This document shows, piece after piece, positions 1 through 64,000 of a DNA stretch of 64,000 nucleotides. The translations under genes and the position numbers were made by a program. Each line of letters begins with the position of its first letter. The first letter of the stretch is position 1. Below the pieces are notes generated by a model. The model was not told where the DNA came from, did not search any database, and saw only the letters and a program-made list of their open reading frames with translations. The stretch lies in the NCBI RefSeq assembly GCF_018141445.1, contig NZ_CP058649.1, forward strand, positions 453,001-517,000, given 5' to 3'. The DNA comes from Vallitalea pronyensis. GTDB taxonomy: Bacteria > Bacillota > Clostridia > Lachnospirales > Vallitaleaceae.

Positions 1-2
1 CT

Positions 3-158
3 TCGGCATGTGTAGGTGTTGAAGATGCTGAAGCAGGAGTAGAAGCCATCAAGTCAGCAGGTATGTTAGCAGTTGGTATTGGTGAAGCCTCTGTTCTTCA
101 TCAAGCGGATATGGTGTATGCGCATACAAAAGACATTCAATTAGCAGATATTTTATAG
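3..158 (+). CDS. pgmB: Beta-phosphoglucomutase, C-terminal fragment (5' end outside window)
   Basis: The window opens inside this gene; the last 51 codons are visible and end in TAG. The readable end runs SACVGVEDAEAGVEAIKSAG, then a stretch ending DIQLADIL. VGVEDAEAGVEAIKSAGM is the conserved HAD-superfamily motif IV region of beta-phosphoglucomutases (acidic Mg2+ ligands E-D, then the helix). The family converts beta-glucose 1-phosphate to glucose 6-phosphate after maltose or trehalose phosphorolysis in the cytoplasm. A hairpin terminator lies about 125 nt downstream, so this is probably the end of a sugar operon. Another HAD phosphatase is possible but the match is typical of PgmB. Confidence 0.8.
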   Translation, partial: SACVGVEDAEAGVEAIKSAGMLAVGIGEASVLHQADMVYAHTKDIQLADIL

Positions 159-283
159 ATAAGAAGCTTCGGAGAGGTTATATGGATTAGGATTACGTGT
201 TATTTCAAAAAGTGAATCTTAGTAAGCTGGACAAGTTGATCAGGTAAAACCAGCTGTTGAACATCATATAGATATTGATTAAA

Positions 284-308
284 GGTGGATTGTGAAATCC
301 ATCTTTTT
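284..308 (+). terminator. Intrinsic terminator after pgmB
   Basis: GGTGGATT pairs with AATCCATC (one G-T wobble) around a 3-4 nt loop, followed by TTTTTCT. It closes the upstream operon before the BlaI promoter. The 125 nt between the pgmB stop and this hairpin carries no convincing gene, only a short frame broken by two adjacent stops. Confidence 0.65.
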
Positions 309-432
309 CTATGTGTATCATTAAACTTGGCAAATTGTATGTTAATATTTGTTTAGATAATTAATGAATAACCTTTTTTGTAGTGGACAATGGGTTTATG
401 ATATAGGATATAAAAAATAAATAATATTATCC

Positions 433-486
433 TTGACTTTTCAATTATACAATTGTATAATGAAATCATATTATACAATTGTGTAA
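433..486 (+). promoter_or_regulatory. Promoter with two BlaI-type operators
   Basis: TTGACT (433-438), a 17-nt spacer and TATAAT (456-461) form a near-perfect sigma-A promoter. Two copies of TTATACAATTGTRTAA lie at 445-460 and 471-486, the first covering the -10 and the second just after the transcription start. Palindromes with a TACAATTGTA core are the usual type of BlaI/MecI site. Their position means bound repressor would block the promoter of its own operon. Confidence 0.85.
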
Positions 487-506
487 TTGAAAAGGAGTGG
501 AGTTTG

Positions 507-893
507 TTGACAAAAGAAGCTAAGCGATTATCCGATGCAGAACTTGAAATTATGCTGGTTATATGGCATTCAGAACAACCTGTAAGCGCTTCTTATATAT
601 TAGAAGCCTTGAAAGGCAAAAGAAAGTGGGCATTACCTACCCTTATGACAGTCCTTACACGATTAATCAAGAAAGAATTTTTGATTTGTGAGAAGAAAGG
701 GCGAAATAACTTTTATCGTTCTATTGTTGACGAAAATACCTATAAGGAAAAGGAAGGTAAATCCATATTAGAAAAATTGTATGGTAATTCTTTTAAAAGT
801 TTTGTTACAGCCCTCTATCAAAGCAAGGCCATAAGTGAAAAGGACCTTGATGAATTGAGAGAATTCTTAGACAAGGCTCATAAGGAGGTATGA
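507..893 (+). CDS. BlaI/MecI/CopY-family transcriptional repressor
   Basis: A 128-aa winged-helix repressor. RLSDAELEIMLVIW at the N terminus is the BlaI/MecI signature. The wHTH covers about residues 5-75 and the helical dimerisation and cleavage region about 80-128. TTG 507 (or TTG 504) is taken as the start because AAAGGAGTGG lies just upstream; an earlier in-frame TTG at 453 lies inside the promoter and operator and cannot be transcribed from that promoter. The stop is three bases before the next start, so the two genes are coupled. The two palindromes upstream make it autoregulated. The family is inactivated when the partner membrane protease signals. Confidence 0.9.
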   Translation: MTKEAKRLSDAELEIMLVIWHSEQPVSASYILEALKGKRKWALPTLMTVLTRLIKKEFLICEKKGRNNFYRSIVDENTYKEKEGKSILEKLYGNSFKSFVTALYQSKAISEKDLDELREFLDKAHKEV

Positions 894-896
894 TAA

Positions 897-2714
897 GTGT
901 TAGGGTTTATCACTTCTTTATTTGAAGTATCATTAGGTTGTAGTATCGTTATTGTTGGATTAATGTTGCTATCACCCATGATACAGAAACATTATGGGGC
1001 TAAGTGGAAGTATTGGATTTGGTTATTATTAGCTCTTCGGCTGTTATTACCTTTTGATACGCCTATTCTGGAGGGATATGACATTGAATTACCTAAGATA
1101 ACCATGATAAGGAATTCTCAAGCTCAACAAGTAAGCCCATTTAATGCAGGGCAATCGGGAATGCCTTTTCAGATAGTGGATTCCCACATACAGAAAACTA
1201 CCGTGAATCATCAGACCTTATACACTAAATCCGAACCTATCACGATAAAAGAAGTGTTGCTCTATATCTGGGTTGGTGGCATGTTGTTATATATGCTATA
1301 TCATCTTATGGCATACCGTTATATGCGTCATCAAGTACTAAGATGGAGTCGACCGATTACCAATGGCTGTATGTTGGAAGAAATTGATAAGGTGACGACC
1401 CATATGCATATAACCAAACATATACCTTGCTATATTTGTGAAAAAGTTTGGACACCCATGATGATTGGTTTTATAAAACCTGTCTTACTATTTCCTAAGG
1501 GAGATTATAATAAGACCCAGTTACATTATATCATGAAGCATGAATACATGCATTATAAGCGTCATGATGTGTGGTATAAGTTATTGTTACTCATGGTGAA
1601 TGGATTACATTGGTTTAACCCTTTGGTCTATATCATGCGTCAACATGCCACGAAAGACATAGAGTTATGTTGTGATGACGATGTGGTAAAAGGGTGTACC
1701 TTTGAACAACGCATACAATACGGCAAGACCATACTTGCATCCATATCGGAACAACAAAAGTATCCCATGGCTTTATGCACATACTTTAATCAAGGAAAGA
1801 AAATGGTAAAAGACCGATTAGGAGGTATTATTAATATGAAAAAAAGAAGAAATGGCATGGTTTTGTTTGGTGCTTTTGGTATATGCACCCTTGTGATCAG
1901 TGGATTATTGACATTTGATCATGTAACGGCAAAGCAAATGGATATTGACATCATGCCTGAAAAAAAACCTGTAGCTACAACCACAGATGATACGGCCACA
2001 GATGATACGACCATTGAGGATAGTCATGGTGAAGTTGATCCTGTAGCCATGGATCGTTTAACGAATGCTGTGTTAAGCAATGATATACGTTATGTCAAAG
2101 ATGTCATAGAAGAAGGTAATCTAGACCTTAACATACAAGACAGTAAAGGTCGGTATCCTTTAGCAGTGACTTTAATCATGACCAATTGTGATATGGCTAA
2201 GTTATTGTTACATGCCGGTGCAGACCCCTTTGTGACCACCTCAGACGGTGAAACAATCTACGATCAAGCCATGGCTACGGATTCAAAGTATTTTATTGAG
2301 ATTTTTAAACAATATGGTATACATGCTAAATCAGAAGAAGTCAAAGACAATGAGGGTGGGCAACATTATTTTACCACCACAACCAAAGAGGCCGTTGAAT
2401 TTTATATCAAGGCCCTTTTAGAAAGTAATTATGAGGCTATCTATGCCATCAGCTATGGCAGTGAATATCATACAGATGGTCAAGACATATATGATACCAT
2501 TCAGATAAAATCGGTTAAACTGCTTCATGGCGAGACGAGAGGCAACAAGGCATATTATTCTTTAGAACTGGATATTTCAGATGGAGGTAATTCTGCATTT
2601 GAAACGGGCATCTTTCCAAGATGGCTTTACTTAAATAAGGGCGAACAAGGATGGTACGCGGAAGGTTTAATGACCAGTGGTGCTCCTGATGATACATGGT
2701 GGGAAAGTGAGTAA
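897..2714 (+). CDS. BlaR1/MecR1-like M56 membrane metallopeptidase with ankyrin and DUF4829-like sensor region
   Basis: A 605-aa membrane protein starting at GTG after TAAGGAGG. Hydrophobic segments lie near residues 9-27, 37-52, 120-137 and 322-340. The zinc-protease motif HEYMH (residues 215-219) with downstream ELCCDDDVV is typical of M56 antirepressors, which relieve BlaI-type repression after sensing an extracellular signal. The C-terminal part is not the penicillin-binding sensor of true BlaR1. It holds a Thr/Asp-rich linker, ankyrin-like repeats (about residues 385-470, e.g. a segment starting RYPLAVTL and ending in AGADP) and a roughly 100-residue domain resembling DUF4829 (from about 495). 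The inducer is therefore unlikely to be recognised as in classical beta-lactam sensing. Confidence 0.85.
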   Translation: MLGFITSLFEVSLGCSIVIVGLMLLSPMIQKHYGAKWKYWIWLLLALRLLLPFDTPILEGYDIELPKITMIRNSQAQQVSPFNAGQSGMPFQIVDSHIQKTTVNHQTLYTKSEPITIKEVLLYIWVGGMLLYMLYHLMAYRYMRHQVLRWSRPITNGCMLEEIDKVTTHMHITKHIPCYICEKVWTPMMIGFIKPVLLFPKGDYNKTQLHYIMKHEYMHYKRHDVWYKLLLLMVNGLHWFNPLVYIMRQHATKDIELCCDDDVVKGCTFEQRIQYGKTILASISEQQKYPMALCTYFNQGKKMVKDRLGGIINMKKRRNGMVLFGAFGICTLVISGLLTFDHVTAKQMDIDIMPEKKPVATTTDDTATDDTTIEDSHGEVDPVAMDRLTNAVLSNDIRYVKDVIEEGNLDLNIQDSKGRYPLAVTLIMTNCDMAKLLLHAGADPFVTTSDGETIYDQAMATDSKYFIEIFKQYGIHAKSEEVKDNEGGQHYFTTTTKEAVEFYIKALLESNYEAIYAISYGSEYHTDGQDIYDTIQIKSVKLLHGETRGNKAYYSLELDISDGGNSAFETGIFPRWLYLNKGEQGWYAEGLMTSGAPDDTWWESE

Positions 2715-2775
2715 TAAATTGTAATTCAGTGCTATAGTAATTCTTATAATGTAGCGCCATAAAAGAGATGCAGAA

Positions 2776-2848
2776 GGGCTGTTTGATAAAAGCATTATCG
2801 TTTTGGTGAATTGCTTGACCATATACGTAAATACTTTTATGATAGCCC
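2776..2848. repeat. Nested inverted repeat downstream of the M56 gene
   Basis: GGGCT (2776-2780) pairs with AGCCC (2844-2848), and inside it ATAAAAG (2786-2792) pairs with CTTTTAT (2834-2840), separated by a small asymmetric internal loop. The apical loop is 41 nt. No T tract follows, so it is at best an atypical terminator. It belongs to the group of 3'-end nested repeats seen across this window. Confidence 0.5.
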
Positions 2849-2965
2849 CTTTGCCTATTGTTTATAAATTATTGTGAACCACGTAACTTTTTGTACGATT
2901 ATTTCTTATATGGACATGCCAAGAGACGGTTTGAGCAGAATTATAAATACAAAAGCATTATGTAC

Positions 2966-2993
2966 TTGACTATCATTCAAAACATGATAAAAT
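2966..2993 (+). promoter_or_regulatory. Promoter of tRNA-Arg
   Basis: TTGACT (2966-2971), a 16-nt spacer and TAAAAT (2988-2993), with the mature tRNA starting 31 nt after the -10. The spacing is good and the -10 is one base from consensus. Confidence 0.6.
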
Positions 2994-3024
2994 ATATTAC
3001 AGATGTGCAAAATTGTGCACAGAT

Positions 3025-3098
3025 GTTTCCGTAGCTCAGCAGGATAGAGCGACCGCCTCCTAAGCGGTAGGCCGTGGGTTCGAATCCCGCCGGGAACG
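3025..3098 (+). tRNA. tRNA-Arg (anticodon CCU)
   Basis: A complete cloverleaf can be drawn. The acceptor stem is GTTTCCG with CGGGAAC (one G-U), the D arm is GCTCAGCAGGATAGAGC, the anticodon stem ACCGC/GCGGT closes the loop CTCCTAA, and the T arm is GTGGG-TTCGAAT-CCCGC. The loop gives anticodon CCT, reading AGG. The discriminator base is G and CCA is not encoded. It stands alone with its own promoter; a T-tract hairpin follows 93 nt downstream. Confidence 0.95.
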
Positions 3099-3190
3099 TT
3101 GATAAATAAAGGGATTGCGGTCTTGGGGAAAATTATAAAATACTTAAAGTTACCAAAAAGTTATCACAGTTAAATAAGGAAATCAAAAAT

Positions 3191-3215
3191 CAAGCTTACT
3201 AGAGCTTGTTTTTTA
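3191..3215 (+). terminator. Terminator of the tRNA-Arg transcript
   Basis: CAAGCT (3191-3196) pairs with AGCTTG (3203-3208) over a 6-nt loop, followed by TTTTTTAT. From here to the next gene (3216-3625) the DNA is very A+T rich, with short inverted AT repeats near 3356-3390. I see no gene or recognisable riboswitch in it. Confidence 0.8.
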
Positions 3216-3625
3216 TTTGCTACGTTATGATCTTAATAATTGATTACAAGCGTAGTCGAAAAAAGACGAATTTCTATGCCAAATTATGACAAACATTTCT
3301 GAAATATTATGCTATTATTGTATTACTTTCGATCGAAGTGATAAATTCAAACAATATTTAATTAAATAATACATCATAATTATTTAATTAATACACGAAG
3401 TCAGTATAAAGGGGGTTATAAATTACATAAAGAATGAATTACATTAGACAACATTGGTTGGCGATAATGATAACATAATAAATTGACGTCAAATAAGTAG
3501 TATATAGATTTAAAGTGAAGAATGTAAGTTTTTATACTAATAGAAATTTATTAAATATAGGAATGAAAAATAAAAAACATATTAGTAAATGTAATAGAAA
3601 TAATAATTTTTAGGAGGAAAATATT

Positions 3626-4054
3626 ATGAAGAAAATACTATTAAGCTTAACTATTATCTTGGGCATTTTAAGTACTGGAATTGCGGCACAAGCTCAAACG
3701 AATTATAGTGAGAGTGAAAATAACGATTCATTATCAAGGGCAGATAGATTTTATGCGCGTTATGAAAACGCCGTTGTAGAAGGGGATTTTAAAGAAAAAG
3801 GCGATAGAGATTATTTTAAGATATATGCAGATGAAACAGATACTTTGAAAATTAGATTTCATTATGATGGCAATCCAGATATAGACTTGGAAATCTATAA
3901 TATGGAAGGAGAAAGAACAGATAAATTTTCGAATGTTGAAAGCAGCTTCGATGCAGATTTTTATTTAGAAGAAAATGATTATATTTATGTATGTGTTGAT
4001 CATGATAGCGGAGATTTAGAAGGCGATTACCGATTATATTTTTACTTAAAATAA
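3626..4054 (+). CDS. Small secreted protein with PPC (pre-peptidase C-terminal) domain
   Basis: A 142-aa protein with a clear signal peptide (residues 1-24, cleavage near AAQA). The rest is a single beta-sandwich resembling the bacterial pre-peptidase C-terminal domain. SESENNDSLSRAD is the usual start (E-x-N-D-S-x-x-x-A), followed by GDRDYFKIYA, the NPDIDLEIYN strand and YIYVCVDHDSGDLEGDYRLYF. PPC domains normally hang on the end of secreted proteases or other enzymes; here the domain stands alone, so it may be a binding or chaperone module. AGGAGG sits 6-12 nt before the ATG. It is monocistronic, with its own terminator. Confidence 0.75.
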   Translation: MKKILLSLTIILGILSTGIAAQAQTNYSESENNDSLSRADRFYARYENAVVEGDFKEKGDRDYFKIYADETDTLKIRFHYDGNPDIDLEIYNMEGERTDKFSNVESSFDADFYLEENDYIYVCVDHDSGDLEGDYRLYFYLK

Positions 4055-4110
4055 TACATAAGCCTATATTTAGGACAAATCATTAAAGTAGTAAAATAAC
4101 TACACTTTAT

Positions 4111-4138
4111 AGTCTACCTATTGGTAGGCTTTTTTTTA
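4111..4138 (+). terminator. Intrinsic terminator after the PPC protein
   Basis: An eight-base-pair stem AGTCTACC/GGTAGGCT (one G-T pair) with loop TATT, followed by eight T residues. Confidence 0.85.
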
Positions 4139-4300
4139 TGTAATCTATTTAGATAAAGTATGATTCATTAGTCAATCTAAGTCTATCATCAAAGGTGTAT
4201 TACAAGTAGTTTATCAAATACCATGAATTGGATAGATTATCCTTTTTCACATTTTCACATAATTTCATGATAATTACTCCGTATTTTGTGTTTATACTAA

Positions 4301-4335
4301 ACCCATAGTTAAAACAAAGCCTTTTAACTATAGGT
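4301..4335 (+). other. Hairpin in the leader of the four-repeat secreted protein
   Basis: ACCCATAGTTAAAA pairs with TTTTAACTATAGGT, 13 of 14 positions, over a 7-nt loop, about 100 nt upstream of the start codon. No T tract follows, so it is not a terminator. A second small stem (AAATTC/GAATTT, about 4350-4375) lies between it and the ribosome site. It could be an mRNA 5' stabiliser, an operator or a regulatory leader. The rest of the 4139-4438 gap shows nothing recognisable. Confidence 0.45.
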
Positions 4336-4438
4336 TGAATGAAAAACACAAATTCATTCGATAGAAGAATTTCAATGACAAGAAATTCAGAAAATATGCC
4401 GATTAAGGCAAATACAATTAATATGGAGGTTATGCGTT

Positions 4439-5359
4439 ATGATGAAAAAGAATTTAGCAGTATTAGGATTAGGTGTTTTATTATCAGCAACCCTGTTGGC
4501 ACCAGTTAATGCAAGTGAGGTTGTAGAAGAAAGTAAAGCAGAAAAAAGTTATTCGATGCAAAAAAGATTCAATAGGGGTGATAAAGAAGAATGGCTTAAT
4601 GGTGCTTTAGAGAAATTAGAAGCAGCTTATGAAGATGGTAGTTTATCAGAAGAGGATTATCAGCTTAAAAAAGAGAGATTACAACAGATCATGGAACGTA
4701 TTGAAAGTGGTGAATTCACTGGTAGACCAGGTAAACCCATGCATACAGAAATGACAAAAGAAGAAAAACTGGCAAAAGTAGATGACATGTTAGCTGGTCT
4801 TGAAGAGAAATATAGCAATGGTGATATAGACGAGGAACGCTATACAGCTGCAAAAGCAAAAATGGAAGAGATGCGTGTTAAGATTGAAAACGATGAAGAA
4901 GTATTCTTTGGGAAAAAAGGTGGTAAGAGAGGCGAGAAGCCCCATCGCATAGATTTTCAAAATCTAAGGCAAGAAGAAATCTTAGCTAAAATGGATGAGA
5001 AATTAGTTAATCTTGAAGAAAAATATACAGCAGGAGACTTAACAGAAGAAAAATACACGGCAATTAAAGAAAAAATAGAAGAGATGCGCGTTAAAGTAGA
5101 GAACGGCGAGGAAATCTTTGATGGTTCTTTAAAAGAGAAGTTTGATGGTAGAAGACCTAAAGGTTTTGGCGATAAAATAAGAGATAAAAAAGGTGATTTC
5201 CAAGCCTTAACAGATGAAGAAAAGGTTACAAAGCTTCAAGAGCACTTAACAAAGTTAGACGAACAGCTTAGTGAAAGTAAAATAGATCAAGAACGCTACG
5301 ATAAAGTAAAAGAAAAGATTACCACAATGCTTGAAGAGCTTCAAAGCAGTGAAGAATAA
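4439..5359 (+). CDS. Secreted helical protein with four charged repeats
   Basis: A 306-aa protein with a signal peptide (residues 1-25, ending VNAS). The mature part has four repeats of about 45 residues at roughly 50-93, 108-156, 178-227 and 259-303. Each fits EEK-LxxLEEKYxxGxxxEExYxxxKxKxEEMxxxIExGEE, two helices joined by a short-domain-like turn (YSNGDIDEERY, YTAGDLTEEKY). Basic Gly/Lys-rich linkers separate them. The repeat resembles SHOCT-like helical hairpins, but I do not recognise a named family. GGAGG lies 9 nt before the first of two adjacent ATG codons. A role in envelope stress or ion binding is guesswork. Confidence 0.75.
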   Translation: MMKKNLAVLGLGVLLSATLLAPVNASEVVEESKAEKSYSMQKRFNRGDKEEWLNGALEKLEAAYEDGSLSEEDYQLKKERLQQIMERIESGEFTGRPGKPMHTEMTKEEKLAKVDDMLAGLEEKYSNGDIDEERYTAAKAKMEEMRVKIENDEEVFFGKKGGKRGEKPHRIDFQNLRQEEILAKMDEKLVNLEEKYTAGDLTEEKYTAIKEKIEEMRVKVENGEEIFDGSLKEKFDGRRPKGFGDKIRDKKGDFQALTDEEKVTKLQEHLTKLDEQLSESKIDQERYDKVKEKITTMLEELQSSEE

Positions 5360-5404
5360 GCTAAGTCTGAAAAATAATAAAGATTAACCATAATGTGTAA
5401 AAAG

Positions 5405-5441
5405 AGGCTGTCTCCTAACATAAATGGAGGTAGCCTTTTTA
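5405..5441 (+). terminator. Intrinsic terminator after the four-repeat protein
   Basis: An eleven-base-pair stem AGGCTGTCTCC/GGAGGTAGCCT (two G-T pairs) with a 10-nt loop, followed by TTTTTATAT. Confidence 0.85.
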
Positions 5442-5737
5442 TATGCTAGATATGAAGGTATATTAGAATTAATAGTTAAAAACATAAGGAGATAGCTATT
5501 ATATTTTCATCATTTAATATCAATTTTAACCAGTTAGGTGGTTGCATTATATACGTTTATTTATTAAAGCAGCAATTATCAATAAGTAATTAAAACAAAA
5601 GAAACCACCAAAAAACCATTTTATTTATGGTATTATCTAGCCTATATTGTGAGGCAAATTGTTATGTAATATAATGAAAAATAGAAGCCAAAAGATAGAA
5701 GGAGAAGGTGGCTTAGATGTTTGGAGGAGGTAAGGAT
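5442..5737 (+). other. Leader region upstream of tryptophanase
   Basis: No tnaC-like leader peptide with a tryptophan codon is visible. GGTGGTT near 5536 can pair with AACCACC near 5603, and ACCAT/ATGGT forms a small stem near 5610-5625, so a folded leader is possible. No clear consensus promoter can be chosen in this A+T-rich stretch. Confidence 0.3.
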
Positions 5738-7114
5738 ATGCGAAAAGCGGAACCGTTTAAAATCAAGATGGTGGAACCTATTCGATTAATTCCCAGAGAA
5801 GAAAGAGAGGCACGTCTTAAGGAAGCAGGCTATAATCCTTTTGCCCTTCGTGGGGAAGATGTGTACATTGATTTGTTAACAGATAGTGGAACCGGTGCTA
5901 TGAGTGACCGTCAATGGGCAGCACTGATGATGGGGGATGAATCCTATGCTGGAAGCCGTAGTTTTTATCGCTTAGAAGATGTGATGAAGAAGATTACAGG
6001 CTATCAGTATGTGATACCTGCCCATCAAGGTCGTGGTGCAGAACAAATATTATTCCCTAATGTCATTAAAAACAAAGGGGATTATGTATTAAATAACATG
6101 CACTTTGATACAACGAAGGCACATGTGGAAATTGCAGGGGGCCGAGCCATCAATCTTATTGATGACAAGGCTTTTGATACCATGACTTATGATGATTTTA
6201 AGGGTAATTTTGATCTTGAAAAGCTAGAAGCCTTTATACAGAATAATCCTTTAGAGAAAATAGCGTGTATCGTTGTGACGGTAACCTGTAATTCCTCAGG
6301 AGGGCAACCTGTATCCATGGCCAACATTAAAGGCGTTAAGAAAATTGCGGACCATTATGGTCTGAAAGTTTTCTTTGATGCTGCTCGTTATGCAGAAAAT
6401 GCCTATTTCATTAAACAGCGAGAAGAGGGTTACCAAGACAAAACCATACGGGAAATTGCACTTGAAATGTTTAGCTATGGTCATGGGATGATGATGAGTT
6501 GTAAGAAGGATGGTTTGGTAAACATTGGTGGTATTATTGCTATACATGATGATCTGGAGCTTTATCGAGCATGCCGTTCCATTATGGTGCCTTTAGAAGG
6601 ATTTCCTACTTATGGGGGTATGGCAGGTAGAGATATGGAAGCCTTGGCAGTAGGCCTTGAAGAAGCCCTTGAAGAGGATTATCTGGCATATCGAATGGAT
6701 CAAGTTAAATACTTAGGTGAGCGATTAATCAAAGCAGAGGTTCCCATTCAGTACCCTACAGGAGGTCATGCCGTTTTTGTGGATTGTAAAAAAATATGTT
6801 CCCATATACCTTATGACCAATTTCCTGCACAGGCTGTATGTAATGCCGTTTATCTTGCTGGTGGTGTGCGTGCCGTAGAAATCGGGTCTTTCCTACTTGG
6901 AAGAGATCCAGATACAGGTGAAAACCTAGAGTCACCTCTTGAGTTCATGCGATTAACGATACCACGAAGAGTGTACACCAATCGTCATATGGATGTTGTT
7001 GCGGATGCCGTTATTGAAGTTTTTCATCATGCTGACCAACTGGTAGGCTTGGCATTTGATTATGAACCAAAGGTTCTAAGACATTTTACAGCAAGGCTTC
7101 GTCCTGTTCAGTAA
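5738..7114 (+). CDS. tnaA: Tryptophanase (L-tryptophan indole-lyase, PLP enzyme)
   Basis: A 458-aa beta-eliminating lyase that cleaves L-tryptophan to indole, pyruvate and ammonia in the cytoplasm. Visible family motifs are [49 protein letters not shown] (Asp214 and Arg217 of the PLP pocket), SCKKD (Schiff-base Lys257) and the C-terminal RHFTARL. The substrate-deciding position in [13 protein letters not shown] carries Ile, as in tryptophanases; tyrosine phenol-lyases have the phenol-binding Arg there. ATG 5738 is preferred over ATG 5717 because GGAGGAGG lies 7 nt upstream. The gene is monocistronic, between two terminators. No adjacent tryptophan permease is present. Confidence 0.88.
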
Positions 7115-7250
7115 AGACTCTTGTGTCAATCTATTTTAAGTATAAATGCTAATATAAACAGAATTATCTTTAAATTATATAAGAAAAAATAAAAAATATT
7201 TTTATGTAAATTTTTAAATAATTCTCTTAAAAAATCAATAGGATTTTGAC

Positions 7251-7294
7251 GACCATTCAAACTGTCTCAATAAGCATAAGAATGGTCTTTTTTT
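7251..7294 (+). terminator. Intrinsic terminator after tnaA
   Basis: GACCATTC (7251-7258) pairs with GAATGGTC (7280-7287) and is followed by TTTTTTT. The loop is 21 nt. Confidence 0.8.
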
Positions 7295-7371
7295 GATGTT
7301 TTTTAATCTGAAATATGACAAGAAATATTAAGTCTGTGTAACAATTAATTAATACTTTTGTAATATATTAC

Positions 7372-7400
7372 TTGCATACATCAACGGTTTTGTGTATAAT
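7372..7400 (+). promoter_or_regulatory. Promoter of the CAP-domain protein gene
   Basis: TTGCAT (7372-7377), a 17-nt spacer and TATAAT (7395-7400). The transcript would carry a leader of about 130 nt. I could not match that leader to a known riboswitch class. Confidence 0.7.
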
Positions 7401-7538
7401 AAGAATTGTGGAGCAGTAAAACATGTTTGAAACATTAATATTTGTTTAATATTTGTGTAATAACTTGTTAAGTTGCTTCAAGGGCTAAATGTTACTCGTA
7501 AACCAAGCAAGAGGGAAGTAGAAAGGGGCCGATAAATA

Positions 7539-8963
7539 ATGACAAAAAAACTAGTAGGATTACTACTAGTTGTTGTAATGGCTTTTAGCTTATTTGGGAC
7601 AACGATAAGTGCACAGGCAACGGGACAAAATTGTGGATACACACAAGAAAGGGCGACTGGACCTAAAGTTTATATGAACGGTAATAAAGTATTATTTAAT
7701 AAAGACTTAGGGTATCCTTACATAGATCGCTCTAATCGAACACAAATTCCATTCAGAGCTTTTTCAGAAGCATGTCAATTTCAAGTTGGTTGGGATGGTG
7801 AGACAAGAACAGGTTATGCGAAAAAGGGTGACATGACGGTAACAATTCCAGTGGATAAGAACTATATTACTGTGAATGGCAAAGTCGTTAATAGTGATAC
7901 ACAGAATGTTATTATTAATGGACGGGTTCATTTACCATTGCGCATTGTGTTGGAAGCTTTTGGTTATAACGTTAAATGGGATGGTGACAATGGATGTATC
8001 TACATTCAGCCAGGTGATGATCAGCAACAACCAGAAGAACCAACAGAACCAGAACCTGTGGATCCGGGTGATAACAATGAACAACCAGTAGAGCAGCCTA
8101 CAGAACCAGGTGACAATGGTAATGAACAACCTCAAGAACCCGCAGAACCTGTAGAGTTTAGTAAAGAAGCGTTAAGGGGCATCCATATTGGAGATGACGT
8201 TTCAAAAGTAACAGATAAATTAGGGCAACCTAAGCGTACAGATGTAAGTGGTCATGGCTTTAAGTGGTATATTTATAATCAAGCATATGAGCAATATTTA
8301 CAAATAGGTATCAAAGACAATAAAGTTGTTGCGCTTTATACCAATGCTTCTTATTGGAAATTGACCGAAACAGTTCGATATGGGGCATCGACTGACACGG
8401 TTAAGAAGGATTTTGGAGCCAAGAATGATTATGGTAACCAGTTAAAGACAACAGCTGGTGATATGGACTATACGTTCTATGTGGACCAGTATGACAATAA
8501 CAAAGTAGTTGCAGTTCTTATGATGGACAAGGGTGTAAAAAGTAAAGGTTATTATGTGCAAAGTAGTGCAGAACTACGTACCAGCTATGAAAATGAAGTA
8601 TTCGATCTTACAAATGTAGAGCGTGTAAATAAAGGATTAAAACCATACAAATGGCGTGATGATTTAGCTAAAGTGGCAAGGGATCATAGCAAAGATATGA
8701 TTGCTAATGATTATTTCTCTCATACCAATAAGCAAGGACAAGCACCATGGGATAGAGCGAAACAAGCTGGCATTAGTTATTCCTATTTTAGTGAGAACAT
8801 TGCATATGGTCAGAAAGATGCCATGCATGTTGTTAACGGATGGATGAATTCATCAGGTCATAGAAGAAGTATATTAAGTACAGATTGTACAGGCTTAGGT
8901 GTTGGTGTATGGTTTAAAAGTGACAATACACCCTATTACACACAAAACTTCATTAAGGATTAG
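7539..8963 (+). CDS. Secreted CAP-domain protein with stalk (copper-amine-oxidase-like) domain
   Basis: A 474-aa exported protein. A signal peptide (1-27, AQA) is followed by a stalk domain of the copper amine oxidase N-terminal type (about 45-153, repeats such as RTQIPFRAFSEA and RVHLPLRIVLEAFGYNVKWD). A Pro/Glu/Gln linker (157-205), a CAP-associated N-terminal domain (208-330, with GDDVSKVTDKLGQP) and a C-terminal CAP/SCP domain (350-474) follow. The CAP domain keeps HSKDMIANDYFSH, SENIAYG and NSSGHRRSILS, so the usual His/Glu pocket is present. The stalk type is common on clostridial cell-surface proteins. The family is often linked to the wall or to sporulation; the reaction catalysed, if any, is unknown. 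GAAAGGGG precedes the ATG. Confidence 0.85.
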   Translation: MTKKLVGLLLVVVMAFSLFGTTISAQATGQNCGYTQERATGPKVYMNGNKVLFNKDLGYPYIDRSNRTQIPFRAFSEACQFQVGWDGETRTGYAKKGDMTVTIPVDKNYITVNGKVVNSDTQNVIINGRVHLPLRIVLEAFGYNVKWDGDNGCIYIQPGDDQQQPEEPTEPEPVDPGDNNEQPVEQPTEPGDNGNEQPQEPAEPVEFSKEALRGIHIGDDVSKVTDKLGQPKRTDVSGHGFKWYIYNQAYEQYLQIGIKDNKVVALYTNASYWKLTETVRYGASTDTVKKDFGAKNDYGNQLKTTAGDMDYTFYVDQYDNNKVVAVLMMDKGVKSKGYYVQSSAELRTSYENEVFDLTNVERVNKGLKPYKWRDDLAKVARDHSKDMIANDYFSHTNKQGQAPWDRAKQAGISYSYFSENIAYGQKDAMHVVNGWMNSSGHRRSILSTDCTGLGVGVWFKSDNTPYYTQNFIKD

Positions 8964-9066
8964 AAGGTTAGGCAAGTAACAGGATATGTAATGATTTAAT
9001 CAATAGGTATACTTTTTAGAGTGGCTCAATAAACTTTTATAGAATAAAGATGAAACAGGTGAAGTT

Positions 9067-11007
9067 GTGATAAAGAAACGTCTTCTTAACCTTATTCGTA
9101 AGCGAGCAACTCCAAAAACAAGTAGGATTAACCAACAGTCATTTAAGGCCATGAATATGAGTAAATTGGCTGTTGAGGAACAATTAGCAGTGCGTCATAT
9201 GATTAAAAGGACAATACCATTTATACGTAATAAGACAATACCCATACCTGCATGGAATCTAAGACCTTATGAATTTTTATTTGAGAATAATGGTGCTGAT
9301 TCCGTTAACCCGAAGTTATGGCAACAAGGTAGAATGAATGCTTTAGCAGGACTTTTTCAAGTGACTGAGCAGATTTATCAAATAAGGGGATATGATCTTG
9401 CTAACATGAATTTGATTAAGGGACATACAGGATGGATTGTCATCGGGTGTTTATCATCTGAAGAAACAGCAAGGGCAGCTATTCAATTTGCAAAAGAGCA
9501 AATAAAAGATTTCAGCATAAGTGCTGTCATCATAACCCATTCCCATGCAGATCACTACGGTGGTGTACTGGGTGTTCTAGATGAGGCTGATTCAAAGGCG
9601 TTGTATGTATATGTGCCACAGGGTTTTATGCACGCTGTCATCGAAGAGAATGTTTACGCAGGGATTGCCATGTCAAGACGAGGGTTATACATGTATGGCG
9701 AGATATTACCCCGAGACCCAAGAGGACAAATCGATTGTGGTATTGGGAAATATGTCTCATTAGGCAACCAGACATTAACCAATCGTCTCATACACATTGA
9801 CAATAAAAATCCAAAACTATCCTATACCCAGAAAACCATTGATGGTATACCCATGCAATTTCAGTTAACGCCAGATACAGAGGCGCCAGCAGAAATGAAC
9901 ATTTATTTTCCTCAGCAAAAAACCTTGTGTATGGCAGAGAATTGTAGTGTCACCATGCACAATATCTATACGTTAAGAGGCGCAAAAATACGTAATCCAG
10001 TAGCGTGGGCTTATTATATCCAAGAAGCCATTGATGCATTTGGCAAAGATTTAGCATATATCTTTCAAGTGCATAATTGGCCCAGAATAGGCCATGATGA
10101 CTGTATTGACTTCATGGAAAAACAACGGGACCTGTACCAATACCTGAATGACCAAACGTTACGATTACTGAATAAAGGTTATACCATTGATAATATTGGT
10201 AAGGTACTTACCTTACCAGATAGTTTGGGCGATGAGTGGTTTAACAGTCAGTTTTACGGAACAGTCAATACCAATGCCAAAGGCATTTACCAGAGGTATA
10301 TTGGTTGGTATAGTGGTAATCCAGTTGATTTAAATCCTTTGACACCTGAAGAAGCAGGTCGTAAATACCTGGAATACATGGGTGGTGAAGAACGTATGTT
10401 AGAAAAAGCCACTGAAGATTTTAAAAAAGGCGAATACCAATGGGTAGCACAAGCCATGAAACACATTATCTACCACAACCCAGATAATAAAAAAGCAAAA
10501 GAACTATGTGCTGATGCTCTAGAACAGCTGGGATACATTGCTGAGTCAGGTGCATGGCGTAATGAATACTTGATGGGTGCCTTTGAACTGCGGTTTGGTG
10601 CCATTAAAATGCTTGGTTCCACCATAACAGATGATGTTCTTAATGCACTGCCACTGCAAAACGTTTTATATTTAATGAGTATCAGAATAGATGGTGTTAG
10701 AGCTGGTGATTATAATTTTACATTAGGGTTTCACATAAAAGATACAGAACAGACTGCATATACAGAGCTAAAGCGGGGAATCTTTAGGTATCTGGGTGCT
10801 GATGCGTTGTATGAACCGGATGTAATGCTCTTGATGACACGAAAAGAACTATATACCTTATCCACAACGAACAAAGTGCCTAAAACCATTGTGGTATTAG
10901 GTGATTTGAAGAAATGGGATGCGTTCTTAGATGTTTTAGAGGATATTAATCCTAGTTTCAATATCATGACACCATTAGAACAAGAAACAAGAATCAATAA
11001 GGTTTAA
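9067..11007 (+). CDS. Alkyl/aryl-sulfatase-type metallo-beta-lactamase-fold hydrolase
   Basis: A 646-aa protein of the SdsA1/BDS1 alkylsulfatase group. It shows the zinc motif THSHADHYGG, further ligands in PDTEAPAEMNIYFP and CMAENC, the family block HNIYTLRGA and VHNWPRIG. A helical dimerisation region follows (about 390-520), then an SCP2-like C-terminal domain (about 530-646). Family members hydrolyse primary or secondary alkyl sulfates using two zinc ions. Many relatives are exported, but the N terminus here (KKRLLNLIRKRATPKTSR) is basic with no obvious signal peptide, so I expect a cytoplasmic enzyme. GTG 9067 follows a weak AGGTGA site. Confidence 0.82.
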   Translation: MIKKRLLNLIRKRATPKTSRINQQSFKAMNMSKLAVEEQLAVRHMIKRTIPFIRNKTIPIPAWNLRPYEFLFENNGADSVNPKLWQQGRMNALAGLFQVTEQIYQIRGYDLANMNLIKGHTGWIVIGCLSSEETARAAIQFAKEQIKDFSISAVIITHSHADHYGGVLGVLDEADSKALYVYVPQGFMHAVIEENVYAGIAMSRRGLYMYGEILPRDPRGQIDCGIGKYVSLGNQTLTNRLIHIDNKNPKLSYTQKTIDGIPMQFQLTPDTEAPAEMNIYFPQQKTLCMAENCSVTMHNIYTLRGAKIRNPVAWAYYIQEAIDAFGKDLAYIFQVHNWPRIGHDDCIDFMEKQRDLYQYLNDQTLRLLNKGYTIDNIGKVLTLPDSLGDEWFNSQFYGTVNTNAKGIYQRYIGWYSGNPVDLNPLTPEEAGRKYLEYMGGEERMLEKATEDFKKGEYQWVAQAMKHIIYHNPDNKKAKELCADALEQLGYIAESGAWRNEYLMGAFELRFGAIKMLGSTITDDVLNALPLQNVLYLMSIRIDGVRAGDYNFTLGFHIKDTEQTAYTELKRGIFRYLGADALYEPDVMLLMTRKELYTLSTTNKVPKTIVVLGDLKKWDAFLDVLEDINPSFNIMTPLEQETRINKV

Positions 11008-11207
11008 TCTGCTATAGTTATAAATAATTAATAATAGGTATGTATAAGAAGATATTGCTCATACTATAATAAGATGAATAATACAGTGATGACAAGGTTC
11101 ATGACGGATTATTCACTTAAACTAGGGGTATAGTAGGAGCATGCTGTAAGGGAAAATGAAACACAAGTAATGAAGAAGTAACAAAAATAACTTTCGAGGT
11201 GAGTGTA

Positions 11208-11426
11208 ATGAAAAATAAAAGTTTTAAAGCAATTCTAGCTGTATTTGGCTTATGTTTACTATTAATGGTAGGATGTCAAGGTGATGAACCAAATCCAGAG
11301 AATCCAACCACACCGTCACAAACGGGTGGGGGTACCAGTGAGATGGTTCCAGAAGATACGGACAATGTTGATGATGTAGACAATGCTGATGGCAGTGTGG
11401 ATAATGCTGAGGGTAATGTAGAGTAA
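11208..11426 (+). CDS. Small acidic lipoprotein
   Basis: A 72-aa precursor with a lipoprotein signal (basic MKNKSFK, hydrophobic core, lipobox LMVGC with Cys at about residue 23). The mature part is only about 50 residues, disordered, rich in Asp, Asn, Glu, Pro and Thr, with repeats of DNVDDVDNADGSVDNAEG type. ATG 11208 is chosen over the in-frame GTG 11199 because GAGGTGA lies 7 nt upstream. No function can be given; it has its own terminator. Confidence 0.7.
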   Translation: MKNKSFKAILAVFGLCLLLMVGCQGDEPNPENPTTPSQTGGGTSEMVPEDTDNVDDVDNADGSVDNAEGNVE

Positions 11427-11440
11427 GATGTTTGAAATTA

Positions 11441-11475
11441 GAGACTAAGGGGCTGAGGCTTCTTAGTCTCTTTTT
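11441..11475 (+). terminator. Intrinsic terminator after the small lipoprotein
   Basis: A nine-base-pair perfect stem GAGACTAAG/CTTAGTCTC with a 12-nt loop and TTTTTAT. Confidence 0.85.
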
Positions 11476-11619
11476 ATGTCTTATAGAAATTTTTTTTAAC
11501 TTAGCCTTTCAATTATATATGAGTGAAGGTTTTTTTATTAAATAACTTGCTTTGCAAGATATCATGTAGCGGCTTTGTAGGTAAGGTAAGTGGGGGGAAC
11601 AGCCAACGGGAGTTATGTG

Positions 11620-11746
11620 ATACCCTATCGTGTGTTCATGCACTTTCGTTGCATTTGTTGCTTTTATCTGTTGGAGGAGAGTGGCAACAAGCTGCAAAAG
11701 TCCTTTATGAACACACGATAGGGTATTGAAGTGGGTGCCACTTTTT
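11620..11746. repeat. Large nested inverted repeat plus short terminator-like stem
   Basis: A 20-bp perfect inverted repeat: ATACCCTATCGTGTGTTCAT at 11620-11639 and its complement at 11707-11726. The 67-nt interior folds again (TTGCATTTGTTGC against GCAACAAGCTGCAA with a small internal loop). AAGTGG-GTG-CCACTTTTT follows at once (11729-11746) and looks like a terminator. There is no coding frame. It may be a small RNA end, a decayed miniature element or an elaborate terminator. Confidence 0.6.
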
Positions 11747-11760
11747 AGTGAGTAAAACAG

Positions 11761-11940
11761 TTTATTAAGTAAGAGGAGTGGAGGATTTGTGTGGGTGGGG
11801 GGATGTGTGTGGATGGGTGAATAAATTTAGGAATAGATAGGTGAGGGGGATATTTGTTTGAAAGATGTTTCGTGTTGTTTATGTGTTAGGTGGTGTAGTA
11901 TAATAGAGGGAATGAATGATGATGTTAGGACGTTGAAGGA
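11761..11940 (+). other. Extreme G-rich, C-free stretch before the response regulator
   Basis: By hand count these 180 bases contain 69 G and only 2 C. Runs GGG, GGGGGG, GG and GGG at 11793-11817 could form a two-tier G-quadruplex on the + strand. No consensus promoter is obvious, although one must drive the following genes. The skew continues through the response regulator. Confidence 0.7.
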
Positions 11941-11949
11941 GCAGAAGGG

Positions 11950-12648
11950 GTGTTTGGGTTGTATAAGATCTATTTAGTGGAAGATGATAGAGGTTTGAGG
12001 GATCATATGAAGGCTTATTTGGAGAAGTTTGATTATGAGGTTTATGTGGTGGAAGACTATAAGCGGGTTGACGAGGAGTTTGATGTCATTAAGCCGGATT
12101 TGGTTTTGTTGGATATCCATCTGCCTTATTATGATGGATTTTATTATTGTCGGGCTATTCGGAAGAAGTCTAAGGTTCCTATTATGTTTGTGTCTGCGAC
12201 GACAGAGGATATACAGCAGATTAGGGCCATTGAATTGGGTGGGGATGATTATATAACGAAGCCTTTTAGTTTGCAGTTATTGTTGACGAAGATTAATGCT
12301 TTTTTGAGAAGAGTTTATGGGGAGTATGGTGATGTTGGACGTGATGTAATGGGGGTTAAGGGTCTTACACTGGATGAACGTAGTTTTAAGATGAACTATC
12401 ATGGGCAGGTTTATGAGCTCAGTAAGAATGAATTTACATTACTTAAGATGCTCATGGTACATGTGGATCATGTGGTGTCCAGAGAGGATTTATTGACGGT
12501 ACTATGGGATGAGGATGCTTTTGTGGATGATAATACGTTGACGGTTAACGTGACACGGGTTAAGAATAGATTAAAGGAAGCAGGGCTTTTGGATGTGGTT
12601 AAAACAAAAAGAGGTGTGGGATATGTTTTTGAAAGCGGTGCCTTATAA
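11950..12648 (+). CDS. OmpR/PhoB-family response regulator (BceR-like)
   Basis: A 232-aa regulator. Receiver domain about 3-118: acidic pair EDD, phospho-acceptor Asp in LVLLDIHLPYYDGF, Thr/Ser in FVSATT, Lys in DYITKPF. A winged-helix DNA-binding domain fills about 130-230 (LSKNEFTLLKMLM, DDNTLTVNVTRVKNRL, TKRGVGYVF). Its partner kinase and the ABC genes that follow are of the antimicrobial-peptide-sensing Bce type. The start could be GTG 11950 (GAAGGAG 9 nt upstream) or TTG 11959. Codon use is strongly G/T-ending (TTG, GTG, GGG), the reverse of the next gene. Its probable binding site is the direct repeat at 14024-14042. Confidence 0.88.
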   Translation: MFGLYKIYLVEDDRGLRDHMKAYLEKFDYEVYVVEDYKRVDEEFDVIKPDLVLLDIHLPYYDGFYYCRAIRKKSKVPIMFVSATTEDIQQIRAIELGGDDYITKPFSLQLLLTKINAFLRRVYGEYGDVGRDVMGVKGLTLDERSFKMNYHGQVYELSKNEFTLLKMLMVHVDHVVSREDLLTVLWDEDAFVDDNTLTVNVTRVKNRLKEAGLLDVVKTKRGVGYVFESGAL

Positions 12649-13672
12649 AGAACTTTTGGTACGATTTATAAAGGACCAAACCAGTGTGATAGGTGTATTT
12701 TTTATCAATACGGCTTTGATTATTATGTTTTATTTTTTTTCAACCGACGGTCAAGTATCCATAGCTTATCCTATAATCCTATCCCTATTTACCTTCGTAT
12801 GCTATGGCATATGGGTAGGTTTTCGTTATGTCCAATTTCATCAAAAAATCCAAGATGCCAAAGTTGATCCCCATTATGATGTGTCAGCAGATACATATGA
12901 GCACCAGGAAATGCTAAAAGCCCTTCGTCAGTTGCATAAACACTACATGGAAAGGCTTAGTACCCTTCAAGAGGAAAATACAGTCAATAACCGATTTCTC
13001 TATCAATGGATTCATGAAACCAAAACACCTGTCTCTGTTATCCATCTTATTCTTCAAAAATTGGACGAAAGGTTTCCAGATGACCAGGTATTCATCCATG
13101 ACATACGCCAAGAAAACAATAAAATCCTTGATAACTTGGATAAAGCCCTTAACATGGTTCGTTTAAAAGAATTTGCCAAGGACTATCAACCCGAACCCGT
13201 CTCCCTATCTAAGCTCCTAAAAGATGTCATCAATAATCATAAAAAACAATTCATCTATCATAATGTATTCCCTGTAATTGAAGGCAACCCAGATAATAGC
13301 TGTATTCTATCCGATAAAAAATGGTACCGCTTCATGCTTGAACAGCTTATCTCCAACGGTATCAAATACAGTACAACCAAAAACCAAAGCAAAAATCTCT
13401 ACTTTAACATAAAACAGGACCACACCCACACCTACCTCTACGTAAAAGACGAAGGAATAGGTATCCCCCCATACGACTTACCACGCATATACCAGCCCTT
13501 CTTCACCGGAGAAAACGGCAGACACCATAAAAATGCCACCGGTATGGGACTCTATCTCTGCCATATGATCGCCAACAAGCTAAATCACCAACTTACCATC
13601 CAATCAACCCAAGGAAAAGGCACCACCGTAGAAATCAAATGTCTAACCAAAAATAACGAAAACACACTTTAA
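12623..13672 (+). CDS. Sensor histidine kinase (BceS-like)
   Basis: A 349-aa intramembrane-sensing kinase. Two transmembrane segments in the first 65 residues are joined by almost no extracellular loop. The H-box WIHETKTPVSVIH carries the phosphorylated His, and the ATPase domain has the N box (LISNGIKYS), G1 (DEGIGIPPYDL), F box (YQPFFTGENG) and G2 (GMGLYLCHM). The short-loop layout means it cannot sense a peptide alone and normally works through the partner ABC permease. ATG 12623 follows GAGGTG and overlaps the regulator by 26 nt. From about codon 100 the gene is A/C rich, in sharp contrast to the G/T-rich regulator gene. Confidence 0.88.
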   Translation: MFLKAVPYKELLVRFIKDQTSVIGVFFINTALIIMFYFFSTDGQVSIAYPIILSLFTFVCYGIWVGFRYVQFHQKIQDAKVDPHYDVSADTYEHQEMLKALRQLHKHYMERLSTLQEENTVNNRFLYQWIHETKTPVSVIHLILQKLDERFPDDQVFIHDIRQENNKILDNLDKALNMVRLKEFAKDYQPEPVSLSKLLKDVINNHKKQFIYHNVFPVIEGNPDNSCILSDKKWYRFMLEQLISNGIKYSTTKNQSKNLYFNIKQDHTHTYLYVKDEGIGIPPYDLPRIYQPFFTGENGRHHKNATGMGLYLCHMIANKLNHQLTIQSTQGKGTTVEIKCLTKNNENTL

Positions 13673-13813
13673 AACAATTTGGTTATCTATAGCCCTACAA
13701 TTTGCCCATTCCCTTGACATAACCCATCCTAAAATTACAAAAACTATCAACGCCATTAGCAACAACATACGCAGAATATGAAGCCCCTATCCAAAAATAT
13801 ACCCACCACACCA

Positions 13814-13991
13814 GTAAGTTAAGGACTTAATACAACGTCAACATCACAAGAAGATACCATAGGGTGTGCGTCAAGCGAACCACGGACGGTGAGCGCAGGC
13901 ACTCTAAACACGGACGTTTAGGTGCCTGAAAAGCACACCCTATGGTATCTTCCAACAACCCCTAGCCCCAAATATTAAGTCCTTAACTTAC
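13814..13991. repeat. 178-bp doubly nested inverted repeat between the kinase and the ABC genes
   Basis: Outer arms of 19 bp are perfect (13814-13832 with 13973-13991, arm GTAAGTTAAGGACTTAATA). Inner arms of 20 bp are also perfect (13850-13869 with 13933-13952, containing ATACCATAGGGTGTG). Inside are two further stems: 13896-13909 with 13916-13928 (one bulged T), and a weaker one at 13875-13896. Each places the same octamer CACGGACG at its tip (13881-13888 and 13909-13916). There is no T tract and no reading frame. It could be a structured RNA, a miniature mobile element or a DNA cruciform. Confidence 0.8.
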
Positions 13992-14023
13992 GGAAACATC
14001 CCATAAGCCCAACCCTTTCAAAA

Positions 14024-14079
14024 CTGTAAGCTTTCTGTAAGCCTATTCAATGGCGCAATCACCCCCCAACCCCTATACT
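14024..14079 (+). promoter_or_regulatory. Probable response-regulator box and promoter of the ABC genes
   Basis: CTGTAAGC occurs twice in tandem (14024-14031 and 14035-14042), an 11-bp period that puts both half-sites on one face of the helix, as expected for OmpR-family regulators. A -10 TATACT lies at 14074-14079; the matching -35 position (TGGCGC) is poor. Together these suit activation by the upstream regulator rather than constitutive expression. Confidence 0.6.
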
Positions 14080-14127
14080 ATACATACAACAAGCCCAAGG
14101 CTTACAACCCAAGACAGGAGGCAACAC

Positions 14128-14883
14128 ATGAAAACCGTATTAGATACAAAAAGCATCACAAAAATATATGGCAACAAAGACACTAAAACACATGCCTTAT
14201 GTGGTATTGATCTTACAGTAATGGAAGGCGAATTCGTAGGTATCATGGGACCTTCAGGAAGTGGCAAAACAACCCTACTCAATATCCTGGGTGGCATCGA
14301 CAAACCCTCATCCGGCACCATCAAAATCATGAACAACAACATGGAAAGCTTACAAAAAGACCAACTGGCGTTATTCCGAAGACAAAACATCGGTTTTATC
14401 TTCCAAGAATTCAACCTACTGGACAGTCTAACCTTAAGAGAAAATATCATGCTTCCCATGATTCTCGACAAAAGACAAACCAAAGAAATGGAAGCAAGAG
14501 CTCAGGACATCATGCATTTTTTTGATATCTACGACATCAAAGACAAATACCCCTATCATGTGTCAGGGGGACAGAAGCAAAGAGCAGCAGCTAGTAGAGC
14601 CTTAATAAATGAACCAAGTATTGTACTTGCTGATGAACCCACAGGCAACTTAGACTCCAAATCTTCTAATAACATGATGCAAACCTTAGTTAAGATGAAC
14701 AAAGAAAGGAACAGTACCATTCTAATGGTGACTCACGATCCCTTTGCAGCCAGTTTTTGCCATCGGATTATTTTTATCAAAGACGGTTCCATTGAAATGG
14801 AAATTGTCAAAAAAGGGGAACGCCAAGAATTCTTCGATCAGATTTTGGACTGTGAAGCTATTTTGGGAGGTGATCGTCGATGA
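14128..14883 (+). CDS. BceA-like ABC transporter ATP-binding protein
   Basis: A 251-aa ATPase with Walker A GPSGSGKTTL, Q-loop FQEFNLL, signature VSGGQKQR, Walker B IVLADEPTGNLD and H-loop THD, typical of the MacB/BceA group that works with FtsX-type permeases. ATG 14128 is the start because AGGAGG lies 6 nt upstream; the frame is open earlier but only through promoter DNA. It overlaps the permease by four bases (ATGA). The pair probably senses and detoxifies cell-wall-targeting peptides, with the kinase reading its transport activity. Confidence 0.9.
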   Translation: MKTVLDTKSITKIYGNKDTKTHALCGIDLTVMEGEFVGIMGPSGSGKTTLLNILGGIDKPSSGTIKIMNNNMESLQKDQLALFRRQNIGFIFQEFNLLDSLTLRENIMLPMILDKRQTKEMEARAQDIMHFFDIYDIKDKYPYHVSGGQKQRAAASRALINEPSIVLADEPTGNLDSKSSNNMMQTLVKMNKERNSTILMVTHDPFAASFCHRIIFIKDGSIEMEIVKKGERQEFFDQILDCEAILGGDRR

Positions 14884-16832
14884 CCTTCAGGGATATTGTC
14901 ATCAAGAATTTTAAATACAACTTTAGACAGTATATTGCTTACTTTTTATGCAGCTCTTTTAATGTACTGGTTTTAACCATGTATGCTACATTTTATTATA
15001 ACGATAGTATTGTAAAAAACACGGAGGGAACAGTTATCGAAATAACCCTGAGACTGTGTTTATTTGCTCTGGTGATTTTCTGCTTTATGTTTATCAGCTA
15101 TGTGAATGGTTCTTTTATGCGGGGGAGAAATGCAGAATTTGGCCTCTTTCTTACCCTTGGGATGCGTAAGAAAGATATTGAAAAGACCATACGTGTTGAA
15201 AATGTGATGATCAGCACTGGTTCATTTATTGTTGGTATTGTAGCCGGTAGTGTGTTATCTAGGTTATTCTTTATGGCAGGCGTCAGTATACTTGAATTTG
15301 ATGGCATGACTTTTATGCTCAATCCAAAAGCATATGGTTTAACGTTCTTGTTGTTTATGGTGATTAACAGTTTTATGTACATTAAACGTAAGTTTTATAT
15401 GCGACAATTGGCATTAACAGAATTAATGAAAGATACTAGGCGGTCACAGCAGGGTAAATCCTCATGGGTAATTGGACTCCTAGGGCTTGTCATGGTTGGT
15501 GGTGCTTATGGTTACATCCATTATGCCATACAAGTTGGTTTAAAAGGCAATGACACGGTGATATTAGTCCTTGTATTGTTTAGTGTTGGCTTGTATCTGG
15601 TTATCAGTCATTTTGGTGCGCTTATGATTAAAAGCAGTAAAAAAAGATACTACAAACACATCATCGGTCTATCTACGATTAATTATCGTTTTATCGGATA
15701 TCGTAAAATTTTATTTAGTGTGACCATACTAAGTTGCACTGTTGTTTTTTTTGTAGGCGTTATCTACAGCGTCTATGTAATAAGTAGAGATATGACCAGC
15801 AAATATACCCCTTATGATGTGGTGTATATGGAAATGGCAGATAGAGACAATTTATCAAGAAAAAAATTATATGAAATTATCGACCAAGAATCTGCCAATA
15901 TGACAGAAGCGAAAACATTGGATTTTATACAAAGTACGTTACACTATCCCCATAGAGGCGAAATAATAGCATCAAGAGAGTCCTTTGTGTCAGAATCAGC
16001 CATTAAAGACCACCTCCATCAAGAATTAACCGATATTAAGGCGGGCCAAGTTGTATCTATTCGATCAAGGGATGAAGAGGTATGGGGTAAATCTGGGGAG
16101 ATTCTCAAGATAAAAGAAGGAAATAACCCTGAATTCACGTATACCGTTCGTGAAGAAATCTATGAAGTTGTGGGTAATGAAAGCTTTAGTCGTTTGTTTA
16201 GAAATCAGACTCTTATTGTATTAGATGATGATGATTATACCACCGTTATGCATACGTATGGTTTGGCACCATCAACATTGCATATGTTTAATTTTAAGGA
16301 TGACCCAACAACGGAAAAAGTCCTTAGACATATTATTCGAGCACAATATGGCGAAGAAAAAGCAAATGAGCGGATTTTTAGATATCGCTATGAAAAATAT
16401 TTCCATGTGTCTTCTAATCTTGTAGAAATGAAGGCAGGTATAGCGGTATTTGGCTTTACCTTATTCATAACAGGATTAATAGGTATTTTATTCTTTATAT
16501 CAAGTGGTGTTATGTTATATTTTAAAGTTTATACCAGTATGGAAGAGGCAAAAGTTAAATATGCCATGCTTTATAAAACAGGTATTATGGTAAAAGAAAT
16601 AAAACAAGCAATCGCTGATGAAATAAAACCAGTCTTTTTTATACCCGTTATACTAGGTGGGCTGGCAGGATTAGGGTTTATAGCCCTATTGTATAGACGT
16701 ACGGGCATATATGATAAACTACTGATGAATACAGCTTATCTTGTATTGATTTATACCCTTTTTACAGGTATCTTTTACATCATAACCAAGCGTAAATATA
16801 CGCGTACCATATTAGCGCATTTGAAAATATAA
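14880..16832 (+). CDS. BceB-like ABC transporter permease (FtsX family)
   Basis: A 650-aa permease with the BceB layout of about ten transmembrane segments. Four or more lie in the first 270 residues, then a pair near 220-310, a large extracellular domain of about 200 residues (about 315-510) and three segments at the C terminus. The N terminus (MTFRDIVIKNFKYNFRQYIAYF) is the usual amphipathic start, and NAEFGLFLTLGMRKKDI is the conserved cytoplasmic FtsX loop. The extracellular domain is where this family recognises peptide or lipid-II-complex ligands. Translationally coupled to the ATPase. Confidence 0.88.
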   Translation: MTFRDIVIKNFKYNFRQYIAYFLCSSFNVLVLTMYATFYYNDSIVKNTEGTVIEITLRLCLFALVIFCFMFISYVNGSFMRGRNAEFGLFLTLGMRKKDIEKTIRVENVMISTGSFIVGIVAGSVLSRLFFMAGVSILEFDGMTFMLNPKAYGLTFLLFMVINSFMYIKRKFYMRQLALTELMKDTRRSQQGKSSWVIGLLGLVMVGGAYGYIHYAIQVGLKGNDTVILVLVLFSVGLYLVISHFGALMIKSSKKRYYKHIIGLSTINYRFIGYRKILFSVTILSCTVVFFVGVIYSVYVISRDMTSKYTPYDVVYMEMADRDNLSRKKLYEIIDQESANMTEAKTLDFIQSTLHYPHRGEIIASRESFVSESAIKDHLHQELTDIKAGQVVSIRSRDEEVWGKSGEILKIKEGNNPEFTYTVREEIYEVVGNESFSRLFRNQTLIVLDDDDYTTVMHTYGLAPSTLHMFNFKDDPTTEKVLRHIIRAQYGEEKANERIFRYRYEKYFHVSSNLVEMKAGIAVFGFTLFITGLIGILFFISSGVMLYFKVYTSMEEAKVKYAMLYKTGIMVKEIKQAIADEIKPVFFIPVILGGLAGLGFIALLYRRTGIYDKLLMNTAYLVLIYTLFTGIFYIITKRKYTRTILAHLKI

Positions 16833-16848
16833 CCTTACCCCATCAAAA

Positions 16849-16917
16849 GATGCCGTATCATGAAAGTAACAATTCTAACCAACAAACTTTCATGATACGG
16901 TATCCCATCATTTTTTT
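16849..16917 (+). terminator. Long-stem terminator after the Bce-like operon
   Basis: A 19-bp stem (one G-T pair) between 16849-16867 and 16886-16904 with an 18-nt loop, arm core GCCGTATCATGAAAGT. TTTTTTTATA follows six bases later. Confidence 0.75.
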
Positions 16918-16922
16918 ATACC

Positions 16923-16951
16923 TTGACAGTCCCCATGGGCTATACTATAAT
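16923..16951 (+). promoter_or_regulatory. Consensus promoter of a candidate small RNA
   Basis: TTGACA (16923-16928), a 17-nt spacer and TATAAT (16946-16951): a perfect sigma-A promoter with no substantial reading frame behind it. Confidence 0.85.
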
Positions 16952-16956
16952 GAAAT

Positions 16957-17153
16957 TAAATAATAGGAGAAGAGGTTGTGCAATGTCTAAACACTTAACT
17001 AAATAATCAAATTGAATAAGAAGTGAAGAGATAGTAAGAGCAGGTCAGAGATGGCTTTGTTTGTGGTACTCTTTGCGATGATTTAGTTAAGAACACAAGT
17101 TTAGTATGCATATGGAGAACGTTTATACATCATGCTTGTAGGCATGTTTTTTT
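16957..17153 (+). ncRNA. Candidate structured non-coding RNA, about 195 nt
   Basis: Between a perfect promoter and a T-tract hairpin (CATGC-TTGTAG-GCATG then TTTTTTT, 17131-17153) there is no open frame beyond a few codons. The transcript can fold on itself: 16994-17008 pairs with 17077-17091 (14 of 15 bp), 16987-16992 with 17099-17104, and TGCA 16979-16982 with 17107-17110. Together they make a long interrupted stem with a small internal loop and a folded tip (AAGAG/CTCTT). Size and overall shape recall 6S RNA, but I cannot match the central bubble. It could also be an unknown regulator or an orphan leader. Confidence 0.5.
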
Positions 17154-17312
17154 GTACCCTTCTATAGGGTATGTAAATCATGCTGACATGAGAAATAGTA
17201 GGTAAGGTGACTTATAAGTGGTTGATAGATTCTTTTTGAAGCAATAAAAAAGAAGGAAAAGTCGTCTTTAGGTGTAAATGTATGAGCCTACATAGAATCG
17301 CGTATACGACAG

Positions 17313-17352
17313 AAGCTATAAATGACAACTGTGTTCATTTATAGCTTTTTTA
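17313..17352 (+). terminator. Strong intrinsic terminator upstream of the glycan cluster
   Basis: A thirteen-base-pair perfect stem (17313-17325 with 17335-17347, AAGCTATAAATGA arm) and TTTTTTATA. No gene lies between it and the candidate RNA's terminator at 17153. It may end a second short transcript (17154-17312) for which I see no clear promoter. Confidence 0.8.
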
Positions 17353-17460
17353 TACCTTATATTAGGATAAGCATAAAAACAGAATAAGATGGTCTTATTA
17401 AATTTGAGCAAGTATATTTCTTCACGAAGAACATGTATATAAAAAAAGAGGTGAAGAATA

Positions 17461-18501
17461 TTGAAAACGATGGATAGTAAGCCCCTTGTGATGACAAGGG
17501 AAGATGGCAGCCGCAGGTATGCTTTTGTGACATTTCTTATGATGAATGATCACTTTCTTCCAGGTATTCTCATGCAGGGTAATCAACTGCGACAAGGTCA
17601 TTACCATGCAGATTTGGTATGCTTAGTCACTGAAAATATATCGGAACAAGCTAAGGCACTTATTGCTAACATTTATGATTATGTAGTAAATGTAAAAGAA
17701 GTTTTTATACATCACAAGAGACGCCAGAAAAGACAAGATCGTCCCTTTTTATTCACCAGATTTCACGCCTTAAGATTAGGTGAGGACGGCGACTTAGGGT
17801 TTCAATATGACAAAGTTGTGGTGTTGGATGCAGATGTATTGCCTCGAAAACATTATGACCAATTATTTCGACTGGATACACCTGCTGGTACATGCAATGA
17901 GATGAAACGATATACCATGGAGTATGGTGAGGATGGACAGTACATCATTCCAGAAGATGTGGAAAAGACGAAGAAGTGGATATGGCATCGCACCTATGAC
18001 CCTATCTGTCCTCATGGTGCATTAGTGCCTGAAGAAATCTGCCATCGGGTTATCCAGAATCCCAATAACATGGGTATTAACAGTTCTTTATGGGTGTTGT
18101 CCCCTAATATGAAAGACTATGAAGATGTGATGGAGGATGTAAAACGGGATGACGTAAGAGAACTGATTGGTGATGTATTTAATTGGCCGGAAATGCAGTA
18201 TGCCACCGTTCACTGGGCTGGCAGATGGCACAACATAGATTTAATTTTTAACGGGTTTGGCGGTTATCCCACTATTGATTTACTTTATGGGCTGCATTAT
18301 GCAGGATTTAAGCCATGGAACTTTAAAGATAGAAAGAAGATTAACCGTCTAGGTCATCGAAAAGATTTTATATATTGGTATAAAACTTTTGTTAAAATGA
18401 TGCAAGTCGATTATCCTCAGTTCATGAAAAGTCGAAAGCTAAGAAGATTGTTGGGGAATATCTTAGATATGTTTGGTGATGCCATAGAAGACCAGGATTA
18501 A
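17461..18501 (+). CDS. GT8-like glycosyltransferase (glycogenin-type fold)
   Basis: A 346-aa protein. YAFVTFLMMNDHFLPGILMQGNQLRQ is the nucleotide-sugar-binding start of GT8/glycogenin enzymes, and VVVLDADVLPRKHYDQLF holds the DxD metal motif. Later HWAGRWHNIDLIFNGFGGYPTIDLLYGLHYAGFKPW contains the His/Asn acceptor-side motif. It probably transfers a hexose from a UDP-sugar to a cell-envelope glycan precursor in the cytoplasm. The start is TTG, with GAGGTGAAG upstream. First gene of a four-gene unit (transferase, epimerase, flavoprotein, membrane transferase) whose last three genes overlap or abut. Confidence 0.8.
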   Translation: MKTMDSKPLVMTREDGSRRYAFVTFLMMNDHFLPGILMQGNQLRQGHYHADLVCLVTENISEQAKALIANIYDYVVNVKEVFIHHKRRQKRQDRPFLFTRFHALRLGEDGDLGFQYDKVVVLDADVLPRKHYDQLFRLDTPAGTCNEMKRYTMEYGEDGQYIIPEDVEKTKKWIWHRTYDPICPHGALVPEEICHRVIQNPNNMGINSSLWVLSPNMKDYEDVMEDVKRDDVRELIGDVFNWPEMQYATVHWAGRWHNIDLIFNGFGGYPTIDLLYGLHYAGFKPWNFKDRKKINRLGHRKDFIYWYKTFVKMMQVDYPQFMKSRKLRRLLGNILDMFGDAIEDQD

Positions 18502-18561
18502 GCAAGGTCTTTAAAGGGTACCATCAATGACAGATTAAGAATAGTGATGAGGTGTCAAACA

Positions 18562-19320
18562 ATGAAAACAGCATTAATTGGTTATACAGGTCTAGTTGGG
18601 AGCCATCTGAATAGACAGCTTGTATGCCATGGGAAGTATAACCGGAAAAACATAGAAGAAATAAGGGGTAAGCAATATGATTTGATTATTTGTGCAGGCA
18701 TGTATGGTACCAAATGGTATGCCAATAAGTTCCCAGAGGAAGACTTGGAAGCCATCTATCAACTTATAAACAGTTTAAAAGGGGTCAACTGTGGATATCT
18801 TGTTTTAATGTCAACCGTAGATGTGTATAAGTATCCCGTTGCTGTTGATGAAGACACAACCGTGGATACAGATGGGTTGCATTCATATGGAAAACACCGC
18901 TATATGGTTGAAACATTCGTAAGGGAACATTTTGAACAGCATTTGATTGTGCGCTTACCAGCCCTATTTGGTCAGGGGCTGAAGAAGAACTTTTTATACG
19001 ATTTAATCCATGACCAGTGTTTGCATTGGACCCATAAGGACAGCCAATATCAATATTATAACTTGGCTTATCTATGGCAGGATGTTCAGAGAGCCATGAA
19101 GGCGGGGATAAGCTTATTGCATGTAAACTCTGAGCCTATAACAGCCCGTGAATTAGCTCAGGTGTGCTTTCAGAAGGACTTTCTTAATGAAACAGATGCA
19201 AAGCCCATGCTCTATGATGTACGTTCACGCTATGTAAAACATGATGGGCATTCACCATATATGTATTCAAAGAACCATGTGATGGCAGACATTAAAAGAT
19301 TTATAAAAGAGATAGGGTGA
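18562..19320 (+). CDS. NAD(P)-dependent sugar epimerase/dehydratase-like protein (short SDR)
   Basis: A 252-aa Rossmann protein. ALIGYTGLVGSHL is the glycine-rich cofactor loop, LMSTVDVYKYP the Ser/Thr region and YGKHRY matches the catalytic YxxxK. It is short for an extended SDR (usually 300-350), lacking part of the C-terminal substrate domain. ATG 18562 has GAGGTG 7 nt upstream. The stop overlaps the next start. It likely modifies a nucleotide sugar or the glycan made by this cluster. Confidence 0.75.
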   Translation: MKTALIGYTGLVGSHLNRQLVCHGKYNRKNIEEIRGKQYDLIICAGMYGTKWYANKFPEEDLEAIYQLINSLKGVNCGYLVLMSTVDVYKYPVAVDEDTTVDTDGLHSYGKHRYMVETFVREHFEQHLIVRLPALFGQGLKKNFLYDLIHDQCLHWTHKDSQYQYYNLAYLWQDVQRAMKAGISLLHVNSEPITARELAQVCFQKDFLNETDAKPMLYDVRSRYVKHDGHSPYMYSKNHVMADIKRFIKEIG

Positions 19321-20456
19321 TGGGTATGGTGATTGAAGCGGATTACATTGTATTAGGGGCAGGTATGTATGGCTTATATGCCAGTCAGTTATTGGTCCAA
19401 AATGGGTATAAGACTGTGGTACTGGAATACGATGAGGATAGTTTTAGTCGAGCGTCCTATATCAACCAAGCAAGGGTACATCGAGGTTATCATTATCCCA
19501 GAAGTTATGCTACAGCCATGAAATCAGCGTCCTATTTTAGACGATTTTATGAAGATTTTCATTTTGCTATATCCAGCAAGTTAACGAAGATCTATGGTAT
19601 TGCTCAGCATTACTCCATGACAAACAGCAAACAGTTTAAAAGTTTTTGTGAGAAGGCTGGTATTCCTTGTAGAGAAGTGGCTACACAAACGTATTACAAA
19701 CCACATTTAGTGGAACAGGCATTCTTAACAGAAGAATATGTACTGGATGCCAAGTGTATCAAAGATTATTTCCATGAAAAACTTAGAGAAACGAAGCGAT
19801 GTTCCATCCATTATCAAGTGGGCTTGAAGGACGTGACGATTAAGGGAAAGAAGTATCATATAAAAACAGATGATGGGCATGTGTTTATTGCACCTCAGGT
19901 CATCAATACAACCTATGCCAGCGTCAATCAGGTGTTAAAGAAATTTCATGTGGACCCTTTTCCTATTCGCTATGAAATGAGTGAAATCATCCTGTGTCAA
20001 GTAAAAAATCTGTACAAAGATCTAGGGTTGACCCTTATGGATGGACCGTTTTTCTCCATTATGCCGTTTGGATTTTCAGGGTATCATTCTCTAACTTCTG
20101 TGACTTTTACGCATCATAAGGCTTGTTATGAAGCCTTACCAACGTTTCAATGTCAACAGCATAATCCATTATGTACTATGGAGCAATTAGCCAATTGTAA
20201 TACATGTTCAGCAAGGCCTAAGTCTTTTTATAACAGTATGAAGCAAATGGCCAATAAATTTCTGGCAATGGATATGGGTATTCAGTACAAGACATCCTTG
20301 TTTGCCATAAAACCGCTCTTAGAGACATCCAAGATGGATGATGCTAGACCAACCATCATTAAGATAGATGGGGATCAGCAAAGAGGTCCTACATTAATGA
20401 CCGTATTATCCGGTAAAATCAATACAGTTTATGATTTGAAGAAGGTGATTGAATGA
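19320..20456 (+). CDS. FAD-dependent oxidoreductase in the glycan cluster
   Basis: A 378-aa flavoprotein. The N-terminal dinucleotide motif YIVLGAGMYGLYASQLL and acidic LEYDEDSFSRASYINQARVHRGYHYPRSYATA are typical of DAO-type or UDP-galactopyranose-mutase-type FAD enzymes. YEMSEIILCQV and a central GPFFSIMPFG block follow. A CTMEQLANCNTCSARPKSFY segment with three Cys is unusual. Start codons GTG 19317, ATG 19320 and ATG 19326 are all possible. It overlaps the upstream gene by one base and the downstream gene by four. The role is unknown; oxidation or ring isomerisation of a sugar fits the context. Confidence 0.7.
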   Translation: MGMVIEADYIVLGAGMYGLYASQLLVQNGYKTVVLEYDEDSFSRASYINQARVHRGYHYPRSYATAMKSASYFRRFYEDFHFAISSKLTKIYGIAQHYSMTNSKQFKSFCEKAGIPCREVATQTYYKPHLVEQAFLTEEYVLDAKCIKDYFHEKLRETKRCSIHYQVGLKDVTIKGKKYHIKTDDGHVFIAPQVINTTYASVNQVLKKFHVDPFPIRYEMSEIILCQVKNLYKDLGLTLMDGPFFSIMPFGFSGYHSLTSVTFTHHKACYEALPTFQCQQHNPLCTMEQLANCNTCSARPKSFYNSMKQMANKFLAMDMGIQYKTSLFAIKPLLETSKMDDARPTIIKIDGDQQRGPTLMTVLSGKINTVYDLKKVIE

Positions 20457-21331
20457 AAGAACAAGGGTATTTTTCAGTGGTGATGTATAAGGATTGTGAG
20501 ATACAGTGCTTTTTACAGCAACTCTATGATGTGGCTCATGCTATGGGCGACTTTGTGGAGAACTATGAAATCATCGTAATACTAGGCGAGAGACTTGATG
20601 AAACGTCTAATGAGTTACTACAAGAAGCCAAAAGGATGATTAATGGGCATGTTATTTTGGTCACATTAAGTCAGTGTCAAAACAAGGCATGTGGCATCAT
20701 GGCAGGTATGGATCTATCCATTGGCGATTATATTTATGAAATAGAGACCCATGTTAACGGGGATACATGTCAGTATATGCACAAGATGTATAACAATTTA
20801 ATCGAAGAACATAACGATATGGTATTCCTACGCCCTCACAAAAAGGGTATACTTAATGGTATAGTTAATAAGATTTTTGAACAAAGGGGTAAGGCATCCA
20901 TTGTTTTAGGTGGCAATATCATGCGGTTAGTGACAAGAAGGAGCCTTAACCGGATGGAACATCAGCGAGAAGAGGAAAACACAAGGAATCTTATGTACCA
21001 GCTTTGCGGATTACATGTAAAGCATATGCATGTTAAGCAGCAGAATAAGGTAAAGCATGGTCAGTTCCTTAAGGAAGTAGGTTATTTCTTGCGTGCTAAG
21101 AAAATAGGAAGCAAATGTGCTTACATCCTATCGGGTATTTACTTAATGATTTTTCTGGGCTTTATGTTCATAGACAATTTGGATAAAACTTATGTGGTGC
21201 CACTTTTCTTATTAAGTTTTTCCATTTTACTTATACTACTAGGTATGCTTATGAATCACCTTTTATTGCTATATCGGGAGACCAAGAACACGGTATCCTA
21301 TACGGTTTTAGAAGTTAGGCGATTAAAATAA
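20453..21331 (+). CDS. GT2-like membrane glycosyltransferase, degenerate catalytic motif
   Basis: A 292-aa protein with a DPM1/GtrB-like GT2 domain (about 1-215) and two C-terminal transmembrane helices (about 225-247 and 250-272). GTs of this layout usually charge a polyprenyl phosphate with a sugar. Where such enzymes have a DxD after GDYI, this one reads SIGDYIYEIETHVNG, so the acidic metal motif is altered. It may be inactive, use another residue or act as a scaffold. Its start overlaps the flavoprotein by four bases (ATGA). Last gene of the cluster. Confidence 0.7.
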   Translation: MKEQGYFSVVMYKDCEIQCFLQQLYDVAHAMGDFVENYEIIVILGERLDETSNELLQEAKRMINGHVILVTLSQCQNKACGIMAGMDLSIGDYIYEIETHVNGDTCQYMHKMYNNLIEEHNDMVFLRPHKKGILNGIVNKIFEQRGKASIVLGGNIMRLVTRRSLNRMEHQREEENTRNLMYQLCGLHVKHMHVKQQNKVKHGQFLKEVGYFLRAKKIGSKCAYILSGIYLMIFLGFMFIDNLDKTYVVPLFLLSFSILLILLGMLMNHLLLLYRETKNTVSYTVLEVRRLK

Positions 21332-21381
21332 ACCCTTTGTTTAATAGGGTAACATTTACAAAATATAGAGGAGGACTTTTT

Positions 21382-22308
21382 ATGACACCAATTAAAAGAG
21401 CATATAAGGAAACTGATTTTATCAAGATAAGGGATTTCTTACAAAAAACCTATTCTCAATCATCGGACCATTACAATTGGTTTATTGAACGATGGAATTT
21501 CTGCCGCTATTTTGTGCAACCCATGTTTGGTACAGTTTCAGCATGGTCCCAGAAAGTAGGTTTATGGGTAGATGAAGAGGATAACATTCTATCTGTCGTT
21601 CACTCAGAAGGCGAGAATAAAGGAGAGGCCTTCATACAGCTTTGCTCAAGGGTCTACTCCCATGAATGTCTCAAGGACATGATTGATTACGCTGAAAGTA
21701 CGCTGGCATATGAAAAGGAGAATGAGCGACATATCTATTTAAGAGTGAATCCTGAACGAACGCAAATAAAAGAGCTATTGAAGAACAGACAGTATACTGT
21801 AGAATCTTGGGCAGAAGATAAGGCTGTGATGGGTTTGGATGACAATTTCTTAGTCCAATTACCTGAAGGGTTTTATATAAGTGATGGGCATAGGGTGGAT
21901 CATCATAAAAAAGGATTAGCCCATAGTCGTGCTTTTGGGCACAGCAATTCAAAAACGCCAGAAGGTTATAAGAAGAGTGTAGCTGGCTATAAAACCATGC
22001 CACATGCACCAGACTACCAACCAGCATTAGACCTATACGTACTGGACCCTCATGGTGACGTTGCATCTTTTGCCACAATTTGGTACGATGCAACCAATCG
22101 TATGGGTATTCTAGAACCTGTTGGTACCATACCGAAATATCGACGAAAAGGTCTTGGGAAAGCCGTCATTTATGAAGGTATTAACCGGATTAAAGCCCTA
22201 GGTGCCCAGAAGATGTATGTGGGTTCTTCTCAAGACTTTTATCTGTCCATTGGCTTTTCCATAGCATTTAGAGATGACGTGTGGCATAAGAAATGGGTCA
22301 TATCATAG
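21382..22308 (+). CDS. GNAT-family N-acetyltransferase, tandem-domain size
   Basis: A 308-aa protein. The C-terminal half has the GNAT acetyl-CoA loop in GTIPKYRRKGLGKAVIYEGI (R/Q-x-x-G-x-G/A variant) and the usual end ...YVGSSQDFYLSIGFSI. The N-terminal half resembles a second, weaker GNAT fold. ATG 21382 is chosen because GAGGAGG lies 7 nt upstream. Substrate unknown. It follows the glycan cluster by 50 nt and may be read with it. Confidence 0.78.
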   Translation: MTPIKRAYKETDFIKIRDFLQKTYSQSSDHYNWFIERWNFCRYFVQPMFGTVSAWSQKVGLWVDEEDNILSVVHSEGENKGEAFIQLCSRVYSHECLKDMIDYAESTLAYEKENERHIYLRVNPERTQIKELLKNRQYTVESWAEDKAVMGLDDNFLVQLPEGFYISDGHRVDHHKKGLAHSRAFGHSNSKTPEGYKKSVAGYKTMPHAPDYQPALDLYVLDPHGDVASFATIWYDATNRMGILEPVGTIPKYRRKGLGKAVIYEGINRIKALGAQKMYVGSSQDFYLSIGFSIAFRDDVWHKKWVIS

Positions 22309-22379
22309 AATCTAATGATAGATAGTTAAGCCGAAGGTAGTCTATGGTGTATTAAGAACATAATGAAAGGGTGTAGAAT

Positions 22380-23177
22380 ATGGGTGATATGATAGCGTTA
22401 AAAAAAGACAGTATAGAAATCATAAAACATTTTTTTGATGGTGCAGAGGACACATTAGTTTATGCTTATCTGGATGGGCAGATGGGGCAGGCTTGGGTGG
22501 ATCAATTAGAAAACCCCACATGTGCCATGATTATCGTAGGCAATTATGTTTTTTATGGTGGCGATTATACCAGTGAAGCTGCTAAAGCCCTTGTGGGATA
22601 TATACCTAAGTCCTACAAAGATGCCTATATTAATGCCATGCCAGATGATACAGGATGGGGTGCACTTATTGAAGAAGCTTATAAAGGGCGATACAGACGT
22701 TATGAGCGTTATACAACGGTAAAAGATATGCATGCCTTTGACAAAGAGCAATTACAGCATTATATCATGCAACTACCTGCTGAGTATACGATTAAACCAT
22801 TTGATGAAGCATTGTACCAGAAGGCCATGACCAAGGAATGGTCCATGTGTTTTGGCTTAAACTATGCCTCAGCTGAAGATTTTTTGGATAGAGGTATCGG
22901 GTTTGGCGTGGTCTATAAAGGGAATCTAGTATGTGGAGCATCATCTTATTCTGTATATGATGGTGGTATTGAGGTACAGATTACAACCAAGGAAGAGCAC
23001 CGACGTAAAGGTCTTGCTATAGCATGTGCATCTGCCCTTATTCTGGCATGTATCCAACAGCAAAAATACCCTCATTGGGATGCTGCCCACAAGGGTTCAT
23101 TGGAGCTTGCAGAAAAGTTAGGGTATCGTTTTAAAGAAGCCTATCATGCTTATTCCTTACGTCTAAAGGAGGCCTAA
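22380..23177 (+). CDS. GNAT acetyltransferase (zwittermicin-resistance-like subgroup)
   Basis: A 265-aa protein of the GNAT_acetyltran type. An N-terminal DNA-glycosylase-like half (YAYLDGQMGQAWVDQLENPTCAMI is the family's usual opening) is followed by a catalytic half with GIEVQITTKEEHRRKGLAIACASALI, the acetyl-CoA loop, and a closing block ending with HWDAAHKGSLELAEKLGYRF. The CWDA-type motif is HWDA here. Members acetylate small molecules, sometimes antibiotics; the substrate is not predictable. AAAGGGTG precedes the ATG. Confidence 0.8.
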   Translation: MGDMIALKKDSIEIIKHFFDGAEDTLVYAYLDGQMGQAWVDQLENPTCAMIIVGNYVFYGGDYTSEAAKALVGYIPKSYKDAYINAMPDDTGWGALIEEAYKGRYRRYERYTTVKDMHAFDKEQLQHYIMQLPAEYTIKPFDEALYQKAMTKEWSMCFGLNYASAEDFLDRGIGFGVVYKGNLVCGASSYSVYDGGIEVQITTKEEHRRKGLAIACASALILACIQQQKYPHWDAAHKGSLELAEKLGYRFKEAYHAYSLRLKEA

Positions 23178-23230
23178 CCCTTAAAATACCTTATAAGACC
23201 ATTAATGAATAGTAACCTTGTAAGAAAATA

Positions 23231-23264
23231 CATGAGTCATCATCAAAGAAGGTGATGGCTCATG
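23231..23264. terminator. Hairpin between convergent genes
   Basis: A fourteen-base-pair stem (23231-23244 with 23251-23264, two G-T pairs) and loop AAAGAA, between the GNAT gene and the convergent pyruvate-kinase-like gene. No T tract on either side, so termination is inferred only from position and stability. Confidence 0.5.
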
Positions 23265-23291
23265 ACATTAACCAGGCCTATTAAAGGAATT

Positions 23292-24344
23292 TCATGAACA
23301 ATCATAGACTAATAGACCTTTTGCAAACTTTATATACATGTCTTCAATGAGATGAAGAGCTTGTTCAAAATTTTGGCTGGATACAAGATTACCATTAAGA
23401 ATGATACCAGAAACATTTTCAGCAATAATACGCCCTAAATCAATCACATCACTTCGTGATGGAAAGGCCAATTTACAATAGGAACTAAGAATATCTGTAG
23501 CCACATAGATGTCTTTGTTTCTTAGGCGTGTTTCTCGAATGACTTTACTCTGATTATAATAGAAATCACTTAGAGGACTGTTAAAGGCAAGATCCCCCCG
23601 AGCAAGCATGATGCCATGGGAGTGATCTATAATGTCATCAAGATGCAATAAGCCTTTCGTGGTCTCAATTTTACTGATGATCTTATAGGAACTGTAGGTG
23701 AGTTCTTTCTTTAAAGCAAGGATATCTTTGGGATTTTCAACAAAAGATAAGGCAATTTCTTCAGGCTGTGCATCATCCACAAGGGACATGACCATACCAT
23801 GTGTATCATGGTCCTTAATAAAAGTACCACATTTTATGGCTGCATTTGCTTTGATTTTAATGTTCATTAGTGGTATAACCGATACTTTATCTTGACTGAT
23901 ACACGATACAACACGGAACATAACATCGCCATCACGGTAATACAGCAATTGACCTTCTGTAAAAAGCGGACGTAAGTCATGGGCATTGATACGTAACGTG
24001 TTATAAGCTTCTTGTCCACTGTATTGGGTACTGATGAAAAAAATTACTTCATCTTTACTGAATTTTCGTTTCTTCTCATCTGCTGGCAACTGAAACCTTA
24101 CACCGGTTCCAGGATAGCCTAGATCAACCATAATGCGAATGTCTCCATACAAAGATTTCATTTTTTTAATAACGATAAACGTATCCTCAATGGTTTGCTT
24201 GTTGCTTAATTTACCAAGATTGAATCGATATCGTCGAATGCCTAAAGCATATAATTCATCCACTTTATTCAGGAGTTTCGTCATATCTTTATCCTCATCA
24301 TATTTTCGTAAAGTGACAATTACTTTTTCGCTAATCCAGATCAT
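23292..24344 (-). CDS. Pyruvate-kinase-like protein lacking the C-terminal domain
   Basis: A 350-aa protein whose barrel end matches pyruvate kinase: KIETTKGLLHLDDIIDHSHGIMLARGDLAF corresponds to the PK active-site block KIEN...DGIMVARGDLG, with the ADLG-type Asp kept. IYVATDILSSYC stands where PK has VATQMLESM, with Thr kept. The allosteric C-terminal domain is absent and the B domain is present in reduced form. In the substrate Lys/Arg region, RRYRFNLGKLSNKQT replaces the usual RLNFSHG, so the K+/ATP site is altered. ATG 24344 is preferred because GGGGGG lies 7-12 nt upstream; an earlier ATG (24392) has no ribosome site. Not a housekeeping pyruvate kinase; the substrate is unknown. Confidence 0.7.
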   Translation of the reverse strand: MIWISEKVIVTLRKYDEDKDMTKLLNKVDELYALGIRRYRFNLGKLSNKQTIEDTFIVIKKMKSLYGDIRIMVDLGYPGTGVRFQLPADEKKRKFSKDEVIFFISTQYSGQEAYNTLRINAHDLRPLFTEGQLLYYRDGDVMFRVVSCISQDKVSVIPLMNIKIKANAAIKCGTFIKDHDTHGMVMSLVDDAQPEEIALSFVENPKDILALKKELTYSSYKIISKIETTKGLLHLDDIIDHSHGIMLARGDLAFNSPLSDFYYNQSKVIRETRLRNKDIYVATDILSSYCKLAFPSRSDVIDLGRIIAENVSGIILNGNLVSSQNFEQALHLIEDMYIKFAKGLLVYDCS

Positions 24345-24693
24345 ATAAGGCCCCCCATAATATGCGCTAATAGCCAATCTCCGAATCATCATTCATAAAT
24401 AAAATTACTTATTATATTACATATAATATGAGGTTGTCCTTCATATGGTGAACAACAATCTCTCATCTGTGTTGATTACTTCATACGTTTATTGACTAAT
24501 GGATTTATATAAAGGGTTCTAGTGTGTTACCCATCACTCGTTTATGGAGTAAGTTGAGCAAATATAGTCGTAAACGCTTTAATTTAATGGAAACTTAATG
24601 ATTATATTATCTATTTACCAGATATATGTGATAAAATATGTGTATAGATAAGTTGCATTTTTTTACCATTTGTAATGAGGAGTGTGTAAGTAG
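24345..24693. other. Divergent intergenic region without recognisable features
   Basis: It separates the pyruvate-kinase-like gene (minus) and the SLH/propeller gene (plus), so it must hold both promoters. TGTGATAAAAT near 24627-24637 could be an extended -10 for the plus gene, but no convincing -35 goes with it. Otherwise A+T-rich DNA with nothing I can name. Confidence 0.3.
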
Positions 24694-27117
24694 ATGAAAA
24701 AAATAAGTAAGGTAATGGTGTTGAGTGTTTTGCTGATAGCGGCCATACAATATAATGGATTCAAGTTAAAAGCTGGGCATACCCAAGAAGAACCTAGTCC
24801 TTGGGCTAAGCCATATATTGACATGGCAAAAAAAATAGACTTAATCGCTGCTGAAGAAGACTTACAATATCAAAAAGCCATCACAAGACAATCATTCTAT
24901 ACCTATGTCGTAAGTACCTATGAAAAGCTAACCCATGAAACCATTGAAACAACATCTAAGTTACCTTTTATGGATACGGATGATGAAAGTATACATAAAG
25001 CTTATACCATGGGCATCATCCAAAGTAAATCCATTTCCCTTTTTAAGCCAGATGATCCAATGTCCTACGAAGAAATAGCGGTTGTCATCATAAGGACCAT
25101 GGAACGGTTAGAGACAGCATTAGATAGACAGATTGTCATTGATAGAGAGGTTGACCTCAGTCATATGGAAGGATTGGAAGATATTCATGAAGGATCATTA
25201 GAAGCCGTTGAGCTTGCAGTTGGGAATGATCTCATGACAGATAATGTAGAGGATGTGACCACACTAACGGCTTCTGTCACTGTGGAAGAAGCGATTGTAT
25301 ACCTTACAAAAATGGCCACAATCGTAGAGAATTCTAGACATGCTTTTTTTCTAGAAAAAGGCAATTATATTGTTAATGGTGATTGGTGGTATTTTGATAA
25401 TAAGAAGCAATTTGTTCAACATAAAACATTAACCAATGTAGCGGAAGGCTTTCTTTGTTATGCTTTAAAAAAAGATGGTACATTGTATATCAATAAACAT
25501 CAACAACATTTAGAGGATAAGATGCAACCACGTTATAAAAGGGTTGAGGATGGGTTAATCAAGATATCCACATGGGAACCCTATCAACTAAAGTGTATCA
25601 CAGGTATGTATATGGATAACTATGGTGATTTTATTGTTATACAATTAGATGGAAGTGTCTGGATATGTGATGACAGCTCCAATCAATATGTACCGATGGC
25701 GTTTCCAGAACCCATTCAAGATGTTACAGGAGATGGTGACGTATTCATTGCCCTTGGCAAGTTAGGCAGCATATATTTTCATGGAGCATCTTATAGAGAG
25801 AAGGAAAGTATACCTAAGATGATAAAGATTTCATGTCATAAGGATTTCTATCGAGCATTAGATGAAGAAGGATTTATCTGGGAATGGGAAAAAACATACA
25901 ATCATGATCTTAGTTCATGGCAGATGAGCAAAGCTGTAAAAAAAATGGATTTAACAGAATCAGAGTTAGACTATTATTGTCAATACACTAATTTTGACTT
26001 AAAAGCATTTAAGGAAGACCATCAAATAGTAGCCATTGATAATAGGCAGTATCTGGGTTGTTTTGTATTAGATGATAAAGGTGATGTTTATTTTAATAAC
26101 AATGCTGATCAACGCTATGAACAACTTCGTGTATCAATAAAACAGTATAAAAATCAAACCATTCTTGACACAGAAGGGTCTGTCTGGTACTACCTTAGAT
26201 GGCCCAGAGCAGGAGGCTATCAATTATATAACCCAATTCCTATACCTGGTATGAATAAAGGTGTTCTGATTGATGATAGGATTTGCCTGCAAAGTGATGG
26301 TGTTATCTGGAGCTTTGAAGTACATTCAGCCAGAAAAACCAAAGTGATAGAACACATCGTTGGTTATCTCCCTGATGGTTTAAAAGCTTCAGATGTGACT
26401 AAAATTCTCAAATATGATATCTATATACTTATTCTAGATAATCAAGGACGTTGCTGGTTTCTTTATACCTATGAGAAAGTGCTGGCACTTAGTTTGAAAG
26501 ACATACCAGTAGCCAAACTGCTATTTGAAAATATGAAAGACATAGGCTATGGATTTGCTTTAGATCATAACGGAAACCTCCATTGGTTTGATATAAAAGA
26601 TGAGAATATCCACCTTCATTTCATCATGGACAATATAAAGCAGTTGATTTCTGGAGAGTATGATAATATAGTACAGGATATCAATGACGATATTTACTAC
26701 ATAGGAGGATTAGATGATTATACATCAGGTCGTCACAAAATCTATACTGAACTACTGTATAAAATAGATCAAGTGCCAAACATAAAAAAAATATGGCATG
26801 GAAGGATATTTCCAACGGCAATTGCAATGGATCAAGAAAATAAGATCTATAGTATTAATATAAATCCTAGCTATGATGAAGAAAATTATACCATTACCCA
26901 TAAGACTACTATCAACCCTTTGATGATTCACGATGTCAAAGATATCTCTTTCTCATGGAGTGATATCATCATCCATAAAAATGATGGTAGGTCAAAAGCT
27001 TGGTTTGTGTATGAAGATGCCTACAAAATGTTTTTCTGGCAAAATCAAACCATCGAACTTGAGGTACCCTTTAGGAAAGTGAAAACGGGTGATAGAGGTA
27101 GTGAGGAAATGGGTTAG
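24694..27117 (+). CDS. Large secreted protein, SLH-like N terminus and RCC1-like propeller
   Basis: An 807-aa exported protein. The signal peptide (1-28) is followed by SLH-like segments (about 35-205): WAKPYIDMAKKIDLI, ITRQSFYTYVVSTYEKL and a middle segment ending KPDDPMSYEEIAVVIIRTME, which carry the usual F/W, R and aromatic anchors. From about 215 to the end there are repeated 40-60-residue units with D-G-S/N-V/L-W/Y turns (LDGSVWICD, KLGSIYFHG, EEGFIWEWE, TEGSVWYYL, HNGNLHWFD), as in RCC1-type beta-propellers. SLH domains bind pyruvylated wall polymer, so it is likely displayed on the surface as a ligand-binding protein. Monocistronic. Confidence 0.75.
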   Translation: MKKISKVMVLSVLLIAAIQYNGFKLKAGHTQEEPSPWAKPYIDMAKKIDLIAAEEDLQYQKAITRQSFYTYVVSTYEKLTHETIETTSKLPFMDTDDESIHKAYTMGIIQSKSISLFKPDDPMSYEEIAVVIIRTMERLETALDRQIVIDREVDLSHMEGLEDIHEGSLEAVELAVGNDLMTDNVEDVTTLTASVTVEEAIVYLTKMATIVENSRHAFFLEKGNYIVNGDWWYFDNKKQFVQHKTLTNVAEGFLCYALKKDGTLYINKHQQHLEDKMQPRYKRVEDGLIKISTWEPYQLKCITGMYMDNYGDFIVIQLDGSVWICDDSSNQYVPMAFPEPIQDVTGDGDVFIALGKLGSIYFHGASYREKESIPKMIKISCHKDFYRALDEEGFIWEWEKTYNHDLSSWQMSKAVKKMDLTESELDYYCQYTNFDLKAFKEDHQIVAIDNRQYLGCFVLDDKGDVYFNNNADQRYEQLRVSIKQYKNQTILDTEGSVWYYLRWPRAGGYQLYNPIPIPGMNKGVLIDDRICLQSDGVIWSFEVHSARKTKVIEHIVGYLPDGLKASDVTKILKYDIYILILDNQGRCWFLYTYEKVLALSLKDIPVAKLLFENMKDIGYGFALDHNGNLHWFDIKDENIHLHFIMDNIKQLISGEYDNIVQDINDDIYYIGGLDDYTSGRHKIYTELLYKIDQVPNIKKIWHGRIFPTAIAMDQENKIYSININPSYDEENYTITHKTTINPLMIHDVKDISFSWSDIIIHKNDGRSKAWFVYEDAYKMFFWQNQTIELEVPFRKVKTGDRGSEEMG

Positions 27118-27198
27118 CGTGTTATTGATATGAATCAAAAAGATGGTTTGTTAATATAATCTAGGATAACGCCCACTGTTTACAATTAATACAATAAA

Positions 27199-27222
27199 TA
27201 GCCCTTTTTATAAAAAGGGCTA
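27199..27222. terminator. Bidirectional palindromic terminator
   Basis: A perfect 24-bp palindrome with arm TAGCCCTTTTTA between two convergent genes. The U-rich stretch lies within the stem in both directions. Confidence 0.65.
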
Positions 27223-27244
27223 TAAAAAGCATTACTATGTACTA

Positions 27245-27616
27245 TCATGGACCAATATCAATAGGATAAGGATCAACGGTTACTTCTGGTTGAGGCTCAT
27301 CAGGACTAAAACGAACGCCTAAATTACTAAAGTATACTTTTTCCGTCCTATAAAAACAGGAAGTACATATATTATATCTATATTTTTGGAGATCGTATAC
27401 TCTATCTGCATGTGGAAGTTCTATGCTAGGTGGGAAATAGTCATTGCCTATAGCATACCCCTTAAATTCAACGTCATAGGTTACAACCACTTGTTTGTAT
27501 GTTCCACTACAACCACACTCAGGACATTCTCTAGGTAAAGCTAACGATGTCATTGACATACTGAATATAAGTGTTAGCGTTAAGATGATACGAAAAAACT
27601 TTTTATTCACTTTCAT
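27245..27616 (-). CDS. Small secreted cysteine-rich protein (zinc-ribbon-like)
   Basis: A 123-aa protein with a signal peptide (about 1-26, SLA). The mature part starts with CPECGCSG and later has ICTSCF, two CxxC knuckles about 50 residues apart that could hold a zinc ion or form disulfides. The C terminus is Pro/Asp rich. AGGAGGT lies upstream of the ATG on the minus strand. No family recognised. Convergent with the SLH/propeller gene. Confidence 0.6.
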   Translation of the reverse strand: MKVNKKFFRIILTLTLIFSMSMTSLALPRECPECGCSGTYKQVVVTYDVEFKGYAIGNDYFPPSIELPHADRVYDLQKYRYNICTSCFYRTEKVYFSNLGVRFSPDEPQPEVTVDPYPIDIGP

Positions 27617-27741
27617 AACCTCCTTTCTAGTATTAGTGTAGCATGTATCAAATAAAAAGAATGTAGAAAACTAGTACGATTATTATAAATATAATCGCAT
27701 TAAATTACAATATGTGAGAATGTTATTACAATTAAATGACA

Positions 27742-27793
27742 AAAACATGACATGCGAACATATGACAAGGGGACGTTTCGTTTGTCATGTTTT
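27742..27793. repeat. REP-like palindrome
   Basis: AAAACATGACA (27742-27752) pairs with TGTCATGTTTT (27783-27793); the interior reads ATGACAAGGGGACGTTTCGT. The block TGACAAGGGGACG-TTC-TTTGTCA resembles the extragenic palindromes spread by REP-associated Y1 transposases in clostridial genomes. That likeness is from memory. It lies in a 417-bp gene-free stretch (27617-28033). Confidence 0.4.
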
Positions 27794-27849
27794 GTATGAC
27801 GTATTACTTTTGAAGGCATAGAGTTTCTTGTATATTAGGAAATATTACC

Positions 27850-27891
27850 AACCTCTTTGGCTATCTAAATAAGTAACCAAAGAGGTTTTTC
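27850..27891 (+). terminator. Terminator-like hairpin in gene-free DNA
   Basis: An eleven-base-pair perfect stem AACCTCTTTGG/CCAAAGAGGTT with a 16-nt loop, followed by TTTTTCT on the plus strand. No plus-strand gene precedes it within 700 bp except the SLH/propeller gene, so it may be a relic of a lost gene or mobile element. Confidence 0.6.
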
Positions 27892-27898
27892 TTTGCTT

Positions 27899-28039
27899 AA
27901 GGAAATCTGTTCAATACAGTTTGACAAGATTGATATTGTTGTACCTAGAGACCGTAAAGTTTACAAACCCAATGTTGTACCAAAGAGAATTAGGACTAAC
28001 AACATCTCCTTTTGTATATTGAGAACAGTTTATTTATAA
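27899..28039 (+). pseudogene. IS256-family transposase fragment
   Basis: One frame reads KEICSIQFDKIDIVVPRDRK, then VYKPNVVPKRIRTN before drifting to a stop. The (V/I)DIxxPRDR...xPxxVPKR pattern is a conserved segment of IS256 (Mutator-type) transposases. Only about 40 codons remain, with no start, no catalytic DDE part and no inverted repeats. It ends inside the 3' end of the convergent creatininase-family gene. A scrap of an old insertion. Confidence 0.45.
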
Positions 28040-28843
28040 ACAATCAATGATTGTCTCAGATATTCTATAAGCTATATCTTGTAAATTACTCAATACATTA
28101 ACATTTTCAAAATCTGCTGGAGCACCTAAATATCCTTCGGGTGAAAGTTCTTTTGTATGACCGCCATATAACCATGTCATAATTTTATCATCTCCGAGCT
28201 CTACTGGGGGTAATGATTTAGCTTTTTTAACATCCGTTAAATGTGGATAAAACTTATACATTGTGGCTGTTTCAATGTCCCCACCATGAACATCTGGATA
28301 TTTTGATGAGCTTACATTTATAGTTGTAGGTTTTATCGAGCATATATATGGTTCATCACCATTAAGTCCATAGTGGTGCATAATATCTTGTGCAAAAGCA
28401 TAACGAGCATTTATTCTAAGTTTTTCCGTTACTTCTTTAAAAGCTTCAATCAATGCGACACTATGATTTATATCACCATGGGCATTTATCCCATAAACAT
28501 GTTTGAATCCAAATTCAGCCAGTGAAGCCATTATGTCAAAAAGTAATGCCTTTACAGTTTCTTTCCGTGCTTTGAAAGAACCTATAAAGCTCCCAGTTGA
28601 CTGGCATATGCCCCAATAAAACGGTGGAGCAATAACAACTTCAAATCCTCTCTCTTTGAGTTTTTGCTTAATAAAGGTACATTGAATGTGTGCAATGTAT
28701 ATATCCGTTCCTAAACATAAGTGTGGACCATGTTCTTCAATAACACCTAACGGTAACAAAACAATTGCATTTTTATCCACATAATTTTGAATATCTGTCC
28801 ATTTCATATTAGCCATCGTATCTTTAAAAATTCCATCAGACAT
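28034..28843 (-). CDS. Creatininase-family amidohydrolase
   Basis: A 269-aa protein of the creatininase/creatinine amidohydrolase fold. VLLPLGVIEEHGPHLCLGTDIYIA gives the metal ligands (Glu, His and Asp), and YGINAHGDINHSVAL plus DVHGGDIETA (the HAGxxET-type signature, here HGGDIET) complete the binuclear site. The family includes creatinine hydrolase, the FAPy deformylase ArfB, mycofactocin MftE and inosose hydrolases, so the substrate is open. ATG 28843 is chosen because GGGAGGAAACAG precedes it. It stands alone on the minus strand with no pathway neighbours. Confidence 0.8.
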   Translation of the reverse strand: MSDGIFKDTMANMKWTDIQNYVDKNAIVLLPLGVIEEHGPHLCLGTDIYIAHIQCTFIKQKLKERGFEVVIAPPFYWGICQSTGSFIGSFKARKETVKALLFDIMASLAEFGFKHVYGINAHGDINHSVALIEAFKEVTEKLRINARYAFAQDIMHHYGLNGDEPYICSIKPTTINVSSSKYPDVHGGDIETATMYKFYPHLTDVKKAKSLPPVELGDDKIMTWLYGGHTKELSPEGYLGAPADFENVNVLSNLQDIAYRISETIIDCL

Positions 28844-29197
28844 ATTCTGTTTCCTCCCATAATACAAAGTTATCTTTAGTTTTAAATGTTATGTAATATG
28901 ATGATTGTTATATAATACTAATAATGTAATTATACCATATCTTTTTTAAATATTTATTTGAATTCAGTTAGTAGCTTAAGAGGATAATATGCTCTATAAT
29001 TAGTCCTCTGTTATAAACTTACTTTCATATGAAGTAGACTTGTGTCTACTGTAATGACTCAAGTCCAATCTATATTTTGTTACGTCTTTTTATTCTAGAT
29101 ACTACAATAGTTAGGTGCTATAGATAACTAGTTAATTACTAAACTTTAAAAATTAATGCACTTAAAAAATATTAACTTAATTAGTTATATACTACAT

Positions 29198-29237
29198 AAT
29201 GGAAAGCGTCAAACTTAAAGTTCTGACACTTTCCATT
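29198..29237. terminator. Hairpin terminator of the hydrogenase operon
   Basis: A fourteen-position stem AATGGAAAGCGTCA/TGACACTTTCCATT with one mismatch and a 12-nt loop, just beyond the hydA stop. The rest of the 28844-29257 gap is A+T rich and holds another short hairpin (AGTAGAC-TTGT-GTCTACT, 29033-29050) but no gene. Confidence 0.6.
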
Positions 29238-29257
29238 TATTTAATATATAACTTCCT

Positions 29258-31072
29258 TTATGACTTATCCCCTTCCCGCAAATAAGGAAAGCGCCCTCGC
29301 TTCACATAACTCGTATGCAAATACTTCTTAGCCGTTTCGGATAAAGGTTTACCAAGAAATTCATCATAGATTTCCTGCATGACAGGGTTTTCATATGATT
29401 TACGTATCTTACTGCCTTTATCAATGTTATAGAGTGCATCCGCTCGATTATGCCGATAATCTAAGGAGATTCTTTTTTGATCCTTACCCCCTAAAATGGG
29501 TTGACCACCGCCACCAACACAACCACCAGGACATGCCATAACCTCCATATAATCAAAGGTTTTTTCGCCGTTTAGGTGCCTTGTGAGGGCTTTTTTAGCA
29601 TTGCCCGCACCATGGGCAATGGCAATGGTCAGGGTTCGATCACCAAAGGCTACGTTTCCGTATTTCAAACCTTTTTGCCCACGGGCGTCTTCGTAATCAG
29701 GTACACCCATTTCATCGCCTGTCATGAAATAATAAGCTGTACGAACAGCCGCTTCTAACACGCCGCCTGTTGCACCAAATATGGTACCGGCACTACTGAA
29801 TTGATCAAAAGGTTTATCATATTTGCTGTCTTCTAAATCATCAAAATCAATACCCACAGAGCGAATCATACGAGACAGTTCTCTGGTGGTTAAAACATAA
29901 TCTACATTTCGAAAACCATCTGAGGTCATTTCTGGACGGGCTGCTTCATATTTTTTGGCTGTACAAGGCATGATGGCTACATTAACAATGGTTGATGGGT
30001 CAATACCATACTTTTGTGCATACCATGTTTTTGTCATGGCACCACACATTTCATGAGGTGATTTACACGTGGATAGGTTGGGGAGTAAATCAGGATAAAA
30101 ATGCTCTGCAAATTTCACCCAAGCCGGACAGCAAGAGGATAATAAGGGTAAGCGTTCAGGATGTTCTGTAACCCGCTCCTTTAACTCACTGGCTTCTTCC
30201 ATGATGGTGAGGTCAGCGGTGACATCCGTTGCAAAGACTTTGTTAAAGCCAAGGCGCCTAAGAGCAGTTACCAGTTTACCCCTTACAAATGTACCGACTG
30301 GCATGTTAAAATCTTCTCCAATGGTGACTTGAATAGAAGGAGCAGTTTGAGCAATAACATGTTTGGTAGGGTCATTGAGAACCTTCCAGACGTCACGAAT
30401 ACATTCCTTTTCAGATAGGGATGCTGTAGGACAAGCAATAACACATTGACCACAGGTGATACAGGATACTTCACTTAAATCTTTTTTAAACGCAGGAGCA
30501 ATGACCGTCTCTAAACCACGCCAGAGGGGCGAATAGACATCACACTCTTGAATTTTATTGCATATGGCCATACAGCGTCTACAGTTAATGCACTTATTAT
30601 AATCTCTTGTGATGAAGACATTATCACTAAAATAGCCATAATCCTGCATCTCGCCTGTATAAGGAATGTTACGAACACCTAACTGATCGGCTACATTTTG
30701 TAATTCACAGTTAAGATTACGGATACATGTTAAGCACTCTCTGTGATGATTGGATAGCAGTAAAGTAACAGCGGCTTTTCTGGCATCACGGACTTTTTTT
30801 GTATTGGTTTTTATTTTTAGACCGTCTCGAACAGGGTACACACATGAGGGTTGAAGGGCTCGAATGCCTTGAATTTCCACCACACATACCCGACATGTCC
30901 CTATTTCGTTAATATCTTTTAGGTAACATAAGCTGGGAATCTCAATATGAACTAGTCTTGCTGCTTCTAGTACACTCATACCCATGGGTACGTCATAGGG
31001 AATATCATCAAAATAGACCGTAACGTGTTGATCTTTTAAGGCTTGTTCTTCTTTTTCTCGTATGTTTTCCAT
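29258..31072 (-). CDS. hydA: [FeFe] hydrogenase catalytic subunit (electron-bifurcating type)
   Basis: A 604-aa group A [FeFe] hydrogenase. In order: an N-terminal [2Fe-2S] domain (CYLKDINEIGTCRVC...C), a His/Cys3 [4Fe-4S] site (HHRECLTC...C), two [4Fe-4S] motifs (CINCRRCMAIC and CITCGQCVIAC), then the H-cluster domain with SCCPAW, MPCTAKKYE and ACPGGCVGGGGQP, and a short small-subunit-like tail. It reduces protons or oxidises H2. With HydB and HydC it would couple NADH and reduced ferredoxin to H2. ATG 31072 follows AAAGGAGG; an earlier in-frame ATG lies inside hydB. It starts 25 nt after hydB. Confidence 0.93.
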   Translation of the reverse strand: MENIREKEEQALKDQHVTVYFDDIPYDVPMGMSVLEAARLVHIEIPSLCYLKDINEIGTCRVCVVEIQGIRALQPSCVYPVRDGLKIKTNTKKVRDARKAAVTLLLSNHHRECLTCIRNLNCELQNVADQLGVRNIPYTGEMQDYGYFSDNVFITRDYNKCINCRRCMAICNKIQECDVYSPLWRGLETVIAPAFKKDLSEVSCITCGQCVIACPTASLSEKECIRDVWKVLNDPTKHVIAQTAPSIQVTIGEDFNMPVGTFVRGKLVTALRRLGFNKVFATDVTADLTIMEEASELKERVTEHPERLPLLSSCCPAWVKFAEHFYPDLLPNLSTCKSPHEMCGAMTKTWYAQKYGIDPSTIVNVAIMPCTAKKYEAARPEMTSDGFRNVDYVLTTRELSRMIRSVGIDFDDLEDSKYDKPFDQFSSAGTIFGATGGVLEAAVRTAYYFMTGDEMGVPDYEDARGQKGLKYGNVAFGDRTLTIAIAHGAGNAKKALTRHLNGEKTFDYMEVMACPGGCVGGGGQPILGGKDQKRISLDYRHNRADALYNIDKGSKIRKSYENPVMQEIYDEFLGKPLSETAKKYLHTSYVKRGRFPYLREGDKS

Positions 31073-31097
31073 AGATTGACCTCCTTTCTTACCATAC

Positions 31098-32996
31098 TTA
31101 CCGTTTATAAATGGCATCTACGGGACACTTTGGAATACAGGCACCACATTTAATACATATATCTTGATGGATGTGGTAAGGGGGCTTTTTCCTTTCTCCT
31201 GTAATGGCATCCACTGGGCAGACCTTTGCACAGATACCACATGCAATACATGTATCATCGTTAATCACCACTTGAAGAAGTGCGTTACATACACCAGATG
31301 GACAACGTCTTTCTTTAATGTGGGCTTTATATTCATGTAAGAAGTAGTTCATGGAACTTAATATGGGATTAGGTGCTGTTTGCCCAAGACCGCATAAGGA
31401 ACCGTTTTGAACATTGACACAGAGTTCTTCTAAAATATCAAGGTCTTCCATGTCACCTTTTCCTTCTGTGATTTTTTCTAATATTTCTAACAGCCTTTTA
31501 GTACCAATACGGCAAGGAACACATTTTCCACAAGATTCATCTGTAGCAAATTCCAGATAGAACCGCGCAATATCCACCATACAATCGGTTTCATCCATGA
31601 TAATCATACCGCCAGAACCCATCATAGAGCCAATATCTGTTAAGGATTTATAATCGATCTTGGTATCCAGATGCTTTTCAGGAATACAGCCCCCTGAAGG
31701 ACCACCAGTTTGTACAGCTTTGAATGTCTTATCACCAGGAATACCGCCGCCAATGTCATAGACAATGGTTCTTAGGGTTGTCCCCATAGGGACTTCAATA
31801 AGCCCAGTGTTATTAATCTGACCAGCTAGAGCAAAGACCTTCGTTCCTTTACTGTCTTCGGTGCCAATGCTGTTGTACCAATCAGCTCCTTTGAGAAGGA
31901 TGGCCGGTACATTGGCGTAGGTTTCTACGTTATTATTAAGGGTTGGTTTCTCCCACAGACCCACTTCAGCAGGGAAAGGAGGTCTTGGTCTTGGCTCGCC
32001 ACGTAGTCCCATGACAGAAGATATAAGAGCTGTTTCTTCACCACAGACAAAAGCACCTGCCCCCAGTCGGATATCCAAATTAAAATGAAAGCCTGTACCT
32101 AAGATATTCTGTCCCAATAAGCCGCACTTTTTAGCTTGGTCTAGGGCAATTTCTAATCGTTCAACAGCGATGGGGTATTCTGCTCGTACATAGATAAACC
32201 CTTGGTCAGCACCAATACAATAACCAGCTACCAGCATAGCTTCAATCACACTATGAGGATCGCCTTCTAGAATAGAACGGTCCATAAAAGCACCAGGGTC
32301 ACCTTCGTCGGCGTTGCATACCACATATTTTTTCTTACCTTCATAGGATTTTGCGAAGTCCCACTTTTTACCTGTTGGGAAACCACCGCCTCCACGCCCT
32401 CTTAGGCCAGATGTTTTGATGGTGTCAATGACATCATCAGGAGGCGTTTTGTCATCTAAGATGGTTCCAACAGCTTCATAACCCTTCAAGGCAATGTATT
32501 CATAGATGTTCTCAGGGTCTATAACACCACAATGACGTAATGCAATACGCTGTTGATGGTTAAAGAAATCCAGATCATCAATCTTTTGCTGCACCTCATC
32601 GGTTCGAGGGTTCTTGTATAATAACCTTTCCACAACACGATGATTTTCAATATGTTCTTCTAGAATATCATCCACGTCTGTAACGTCAACTTGACAATAG
32701 AAGGTTCGGTCAGGGTGAACCACAATGATGGGACCCAGTTTACAAAAGCCAAAACAACCGGTTTTAAATACTTTGACTTGGTCTTCAAGATGTCTTTTTT
32801 TTACCTCTTTTTGCAGCTTGTGAAGTATTTGCCCACTATTGGAAGCGGTGCAACCTGTTCCAGCACAAACGAGGATATGGAATTTATGAATTTCTTCATC
32901 GAGAGAAGTTTCACCTAGTCGAAGAACAAGCTTTTGATAGTGCTCTTCTTGGAGCTTGCTCAATTCAGCCATGGAGCGGATAGGTTCATATTGCAT
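31098..32996 (-). CDS. hydB: NADH-binding flavoprotein subunit of the bifurcating hydrogenase
   Basis: A 632-aa NuoF-like protein. An N-terminal thioredoxin-like [2Fe-2S] domain (about 35-125, CAGTGCTASNS, CFGFCKLGP) is followed by the NADH/FMN domain (GLRGRGGGGFPTGKKW, CNADEGDPGAFMDR, GAGAYVCGEETAL-type as GAGAFVCGEETALI). Then come the N3-type [4Fe-4S] site (ESCGKCVPCRIGT) and two C-terminal ferredoxin motifs (CIACGICAKVCP and CIKCGACIPKCP). It is the FMN/NAD(H) entry point of the HydABC complex. ATG 32996 follows AAAGGAGATG; 13 nt separate it from hydC. Confidence 0.93.
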   Translation of the reverse strand: MQYEPIRSMAELSKLQEEHYQKLVLRLGETSLDEEIHKFHILVCAGTGCTASNSGQILHKLQKEVKKRHLEDQVKVFKTGCFGFCKLGPIIVVHPDRTFYCQVDVTDVDDILEEHIENHRVVERLLYKNPRTDEVQQKIDDLDFFNHQQRIALRHCGVIDPENIYEYIALKGYEAVGTILDDKTPPDDVIDTIKTSGLRGRGGGGFPTGKKWDFAKSYEGKKKYVVCNADEGDPGAFMDRSILEGDPHSVIEAMLVAGYCIGADQGFIYVRAEYPIAVERLEIALDQAKKCGLLGQNILGTGFHFNLDIRLGAGAFVCGEETALISSVMGLRGEPRPRPPFPAEVGLWEKPTLNNNVETYANVPAILLKGADWYNSIGTEDSKGTKVFALAGQINNTGLIEVPMGTTLRTIVYDIGGGIPGDKTFKAVQTGGPSGGCIPEKHLDTKIDYKSLTDIGSMMGSGGMIIMDETDCMVDIARFYLEFATDESCGKCVPCRIGTKRLLEILEKITEGKGDMEDLDILEELCVNVQNGSLCGLGQTAPNPILSSMNYFLHEYKAHIKERRCPSGVCNALLQVVINDDTCIACGICAKVCPVDAITGERKKPPYHIHQDICIKCGACIPKCPVDAIYKR

Positions 32997-33009
32997 AGCT
33001 TCATCTCCT

Positions 33010-33498
33010 TTATGTGTTTTTCGTATATTTATGAATAATGGACGGGATATCCGATGGTGATAGCCGGCCATATACATCATCATTAATGGTGATAACAGGG
33101 GCTAGACCACACGCACCAATACACCGTGTTGCCTTAAGGGTAAACATTTTATTAGATGTGGTTTCACCTACATCAAGACCTAATTCTTCTTTAATGGCTT
33201 CAAGAATGTCGTTTGAACCTTTTACATAACAAGCCGTACCTAGGCAAACGCCAATGGTATATTTACCTGTTGGTTCTTGAGAAAATAGGGAATAAAAACT
33301 GACCACCCCATTAATGGTTGAGATTGGAATGGATAATTTTTCAGCAATGTAGGATTGAACGGTCATGGGCAGGTAACCAAATATATCTTGAGCTTTTTGC
33401 AAAATATGAATGAGGGTACCCTGTTCATCTTTGTATGTTTCTATGACTTGATCCAGAGCCTTATAATCATCCAGTTGATTGTTGGTTTGGGTTTTCAT
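33010..33498 (-). CDS. hydC: NuoE-like [2Fe-2S] subunit of the bifurcating hydrogenase
   Basis: A 162-aa thioredoxin-fold ferredoxin. The four cluster cysteines appear in VCLGTACYVKG and TRCIGACGLAP. The N-terminal helical region (YKDEQGTLIHILQKAQDIFGYLP) is the NuoE start. First gene of hydC-hydB-hydA, the same order as in characterised bacterial HydABC operons. ATG 33498 follows GGAGGTGTCTA. I looked for a Rex-type operator upstream and found no convincing one. Confidence 0.92.
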   Translation of the reverse strand: MKTQTNNQLDDYKALDQVIETYKDEQGTLIHILQKAQDIFGYLPMTVQSYIAEKLSIPISTINGVVSFYSLFSQEPTGKYTIGVCLGTACYVKGSNDILEAIKEELGLDVGETTSNKMFTLKATRCIGACGLAPVITINDDVYGRLSPSDIPSIIHKYTKNT

Positions 33499-33922
33499 TA
33501 GACACCTCCATGAATGACAACATATTTTCTTTCGCATGCCATCTTAATGTTAGGCTATACCAATCCTTACCTTTTTATACGGCTAAAAGTTCATATGTTC
33601 TTGCTTGTTTGGTGAATATTTAAGGGATTATTGATTGATAAATAATAGACAAGTTTTACAGAGGTTAATAGTAATATTTGGCATATATGTATTTTCATGA
33701 CATTTATTTGTAACATTGCATGCTTTATAATTAAAAGTGCGAGTACCTAAAAAGGCTTATTTTATGGGCTTAGTGGTTGCAAAATAAGATAATAAATAGT
33801 TGGCTAATGTTCCAAAACTTTACATCTAATAGTAATATTAAATTCATAATTTAGACATATTTGTATGTTACGATAATAACGTAGAAACTACCCCCCTTTT
33901 ATTTATATATAAAAGCTTTTAG

Positions 33923-33949
33923 CCTATCCCGCATGGATAGGTTTTTTTT
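33923..33949 (+). terminator. Terminator-like hairpin upstream of trmB
   Basis: CCTATCC-CGCAT-GGATAGG followed by eight T residues, directly ahead of the trmB promoter. It faces the plus strand, where no gene precedes it, so it may end a short unannotated transcript within 33538-33920. That gap must also contain the hyd promoter (minus strand), which I cannot place with confidence. Confidence 0.7.
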
Positions 33950-33954
33950 GTGTG

Positions 33955-33983
33955 TTGACATTTAAAGATTCATAAATCATAAT
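33955..33983 (+). promoter_or_regulatory. Promoter of trmB
   Basis: TTGACA (33955-33960), a 17-nt spacer and CATAAT (33978-33983), 75 nt before the trmB start. Confidence 0.7.
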
Positions 33984-34057
33984 ATAGAATGATACAATGA
34001 CATGTTAAGTAGAATGGAAGCAGTATCCTATAAATAGATTGAAGTAAGGAGTATATC

Positions 34058-34693
34058 ATGAGATTAAGGTGTATCCCTGGTGCAACAGAGAAATTAGAGA
34101 ATCATCCTAAGATTATTCAGGATGAAAAGTGTCTAAAAGGTAAGTGGCACACACAGTTTAGCAATAACCATCCTATCCATATTGAGATTGGTATGGGTAA
34201 AGGGCAGTTTATAAGTACCTTAGCCAAGCAGAATCCCCATGTGAATTACATAGGATTTGAGAAATTTACCAATGTTTTAGTAAGAGCCCTTGGTAATCTG
34301 GATGATGAAGCCATGGAGAACCTATACGCTATACGCATGGATGTGGAAGAAATTCTGGATGTTTTTGAAGAAGGAGAGATTGAGCGTATCTACCTTAATT
34401 TTTCAGACCCATGGCCCAAGGACCGACATGATAAAAGGCGATTAACCCATCATGGTTTCTTAGAACGTTATGAAAAGGTATTAACATCAGGTGGAAAGAT
34501 ATGTTTCAAGACAGATAATCAGCTACTTTTTGATTATTCACTGGAAGAGATGGAAAAACATCATTGGAAGGTGGAAAAAGTAACAAGGGATTTACATAAC
34601 AGCCCCTATTTAGAAGGTAATGTGATGACAGAATACGAAGAAAAGTTTGTAGGATTGGGTATGCCTATTTATCGATTAGAGGCTTTTAAATAA
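34058..34693 (+). CDS. trmB: tRNA (guanine-N7-)-methyltransferase
   Basis: A 211-aa SAM-dependent enzyme that makes m7G46 in tRNA. Motifs are IEIGMGKGQFI (SAM loop), NYIGFEKFTNVLVRAL, YLNFSDPWPKDRHDKRRL (the TrmB signature with catalytic Asp) and the C-terminal VMTEYEEKFVGLGMPIYRL. Length and every block agree with the family. AAGGAG precedes the ATG. Confidence 0.95.
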   Translation: MRLRCIPGATEKLENHPKIIQDEKCLKGKWHTQFSNNHPIHIEIGMGKGQFISTLAKQNPHVNYIGFEKFTNVLVRALGNLDDEAMENLYAIRMDVEEILDVFEEGEIERIYLNFSDPWPKDRHDKRRLTHHGFLERYEKVLTSGGKICFKTDNQLLFDYSLEEMEKHHWKVEKVTRDLHNSPYLEGNVMTEYEEKFVGLGMPIYRLEAFK

Positions 34694-34773
34694 CATTAAA
34701 ATCGTTTATACTAAAACTATAATGACAAGCATACGGCATAGGCCATGGACTTGTTACATGAGGAGTGATGATG

Positions 34774-35340
34774 ATGAAGCACCCTGTGACAGTTAGAAAA
34801 GATGAGAAATTAGGTAGAACGTTTATTGATTATTATAAAAACAAAGATAAAGAAAATTTTCGATTTCAAGCCTTGGACCATTTATTAGGAAAAAAGTCGT
34901 TTTTTATGGTCATTAATACCAACTTCTGTTGTACAGTTGATAATAGTGTGCCGAGAGATAATATTAAGGTCATTGAACGCTATGTAAAAGATGCAGGATA
35001 CCAACATACGGTCATGCCCATAGAAAATACCAATCGTAAATCCATCTTTGGTATATTCACCAAGAAAGAGCAGAACAATCCTTCTTATAAAATAGGATTT
35101 ATTATACCGGAAGGTCATTTCAATCGGGATATCTTTGATCGTATTTTTGGTATCTATGATGTGGAAATGGGTATAGGCTTCGTGAAAGATGAAGAAGAAA
35201 CCTTTGAAGATTTCAGAAAAGGTTATTTTGACTCTTTCTTTGATAAAGAATATTTTACTTATGGGCTGTTTAATGCCATTAATTTCCATAAGATTGTAAC
35301 GGATCTGGAGGTGGATGGGGCTTATATGACAAGTATATAA
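34774..35340 (+). CDS. Conserved hypothetical protein
   Basis: A 188-aa soluble protein, no signal peptide or membrane segment. I recognise no family. Charged N terminus (KDEKLGRTFIDYYKNKDKENF), a central IGFIIPEGHFNRDIFDRIFGIYDVEMGIGFV block that looks like a folded alpha/beta core, and an acidic/aromatic C terminus (KDEEETFEDFRKGYFDSFFDKEYF). Four tandem in-frame starts (GTG and three ATG) follow AGGAG; ATG 34774 has the best spacing. It follows trmB by 80 nt and may be co-transcribed with it; a terminator follows. Confidence 0.6.
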   Translation: MKHPVTVRKDEKLGRTFIDYYKNKDKENFRFQALDHLLGKKSFFMVINTNFCCTVDNSVPRDNIKVIERYVKDAGYQHTVMPIENTNRKSIFGIFTKKEQNNPSYKIGFIIPEGHFNRDIFDRIFGIYDVEMGIGFVKDEEETFEDFRKGYFDSFFDKEYFTYGLFNAINFHKIVTDLEVDGAYMTSI

Positions 35341-35356
35341 CAAACACATGAAGGAG

Positions 35357-35389
35357 GGAGCAGTCGCTAAGAAAGGATTGCTCCTTTTA
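35357..35389 (+). terminator. Intrinsic terminator
   Basis: GGAGCAGTC pairs with GATTGCTCC (one G-T) with a 10-nt loop, followed by TTTTAT. Confidence 0.7.
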
Positions 35390-35442
35390 TGTATGTTCTG
35401 GATATTACACACATACCTTTAAGTATGAAAGGAGTGTTGGAT

Positions 35443-36075
35443 TTGTCCGAGCATAAAGAGCAAGAACTAGAATGTGAACATGCAGATAATCCTGAGATTT
35501 ACATTATAGCTAAAGTGATTGAAAAAAAAGATGACGCCAGTTGGTTACTGAAAACCGTTGATAAAGAAAGACAGTATCTCATTCGTATTGATGATGAAGC
35601 TGTGTTTGAAGAAGGTATATCAACAGCATTAGCAGATGGGAATGTTGTGATGATGCATGCTGTTGAACATGAGGAAAATCATGAAGTCTACACAGCTACA
35701 AAAGTCATAGCGAATGAACAGGATCGTAGCATTAAAATCGATGAAAGAGAAACCATTAGCGGTTACTTGGGCATTTTTCCCGATGGTTTATTGGATATGG
35801 AAGAACATAACATCACCATTGCTAAAAATAAGACGGTAGCTATAACTTTAAAACAGGATAAGGGGCAGCGATGGGTATATGACAGGGTAAAAGATCATCT
35901 GCGTCTTCTAAGCTATCACGAGGAAGATGAAGAAGGCTATAAGAGGCAGCACTGGGGATTTGCTGTTGAACATGAAGGGGAATGTACGGTTCATTTTACG
36001 AAGGTGAATGAACAGGACGATCAAATGGACGAGATTATTTTCCATATTACAGCTATGGATGACAGCTTAACATGA
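35443..36075 (+). CDS. Hypothetical acidic protein, possible chagasin-like C-terminal half
   Basis: A 210-aa acidic cytoplasmic protein. TTG 35443 is taken as the start because GGAG lies 8 nt upstream; the frame is open earlier but without a ribosome site. The first half (about 1-100) is a small beta-rich domain. The second half, from TISGYLGIFP onwards (KTVAITLKQDKGQRWVYDRV, LLSYHEEDEEGY, HWGFAVEHEGECTVHFTKV), has the strand pattern of chagasin-type (I42) protease inhibitors, but the NPTTGY loop is missing, so the link is weak. Function unknown. Confidence 0.55.
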   Translation: MSEHKEQELECEHADNPEIYIIAKVIEKKDDASWLLKTVDKERQYLIRIDDEAVFEEGISTALADGNVVMMHAVEHEENHEVYTATKVIANEQDRSIKIDERETISGYLGIFPDGLLDMEEHNITIAKNKTVAITLKQDKGQRWVYDRVKDHLRLLSYHEEDEEGYKRQHWGFAVEHEGECTVHFTKVNEQDDQMDEIIFHITAMDDSLT

Positions 36076-36168
36076 GGTTGTTCACACATTAGCATTGTGG
36101 TACCTCCATGAATATACTATATTAAAACGAAAATCAAATAGGTATATTTGATACGATAGGGTGAGATG

Positions 36169-36315
36169 ATGCGATTTTTTGAGAAGTTAAAATACCGATA
36201 TTTACAGGAAAGTTATGGACGTCGGAATAAAAAAACCCAAAAACAAGCTTTTACACGGTCATTGGATGAAATGGAAAGTTACTTAGAACAATTATTAACC
36301 AAGAGTAAAAAATAA
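36169..36315 (+). CDS. Small basic protein, 48 aa
   Basis: An open frame starting at the second of two adjacent ATG codons: MRFFEKLKYRYLQESYGRRN, then KKTQKQAFTRSLDEMESYLEQLLTKSKK in sense. GATAGGGTGAG lies just upstream. The product is helical and amphipathic, basic in the first half with a coiled-coil-like EMESYLEQLL end. It is not a membrane or secreted protein. Its stop is 10 nt before a nested inverted repeat, as for other genes here, which supports it being real. Confidence 0.5.
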   Translation: MRFFEKLKYRYLQESYGRRNKKTQKQAFTRSLDEMESYLEQLLTKSKK

Positions 36316-36325
36316 AAACACGTTA

Positions 36326-36433
36326 AACATATTATAGGTTAAGTTTTTCTGAGACCTAGCCATGGCATAACAAATCCATGGAAGTAAGTGTCTCGATGTG
36401 ACTGTTTTTAGCCCACTTAACCTATAATATGTT
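36326..36433. repeat. Nested inverted repeat between convergent genes
   Basis: Outer arms are 19 bp and perfect (36326-36344 with 36415-36433, arm AACATATTATAGGTTAAGT). Inside, GAGAC pairs with GTCTC, and two CCATGG hexamers face each other across 10 nt. A TTTTTCT run sits just inside the left arm but no T tract follows either end. Sequence unrelated to the other nested repeats. Confidence 0.7.
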
Positions 36434-36489
36434 ATGGAACGGATACATATAAATGTATTGAATATGAAGCCACTTATTTTTATCATGTG

Positions 36490-37455
36490 CTAAGCAGCAG
36501 GAAGTAATAAGGGTAATAGTTCATTTAGGAAAAAGATAATCAGAAAGAGAATGATAGAACCTATCACATAACCATCAAATACTTTTCTTTTTGGCCCTTC
36601 TAATGTATCTTGGTCTACATGTTTCTTAGTAAACAGATGCTGCTTTTTATTATGTGTGATGGCAATTTTATAAAATAAATACACCAAAGGCAAGGAAAAT
36701 AAGGTCATCACTAAATAAAGAGGTAGTGCAGATAACACGGAAACTTCTGAGGTCTGAGCAGTAACAAAAGCATCGGATTCCACAAAGCTTGAAAAAATAT
36801 TCTGTAACACCGTTAATAGTTTTGCTAAGACCATGTTCGTACCGTTGACAATAAAGTGGACAATCATACCGGCATAGACAGAACCTGTAATCTTAACAAG
36901 GAGAAAGAGCATAATACCCATGGCAAATGCATAGGTAAATTGATTGGCATTCTGATGCAGCAACCCAAAAAATAAACCATTCATCAGTGCAGCTTTTACA
37001 AGTGGCACATGTTCATAATTCGTGAGTAAAATACCACGCAAAAGAAACTCCTCATTAATGGCTGGCAATACAGCTACCAATGTAAGCAATAGCCATAAGG
37101 GCTGTTGTAACAAAGGTTCAATGGTACCAGCAATTTGATTTTCAAAGAAAATCTGTGACAATAAGTTAATAAGCCCTAAAAAGGGTTGAATAAAAATACC
37201 AATACCAATGGCAAGTAACACATTAATGGTATCCATCTTATGAAGCAGCAGGGTGTTTTTCACATTAGCTCTTGTAAACACAAAGTATAAGATGATGGGT
37301 AAACTAATCAGCACAACTTGGGAGAATAGAATACTCTGTACAGTTGTTAAAGTTCTTTCTTGTATACTCAATATAATTCCCATTACATTGACAATAATCA
37401 CACTAAATAATATTAAAAGAAATACAAAGCGATTGCCACGCTTAGCAGAGTTCAT
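36490..37455 (-). CDS. CPBP-family intramembrane metalloprotease
   Basis: A membrane protein of about 321 aa with eight or so transmembrane segments. The CAAX-protease/bacteriocin-processing motifs are present: EEFLLRGIL (motif 1, EExxxR), FGLLHQN (motif 2, FxxxH) and a third in MIVHFIVNGTN (HxxxN). Family roles include processing of membrane-bound peptides and self-immunity to bacteriocins. The start is uncertain: ATG 37455 has AAAGG about 12 nt upstream, and ATG 37488 has none. Single gene. Confidence 0.82.
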   Translation of the reverse strand: MNSAKRGNRFVFLLILFSVIIVNVMGIILSIQERTLTTVQSILFSQVVLISLPIILYFVFTRANVKNTLLLHKMDTINVLLAIGIGIFIQPFLGLINLLSQIFFENQIAGTIEPLLQQPLWLLLTLVAVLPAINEEFLLRGILLTNYEHVPLVKAALMNGLFFGLLHQNANQFTYAFAMGIMLFLLVKITGSVYAGMIVHFIVNGTNMVLAKLLTVLQNIFSSFVESDAFVTAQTSEVSVLSALPLYLVMTLFSLPLVYLFYKIAITHNKKQHLFTKKHVDQDTLEGPKRKVFDGYVIGSIILFLIIFFLNELLPLLLPAA

Positions 37456-37862
37456 CGTATATTTCATCCTTTCTATCCAATTCTTCATCTTGATATAGCA
37501 TATGTCATTACATCCTAATATAGCATAATGCTTTTCTCATTGCAATAATGGAGCCGAAGTGGTATATTTAAATGGTTAACAGTTATCTGTAGAATTTCCA
37601 TAATAATGGATATAAACGCTAAGGGCTGCATATGTTGAAGAAAGAGAAGATATTCATGGTTGTTTGTTTACCCATTGTTTAGGATTAATTTTACAATTCT
37701 GTGTTTAAAAAGTGGTATATGAGATATACTATGAAGGTATTATCATGTACAAAGGGAATAGGTTACATTTTAACCAATGCCCATGTGTGTTAAGTCTAAT
37801 AAAAAAATTTTTTAAAAAAGTGACAAAAAGTGTTGACATATATTACTATATTGTAATATAAT
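37456..37862 (+). promoter_or_regulatory. trxA: Divergent region with the trxA promoter
   Basis: TTGACA (37833-37838), an 18-nt spacer and TATAAT (37857-37862) drive trxA. The rest of this stretch between the CPBP protease (minus) and trxA must contain the protease promoter, which I cannot pick out. Nothing else is recognisable. Confidence 0.7.
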
Positions 37863-37915
37863 AATATTAAGATGATAGTAATATAAAACATATAACAAAT
37901 AATAAGGAGGTTTTA

Positions 37916-38236
37916 ATGATGTCATTAGCATTCACAGATAATAATTTTGAAGCGGAAGTATTAAATTCAGATGTACCAGTATTGGTTGATTTTTACGCTG
38001 ATTGGTGTGGACCATGCAAGATGATGGCCCCTGTAATAGATGAATTAGCAGTGAAATATGAAGGTAAAGCAAAGATTGGAAAGCTTAATGTTGATCAGAA
38101 TGGGGAAACAGCTCAGAAATATCGTGTGATGAGCATACCAACCATGTTACTTATAAAAAATGGTAAGGTTGTCGACACCGTTGTTGGTGCTGTACCTAAG
38201 CAGCAACTTGAATCCAAAATTGAATCTGCTATGTAA
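37916..38236 (+). CDS. trxA: Thioredoxin
   Basis: A 106-aa classical thioredoxin with active site FYADWCGPCK (WCGPC), conserved Asp, cis-Pro in VMSIPTMLLI and C-terminal GAVPKQQLESKI. It is a general cytoplasmic disulfide reductase. AAGGAGG precedes ATG 37916 (a second ATG follows directly). Monocistronic, with its own promoter and terminator; no thioredoxin reductase next to it. Confidence 0.95.
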   Translation: MMSLAFTDNNFEAEVLNSDVPVLVDFYADWCGPCKMMAPVIDELAVKYEGKAKIGKLNVDQNGETAQKYRVMSIPTMLLIKNGKVVDTVVGAVPKQQLESKIESAM

Positions 38237-38253
38237 GCACAATAGTATAGCTT

Positions 38254-38293
38254 AAAAAGCTTCTATCCTATTAAACGGTTAGAAGCTTTTTTT
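38254..38293 (+). terminator. Intrinsic terminator of trxA
   Basis: A twelve-base-pair perfect stem AAAAAGCTTCTA/TAGAAGCTTTTT with a 14-nt loop, ending in a run of T. The A/T symmetry would let it serve the convergent permease gene too. Between here and 38430 lie further imperfect stems (AACAAA/TTTGTT, GAGGC-GCA-GCCTC) but no gene. Confidence 0.85.
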
Positions 38294-38429
38294 ATGTTAT
38301 AGGCGTTTATAATGTAACAAATGAGATAGGAGCATTAAGAATTGTGCTAAGGAAACTTTCCTAACAGACAAATCTCTTTGCCAATGAGGCGCAGCCTCCT
38401 TTGTTATCTCTTTTATAGCATAATAAGTA

Positions 38430-39638
38430 TTATGGTAAGTTGGCTGATTCATCCAATAATTCTTGCTGGCGTTTATCCTCCATACGCTTCTTATATTTAC
38501 TCTCAATATGTCGATCAATGATATTTTTAATGACTGCGAAGAATGGAACACCAAGAAACATACCAAAGATACCGAAGAATTTTCCTCCAATGAGAATGGA
38601 GAAGATAACCCAAAAGGGGCTAAGGCCCGTTGAATCACCAAGAATCTTAGGACCTAAAATATTGCCGTCAAATTGTTGAAGTCCTAATATAATAAGTGCA
38701 AACCATAAGGCTTGGATAGGGGATTGTATAAACACAAGGACGATACCGAAAAAACCGCCGATAAAAGGTCCAAAGTATGGGATCATATTCGTTACCCCTA
38801 CAAATACACTAATCAGTAAAGGGTTCGGAATACGAGCAATGGCTGTAATTACAAAACACAAAGCACCTATAATAAGGGAGTCTATGAGCTTGCCTACAAA
38901 AAAACTCGAGAAGATACGGTGACTGTCTTTTAAGATAAACAGTATGTTGGAAGATGTTTTTTCATGAAATAGAGCGATAATGCCTTTTTCAAAACCAGCA
39001 ATGGATTTTTCTTTGCTGACCAACAAGTATATCGCGATAATAAAGCCAAGAATAACATTGAAGATACCAAAGGTGAAGTTTTTGGTCATATCAAATACAG
39101 AGTTCATAATACTAGGAACAAATTCTCTTACAGAATCAATGGTTGTTGGAATATATTCTGTAATGGTAGCTTCCAGTTTATCAGGATCAATAAAATCAAA
39201 TTGAGAGGATTTATCCTCAATAAATGCCGTAAGGGTATTCACTATGTCTGTTGTCAAATCAGGTAAACCATTAACCAAATCAGCAATACTTTTAGCCAGT
39301 TCTGGTATAACAAAAGCAAGGATCATAATGATAAAGCCTAGAACAGTTATGTAAGTTAACAAGATGGCCAGTGAACGTTTAATTTTTGGGTGCTTGATTT
39401 GAAATTTTCTAATACGCATTTTGGTGACACATTTCTCATACCAAACTACCAAGGGATCAATAAAATAGGCAATTAAGAAGCCCAGTATGAACGGGGAAAG
39501 GGTTTGGAGTAAGGTTCTTAGAAATTTTTTCGTTTCTTCCCAGTTACCTATAAATTTATAAAAAATAAGACCAGCAAATATAACCAAAAGAGCATATACA
39601 CTGATGGTTGTATATTGCTTATTCCAACGGATTTTCAT
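38430..39638 (-). CDS. AI-2E family transporter
   Basis: A 402-aa membrane protein with about eight transmembrane segments in the pattern of the AI-2E/PerM/YtvI family, including the conserved GPFIGGFFGIVLVF and GNILGPKILGDSTGLSPFWVI regions. The family includes exporters of small molecules and Na+(Li+)/H+ antiporters; the substrate here is unknown. ATG 39638 follows AAGGAGG; the frame extends upstream without a ribosome site. Confidence 0.85.
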   Translation of the reverse strand: MKIRWNKQYTTISVYALLVIFAGLIFYKFIGNWEETKKFLRTLLQTLSPFILGFLIAYFIDPLVVWYEKCVTKMRIRKFQIKHPKIKRSLAILLTYITVLGFIIMILAFVIPELAKSIADLVNGLPDLTTDIVNTLTAFIEDKSSQFDFIDPDKLEATITEYIPTTIDSVREFVPSIMNSVFDMTKNFTFGIFNVILGFIIAIYLLVSKEKSIAGFEKGIIALFHEKTSSNILFILKDSHRIFSSFFVGKLIDSLIIGALCFVITAIARIPNPLLISVFVGVTNMIPYFGPFIGGFFGIVLVFIQSPIQALWFALIILGLQQFDGNILGPKILGDSTGLSPFWVIFSILIGGKFFGIFGMFLGVPFFAVIKNIIDRHIESKYKKRMEDKRQQELLDESANLP

Positions 39639-40020
39639 GCTATGTTGTCCTCCTTCATCGCGAATTACAAGTATTGAAAATAGGGATAACCATCCCATAT
39701 TAGCTTCTATCATCATAACAAATTTTATGAATCAGAAGTGGATTATAACCCAAAATTAATATAAAATTAATATTTTCTTCAGAAAATGAGTATCCACAAA
39801 GGGTTAAACGATTAACATCCTACTTGTAAATTATAGCAATTCATATTATAATAATTATTACCAAATAAATACAAAATATGCAATTTTATACACGTCTTAA
39901 AGTATATAATTTAGTAAGAAAAATCATACGTGTGTTATGTTTCTGGTTTTACAATAATTGGGTATCTTCAGGGGGAGATTATCGCTTATTTGTATGTTTG
40001 TATTTTTTATGGTTATTTCA

Positions 40021-40107
40021 TAATTCAGGGATATGAAATCGGTCATGGTATAGGAAGTAGAATACAGTAGTCCTAGCTTTATTGCATATCCCAACTGGTC
40101 TGAATTA
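40021..40107 (+). promoter_or_regulatory. Structured RNA leader upstream of the chemoreceptor
   Basis: TAATTCAG (40021-40028) pairs with CTGAATTA (40100-40107), then GGGATATG (40028-40035) with CATATCCC (40085-40092), and AGGA (40052-40055) with TCCT (40071-40074): three nested helices. A further stem AACCT/AGGTT lies at about 40127-40147. This sits 155-240 nt before the chemoreceptor start. It does not match the c-di-GMP, purine, TPP, THF or cobalamin riboswitch cores I tried. The rest of the 39639-40261 gap is A+T rich with no gene. Confidence 0.4.
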
Positions 40108-40261
40108 GGAGATAGTGGAAAATGGTAACCTTACGGGTTATTAGGTTAGCATGTATAGTATGCATTGGGAACACCACACTAAGTTATGAAATGGTAAAAT
40201 ATCATTTTGTATTATTTAGTGAACGACTAATTAAGTGACACGTTATCAAGGAGGGTATAAC

Positions 40262-42481
40262 ATGCAGCGTAAACACAAGGATAAGACAGCAAAAGGTAAG
40301 AAAAAAATGCGACTAAGCCAATTTAAGAACAGTTTAATGGTAAAAATGATTCTATCCAATTCACTTCTCATTATCTTAGTAGCCATACTACTAACGGGTA
40401 TAAGTACTTATCAAAGTAGAGATGCCATAACCGTTGAAATTGAAAAACAATTACACTACCAATTAGAAAGCGTTAGTCGGTCCATATTAACGGAACAAGA
40501 AAATATTACAAAAGAGATTACCTTAATGAGTCATATGAATAACATACGAAAAGGTGTTTTATTAGAAAATGATTATACGGTAAAACAGTTTTTACAAGAA
40601 TACATAGAACAACAAAACCACTTGGAAAATGCGTATATTCTGGATGCCAATGGGAAGGTTATGTATGATGTGCTTAATAGTAAAGGAAAAGATTTATCCG
40701 ATCAGGACTATTTTCAAGCCAGTTTAAAAGGTGATGTATACATGAGTCAAGTGAAGGAATCTCCTTTTACAGGTAATAAAGTACAAGTGGTAAGTAGTCC
40801 CATAAAAGACCGAAATAATCAAGTAATAGGCGTTCTTGCAGCTTGTAATAAGTTTGAGGTCTATAAAAAGATGTTGGATCAGGTAGAGCTATTAGATGGT
40901 AGCACGGCCTATTTATTAAATAAAGAAGGTATCATTCTATACCATACGAATACTTCCTATGTGGGTCAACATGTTACAGCGTTTAATATCCCTGAATTAA
41001 ATGATCATGTAGAAGCCATGGCAAATGGAAAAACAGATAAGCTTATCTATAATTTTGAGGGTATAACAAAACTCAATATGTATATGCCTATAGGTGACAT
41101 GTCCCTATCCATTAATGCCAGTCAGCATGTTTATTTAGCACCTGTTAAGGACATGCAGAACAATCTTTTCTTGTATGCTTCGATCTTTACCCTAATCGGA
41201 TTATTGGCTGGTGGGTATAATAGCGTGCGAATGGTAAGAAAGATTACCCGTATGAAAAAGGCAATTCGTACGGCAGCAGCAGGTGATTTAACCGTCACTT
41301 TAGATGAAGGAAAAATGAAAAAATGCTGGGAAGTCAAAAAATGTAATAAGGCAGACTGTCCAGCTTATCAAAGTGATAATCTAAAATGTTGGGATATGCC
41401 AGATACTTTATGTGATGGTGAAATGCAGGAAGGCATTATATCTAAGATTGACAAGTGTACCAAGTGCAATGTCTATGAAATGTCTGAGGGTGACGAGCTT
41501 CAACAGATTAGCCGAAGCATTAATACCATGGTTTCCAGCCTTAAAGAAATGCTGACGAACATTAAAAAGGTTTCTTTAGATCTATCAGCGTCCAGCCAGG
41601 AGTTATCCACTGCATCGGAAGAAAGCAGTGTTGCAGCTGAAGAAATTGCAAAAAATATGTCAGCCATGACAGATGGGGTAGAAACCCAAGTGACCAATGT
41701 ATCGGAAACCAATCAACTTGTAGAACAGATGGACCAGAAGCTAAGTCAGTCCAGTTCAGCTACTCAGCAGATGGCTGAGAAAGCCTATAATGTTCAAGAA
41801 ACATCCATTAGAGAACAAAAAGTGATCACCAATACCATTGATCATATGCATAGCATCAAGTTAAGTTCAGAACAAACAGTGAAGGTAATGGAAGCCCTTA
41901 ACACACAATCCGATGAAATCGGTAGCATTAATGAAGTCATTACACAATTAGCAGAACAAACCAACCTCTTAGCCTTGAATGCTGCCATAGAAGCTGCAAG
42001 GGCAGGTGAACAAGGGAAAGGTTTTGCAGTTGTAGCAGAAGAGATTAGAAAGCTAGCTTTCCAATCTGGGGAATCTGCTCAAGGTATACAAAAGTTAATC
42101 ATGGAAATACAGAGCGAGATTGCTACAGCTAACCGACTCATTCTTGAAGAAAACGAGAAAGTGGATAAAGGTATACAATCTGTAAAAGAATCAGAGCAGG
42201 CCTTTAATACCATTAACGAAAATATTGAAGAAGTGGGTCAGTACATACAAGATGTTGTGACGCTCATAGAAGAAACAAAGGGTTCCAGTACCAAGGTATC
42301 CCAAGCTGTTGGCAATATTGTAGAAGTTGTTACAGAATCAGCAGCAGGTGCAGAGCAAGTAACAGCGACAACAGAAGAGCAAACATCAACATCCGAAGAA
42401 ATCGCTAAATCAGCGGATCAGTTAGCCCATATGGCCGATGCGTTGTTGGAGAATATCTCCAGTTTCAAAGTTAATGATTAA
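40262..42481 (+). CDS. Methyl-accepting chemotaxis protein with two-CW cysteine domain
   Basis: A 739-aa chemoreceptor. Transmembrane segments near 27-50 and 295-318 flank an extracellular dCache-like sensor ([35 protein letters not shown]). After a HAMP-like start ([20 protein letters not shown]) the cytoplasmic side contains a cysteine-rich insert (about 355-405: [34 protein letters not shown]) of the two-CW type, then the signalling domain with the hairpin tip [32 protein letters not shown]. Seven Cys on the cytoplasmic side suggest metal or redox sensing in addition to the extracellular ligand. AAGGAGG precedes ATG 40262. Single gene; nested repeat terminator after it. Confidence 0.88.
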
Positions 42482-42492
42482 TAAATAATGAT

Positions 42493-42597
42493 AAAGGCTA
42501 TCATGTCAAAAAAACTTTCATGGTATAGAAAATGGAAGAAGTTATCCTATTTTTAAAACCATGAATGGATAGATTGTTTTGATGTGATGGCCTTTTT
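42493..42597 (+). terminator. Nested-repeat terminator after the chemoreceptor
   Basis: Nineteen-base-pair outer stem with three G-T pairs (42493-42511 with 42577-42595; AAAGGCTATCATGTCAAAA) and an inner eight-base-pair stem TTCATGGT/ACCATGAA (42517-42524 with 42558-42565). The outer stem ends in TTTTT, so it can terminate transcription. Confidence 0.7.
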
Positions 42598-42750
42598 ACG
42601 TATGCTAGTATGTTTCTATCTATTTTAATCAAGATAATGGTATAACATCCCTAAAAAATAGGGATGCTGAAAAGTATAGCATTAAAAATGAACAAATTAT
42701 AAACAATTTATAAAACTTTTCTAAAATAAGTATCTTCTGCTTTTTTTCTA

Positions 42751-42810
42751 TTGACAAATAAGATAAAAGAAATTATGATAAATAATAGCTCCGACCGAAC
42801 GTTCGGTCGG
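42751..42810 (+). promoter_or_regulatory. RND-pump promoter with perfect TetR-type operator
   Basis: TTGACA (42751-42756), a 17-nt spacer and TATGAT (42774-42779). A perfect 20-bp palindrome CCGACCGAACGTTCGGTCGG lies at 42791-42810, overlapping or just after the expected start of transcription. Palindromes with a GACCGAACGTTCGGTC core are typical of AcrR/TetR-family sites. The local GC content is far above the surroundings. Confidence 0.9.
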
Positions 42811-42848
42811 TGTGTGAAACCTAAACAAGACGCAAGAAAGGAGCAAAC

Positions 42849-45800
42849 ATGCTATCAAAATTTAGTGTAAAAAAACCCGTTACTATTGTGATGATTGTAC
42901 TTATATTTGTGATATTTGGAGCAGTATCCTCTTCAAAATTAACCATGGATTTATTTCCAGATATGAATATACCTTATGCAGCAGTATCCACCACCTATAT
43001 TGGAGCTAGCCCTGCAGAAGTAGAAGGTATGGTGACTGGGACAGTTGAAAGTGCTCTTGCAACGGTACAGAATGTTAAGAACATACAGTCCATTTCATCA
43101 GAACATCATTCCCTTGTCATTGTTGAATTTGTGGAATCCGCCAACATGGATGCTGCCATGATGGATATGCGGGAGAAGCTTGACCAGATACAGAGCTTCT
43201 TACCAGAATCCGTTACGTCACCTATGATTATTAAGTTTAATCCCAACATGATGCCTATTATGGGATTTTCCGTTACACAAGAAGGCAGTAACATGAGTGA
43301 AATCACCGATTTCGCAGAAGAAACCCTTAAACCAAAGCTTGAAAGAATAGAAGGTGTTGCCTCTGTAACCATTACTGGTGGCAGCGAGAAGCAAATTGAG
43401 ATTACCCTAGACTCTGAGAAAATTAGCGGTTTTGGCTTAGAACCTGATATGGTAGCCAATCTTATAAAAGCTTCTAATTTAGATATGCCCATCGGAAGTA
43501 TAACAGATAAGGATAAGGATTATACCATCCGTACAACAGCCAAAATTGATAGTATTGAGGCATTAGAAGATTTTATTCTCATGGAAATACCTGTACCGAT
43601 GCCAGGTGCAAACTTTCAAATGCCAGGAGCAGACAGTGAGAATACAGGTGAAGGCACAACGAACCAAAATCCTTTAGCGAATACAACCAATCAAAACCCA
43701 CAGGCTGGTGAAAATCCTGCTGCAACGACGGATAATCCGAACCCAGCAGCAACAGATGGTCAAACCCCTACTCCAGGTGCTGTTTCCATGATGACCATAA
43801 AATTAAAGGATATTGCTACTGTCAATGAAGTGGAAGCAAATGCCAATACCTATACAAAAGTAAACGGCCAAGACAGTATATCCATTATGATTCAAAGACA
43901 GTCTGAATACAATACAACAGATGTTGCCGATAAAGTAAATGCAGCCATTGATGATATTAAAGAAGATTATGAGGGCATTAACATCATTACGACCCTTGAT
44001 CAATCAAAATATATAAAAGACATGGTATCTTCTGTGAGTTTAAATGCCCTTATTGGCGCACTCCTTGCCATTGTCATCCTATTTATCTTCTTGAAAGATG
44101 TTCGTCCAACAGTGATTATCGGTGTAGCTATTCCAATTAGTATTATAGTAGCCTTTACGTTTATTTGGCTAAGCGGCATAAGCCTTAATGTGGTATCATT
44201 AGGTGGATTAGCCCTAGGGATTGGTATGCTGGTGGATAATGCGGTGGTTGTTCTAGAAAACATCTATCGTATTCGAAAAGAAGGTAAAAGCAGAATTGAA
44301 GCTGCCATTATAGGGAGTAAGCAGGTTGCAGGTGCAGTAACAGCTTCCACCCTTACAACCATTGCTGTTTTTCTACCTGTTATCTTTGTTCAAGGTATGA
44401 CAGCTCAATTATTTAAGGAATTAGCCATAACGGTTGCCTTAACATTGGTTGCCAGTTTATTAGTTGCCTTAACATTAGTGCCCATGATGTCATCACGTTT
44501 AATTAAGCGTCCAGACACAAGCACCCATCATAAACTGATGGATTCATTCAACCGTTTTTATGTCCGTGTGTTAAAAGGAGCTTTGCGTCATCGTTTTGTG
44601 GTACTTGTACTAACCATTATTCTATTTTTCGCCAGTATATTTGGTGCCATGACCATTGGAACAGAGCTTATTCCAGCATCGGATGAAGGTCAAATTGAAA
44701 TTACCGCATCTAAAAAAGGAGCCACATTCCAAGTAACCGTAGATATGGTAAAAGAAATTGAAGCTATTTTAGAAGACTATGAAGAAATAGAAACCGTCAG
44801 TGCTTCTGTTGGTGGCGGCAATGGTTTTGCCAGTATGATGGGCGGCGGTGGCGCTGGCTCAGGAAGAATAAACCTGGTTCTTGTACCAAAAGATGAACGG
44901 GATAAAACCACAAAAGAAATGACAGACGACTTAAGAGAACGTATTTCAGATAAAATAGATGCTGACCTTGAAGTAACCGCTGTATCCTCTAACCGAATGG
45001 CATTTGGTACCGTACCGGTGCAAGTGGATATAACAGGTGAAGACTTTGAGGAGTTAGAACGCTTAGCTCTTGAAGTGGAAGAAGCCGTTAAGAGTATAGA
45101 AGGAACCGTAGAGGTTGATAACGGTATAGAAAAGGGTTCCCCTGAAATTCGCATTACAACGGAGAATGCCATCACAGGACCTCTTGGTGTAACGGTAGGT
45201 CAGATTGCAGGAACCATTCGAGAAAGATTACAAGATACAAAGGTCACAACCCTTGAACTGGATGGGCAGCAAATGGATGTCTATATCAATGAATCATCCA
45301 ATACGGAACTTACTGTGGATGCGCTGAATGCATTAACATTCCCTTCTATGAAAGGTCAAGAAGTGGTACTATCAGACATTGCAGATATTGAAGAAACAGC
45401 TGGATATTCCACCATTAATAGGAACAATCAAAAACGTATCATCAGTGTTACTGCTCAATTAGAAGAAGGTAAAAGCAGTGGTAAAGTAGGCGACATACTG
45501 GAAGAAAAATTAAAGGATATTAAGGTGCCAGATGGTTACAGAATTGACCTATCTGGAGAGAATAAAGAAATTCAAGACTCCTTCAGAAGTTTGTTTTTAG
45601 CGTTACTACTAGGTGTGGTTCTGGTTTATATGATCATGGCATCTCAGTTTGAGTCGTTCTTATATCCATTTGTCATTATGTTTAGTGTGCCATTAGCCTT
45701 TACAGGTGCCTTTGCAGCGTTATTCATTACTGGCACACCCCTGAGTATTGTAGGATTCTTAGGTATGATTGTATTAACAGGTATTGTTGTTAATAATGGC

Positions 45801-46094
45801 ATTGTTCTGGTAGACTATATGAATAAGCTGATAGTTGCTGGAAAATCCCTAAAAGATGCGATCATAGAAGCAGGAAGTGTTCGATTACGTCCAATCCTTA
45901 TGACAGCCCTGACAACCATCTTGGCGCTGGTACCATTAGCACTTGTTCCGGGGGATGGGGCAGAGATGATTGCACCACTTGGTGTTACCGTCATCGGTGG
46001 ATTACTCATGTCAACGTTCCTAACACTGGTTATTGTGCCGGTTATTTACTCACTATTCTATGGTTTAAAGAATCGATTAAAGCGTAGTAATTAG
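42849..46094 (+). CDS. RND-family efflux pump (AcrB/HAE1-like)
   Basis: A 1081-aa RND transporter with the standard order TM1, porter domain, TM2-7, second porter domain, TM8-12. The first half contains GGLALGIGMLVDNAVVVLEN, with the Asp of the proton relay, and the last part MIVLTGIVVNNGIVLVDYMN. A 55-residue insert rich in Asn, Pro, Thr and Gln (about 258-315, NQNP repeats) splits the first porter half and is probably a disordered external loop. A glycine-rich stretch (GGGNGFASMMGGGGAGSG) lies in the second half. No adaptor or outer-membrane gene is adjacent, as usual for monoderm RND pumps. Controlled by the TetR protein encoded 40 nt downstream. Confidence 0.93.
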   Translation: MLSKFSVKKPVTIVMIVLIFVIFGAVSSSKLTMDLFPDMNIPYAAVSTTYIGASPAEVEGMVTGTVESALATVQNVKNIQSISSEHHSLVIVEFVESANMDAAMMDMREKLDQIQSFLPESVTSPMIIKFNPNMMPIMGFSVTQEGSNMSEITDFAEETLKPKLERIEGVASVTITGGSEKQIEITLDSEKISGFGLEPDMVANLIKASNLDMPIGSITDKDKDYTIRTTAKIDSIEALEDFILMEIPVPMPGANFQMPGADSENTGEGTTNQNPLANTTNQNPQAGENPAATTDNPNPAATDGQTPTPGAVSMMTIKLKDIATVNEVEANANTYTKVNGQDSISIMIQRQSEYNTTDVADKVNAAIDDIKEDYEGINIITTLDQSKYIKDMVSSVSLNALIGALLAIVILFIFLKDVRPTVIIGVAIPISIIVAFTFIWLSGISLNVVSLGGLALGIGMLVDNAVVVLENIYRIRKEGKSRIEAAIIGSKQVAGAVTASTLTTIAVFLPVIFVQGMTAQLFKELAITVALTLVASLLVALTLVPMMSSRLIKRPDTSTHHKLMDSFNRFYVRVLKGALRHRFVVLVLTIILFFASIFGAMTIGTELIPASDEGQIEITASKKGATFQVTVDMVKEIEAILEDYEEIETVSASVGGGNGFASMMGGGGAGSGRINLVLVPKDERDKTTKEMTDDLRERISDKIDADLEVTAVSSNRMAFGTVPVQVDITGEDFEELERLALEVEEAVKSIEGTVEVDNGIEKGSPEIRITTENAITGPLGVTVGQIAGTIRERLQDTKVTTLELDGQQMDVYINESSNTELTVDALNALTFPSMKGQEVVLSDIADIEETAGYSTINRNNQKRIISVTAQLEEGKSSGKVGDILEEKLKDIKVPDGYRIDLSGENKEIQDSFRSLFLALLLGVVLVYMIMASQFESFLYPFVIMFSVPLAFTGAFAALFITGTPLSIVGFLGMIVLTGIVVNNGIVLVDYMNKLIVAGKSLKDAIIEAGSVRLRPILMTALTTILALVPLALVPGDGAEMIAPLGVTVIGGLLMSTFLTLVIVPVIYSLFYGLKNRLKRSN

Positions 46095-46134
46095 ATTTAT
46101 ATGGGCAAATAAAATAATTGGAGAAGGAATAGAA

Positions 46135-46764
46135 ATGAGTAAACGAAAGAATATATTAGATGCAGCAGCAGCTATTATTAATCGTGAAAGCATTCATGGT
46201 ATTACCATAGCAAAAGTAGCCACAGAAGCTAATATTGGTAAAAGCACAGTTTATGAATACTTTGAAAACAAAGAACAGCTCATTCAGCAAACGGTTCAAT
46301 ATGTGGGTGAGGTATATATGGATACCATCAAGAAAACCCTTTTGGAAAGTCATCGGGATTTTGAAAGCACCATGAAAACCCTTATAAAACTGGTGATGAA
46401 AGGTATTAGAAAAGGTAATAGCCATTATCTGTTTATGATGAGTGAGTGTAAGAAACCAACAGGCAATAAAATCAATGCCCATGTGAAAGTGAAAAGTATT
46501 GTGATGGGCTTTCGGTTAAAATTACTTGATATACTAGAAGCTATTTTGACCTTAGGCCAGGAAGAAGGCATTGTTAAGAAACCCCATGATAAGATGTTTC
46601 TTATTGTGTGGCAGAACTTATTGGTTACCCTTGCATTTGAATTTTCTGGTGTGGATGAATTTGTAAAGACACAACATATTGCCATTGATGACGATGAGAA
46701 GAATGTGCAGACCATCTATCGTTACCTGATTAAAATGCTGCAAATGGATATGCAGGAATCATAA
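46135..46764 (+). CDS. TetR/AcrR-family repressor
   Basis: A 209-aa regulator. The N-terminal HTH (ILDAAAAIINRESIHGITIAKVATEANIGKSTVYEYFENKEQLI) is the classic TetR signature; the C-terminal helices form the ligand pocket. It is the distal gene of the pump operon, so it would repress itself and the pump through the 20-bp palindrome upstream of the pump. GGAGAAGG precedes the ATG. Confidence 0.92.
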   Translation: MSKRKNILDAAAAIINRESIHGITIAKVATEANIGKSTVYEYFENKEQLIQQTVQYVGEVYMDTIKKTLLESHRDFESTMKTLIKLVMKGIRKGNSHYLFMMSECKKPTGNKINAHVKVKSIVMGFRLKLLDILEAILTLGQEEGIVKKPHDKMFLIVWQNLLVTLAFEFSGVDEFVKTQHIAIDDDEKNVQTIYRYLIKMLQMDMQES

Positions 46765-46777
46765 AAATATAATAAGG

Positions 46778-46835
46778 CTTATTACGTCTATTGAATCCAT
46801 ATGAGGGATGGACAAAGAGGATTAGGCGTAATAGG
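46778..46835. repeat. Inverted repeat between convergent genes
   Basis: 46778-46790 pairs with 46823-46835 (13 bp, two G-T pairs; core TATTACG/CGTAATA), with AATCC/GGATT nested inside. No T tract. It probably closes the pump operon together with the minus-strand terminator next to it. Confidence 0.5.
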
Positions 46836-46840
46836 AATTC

Positions 46841-46870
46841 AAAAAAAGGAAACTCCACGGAGTTTCCTTT
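46841..46870 (-). terminator. Terminator of the small YtxH-like gene
   Basis: On the minus strand AAAGGAAACTCC pairs with GGAGTTTCCTTT across two bases and runs into TTTT. It lies directly downstream of the 53-aa gene. Confidence 0.75.
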
Positions 46871-46874
46871 GTCG

Positions 46875-47036
46875 TTACATCATACCTTTTAGATCGTCCA
46901 TAAGACGTTCTGCTTTATGCATCATTTTTTTCCCTTTTCGTTGCATTTTACGCACTTCTCGCTTATCCATGTTCATAAGCGCTAAAGAAGACGCGCCAAT
47001 AACGCTACCTAAAATAATACCAGTTGAAAATTTCAT
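46875..47036 (-). CDS. Small YtxH-like protein, 53 aa
   Basis: A minus-strand frame beginning MKFSTGIILGSVIGASSLAL, continuing MNMDKREVRKMQRKGKKMMH and ending LMDDLKGMM. The glycine-rich N-terminal transmembrane helix plus basic helical tail is typical of YtxH/YtxH-like small membrane proteins. GGAGAAATATTTC precedes the ATG and a strong terminator follows, so the gene is well supported despite its size. Family role poorly known, often stress-linked. The DnaA-box cluster lies immediately upstream. Confidence 0.75.
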   Translation of the reverse strand: MKFSTGIILGSVIGASSLALMNMDKREVRKMQRKGKKMMHKAERLMDDLKGMM

Positions 47037-47121
47037 GAAATATTTCTCCTTCCATAATAAACTCCATTATTATTTTGGAATATGGCGGGAAATTTATACT
47101 GGTAAAAAATGAAAAGGTCAT

Positions 47122-47277
47122 TTATCCACAAAATGATTATCCACATTTCAAAAAATGACAAAATAACACCTGTAAAAGGTTTATACATTTTTTGAATGCT
47201 GGATACGACAGCTTTGTGGATAGTGAATAAAGTTATCCCCAAGAAAATGGGGTTATCAACAGGGAAAATGTGGATAA
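47122..47277. other. DnaA-box cluster
   Basis: Consensus DnaA boxes TTATCCACA occur at 47122-47130 and 47137-47145 (plus) and 47269-47277 (minus, TGTGGATAA). One-mismatch boxes lie at 47215-47223 (minus, TGTGGATAG), 47233-47241 (TTATCCCCA) and 47253-47261 (TTATCAACA). Six boxes in 156 bp between two minus-strand genes. GGGTTATC/GATAACCC also forms an 8-bp stem at 47251-47279. No dnaA, dnaN or other origin genes are in the window, so a titration or regulatory cluster is more likely than oriC. Confidence 0.75.
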
Positions 47278-47283
47278 CCCTAT

Positions 47284-48039
47284 TTATATGGTTATTATAT
47301 TCTTAAAAGTGCTATATTCGTCAGATTTTATGTCGCTAAGAATCATGTCTACACTGCTGACATCTGCTACCTTATAAGGTGATACCTGATTAAATTTGGA
47401 TTCGTCCACTAATAAGTACCAATTATAAGCCACTTCAAGAACAGAAGTAATAATCTTATGATTCACTTCTGTTGAGACAGATATCCCAAAGTTCTTATCA
47501 ATAGCGGAGCAGCTGGTAATGGTCTTATTGATATTAAAAGTTTTAAGATATTCACTCATTTGTGGGTTCGTGGTAAAGGTGTAATTATCATAGACAATGA
47601 CTTCACCACCCATTAATATCAAGGTTCTACATTTTTCTTTTAAGATAAGAGCCGCTTCTAGGTTATTGGTAATGACTGAGATATCATCGCTTCTTTTAAT
47701 ATGTCTTGCTAAAGCAGCACAGGTATAGCCTGAACCTAAAAATATGGTATCACCCTTTTGTATGTAAGGATAGGCGGCTGCAGCCAGCTTTTCCTTCTTC
47801 AATGTGATGCTTGTAGGGGATGATGAATTTTTAGGTGGTGTCACCAAGGTGTTATGCTTCTTATTAAGCACAGCTCCACCATGGGTCTTCGTTATAAGAC
47901 CTTGTTCTTGCAGTTTATTAAGATCCTTGCGAATGGTCACATCGCTTACTTGGAATAGATCAACAAGATTATTCACATGGACAATCCCTTTTTTCTCAAG
48001 TAATTCGAGAATTTTTTCTGAACGTTGTATAGCAAACAT
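47284..48039 (-). CDS. iolR: DeoR-family repressor, probable inositol regulator
   Basis: A 251-aa DeoR/GlpR-type regulator. N-terminal HTH (RSEKILELLEKKGIVHVNNLVDLFQVSDVTIRKDLNKLQEQGLITKTHGGAVL) and C-terminal sugar-phosphate-binding domain (IFLGSGYTCAALARHI, VITNNLEAALIL, LLVDESKFNQ). In Bacillus, IolR is of this family and responds to a phosphorylated inositol intermediate. It is the last gene of the minus-strand iol set, after iolB with a 130-nt gap. Its likely sites are the TTATGAATRG copies in the iolD/transporter intergenic region. The name rests on context. Confidence 0.75.
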   Translation of the reverse strand: MFAIQRSEKILELLEKKGIVHVNNLVDLFQVSDVTIRKDLNKLQEQGLITKTHGGAVLNKKHNTLVTPPKNSSSPTSITLKKEKLAAAAYPYIQKGDTIFLGSGYTCAALARHIKRSDDISVITNNLEAALILKEKCRTLILMGGEVIVYDNYTFTTNPQMSEYLKTFNINKTITSCSAIDKNFGISVSTEVNHKIITSVLEVAYNWYLLVDESKFNQVSPYKVADVSSVDMILSDIKSDEYSTFKNIITI

Positions 48040-48168
48040 ATTAGCACCTTCTAATTATTATATTCGTTGATAGTTTAGCATAAAGCTTATGGATTTACAA
48101 TTCAATTATTTCTTATTGTGTGAGAAAGTTTCATTTTTATTTTCTTTGACATCTTTTAGGTGACAAAG

Positions 48169-48969
48169 TTACTTTTTATCCGGCCACAAGATAGCGTCAG
48201 GCTCTTCTACCCAGAGATGTTCTTCAATAAATGTTGGGCGAATATAAGGATTATTCTCCAAATGGCGGATGGCAAAGATAAAGTACATGGCATAACCTGG
48301 TGCCGCTACTTGAGGATGATCCATACCTGGTGGAATAAGCACCGTATCATTCTCCTCTAAGAGAATAGCGTCATCCCCAAGCTTAAGTAAACCAAACCCT
48401 TTTTGATTCACGGGATGAAACTTATAAAAATATATTTCTGGTTGCTGGTGGTGGTGGGAAGGGAACCCCGCCCATTTTCCTGGGTAGTGCATATCTTCAC
48501 CTAACATCAGGTTGGAATCTGGATCAATGGATTTATCAATAATGGTACGGGTAATCCGTGTTCCAGACTCATTCATGAAACCTTTTCCACGTTCTTCTAC
48601 AACGGTATCTTCTGGCTTTCTCAAACAATTATGTTGAAGGTTATCATTTTCAGATTTAAAAATAGCTATTTCTGTTTCATCTTCCGTACATAGGAGTTCC
48701 ACAAGTGTAGATGGAGCCAATTGTAGTGTGACAGGGTTGTGATCATAGTAATTGGGACGTGTCATGGTTGCGGTTTCATCTGCATAGGATGCTGTCACTT
48801 CACCTTGAATGAGCAGATAAGCTCTCTCCAATGGCTGTTTATTGCTGTACGTATCACCTTGATTGAGTTTTAGTATCTCAAAGTCCATCAGATAATCCCG
48901 ATGAGGACCGTTAATATCAACGATTTTATTCACACCGTTTAAAAAATCGCCAGGTTGTTTTATTTTCAT
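48169..48969 (-). CDS. iolB: 5-deoxy-glucuronate isomerase
   Basis: A 266-aa cupin-type isomerase that converts 5-deoxy-glucuronate to 2-deoxy-5-keto-gluconate. It shows the metal site WAGFPSHHHQ...PEIYFYKF, GFGLLKLGDD, VLIPPGMDHPQVAAPGYAMYFIF and the C-terminal HLWVEEPDAILWPDKK, all IolB hallmarks. AAAGGAG precedes the ATG. A 159-nt gap with no clear terminator separates it from iolE, so read-through from the iolD promoter is likely. Confidence 0.93.
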   Translation of the reverse strand: MKIKQPGDFLNGVNKIVDINGPHRDYLMDFEILKLNQGDTYSNKQPLERAYLLIQGEVTASYADETATMTRPNYYDHNPVTLQLAPSTLVELLCTEDETEIAIFKSENDNLQHNCLRKPEDTVVEERGKGFMNESGTRITRTIIDKSIDPDSNLMLGEDMHYPGKWAGFPSHHHQQPEIYFYKFHPVNQKGFGLLKLGDDAILLEENDTVLIPPGMDHPQVAAPGYAMYFIFAIRHLENNPYIRPTFIEEHLWVEEPDAILWPDKK

Positions 48970-49128
48970 GATAATCTCCTTTATCGTATCATGTCGGTTT
49001 TTCTTATTCTATTATAGTATAAAAAAACCCCTTTGTTCAATATTTTTTTGTTTTATTTACTTTTATCGTGTTATGATTTATTTTGATTGACTCTCCATGT
49101 AGTACCTTTGTTCCAACCTAAATGTGTA

Positions 49129-50052
49129 TTATAGCCCTGTTTTTTCAGTAATAAATCGGCGAGCTTTTTTAGCATATTCAAGAGGATTAGCCTTAGCTGG
49201 GTCTTGTTCGGCTTCTATGACAATCCATCCAGAATAATTGCTCTGACTAATGATTTTGAAGATATTGTCCCAATCAACCATATCCCCATCACCAGGTACG
49301 GTATAGATACCCTCTTTTACAGCTTGCAAAAAGCTTAATTTCTCTTCTTTTACCCGCTTTAAGACGTCACTGCGTACATCTTTTAGGTGGATGTGCACCA
49401 CACGGTCAATGTATGTTCTTAAAACCTCAACAGCATCTTCTCCAGCAAAAGTGGCGTGACCTGTATCAAACAGAACACCAACTAAATCGGGATCAATTAA
49501 AGACATGAGTTTTTCAAATTCTTCCATGGATTGTACACCTGTCCCCATGTGATAGTGATACCCTATTTTCATACCTTTGTTCTTGGCCATCTGTCCTAAC
49601 TTATTAAGACCTTTCGCAATTTTATGGAATTGCTCATCCGTTAGAATAGGGGCATCATCGAACATTTTCTTGGTGATATCTCCTTGAATGGTTACACCTG
49701 TTTCACATACACCAACAACTCTTGCCCCTAAGGCATATAAGAAGTTAGTAAGGGTTTCAAATCGCTTTAGGGTTTCTTCTTCTGGCTTGGTTGTAAACTC
49801 ACAACTAAACCATTGATTACAAATCTGCATGTTGCGTATATCACATTCATAAGCTAATGTGGCTACATCTGTGGGATACTTATTACCAATTTCACTGCCC
49901 TCAAATCCTGCTAATGCCATTTCGCTCAGACATTGTTGGTAAGTCAGTTCTCCTCCGAGCTCAGGCAAGTCATCGTTGGTCCAGTTAATGGGTGCACAGC
50001 CAAGCTTAATAAAGTGTTTGCTAAGGTCCATATTACTTCCTGTTTTTCTCAT
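49129..50052 (-). CDS. iolE: Inosose dehydratase (2-keto-myo-inositol dehydratase)
   Basis: A 307-aa xylose-isomerase-like TIM barrel that dehydrates scyllo-inosose. GCAPINWTNDDLPELGGE is the family start, and FEGSEIG, GYHYHMGTG, VLFDTGHATFAGED, VVHIHLKDVR and WIVIEAEQDPAKANP give the metal-binding Glu, Asp, His and Glu. The first ATG has AAAGGAG 9 nt upstream; a second start at 50031 with AGGAAG is also possible. The stop of iolD is 49 nt upstream. Confidence 0.93.
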   Translation of the reverse strand: MRKTGSNMDLSKHFIKLGCAPINWTNDDLPELGGELTYQQCLSEMALAGFEGSEIGNKYPTDVATLAYECDIRNMQICNQWFSCEFTTKPEEETLKRFETLTNFLYALGARVVGVCETGVTIQGDITKKMFDDAPILTDEQFHKIAKGLNKLGQMAKNKGMKIGYHYHMGTGVQSMEEFEKLMSLIDPDLVGVLFDTGHATFAGEDAVEVLRTYIDRVVHIHLKDVRSDVLKRVKEEKLSFLQAVKEGIYTVPGDGDMVDWDNIFKIISQSNYSGWIVIEAEQDPAKANPLEYAKKARRFITEKTGL

Positions 50053-50101
50053 TGTTCCATTCTCCTTTTATGGGTCTATATTTTTTTCTTACCGTTACTT
50101 A

Positions 50102-51967
50102 TTAGTAAGGGAAGCATTTGTCTTTTACAGTTGTGTTCATGTTAATTGCTGCTTTTTCAACGGCTGAGTCTGTAGCAACTTGAGCAGTGCCTACACGCCA
50201 GAAATGTTCAAAACCATCGGTCATGGTTCCTGGCAGTACTTTGATATCAATGAGGGTAGAGCGTGTTTGCTTCTTGGCATCTTCAAGGGCTGCAACGAGT
50301 TCTTCAGCGTCGCTTACACGGTAGGCAACAGCACCATAACCTTCTGCAATTTTAGCAAAATCAATATGGGTATATTGACCAAGTAAAGCATTACCCTCGT
50401 CATTACGATACCTGAACTCTGTGCCAAAGGTGTGGATGCCTTGAGAACGTTGTAAGTTATGAATGCATTGATGACCGTGGTTATCAAATAAGAGAACATT
50501 GATTTTTTGATCTTCTTGTAAAGACGTAAATAAATCTGAATGGCCCATTAAGAAGCCCCCATCACCTACAAAACAATAGCTCTCTACATCTGGTGATGCT
50601 AATTTAGTTCCAAGAGCGCCGCTTACTTCGTAGCCCATACATGAGAAACCGTACTCTAAGTGATAGGTATCGGGCTTAATAGGTCGCCACACACGTTCCA
50701 AGTCAGAAGGTAAACTGCCCGATGCAGATACAATAATGGCATCTGGATCAATGATTTTGTTGATGATACCCAGTGCTGTTGTTTGGCAGAAGCCATCTTT
50801 TGAGGTAGCGTTATCCATCTTATCAAGCTCTAATTGCCAATCCTCTTTGGCTTGTTTGATTTCATGGCCATACGTACTCTTATAGTGGTTTTTCAACAAG
50901 GATTCTTTAAGTTGTATAAGACCCTTCTTGGCATCAGCAACAACAGATACAGCTTCCATTTTATAAGCATCCGTGTCATTAATATTTAATGTGATAAGGG
51001 TCACATCAGGGTTTTGATAAGCAAACTTAGAGGAGGTCACAAAATCATTTAATCTTGTACCAACAGCTAAGATGACATCGGCTTCTTTAGCTAAACGATT
51101 AGCAGCTAGAGTACCGCAGACACCACCGCCCCCAAGGTTTAAATCATGGGTCCAAGGGATAATACCTTTACCTGCTTGGGTTTCGGAGAAGGGGATGTTA
51201 AATGTTTCACAAAAGTCCACTAACGCCTGTTCAGCGTCACTATAACGTACACCACCACCGCAGATGACCAAAGGTTTTTTCTTATCTTTCATGATGGACA
51301 ATACCTGTTCTAAATCATAAGGGTCTATCTCTCTTCTTCTTATACGATGTACCCGCTTCTTAAAGAAGGAAACAGGATAATCATAAGCTTCCCCTTGTAC
51401 GTCTTGAGGTAAACACAGTGTAACAGCACCCGTATCTGCTGGACTTGTCAATACACGCATGGCATGAATAGCAGATGACATCAGTTGTTCAGGTCGCTGT
51501 ATACGATCCCAGTATTTGCTCACGGAACGAAAAGCATCATTAGCTGTTATGGATGGGTCATAAGATTGTTCAACCTGTTGTAAAACAGGGTCTGGCTGAC
51601 GGTCTGAGTAAGCATCTGATGGTAATAGAAGAACGGGTATCCGGTTAACCGTAGCTGTACCAGCAGCTGTTACCATATTTAATGAACCGGGTCCAATAGA
51701 TGCCGTGCAAGCAAATATCTGTTTTCTTCTCTTTTGCTTCGCATAAGCGATAGCAACATGTGTAATTTCTTGTTCGTTTTTTCCTGCGTAATATTTGATA
51801 CGATCCTTATACTGATCCAGTGCCTGACCTAGACCCACCACATTACCATGTCCAAATATTCCCATGACACCTTGGACAAACTTCGTTTCAACGCCATCAA
51901 TCTCTACATATTGATGATCAAGAAATTCAAGTAGAGCTTGAGCCATTGTTAAGCGCTTTGTTTTCAT
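50102..51967 (-). CDS. iolD: 3D-(3,5/4)-trihydroxycyclohexane-1,2-dione hydrolase
   Basis: A 621-aa thiamine-diphosphate enzyme that opens the inositol-derived ring. N-terminal PYR domain (VQGVMGIFGHGNVVGLG; FACTASIGPGSLNMVTAAG), middle domain (VICGGGVRYSDA) and C-terminal PP domain with GDGGFLMGHSDLFTSLQE...NVLLFDNHGH, the ThDP motif. Length fits IolD. AAGGAGG precedes the ATG. First gene of the minus-strand iol unit, driven by the promoter at 52061-52088. Confidence 0.95.
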   Translation of the reverse strand: MKTKRLTMAQALLEFLDHQYVEIDGVETKFVQGVMGIFGHGNVVGLGQALDQYKDRIKYYAGKNEQEITHVAIAYAKQKRRKQIFACTASIGPGSLNMVTAAGTATVNRIPVLLLPSDAYSDRQPDPVLQQVEQSYDPSITANDAFRSVSKYWDRIQRPEQLMSSAIHAMRVLTSPADTGAVTLCLPQDVQGEAYDYPVSFFKKRVHRIRRREIDPYDLEQVLSIMKDKKKPLVICGGGVRYSDAEQALVDFCETFNIPFSETQAGKGIIPWTHDLNLGGGGVCGTLAANRLAKEADVILAVGTRLNDFVTSSKFAYQNPDVTLITLNINDTDAYKMEAVSVVADAKKGLIQLKESLLKNHYKSTYGHEIKQAKEDWQLELDKMDNATSKDGFCQTTALGIINKIIDPDAIIVSASGSLPSDLERVWRPIKPDTYHLEYGFSCMGYEVSGALGTKLASPDVESYCFVGDGGFLMGHSDLFTSLQEDQKINVLLFDNHGHQCIHNLQRSQGIHTFGTEFRYRNDEGNALLGQYTHIDFAKIAEGYGAVAYRVSDAEELVAALEDAKKQTRSTLIDIKVLPGTMTDGFEHFWRVGTAQVATDSAVEKAAINMNTTVKDKCFPY

Positions 51968-52032
51968 GAAGAATCCTCCTTAAAATATGAATAAAATGGT
52001 TTGCTTTTTTAATTTATATGGTTACGAAACTG

Positions 52033-52088
52033 TTATGAATAGTTACGTTTACTTATGAATAGTATAACGCATCTTGTTAAAATGTCAA
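52033..52088 (-). promoter_or_regulatory. iolD promoter with two putative IolR operators
   Basis: On the minus strand: TTGACA (52088-52083), a 16-nt spacer and TATACT (52066-52061). Two direct copies of TTATGAATAG lie at 52033-52042 and 52053-52062 (plus-strand reading), 20 bp apart: two helical turns. One touches the -10 and the other lies just inside the transcript, positions suited to repression. Confidence 0.75.
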
Positions 52089-52147
52089 TATTAAAATAAA
52101 TATTTGAGGAATAATATACAAAATAACTAAAAGAAATCGAAAAAATA

Positions 52148-52190
52148 TTGACAAATGTAATTAAACGGAATATAATATAACCATTCATAA
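52148..52190 (+). promoter_or_regulatory. Inositol transport/iolC promoter with a putative IolR operator
   Basis: TTGACA (52148-52153), a 17-nt spacer and TATAAT (52171-52176), a perfect promoter. CCATTCATAA at 52181-52190 is the reverse copy of the TTATGAATRG motif at the iolD promoter, lying at the expected start site. The leader is about 150 nt. Confidence 0.75.
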
Positions 52191-52334
52191 CGAACCTTTG
52201 ATAGATTAAAACTGTATGGAGGGTTTTACAGTTTCTACAAGGTAAGAAAAAACAATTGACCAGTTTGTTTTTCCCCAACCTAATGTCTATACAAGATACG
52301 TATGAAAATAATCCGATTATCTAGGAGGCATATC

Positions 52335-53315
52335 ATGAAAAAGATTTTATCATTTTTAATGGTTATGATGATGTTAACCGTATTGTTTGCAGGGTGTAGT
52401 GAAAAAAAGGATGATACATCAGGAGAGGTAAAAGATGATGGAAAAAAACAAGAGGAAAGCAGTGACAAAGATATCGTTATAGGTTTTGCATCCAATAGTT
52501 TCTCAGACAAATGGCAAACATATTTAAATGATGCAGTTAAGCAAAAATGTCTAGATCTTGGTATTAAAGTTGTTTTTGGTGATGGTAAAAATGACCCAGC
52601 GACGCAATTAGCAAATGTTGAGAATTTCATTGTTGAGGGTGTGGATGCTGTACTTATCGTTATGGTTGACCCATCAGCTCCAGCACCATTTATTAAAGCT
52701 TGTGATGATGCAGGTATTCCATTAATAGCTGTTAATCGAAAGTTCGAAGGAGCAGATGTATTTGTTGGTTCAGATGACATCAAAGCTGGTAATATTCAGA
52801 TGGAATATGTAGCTGAAGCCTTAGGTGGAAAAGGAAACATAGCCATTCTAGAAGGCGAGATTGGGCAGAATTCATCCATCAAACGTACAGAAGGAAACAC
52901 AGAATACATGAAAGATTACCCTGATCTAAAAGTTGTTTTCCAAGATTCTGGTAAGTGGGACCGTGCAAAAGGTATGGAAATCTCTGAGAACTGGTTACAA
53001 TCCGGTGAAACCATTCATGCTATCGTAGCCAATAATGATGAGATGGCTATTGGTGCTATTCGTGCTTTAACAGCCATTGATAAAAATGACGATGTGATTG
53101 TTGCCGGTGTTGATGCAACACCTGATGCCCTTGAGTATGTAAAAGATGGTACGTTAGAAGTAACTGTATTCCAAAGTCCATTTGGTCAAGGTGGCACAGG
53201 CGTTGAGTCTGCACTTAAATTAATTAATGGTGAAGAAGTACCTGAATACGTTGATGTACCTTTTGAAAAAGTAACCATTGATAACGTGGATAAATATTTG
53301 GAAATATGGAAGTAG
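52335..53315 (+). CDS. Sugar-binding lipoprotein of an ABC transporter (RbsB type), probable inositol uptake
   Basis: A 326-aa lipoprotein with a lipobox in LTVLFAGC and a charged disordered linker (Lys/Asp/Glu, residues 22-45). The periplasmic-binding-protein-4 domain follows (VIGFASNSFSDKWQTYLNDAV, GVDAVLIVMVDPSAPAPFIKAC, GIPLIAVNRKF, VANNDEMAIGAIRAL, VAGVDATPDALEYV). RbsB-type domains bind monosaccharides or inositols; the neighbouring iol genes suggest myo-inositol. AGGAGG lies 8 nt before ATG 52335. First gene of the plus-strand unit. Confidence 0.88.
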   Translation: MKKILSFLMVMMMLTVLFAGCSEKKDDTSGEVKDDGKKQEESSDKDIVIGFASNSFSDKWQTYLNDAVKQKCLDLGIKVVFGDGKNDPATQLANVENFIVEGVDAVLIVMVDPSAPAPFIKACDDAGIPLIAVNRKFEGADVFVGSDDIKAGNIQMEYVAEALGGKGNIAILEGEIGQNSSIKRTEGNTEYMKDYPDLKVVFQDSGKWDRAKGMEISENWLQSGETIHAIVANNDEMAIGAIRALTAIDKNDDVIVAGVDATPDALEYVKDGTLEVTVFQSPFGQGGTGVESALKLINGEEVPEYVDVPFEKVTIDNVDKYLEIWK

Positions 53316-53381
53316 ATAAGCGTCATGGTTAGGATGAGATAACCAAGGAAATAAGAGAACTTTCCAGTTTTGAAAAAATTG

Positions 53382-53402
53382 TGCCGGGTTGACAACCCGG
53401 CA
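53382..53402 (+). other. Intercistronic hairpin after the binding-protein gene
   Basis: TGCCGGGTT-GAC-AACCCGGCA, nine perfect base pairs, no T tract, 20 nt before the ATPase start. Hairpins of this kind often protect the 3' end of a binding-protein mRNA or weaken read-through so that binding protein exceeds membrane components. Confidence 0.75.
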
Positions 53403-53421
53403 TCGTTAAAGGAGCAGGTCT

Positions 53422-54912
53422 ATGAATTCAGAAGTTGTTTTACGTTTAAAAAACATTACGAAAACATTCCCTGGTGTAAAAGCGCTGGATAATGTTCATT
53501 TTGAAGTGAGAAAAGGTACCGTTCATGGGCTTATGGGTGAGAATGGTGCTGGAAAGTCAACATTGATGAAGATTATTATTGGTATTTTTCAACCAGATTC
53601 AGGCGACATAGAGTACAAAGGAAAACCTTTGCATATTAACAACACGGCGGACGCTTTAAATGCTGGTATTTCAATGATTCATCAAGAATTAAGTCCCATA
53701 CCAGAGATGACCGTTGCTGAAAATATTTTTTTAGGAAGAGAACCCCGTCGATTTGGTATTGTGAATGAGGCACGGTTATATGAGCAAACAGAAAAATTAC
53801 TAAGAGATTTAGAGATTCATATTAATCCCCATACGAAGATGAAGGATTTGAGTACGGCCTATATACAAATGGTTGAGATTGCAAAAGCGATTTCATACGA
53901 TTCAGATTTGATTATTATGGATGAACCTACTTCTGCCATTACGGACCGAGAAGTAGCTCAGCTGTTTAAGATGATAAAACACTTAAAAGAAAAAGGTGTA
54001 GCCATTATCTATATTACACATAAGATGGATGAAGTATTTGAGATAACAGATGAATGCACGATCTTTCGTGATGGCCATTATGTGGGTAACGAGCAATCAG
54101 AGAATCTGACAAGCCAAGACCTCATTACCATGATGGTAGGACGTGAAGTGAATCAGATATTCCCGAAAGATAACCATAATAATTTTGGCGATGTGATCTT
54201 AGAAGTTAAAAATTTATCCTGCAAAGGTAAGTTTGAGAATGTGAGTTTTCAAGTAAGAAGAGGCGAAATACTTGGGTTTGCAGGGCTAATGGGCGCAGGA
54301 CGTTCAGAAGTCATGGAAACCATATTTGGTATGACACCCAAAACAAGCGGTGACATCTATATACAAGGTAAGAAAGTAGAGATTAATTCTCCCAAACATG
54401 CCATTAATCATGGTATAGGATTTCTTACAGAAGATCGAAAAAGAACGGGCTTATTTCTACCATTATCTGTAGCGGACAATACCATTATGTCTGATCTAAA
54501 AACATATGATAACAAGGTTAAGCTGCTAGATGAAAAGCGCATTAATCATAATTGTGAATCCCAAAGGGAGATTTTAAAAATTAAGACCCCCAGTATCCAA
54601 CAAATCATTAATAATCTAAGTGGTGGTAATCAGCAAAAAGTACTGATTGCAAGATGGTTATTAATGGACCCAGACATATTAATTATCGATGAACCTACCC
54701 GAGGTATTGATGTAGGTGCTAAATCAGAAATCCATAAGATTATGTCTGAGTTATCTAAGAATGGGAAAGCCATTATCATGGTTTCTTCCGAATTACCAGA
54801 GGTCATGGGGATGAGTGATCGAATTATGGTGATGCATGAAGGTAAACTGACGGGTGAAGTAGCTGGTATTGAAGCAACACAAGAAAAAATAATGGAATAT
54901 GCTACAAAGTAG
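53422..54912 (+). CDS. Sugar ABC transporter ATPase (RbsA/MglA type, two ATPase domains)
   Basis: A 496-aa protein with two fused ABC domains. First: Walker [13 protein letters not shown], signature-like [15 protein letters not shown], Walker [12 protein letters not shown]. Second: [16 protein letters not shown] (degenerate Walker A), [35 protein letters not shown]. This is typical of CUT2 systems for ribose, galactose or inositol. AAAGGAG precedes the ATG. Confidence 0.93.
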
Positions 54913-54930
54913 TATATAGGAGGGTATAGC

Positions 54931-55899
54931 ATGAGATCAAGAGCAGCTCGTTTGATTCATTACAGTAGAAACGGCGAATTGTTAAAACGTTATGGTATGG
55001 TATTAATTCTACTATTAATGGTAGTTGGTTTTACAGTTGTTAAGCCTGTTTTTTTTAGATCGGCTAACATCATCAATATTTTTCGGCAGGTATCCGTTAT
55101 TGGAACCATTGCATTTGGTGTCACATTAATTATCATCACAGGTGGTATTGATTTATCATCAGGTTCTGTTGTTGCACTGGTAGGTGTTATTACAGCATCC
55201 TTCGCAGCTCCTGGTCAAAATGTCTTTATAGCAGTACTTATTGGATTGCTTATTGGAGCCGCTTGTGGGTTGTTTAATGGAACGGTTCTAGCAGTGACGG
55301 GTATACCCCCCTTTATTGTCACACTGGGTATGATGACAGCAGCTCGAGGGGCAGCGCTTTTATTCACAGGTGGTCGACCTGTCAGTAATCTATCGGAATC
55401 TTTTCTAACAATAGGTTCTGGAACCGTTGGTATTATCCCCGTACCCGTTATTATTTTCTTAAGTATGGGTATTCTTACGCATATTCTTCTAAGAAAAACA
55501 CGATTTGGAAAAAGTATTTATGCCATTGGCGGTAATGAGCAAGCAGCAAAGGTATGTGGTATCAATGTAAAAAAAGCCATCATTATTGTTTATGGTTTTG
55601 CTGGCTTAATGTCAGCAGTTGCCGGTATTATCCTTACTGCTCGTGTCAGTTCTGGTAACCCAACAGCAGGATTATCTTATGAGCTGGATGCCATTGCTTC
55701 AGCGGTTATTGGTGGAACCAGTTTGACAGGTGGGGTAGGCTACATATCTGGAACAATTATTGGTGCGTTAATCATTGGTGTTTTAAACAATGGTCTCACA
55801 TTGGTAGGTGTTTCTCCTGACTGGCAGCAAATCATTAAAGCAATTATCATCGTTGGTGCAGTTGTCCTTGATTCCTATCGACAAAAGGGTGGAAAATAA
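54931..55899 (+). CDS. Sugar ABC transporter permease (RbsC type)
   Basis: A 322-aa permease with eight to ten transmembrane segments and CUT2 motifs: TGGIDLSSGSVVALVGV, GLFNGTVLAVTGIPPFIVTLGMM and the EAA-like GGNEQAAKVCGINVKKAI, followed by GGTSLTGGVGYISGTIIGALIIGVLNNGLTL. It works with the ATPase 18 nt upstream. AGGAGG precedes the ATG. Confidence 0.93.
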   Translation: MRSRAARLIHYSRNGELLKRYGMVLILLLMVVGFTVVKPVFFRSANIINIFRQVSVIGTIAFGVTLIIITGGIDLSSGSVVALVGVITASFAAPGQNVFIAVLIGLLIGAACGLFNGTVLAVTGIPPFIVTLGMMTAARGAALLFTGGRPVSNLSESFLTIGSGTVGIIPVPVIIFLSMGILTHILLRKTRFGKSIYAIGGNEQAAKVCGINVKKAIIIVYGFAGLMSAVAGIILTARVSSGNPTAGLSYELDAIASAVIGGTSLTGGVGYISGTIIGALIIGVLNNGLTLVGVSPDWQQIIKAIIIVGAVVLDSYRQKGGK

Positions 55900-55941
55900 T
55901 GCTTATTAATTTATAGTGAATATGAAAAGGAGCTATGTGTG

Positions 55942-56943
55942 ATGAAAGAAATCATATTTCAAGAAAACCGGGAGATGGATGTTGTTGCTATTGGTCGGAT
56001 AGGGATTGATCTTAACCCAAATGAATATAACCGACCATTGGAAGACACGCTGACTTTCACAAAAACAGTAGGAGGGTCCCCTGCAAATATTGCTGTGGCA
56101 ACCTCCCGCTATGGTATTAAAACAGGTTTTATCGGAAGAATTGCAGACGATGCATTTGGACGATATATTGTTCAATATTTTAAAGCAAAAGGCATCGATA
56201 CAGGTGGTCTTGTTGTTGATTCCCATCATCACAAAACAGGTCTTGCATTTGTTGAGATAAAAAGTCCCAATGATAGTGATATTATTATGTATCGGTCAGG
56301 GGCTGTTGATTTACAATTGACCATGGATGATATCCGTGAAGATTATATTAAAGAAACAAAAGCATTGGTCATATCTGGAACAGCACTGGCAGCAAGTCCT
56401 TCACGTGAGGCGGTATTTTTAGCCATAAAGCTTGCTAAAAAACACAAAACCATTACCGTATTTGACGTGGATTACCGGCCTTACACATGGCATTCCATGA
56501 AGGAAACATCACTGTACTGCTCCATGGCAGCCAGTATGTGCGATGTGATTATCGGTACACGTGAAGAGTTTGATGTGATTGAAGGTGTGGATATACCAGA
56601 TAATCAGGATGACCAAGTGACAGCTGATTATTGGCTTGCAGAGCAGCCACAGTTAATCATTGTTAAACGTGGCCGTGAAGGTTCTACAGCCTATTTGAAG
56701 TCTGGTGAATCTTTTGTAGGTGAAGTATTTCCAGTAGAAGCCTTGAAGACCCAAGGTGCTGGTGACTCATTTGCTGGAGGCGTTATCAGTTCATTAATCA
56801 AAGGAAAAGATATCGTAGAGGCCATGCGTTATGGAGCAGGTGCAGCGGCTATCGTTGTACAGAAAAATAGTTGTTCCGAAGCCATGCCCACAGAAAAAGA
56901 GATACATGATTTTATTGCTAGTTATAGAGGCGGGAGGGATTAG
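55942..56943 (+). CDS. iolC: 5-dehydro-2-deoxygluconokinase
   Basis: A 333-aa PfkB-family kinase that phosphorylates 2-deoxy-5-keto-gluconate at C6. VVAIGRIGIDLNPNE is the family start, GGSPANIAVATSRYG is PfkB signature 1, DVDYRPYTW the IolC-specific block and TQGAGDSFAGGVISSL carries the catalytic Asp. ATG 55942 has AAGGAG 9 nt upstream (GTG 55939 is also possible). It directly abuts iolJ: the stop is followed by the next ATG. Confidence 0.9.
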   Translation: MKEIIFQENREMDVVAIGRIGIDLNPNEYNRPLEDTLTFTKTVGGSPANIAVATSRYGIKTGFIGRIADDAFGRYIVQYFKAKGIDTGGLVVDSHHHKTGLAFVEIKSPNDSDIIMYRSGAVDLQLTMDDIREDYIKETKALVISGTALAASPSREAVFLAIKLAKKHKTITVFDVDYRPYTWHSMKETSLYCSMAASMCDVIIGTREEFDVIEGVDIPDNQDDQVTADYWLAEQPQLIIVKRGREGSTAYLKSGESFVGEVFPVEALKTQGAGDSFAGGVISSLIKGKDIVEAMRYGAGAAAIVVQKNSCSEAMPTEKEIHDFIASYRGGRD

Positions 56944-57777
56944 ATGTTAGTCAATATGAAAAATATGTTGCGTGATGCAGCATCTAATCAGCAGATTGTC
57001 CCTGGTTTCAATGTATTTGGCTATGAAGATGCTAAGATTGTGATAGAGGTGGCTGAAGAGCTTGGAGCACCTGCTCTTCTTATGACCAACAGAGATGCAG
57101 CTGGTTTTATGGATTTAAAATATTATGGCGCATTGTACAAGATAATGGCCCAAGAATCCACCACTCAGGTGTGTATACACCTAGATCATGGGAAATCAAA
57201 AGAAGAAGTGGTAAAAGCCATACAAGCTGGTTATACATCGGTGATGTACGATGGGTCCGCATTACCCATAGAAGAGAATATTCAACATTCAAAAGTAATA
57301 GCGGATATCTGTAGGGCTTGTGACGTATCCCTTGAAGTGGAAGTAGGTTGTGTCTCTTATAATGAGCCTCACCTAAAAGTGGAAGAACGCTTGACAGAAG
57401 TCGAAGACATGGAAAAAATGATTGAGGGTGTAGAAGTGGACGGTATTGCTGTGGCAGTGGGTAATGTTCACAAAATGCAAGAGCAAAAGGCGGTCATTGA
57501 TTTTGTAAGGTTAAAAAATATCTATGACGTCAGCGATGTACCCTTAGTTATTCACGGCACCACAGGCATACCCGATGAACAGATTATTAAGATGCGGCAG
57601 TATGGTATTGGCAAAATGAATGTGGGTACAGCCGTTCGTATGGCTTTTGGTCATACTTTAAGAGAATTTACAATACAAAACCCCAATGTATTTGATCGTA
57701 TAGAATTGGTACAAAAACCAATGGAAGAAATGAAGAAAGTCATTCGTGATAAATACAATCTTCTTGGCTGGTCATGA
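56944..57777 (+). CDS. iolJ: Class II aldolase, probable 2-deoxy-5-keto-gluconate-6-phosphate aldolase
   Basis: A 277-aa fructose-bisphosphate-aldolase-like class II enzyme with Zn ligands and phosphate loop visible: CIHLDHGKSKEEV, SVMYDGSALPIEEN, LEVEVGCV, VHGTTGIPDEQI-type block (VIHGTTGIPDEQI) and GIGKMNVGTAVRMAF. In inositol catabolism IolJ splits the kinase product into dihydroxyacetone phosphate and malonate semialdehyde. Placement directly after iolC supports that over a glycolytic or tagatose aldolase. GGGAGG precedes the ATG. Confidence 0.85.
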   Translation: MLVNMKNMLRDAASNQQIVPGFNVFGYEDAKIVIEVAEELGAPALLMTNRDAAGFMDLKYYGALYKIMAQESTTQVCIHLDHGKSKEEVVKAIQAGYTSVMYDGSALPIEENIQHSKVIADICRACDVSLEVEVGCVSYNEPHLKVEERLTEVEDMEKMIEGVEVDGIAVAVGNVHKMQEQKAVIDFVRLKNIYDVSDVPLVIHGTTGIPDEQIIKMRQYGIGKMNVGTAVRMAFGHTLREFTIQNPNVFDRIELVQKPMEEMKKVIRDKYNLLGWS

Positions 57778-57804
57778 AGAATATAAACAGAAGGTGGTGT
57801 TTTT

Positions 57805-57821
57805 CATAAGCTCAGCTTATG
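57805..57821 (+). promoter_or_regulatory. Hairpin burying the start codon of the CoA-transferase A gene
   Basis: CATAAGC-TCA-GCTTATG forms a perfect seven-base-pair stem whose right arm contains ATG 57819. The only nearby ribosome site (AAGGTGG, 57791-57797) is 21 nt from that ATG; folding would shorten the distance. An alternative ATG (57831) has no ribosome site. Confidence 0.45.
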
Positions 57822-58496
57822 ACGTCTATTATGAGAAAAGTGGTTAATCAGGAGAAAATAAAACATTGTTTTTTTGATGGTATGACCTTAATGGTTGGTG
57901 GTTTTATGGGATGTGGAACACCTGAATTGCTCATTGATATGGTACTTGATATGGGTATAAAAGACATCACTCTCATATGCACAGATACGGCAACCACTGA
58001 CCGGGGCGTTGGTCGTTTAATTGTAGCCAATAGAATTAAGAAATTATATGCTTCCCATATTGGTCTGAACCCAGAGACAGGAAAACAAATGAATGCAGGT
58101 ACATTAGATGTTGAATTAGTACCACAAGGTACATTAGTGGAAAGAATTCGTGCAGGCGGATTTGGTCTTGGAGGCGTTTTAACACCAACAGGACTTGGTA
58201 CCATCGTTGCAGAAGGAAAACCTATTATTGAAGTAGATGGGCAGGAATTTTTATTAGAAAAGCCCTTGAAGGCAGATGTGAGCCTCATTCGTGGCAGCTT
58301 ATCCGATTGCTATGGAAATATCATTTACAGAGGAACAAGCAACAATTTTAATCAAATGATGGCTACAGCTGGTGAAACGGTTATTGTTGAGACAGAAAAA
58401 TTGGTACCAGCCGGAGCACTGAATAAAGAAAGCATTGCAACACCCAGTATTTTTGTGGATTATATTATTCGTGGAGGTGGAGATAATGTCTACTAA
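57819..58496 (+). CDS. atoD: 3-oxoacid/acetate CoA-transferase, subunit A (AtoD-like)
   Basis: A 225-aa alpha subunit of a family I CoA-transferase. DGMTLMVGGFMGCGTPELLID, ASHIGLNPETGKQMNAGTLDVELVPQGTLVERIRAGGFGLGGVLTPTGLGT and EKPLKADVSLIRG follow E. coli AtoD throughout. It transfers CoA between acyl-CoA and a free acid, with the partner's glutamate as acceptor. Such enzymes usually act on acetoacetate or butyrate; in this operon malonate semialdehyde, itself a 3-oxoacid, is a possible substrate. It overlaps the B subunit by 11 nt. The start is within a hairpin (57805-57821). Confidence 0.85.
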   Translation: MTSIMRKVVNQEKIKHCFFDGMTLMVGGFMGCGTPELLIDMVLDMGIKDITLICTDTATTDRGVGRLIVANRIKKLYASHIGLNPETGKQMNAGTLDVELVPQGTLVERIRAGGFGLGGVLTPTGLGTIVAEGKPIIEVDGQEFLLEKPLKADVSLIRGSLSDCYGNIIYRGTSNNFNQMMATAGETVIVETEKLVPAGALNKESIATPSIFVDYIIRGGGDNVY

Positions 58497-59154
58497 CACA
58501 AGCGTATTGAAAGAACGTATTGCAAAACGTATTGCCAGAGAATTTCATGACCGCCATGTGGTTAATCTAGGCATCGGGTTACCAACCAAAGTAGCCAATT
58601 ATATACCAGAAGGTACCCAGGTGTTTTTCCAATCGGAAAACGGCATGATCTGTATGGGTAAATCACCAAAAGAAGGTTACGAAACCTTCGATATTGTCGA
58701 TGCAGGTGCCCAGTATGCCAGTGTTTTATCTCATGGGGCTTTTTTTGACAGTGCCATGTCTTTTGGCATGATTCGAGGAGGTCATATTGATGTCTGTGTT
58801 CTAGGGGCATTGCAAGTGGATGGATACGGTAATCTTGCCAATTGGATTATACCTGGGAAAATGGTGCCAGGTATGGGTGGTGCTATGGATTTGGTAACGG
58901 GTGCAAAAAGAGTCATTATATCCACATTACACACCAATAAAGGAAAAGCAAAGATTCTAGAAAAGTGTACATTGCCTCTAACGGCAGCAGGTAAAGTAGA
59001 TACCATTGTTACAGAATTAGCAGTTATGAAAGTAACCAAGGATGGTCTGAAGTTATTAGAAGTACATGAAAGCACAACCATAGAGGACGTAAAAGCGCTA
59101 ACAGAAGCTAAGTTGATCATAGATGATGATGTGAAAATCTGGAAGGAGAGCTAA
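58486..59154 (+). CDS. atoA: 3-oxoacid/acetate CoA-transferase, subunit B (AtoA-like)
   Basis: A 222-aa beta subunit. VNLGIGLPTKVANYIPEG and the catalytic SENG motif (FFQSENGMICMG, catalytic Glu) identify it, with SHGAFFDSAMSFGMIRGGHIDVCVLGALQVD and GKMVPGMGGAMDLV. GGTGGAG lies before ATG 58486 inside the end of subunit A, so the pair is translationally coupled. One nucleotide triplet boundary separates it from the thiolase start. Confidence 0.88.
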   Translation: MSTNTSVLKERIAKRIAREFHDRHVVNLGIGLPTKVANYIPEGTQVFFQSENGMICMGKSPKEGYETFDIVDAGAQYASVLSHGAFFDSAMSFGMIRGGHIDVCVLGALQVDGYGNLANWIIPGKMVPGMGGAMDLVTGAKRVIISTLHTNKGKAKILEKCTLPLTAAGKVDTIVTELAVMKVTKDGLKLLEVHESTTIEDVKALTEAKLIIDDDVKIWKES

Positions 59155-60363
59155 ATGGAATCGATTGTAATACTTTCAGCTGTGCGTACAGCTGTTGGGA
59201 ATTATGGCGGCGCATTAAAAGACATGCACCCCTCGGATTTAGGAAAGATTGTCATGGAAGAAAGCATTCGGCGTGCAGGTATTCCTTCAAAAGATATCGA
59301 TGAAGTCTTATTCGGCTGTGTTTTACAAGGCGGGCTGGGACAGAATGTAGCAAGACAATGCAGCTTAAAAGCAGGTATACCTGAAGCTATACCAGCCATG
59401 ACCATCAACAAAGTATGTGGGTCAGGACTTCGAACGGTCAGTCTGGGGACACAAACCATCAAGGCAGGTGACAATCAGGTTGTCCTTGTCGGTGGTACAG
59501 AAAACATGAGTCAAGGTAAATATCTGCTTGAAGGTGCAAGGTTCGGGTACCGTATGGGACATCAACCGATGATTGATGCCATGATTCGGGATGGACTATG
59601 GGACGCCATGAATGATTATCACATGGGCGTTACAGCTGAAAATGTAGCGAAAGCCTATCAGATTACCAGAGAAGAGCAAGATACCTTCGCTGTATATTCC
59701 CAGAACAAAGCAGAAAAAGCCCAAAAGGCTGGGTATTTTAACGAAGAGATTGTACCTGTAGAGATCAAGGGACGAAAAGGTGCTGTCACCGTTTTTGACC
59801 AAGATGAATACTTACGACATGGTTCGGATATCAGTAAATTGGAAAAACTGCGACCAGCCTTTTTAAAAGATGGTACAGTGACAGCTGGTAATGCATCGGG
59901 TATCAATGATGGCGCAGCAGCACTCTTGCTGTCCACATGGCAGTACGCCAGGGAAAACCAATTAGAACCCCTTGCTAAAGTCATCGGATATGGTGATTTT
60001 GGATTAGACCCTAAGATGATGGGACTTGGACCTATCGGCGCTATCAATCGGGCACTTAAGAAAACCGACTTGTCCATAGAGGATATTGATCTTTTTGAAA
60101 TTAACGAAGCATTTGCTTCCCAATCCATTGCTGTTATAAGAGAGTTAGGCATTGATTTAGATAAAGTCAATGTGAATGGAGGAGCCATTGCAATAGGACA
60201 TCCCATAGGCGCATCAGGTGCACGTATTCTTGTGACATTACTACATGCCTTAAAAAGAAGGAATCTAAGATACGGTGTGGCTGCATTATGTATCGGTGGT
60301 GGTCTAGGCTCAGCGGTTATTGTTGAAAATATGCAGTATAATTATTTGGGGAAGGAAGGATAG
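59155..60363 (+). CDS. atoB: Acetyl-CoA acetyltransferase (thiolase)
   Basis: A 402-aa thiolase. The nucleophilic Cys is in [13 protein letters not shown], the GENMS block reads GGTENMSQ, and NEAFASQS and [18 protein letters not shown] (catalytic His) plus [13 protein letters not shown] (second Cys) complete the active site. Length and motifs are those of biosynthetic/degradative acetoacetyl-CoA thiolase. Normally it cleaves acetoacetyl-CoA to two acetyl-CoA. Coupled to the CoA-transferase here it forms an AtoDA-B cassette inside an inositol operon. It starts immediately after subunit B. Confidence 0.92.
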
Positions 60364-60366
60364 GTT

Positions 60367-61293
60367 ATGAATTGGAAGATAGCAGGCGCGCCAGGCGCAT
60401 GGGGTGTTGAAGATGCCCATCATCCCCATAACCCACCCTATGAAAAAGTTTTAGACGATGCAGCTTTGGCTGGCTATAAGGGCATTGAACTTGGTCCTTA
60501 TGGTTATTTACCCCAAGAGATCAATGCTTTACAAGAGGCACTGGAGAAGCGGAAGCTGACCATTGTAGCAGGCACCTTATATGATGATTTGGTTTCTGAA
60601 ATAAATGTAGAAAAGGTCATGGAAAAAAACCGTATTACCTGTAAGCTCCTTTCCCAATTACCTAAAGCGGAACAGGTGGCAGGCCAACGTTATAAAACCC
60701 CCTATTTGGTGGTCATTGATGCAGTTAATAAACGCCGTGATACCGTTGCAGGACATCCAGAGGAAGCTGAGCGCCTTAATGATGTACATTGGAATCAGTT
60801 AGTGGAACATATTAAAGGGATTAGTGTTGTAGCTAAAGAATATGGTGTACGGGTTGTTATCCATCCTCATGCAGGAGGCTATATTGAATTTGCCGATGAA
60901 ATTGATCGTATGATGAAAGATATATCAGCAGATGAAGCAGGTTTATGCTTGGATACAGGACATCTTTATTATTCAAACATGCAACCTGATGCATGGTTAA
61001 AGAAATATGCACATCGCTTGGATTATGTCCATTTTAAAGATATTAACCAAGAAGTATATACACAAGTGCTAAAGAGCCATACAGGTTTTTTTAAAGGGTG
61101 TGAACAAGGTGTCATGTGCCCTATTGGCTCAGGCATTGTTGATTATGAAAAGGTAAGAGAAGCATTAATCGCTATTGAATATCGTGGATGGATTACCATT
61201 GAGCAGGAAAGAGACCCTTTACTAGCGGATGGCAGTTTAGAGGATGCTAAGAAAAGTATCGCTTATCTGAATGCGCGTGGTTATGGTTTATAG
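60367..61293 (+). CDS. IolE-like sugar isomerase/dehydratase TIM barrel
   Basis: A 308-aa xylose-isomerase-like protein, a second homologue of iolE. IAGAPGAWGVEDAHHPHNPPYEKVLDDAALAGYKGIELGP is the IolE/IolH type start. Metal residues appear in VIHPHAGGY, LCLDTGHLYYS, YVHFKD and ITIEQERDP. It may be an inosose isomerase or dehydratase for another inositol isomer. It begins three bases after the thiolase stop and is followed by a dehydrogenase 25 nt on. The exact reaction is not decidable from sequence. Confidence 0.8.
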   Translation: MNWKIAGAPGAWGVEDAHHPHNPPYEKVLDDAALAGYKGIELGPYGYLPQEINALQEALEKRKLTIVAGTLYDDLVSEINVEKVMEKNRITCKLLSQLPKAEQVAGQRYKTPYLVVIDAVNKRRDTVAGHPEEAERLNDVHWNQLVEHIKGISVVAKEYGVRVVIHPHAGGYIEFADEIDRMMKDISADEAGLCLDTGHLYYSNMQPDAWLKKYAHRLDYVHFKDINQEVYTQVLKSHTGFFKGCEQGVMCPIGSGIVDYEKVREALIAIEYRGWITIEQERDPLLADGSLEDAKKSIAYLNARGYGL

Positions 61294-61318
61294 AATGGAC
61301 ATATAGGAGGAGATTATC

Positions 61319-62497
61319 GTGTTTAATGAAGAATTAAGATTAGAAAAACCATTACGTTGGGGCATGATTGGCGGCGGTAGAGGCAGTCAGATTGGCTATA
61401 TCCATCGGTCAGCGGCTTTAAGAGATGGTTTATTTACATTGGTTGCAGGTGCTTTTGACATTGACCCAGAGCGATGTGAAGATTTTGGAACCCATATTGG
61501 TCTGGACAAGGCGAGATGTTATCCAGATTACAAAATGATGCTGGAAGAAGAAGCTAAGCGACATGATGGTATACAAGTTGTATCCATAGCTACACCTAAC
61601 AAGTTCCATTATGAGATGGCAAAAGCTGCACTAGAAGCAGGACTTCATGTGATCTGTGAAAAACCCCTTTGCTTTACAGTTGCTGAAGCAGAAACATTAA
61701 AAACCATTGCTGAAAAAAACAAGCTTATTATTGGTGTGACGTATGGTTATACAGGCTATCAGATGATTCACCAAGCAAGAAAAATGATTGAGAACGGCGA
61801 CTTAGGTGATATTCGTATCATTAACATGTCTTTTGCTCACGGCTGGCATTCTGAGGAAGTTGAGAAGAATGATCCAGGATTAAAATGGCGTGTGACACCT
61901 GAACAGTCAGGTCCAACATATGTATTAGGAGATATCGGCACACATGCCCTGTATCTCGCAGAAGTGATGATGCCAGAACTTAAAATAGAACAATTAATGT
62001 GTTCAAGACAGAGCTTTATTGCTTCACGAGCACCTTTGGAAGATAATGCTGTTGTCCTCATGAATTTTAACAATGGAGCAGTAGGCAATCTATGGGTATC
62101 AGCTGTGAATGCAGGAGCTATTCATGAACAAAGAATTCGGGTTGTCGGTTCTAAGGCCTCCATTGAGTGGTGGGATGAACATCCCAATCAATTGGTGTAT
62201 GAAGTGCAAGGAAAACCAAAGCAGCTACTGGATCGTGGTCATGGCTATTTATACCATGACGATATGGCTGTAACATGTGACCGGATTGGCTGTGGCCACG
62301 CAGAAGGCTTATTTGAATCCTGGGCTAATCTCTACCAACGTTACGCGATTGCTATTGATGCCATGATTGGGGGCGACAAAGAAACCGTAGAGAACACATG
62401 GTTCCCAGATATTCATGCGGGCTTAGAAGGTGTACGTTTTATTGAGAATTGTGTACGTTCTGCGGATAATGGGTCAGCATGGGTTGATTATAAGTAA
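61319..62497 (+). CDS. Gfo/Idh/MocA-family dehydrogenase, probable inositol dehydrogenase
   Basis: A 392-aa NAD(P)-dependent oxidoreductase. GMIGGGRGSQIGYIHRSA is the Rossmann loop, VSIATPNKFHYEMAKAALEAGLHVICEKPLCFT holds the EKP catalytic Lys, and GDIGTHALYLAE the conserved Asp/His pair. Longer than IolG (about 345) and closer in layout to the scyllo-inositol dehydrogenase or other inositol-side enzymes. As last gene of the operon it most likely oxidises inositol or an isomer to inosose, supplying the first step otherwise missing here. AGGAGGAG precedes the GTG start. Confidence 0.82.
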   Translation: MFNEELRLEKPLRWGMIGGGRGSQIGYIHRSAALRDGLFTLVAGAFDIDPERCEDFGTHIGLDKARCYPDYKMMLEEEAKRHDGIQVVSIATPNKFHYEMAKAALEAGLHVICEKPLCFTVAEAETLKTIAEKNKLIIGVTYGYTGYQMIHQARKMIENGDLGDIRIINMSFAHGWHSEEVEKNDPGLKWRVTPEQSGPTYVLGDIGTHALYLAEVMMPELKIEQLMCSRQSFIASRAPLEDNAVVLMNFNNGAVGNLWVSAVNAGAIHEQRIRVVGSKASIEWWDEHPNQLVYEVQGKPKQLLDRGHGYLYHDDMAVTCDRIGCGHAEGLFESWANLYQRYAIAIDAMIGGDKETVENTWFPDIHAGLEGVRFIENCVRSADNGSAWVDYK

Positions 62498-62514
62498 ATA
62501 CGTATTATTAAAAT

Positions 62515-62564
62515 AAAGGCTGTTGGAGAATGAGTTCATGATGCATTCTCCCAAAGCCTTTTCT
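62515..62564 (+). terminator. Terminator of the inositol operon
   Basis: Two stacked stems, AAGGCT/AGCCTT outside and GGAGAATG/CATTCTCC inside, followed by TTTTCTT. Confidence 0.8.
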
Positions 62565-62577
62565 TATTAATCTACAA

Positions 62578-62616
62578 ATAGAACCATGAGGCAGGGCAAC
62601 CTCATGGTTCTATTTT
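62578..62616 (+). terminator. Second hairpin terminator
   Basis: A fourteen-base-pair perfect stem ATAGAACCATGAGG/CCTCATGGTTCTAT with an 8-nt loop and TTT, 14 nt after the first. Tandem back-up terminator, or the end of a lost gene. Confidence 0.7.
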
Positions 62617-62649
62617 GGAATAGCAATATATGTATTGCTTCAAATAAAG

Positions 62650-62879
62650 TGTACCTAAGCGGTACCAAGAGCAAGGGCAATTGCTCTAATGTATATAAAA
62701 ATTTAATGAGTATGTATTAGAAATACTCCCTCTATTATATAAGATGTAAAACACCCAAAAAGGTTACACAAAAATGAAAAAAAATATAAATTAGTACTAA
62801 AGACCTATATTGCACATAATCAACAGGTCCCATGAACTAACATAATTTGATTGAGTTACAAATTATTGTATGTAATAAT
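62650..62879 (+). other. Intergenic region upstream of thymidine kinase
   Basis: Two small adjacent stems (GTACC-TAAGC-GGTAC, 62651-62665; AGAGCAA/TTGCTCT, 62668-62687) and a possible promoter TTGAGT (62851-62856) with TAATAA (62873-62878) for tdk. Otherwise A+T rich with no gene. Confidence 0.4.
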
Positions 62880-62974
62880 AGAAGTATGACTTATATGAGA
62901 CAGGAGCGGTTGATGCTTTTATCAAATAGGCTCCCGTCTATTACATCATTGAATGAATGGTTAGGAGAATACAT

Positions 62975-63556
62975 ATGGCTAAGTTATTTTTTAAGTACGG
63001 TACGGTTTTTTCGGCAAAATCATTAAATCTAATTGCCACAGCACATAATTATCAAACCCAGGGAAAAGAAGTCATCTTGTTAATTCCTGAGATTGATACC
63101 CGTAGTGATGGACATGTTGCCACCCGAGCTGGGTTTAAAATGCCTGCAGAGTTAATTAATGATGATACAGATATCTTTGACCTGTACGAAGCATATCTTA
63201 AACACAAGGAAAAGATTGACTGTATTCTAGTGGATGAGTGTCACATGCTGTTACCCAAGCATATTGATCAGCTTCGAAAAATCGTTAATGTGTATCATAC
63301 ACCTGTTATCTGTTATGGCCTTCGTGTCAGCTATACCTTGCAGTTATTTGATGCGTCTAAACGCTTATTTGAACTTGCGGACAAATTAGAAGAGATTAAA
63401 ACGGTTTGCTGGTACTGTAATCACAAAGCAACCCATAATCTAAAGCTGGTAGATGGGAACCCAGTTTACGAAGGGGAATCCATTGATATTGGCGGACTTG
63501 AAAAATACGTGCCTGTTTGTTATCACTGCTTTACAGAGCCTCCTAAAGATGCGTAA
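62975..63556 (+). CDS. tdk: Thymidine kinase with altered P-loop
   Basis: A 193-aa type II thymidine kinase by overall match. N-terminal P-loop region KLFFKYGTVFSAKSLNLIATAHNY, Walker B-like CILVDECHMLLPKHIDQL, lasso region, and two zinc knuckles CWYC and CYHC. The P-loop reads GTVFSAKS where the family has G-P/T-M-x-S-G-K-S: the glycine before Lys is Ala. LVDECH has Cys where LIDEAQ is usual. It may be a divergent active enzyme or one with changed specificity. ATG 62975 follows AGGAG by 7 nt. Confidence 0.82.
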   Translation: MAKLFFKYGTVFSAKSLNLIATAHNYQTQGKEVILLIPEIDTRSDGHVATRAGFKMPAELINDDTDIFDLYEAYLKHKEKIDCILVDECHMLLPKHIDQLRKIVNVYHTPVICYGLRVSYTLQLFDASKRLFELADKLEEIKTVCWYCNHKATHNLKLVDGNPVYEGESIDIGGLEKYVPVCYHCFTEPPKDA

Positions 63557-63621
63557 GTACATATCTCAATAACAATATTATAAGCATACTATTTTAGAGT
63601 AAGTAGTATACTCTACTATAA

Positions 63622-63706
63622 TAAGGGGTTATCCTGGGAAAACATATACTTGTTTAGGGACTAAACATTAGTCAATAAAGCATGTTTTCATGAGGATAAC
63701 CCCTTA
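63622..63706. repeat. Triple nested inverted repeat between convergent genes
   Basis: Outer TAAGGGGTTATCCT (63622-63635) pairs with 63693-63706, the middle GAAAACAT (63638-63645) with 63682-63689, and the inner TGTTTAG-GGA-CTAAACA occupies 63651-63667. No T tract. Same architecture as the other nested repeats, different sequence. Confidence 0.75.
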
Positions 63707-63709
63707 CGG

Positions 63710-63973
63710 TTATATTTTAAACAGTACCCATTTACAGGTACCTAGTTCGTATTTTAATTCACAAGATTTTTCCACACCATTAACCACCACGGTACAAGCA
63801 AAGGTTCTAATGGGATTACCTGCGATTTTTTCTTCTGTATGGTATAAGACTTTATTTACCTTTACGGTTTTTAGTTCGTGATCTTTTGTTTCTAGTCTGA
63901 ATTTAATAGGCATCAGCACACCTTTTAAGTCAAACCAGCCAATCATTTCTACGGGTTCCATAATGACTTTCAT
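63710..63973 (-). CDS. Conserved hypothetical protein, 87 aa
   Basis: An 87-aa soluble beta-rich protein: MEPVEMIGWFDLKGVLMPIK, a charged middle (ETKDHELKTVKVNKVLYHTEEK) and a C-terminal GVEKSCELKYELGTCKWVLFKI. No signal peptide or membrane segment, two Cys near the end. AAGGAAGGATG precedes the ATG. I recognise no family and suspect a small clostridial one. Convergent with tdk. Confidence 0.65.
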   Translation of the reverse strand: MKVIMEPVEMIGWFDLKGVLMPIKFRLETKDHELKTVKVNKVLYHTEEKIAGNPIRTFACTVVVNGVEKSCELKYELGTCKWVLFKI

Positions 63974-64000
63974 GGAATCATCCTTCCTTGCTTTAAAACA

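Follow-up and report, generated by a model that had tools for sequence, protein, structure and literature searches.

A compact DnaA-box core in Vallitalea pronyensis and its relatives as a probable origin-proximal site of replication control

Why should a bacterial chromosome carry a dense group of DnaA boxes between two genes that have no evident part in replication? The question is raised by positions 47122 to 47277 of the window, i.e. the whole 64,000-nucleotide stretch of DNA analysed here (C1:453001-517000), which belongs to the 6.33 Mb, two-contig genome (G000; contigs C1 and C2) of Vallitalea pronyensis, placed at NCBI in the order Lachnospirales, family Vallitaleaceae. Positions below refer to the window unless prefixed by C1. 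A box search of the window agrees with the initial annotation, which had described six boxes, three exact (two plus, one minus) and three with one mismatch, lying between two minus-strand genes:

47122, plus strand: exact DnaA box TTATCCACA (box search of the window)
47137, plus strand: exact DnaA box TTATCCACA (box search of the window)
47215 to 47223, minus strand: fourth box, one-mismatch CTATCCACA (box search)
47233 to 47241, plus strand: core box III, one-mismatch TTATCCCCA, oriented as box II at a start distance of 20 bp
47253 to 47261, plus strand: core box II, one-mismatch TTATCAACA, facing box I at a start distance of 16 bp
47269 to 47277, minus strand: core box I, exact TTATCCACA (box search and 14-sequence alignment A3)

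At the place of the fourth box (47215), relatives have CTATACACA (G003, G004, G005), CTATATACA (G001) or no box (G002); CTATACACA fits the looser DnaA-box consensus TTATNCACA (PMC4447404, excerpt) except at its first base.

The genome has 233 exact boxes, all of which were located, 231 on C1 and two on C2. Stretches with at least three exact-box starts within 147 bp number three on C1, namely the two halves of oriC and the present cluster, against 0.0032 expected under uniform placement, and at least three exact boxes within 500 bp occur in four regions, against 0.033 expected:

oriC: seven exact boxes
C1:60121-60575: five exact boxes
cluster at 47122 to 47277: three exact boxes
C1:5350018-5350415: three exact boxes

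Counted across the genome, a box density such as that of the cluster is rare by chance and is matched by oriC alone. The prospect that AT-rich 9-mers have come together here by accident is negligible; boxes with up to one mismatch are indeed plentiful in the window (50 versus 26.6 in shuffles), but triplets of this kind are hardly expected at all, and the conservation of the core in 15 genomes, described below, refutes such a reading.

The two remaining regions deserve mention in their own right. The cluster at C1:60121-60575 (L068), the second strong one, includes two TTATCCACATTATCCACAATGTT repeats and lies between a murC-like gene, named by eye, and a gene pair made up of a DnaB_2-domain (DnaD-like) gene and a DnaI-like gene; weak matches to R1, the sequence model introduced below, also occur in G001-G005, some 2 kb away from the DnaI-like gene, and DnaA may regulate the gene of its own helicase loader through this cluster. 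The region at C1:5350018-5350415 (L070) is a looser group, with no R1 match at its boxes at E values up to 1.

The absence of dnaA and dnaN from the window, also noted in the initial annotation, is explained by their position, as dnaA lies outside it on the minus strand at C1:407.1 kb with dnaN adjoining. The gene is confirmed by Pfam, which also recognizes the box-binding domain Bac_DnaA_C, and it is flanked by dnaN, recF and gyrB on one side and by rpmH, rnpA, yidC, jag and trmE on the other (names assigned from the gene sequences). Upstream of dnaA, between rpmH and dnaA, seven exact boxes (C1:408,176-408,454) mark oriC, and the sign of the GC skew changes at about the same interval, 92 kb from the cluster. 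That the cluster is a second or relic replication origin is very improbable. Its box density is origin-like, but the 4-kb GC skew, mostly positive in the window, does not switch lastingly at 47 kb; the open reading frames at 42-53 kb, inspected by eye, showed no gene for an initiator or a helicase loader, and the two PF00308 matches in the genome are located away from the cluster. With neither a GC-skew switch nor linkage to dnaA and dnaN, and with oriC found elsewhere, the cluster is rejected as an origin.

Three of the six boxes form a compact core, here called module 1:

47232 to 47278, minus strand: whole three-box core, matched by R1 in the genome with E 1.6e-12, R1 being built partly from this sequence

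The core is 47 bp long; its box I faces the other two, with start-to-start spacings of 15-16 and 20 bp, and the core reads TTATCCACA-N7-TGTTGATAA-N11-TGGGGATAA on the minus strand (47277 to 47233). A strict version of this pattern has one match in each of nine of the 22 genomes of the family, and its reverse has none; G001 is missed on account of its box II, which is TGGGGATAA. Reading the surroundings of tdk (14 genomes with a tdk match among 17 searched) yielded cores in the g8 genomes G012, G016, G019 and G021, with the same box positions (0/15/35). R1, a sequence-only model built from 14 sequences, has a single strong match in each of 15 family genomes out of 22, the next match having an E value of 0.006. 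Fourteen of these 15 are training sequences that match by construction; the other, G010, lies outside the training set and is matched with E 5.4e-7, and its genome is poor in box-like sequences (979 candidates at first look versus 2,274-7,913 in the other 21). In the remaining seven, belonging to g3 (G007, G013, G017, G020) and g7 (G011, G015, G018), no core stands out above background, the best R1 matches having background-level E values of 0.007-0.34. In alignment A3 (14 sequences) the box positions are invariant or nearly so and the spacers differ between genera. When facing pairs with starts 14-16 bp apart and at most two mismatches in sum were scanned for a third box with at most one mismatch, all 15 family loci proved to have one, which stood at 20 bp in 14 of them and at 21 bp in the other, full-length matches having been selected for that distance because R1 itself carries the 20-bp spacing. 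The fixed three-box geometry, an orientation like that of the Escherichia coli DARS sites and the occurrence in other families of the order are all points beyond those made in the initial annotation.

The genes beside the core are far less constant than the core itself. Upstream of it in V. pronyensis is a regulator gene, apparently a chance neighbour:

47284 to 48039, minus strand: DeoR-family regulator, iolR-like (Pfam DeoRC/HTH_DeoR)

An iolR relative adjoins the core in one of the 16 loci tested, that of G000, and in none of the 15 others (the four g8 loci being approximately 3 kb long). The idea that read-through of iolR is under DnaA control is thus unsupported, and iolR is rejected as a target, the neighbour elsewhere being tdk, phoH or another gene. 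Similarly dismissed was an iolR terminator inside the cluster, as the CCCC/GGGG arms at 47237-47252 are, by eye, not kept in G001, G002 and G004. The YtxH-like gene adjoins the core in nine genomes. With loci read over 10-14 kb, tdk lies upstream and the small gene downstream of the core in G001, G003, G004, G005 and G008, other genes lie upstream in G002, G009 and G014, and in G000, where iolR is upstream, tdk is 16 kb away; in G006 and the four g8 genomes the core is upstream of tdk with no small gene, and in G010 it directly precedes a phoH-type gene. Since the neighbours change in this way, none of iolR, tdk and the small gene is a constant partner of the core, which argues for a site with its own function, at which each neighbour could also be regulated.

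On its other side, the cluster of V. pronyensis includes a second group of boxes, next to a small gene:

47122 to 47145, plus strand: module 2, two exact tandem boxes with starts 15 bp apart
47093 to 47115, minus strand: promoter-like element TTTTCA(T/A)TTTTT(A/G)CCAGTATA, directly downstream of module 2 (alignment of six genus members)
46875 to 47036, minus strand: 53-aa YtxH-like small gene, with one N-terminal membrane-like stretch, by eye
46845 to 46870, minus strand: terminator-like hairpin with a T run, 3' of the small gene

Upstream of the 53-aa gene, all six genus genomes have the tandem pair, with starts 14-15 bp apart (one copy being TTGTCCACA in G001), and a conserved TTTTCAWTTTTTRCCAGTATA motif immediately after it, and the distance between modules 1 and 2 varies. 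A sigma-70 scan found promoter-like sites no more often than in shuffles, and the conserved motif was not among them. The hairpin lies just beyond the small gene, and the gene therefore probably ends its own transcript. Its name was taken over from the initial annotation; homologues at E values up to 0.1 occur in 20 of 41 genomes, its own included, and a Pfam match of the protein to CNNM (E 0.0039), being below the Pfam cut-off, was left unused. Module 2 is genus-specific. The suggestion that DnaA controls the YtxH-like gene thus survives in part: within Vallitalea, regulation through the tandem pair is possible, given boxes that abut the promoter-like motif in six of six genomes, but control of this gene is not the only role of the core, because the core persists without the gene in G006, G010 and the four g8 genomes. 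The sda promoter of B. subtilis likewise has boxes upstream of the gene for a very small protein, Sda; it differs in that the small protein here is, by eye, membrane-peptide-like, and in that some relatives keep the core but not the gene.

Applied to 246 genomes of the order, R1 matched 53 of them at E values of 0.001 or below, comprising the 15 of the family and 38 others, whose matches were read as 43 regions:

21 regions: intervals with a rhomboid protease gene on one side and a uracil-DNA glycosylase (UDG) gene on the other
nine regions: oriC, recognized by dnaA and/or dnaN beside the R1 match
one region (G449): three-box geometry near ytxH and phoH relatives
12 regions: no reference genes, other than an abrB-like gene in L129

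The rhomboid and UDG genes were identified by PF01694 and PF03167 in L134 and by PF03167 in L136, and in the other loci by tblastn to L134. These 21 loci come from 21 of the 22 R1-matching genomes of one family, f18, which we take, as a guess, to be the Lachnospiraceae. Their third box stands at exactly 20 bp from the pair in 19 of 21 cases, the exceptions being L130 and L156, and always on the UDG side (19/19). In five of them (L137, L148, L154, L155, L171), R1 matched only the pair, and box III was present 20 bp away, outside the match, in all five, which makes them a cleaner test of the spacing than full-length R1 matches. Pair-only matches elsewhere (L141, L150, L168, L169) had a third box at 19-21 bp in none of four cases, and among the 12 regions that are neither UDG, oriC nor ytxH loci, four (L129, L132, L140, L145) had one. 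At oriC (17 loci, six pairs), third-box offsets were 10, 12, 20, 22, 22, 29, 33, 34, 44 and 45 bp, the one at 20 bp being in L159. Loci of other kinds had a third box at 19-21 bp in 11 of 21 cases, five of which (L052, L057, L058, L060, L065) came from a pattern search that imposed this range and five more (L129, L132, L140, L145, L149) from R1, which favours it. When the gaps were left free (0-30), the three-box pattern was found in 10 of 398 genomes, in oriC in six of the 10 and with differing spacings; one match, in G121, had II-III at 20 and I-II at 12. A phylum-wide motif is rejected on these figures. The exact pattern, run over 84,980 species, gave 15 matches, of which five are in family genomes and the other 10 are near various genes, in oriC or unplaced; none are counted as support because the pattern imposes the spacing.

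Several of these loci have further features. A second facing box pair is present in eight of the 21 UDG loci (L139, L142, L148, L154, L155, L160, L161, L162), at 152-160 bp from the first. In other Clostridia, at L056/L129 (one locus) and L057, the three-box pattern is about 1 kb or less from an abrB/spoVT-like gene, identified by eye. At L065, in Gottfriedia endophytica, the pattern (4481-4524) is followed, roughly 150 bp downstream, by a gene that we take to resemble spoIIQ; if this is what it is, DnaA would be linked to sporulation.

Because the core sits just upstream of the UDG gene in those loci, an arrangement that would also fit plain promoter control, DnaA might be no more than an ordinary transcription factor for whichever gene is adjacent, YtxH-like here and UDG elsewhere, with replication control a by-product at most. 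This is unlikely. It draws on the genus-conserved tandem pair abutting a conserved promoter-like motif, on the closeness of box III to the UDG start and on B. subtilis, where DnaA is a direct activator of sda and an apparent repressor of ywlC, vpr and further genes (PMC4447404, excerpt). Against it, no small gene was found in six core-bearing genomes (G006, G010, G012, G016, G019, G021), the neighbour varies (YtxH-like, tdk, phoH), and in all eight loci outside the family in which the upstream regions of small-gene homologues were read (L010-L016, L018), the nearest 400 bp contained no box, even with one mismatch allowed, a reading that left out six weaker small-gene matches and preceded the finding of G449, which has both gene and boxes.

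The position of the core on the chromosome is a second regularity. With dnaA sought in G000, 12 relatives and the start of the G517 and G623 contigs, the distance from the core to dnaA/oriC is 92 kb in G000, 55 kb in G001, 105 kb in G003, 98 kb in G004, 158 kb in G009 and 88 kb in G019, and the core of the UDG locus is 35 kb from dnaA in G517 and 30 kb in G623 (single contigs taken as circles with dnaA at the start). The range is thus 30-158 kb in the eight genomes in which both were seen on one contig; the two are on different contigs in G002, G005, G008 and G014, and no full dnaA match was found in G006. This nearness to oriC, seen in eight core-bearing genomes only, may stem from conserved gene order.

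The closest tested precedent is B. subtilis, where the title of the original study reportedly describes the DnaA-box clusters as oriC-proximal. Joint removal of six non-oriC clusters leads to early initiation in that organism (PMC5295017 and PMC13220808, excerpts), and restoring a single cluster, at various positions, partly corrects this (PMC5295017, excerpt). Like these, the cluster of V. pronyensis consists of several intergenic boxes away from the origin, is a significant group in an oriC-proximal position and belongs to a set found beside assorted genes; one of the B. subtilis clusters, that of sda, even lies by a small gene. The genes are other ones (sda, ywlC, ywcI/vpr, yydA, trmE and gcp/ydiF; PMC4447404, excerpt), and the descriptions, in the excerpts compared, give no fixed three-box geometry, the comparison being one of descriptions and not of sequences. 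The likening of the cluster to those of B. subtilis in the initial annotation is therefore upheld as far as a conserved element, near dnaA and with no fixed neighbour, is concerned, and DnaA binding and an effect on the timing of initiation are what the likeness would predict.

On balance, the cluster is probably an oriC-proximal DnaA-binding site of replication control that, in Vallitalea, would also subject the small gene to DnaA. According to this model, built on sequence comparisons, DnaA would assemble on the three-box core, whose box I faces the other two at fixed distances, and the assembly would remove or alter DnaA, tuning initiation soon after the site has been replicated; replication of the site shortly after initiation would double a DnaA sink or switch. 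In Vallitalea, the tandem pair set against the promoter-like motif would probably let DnaA regulate the small membrane-protein gene as well. A more modest version, in which the cluster titrates DnaA passively, box number alone matters and geometry is merely inherited, is a possibility that we regard as somewhat unlikely. The B. subtilis experiments just cited, with their early initiation and its partial relief by a single cluster, are in its favour, but box III stands at 20-21 bp in each of the 15 family loci and at 20 bp in 19 of 21 UDG loci even as the spacers diverge, and the third-box offsets at oriC scatter, an argument from spacing that is weakened by the selection inherent in R1. If the core only titrates, it would still generalize the B. 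subtilis clusters and give them a defined architecture.

The geometry of the core also invites comparison with E. coli. In MG1655, the bioD-uvrB interval (L073) contains TTATCCACT-N5-TGTGGATAA-N3-TGTGTATTA and the rppH-mutH interval (L074) contains TTATCCCAG-N5-TGTGGATAA-N3-GGTGTAAGA. The latter is presumably the core of DARS2, given its equal spacing. The former is identified as the core of DARS1, its flanks matching deletion primers in PMC4585315 (excerpt). In both DARS cores, box I is opposite to boxes II and III, the spacing is equal and a DnaA pair is head-to-head (PMC5742627 and PMC8682772, excerpts), and the element described here has the same three intergenic boxes, orientation and facing I-II pair. 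The start distances differ, being 14 (I-II) and 12 (II-III) in DARS1 and DARS2 versus 15-16 and 20 here, such that boxes II and III are about two helical turns apart instead of one, and because II-III is 20 and not 12 the element is not classed as a DARS. R1 does find DARS1 (19.5 bits, E 1.7e-4) and has no match to DARS2 at E values up to 1, but the DARS1 similarity is mostly that of the facing pair and proves no homology. In E. coli, DARS1 is at 17.5 min and DARS2 at 64 min (PMC5295017, excerpt). Another E. coli locus, datA, resembles the element in being a non-coding group of DnaA boxes, and it controls DnaA as the element would, its minimal region being boxes 2, 3 and 7 plus an IHF site (PMC5742627, excerpt). 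As for B. subtilis, it reportedly has neither DARS nor datA, and regulators of the nucleotide state of DnaA are called unknown in its phylum (PMC13220808, excerpt).

The element may work like a DARS. That it is the outright Firmicute counterpart, with the facing pair and third box driving nucleotide exchange or otherwise switching DnaA, is an unlikely proposal, but one that would, if true, give several Lachnospirales families a regulatory element of this kind, in the phylum of B. subtilis. A compact 47-bp site of fixed geometry, present once per genome in most family members and recurring in other families, raises in any case the question of whether such an arrangement, two facing DnaA molecules and a third box, can alter the nucleotide state of Firmicute DnaA. 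To our knowledge, a DnaA site with three boxes in fixed arrangement has not been described in Clostridia, and among the titles and abstract openings listed in searches of open-licence papers, none describes this element in Clostridia or beside UDG. Lastly, DNA repair genes lie beside several of the cores considered, with uvrB (L073) and mutH (L074) next to those of the E. coli DARS and UDG next to that of L134, possibly by coincidence.
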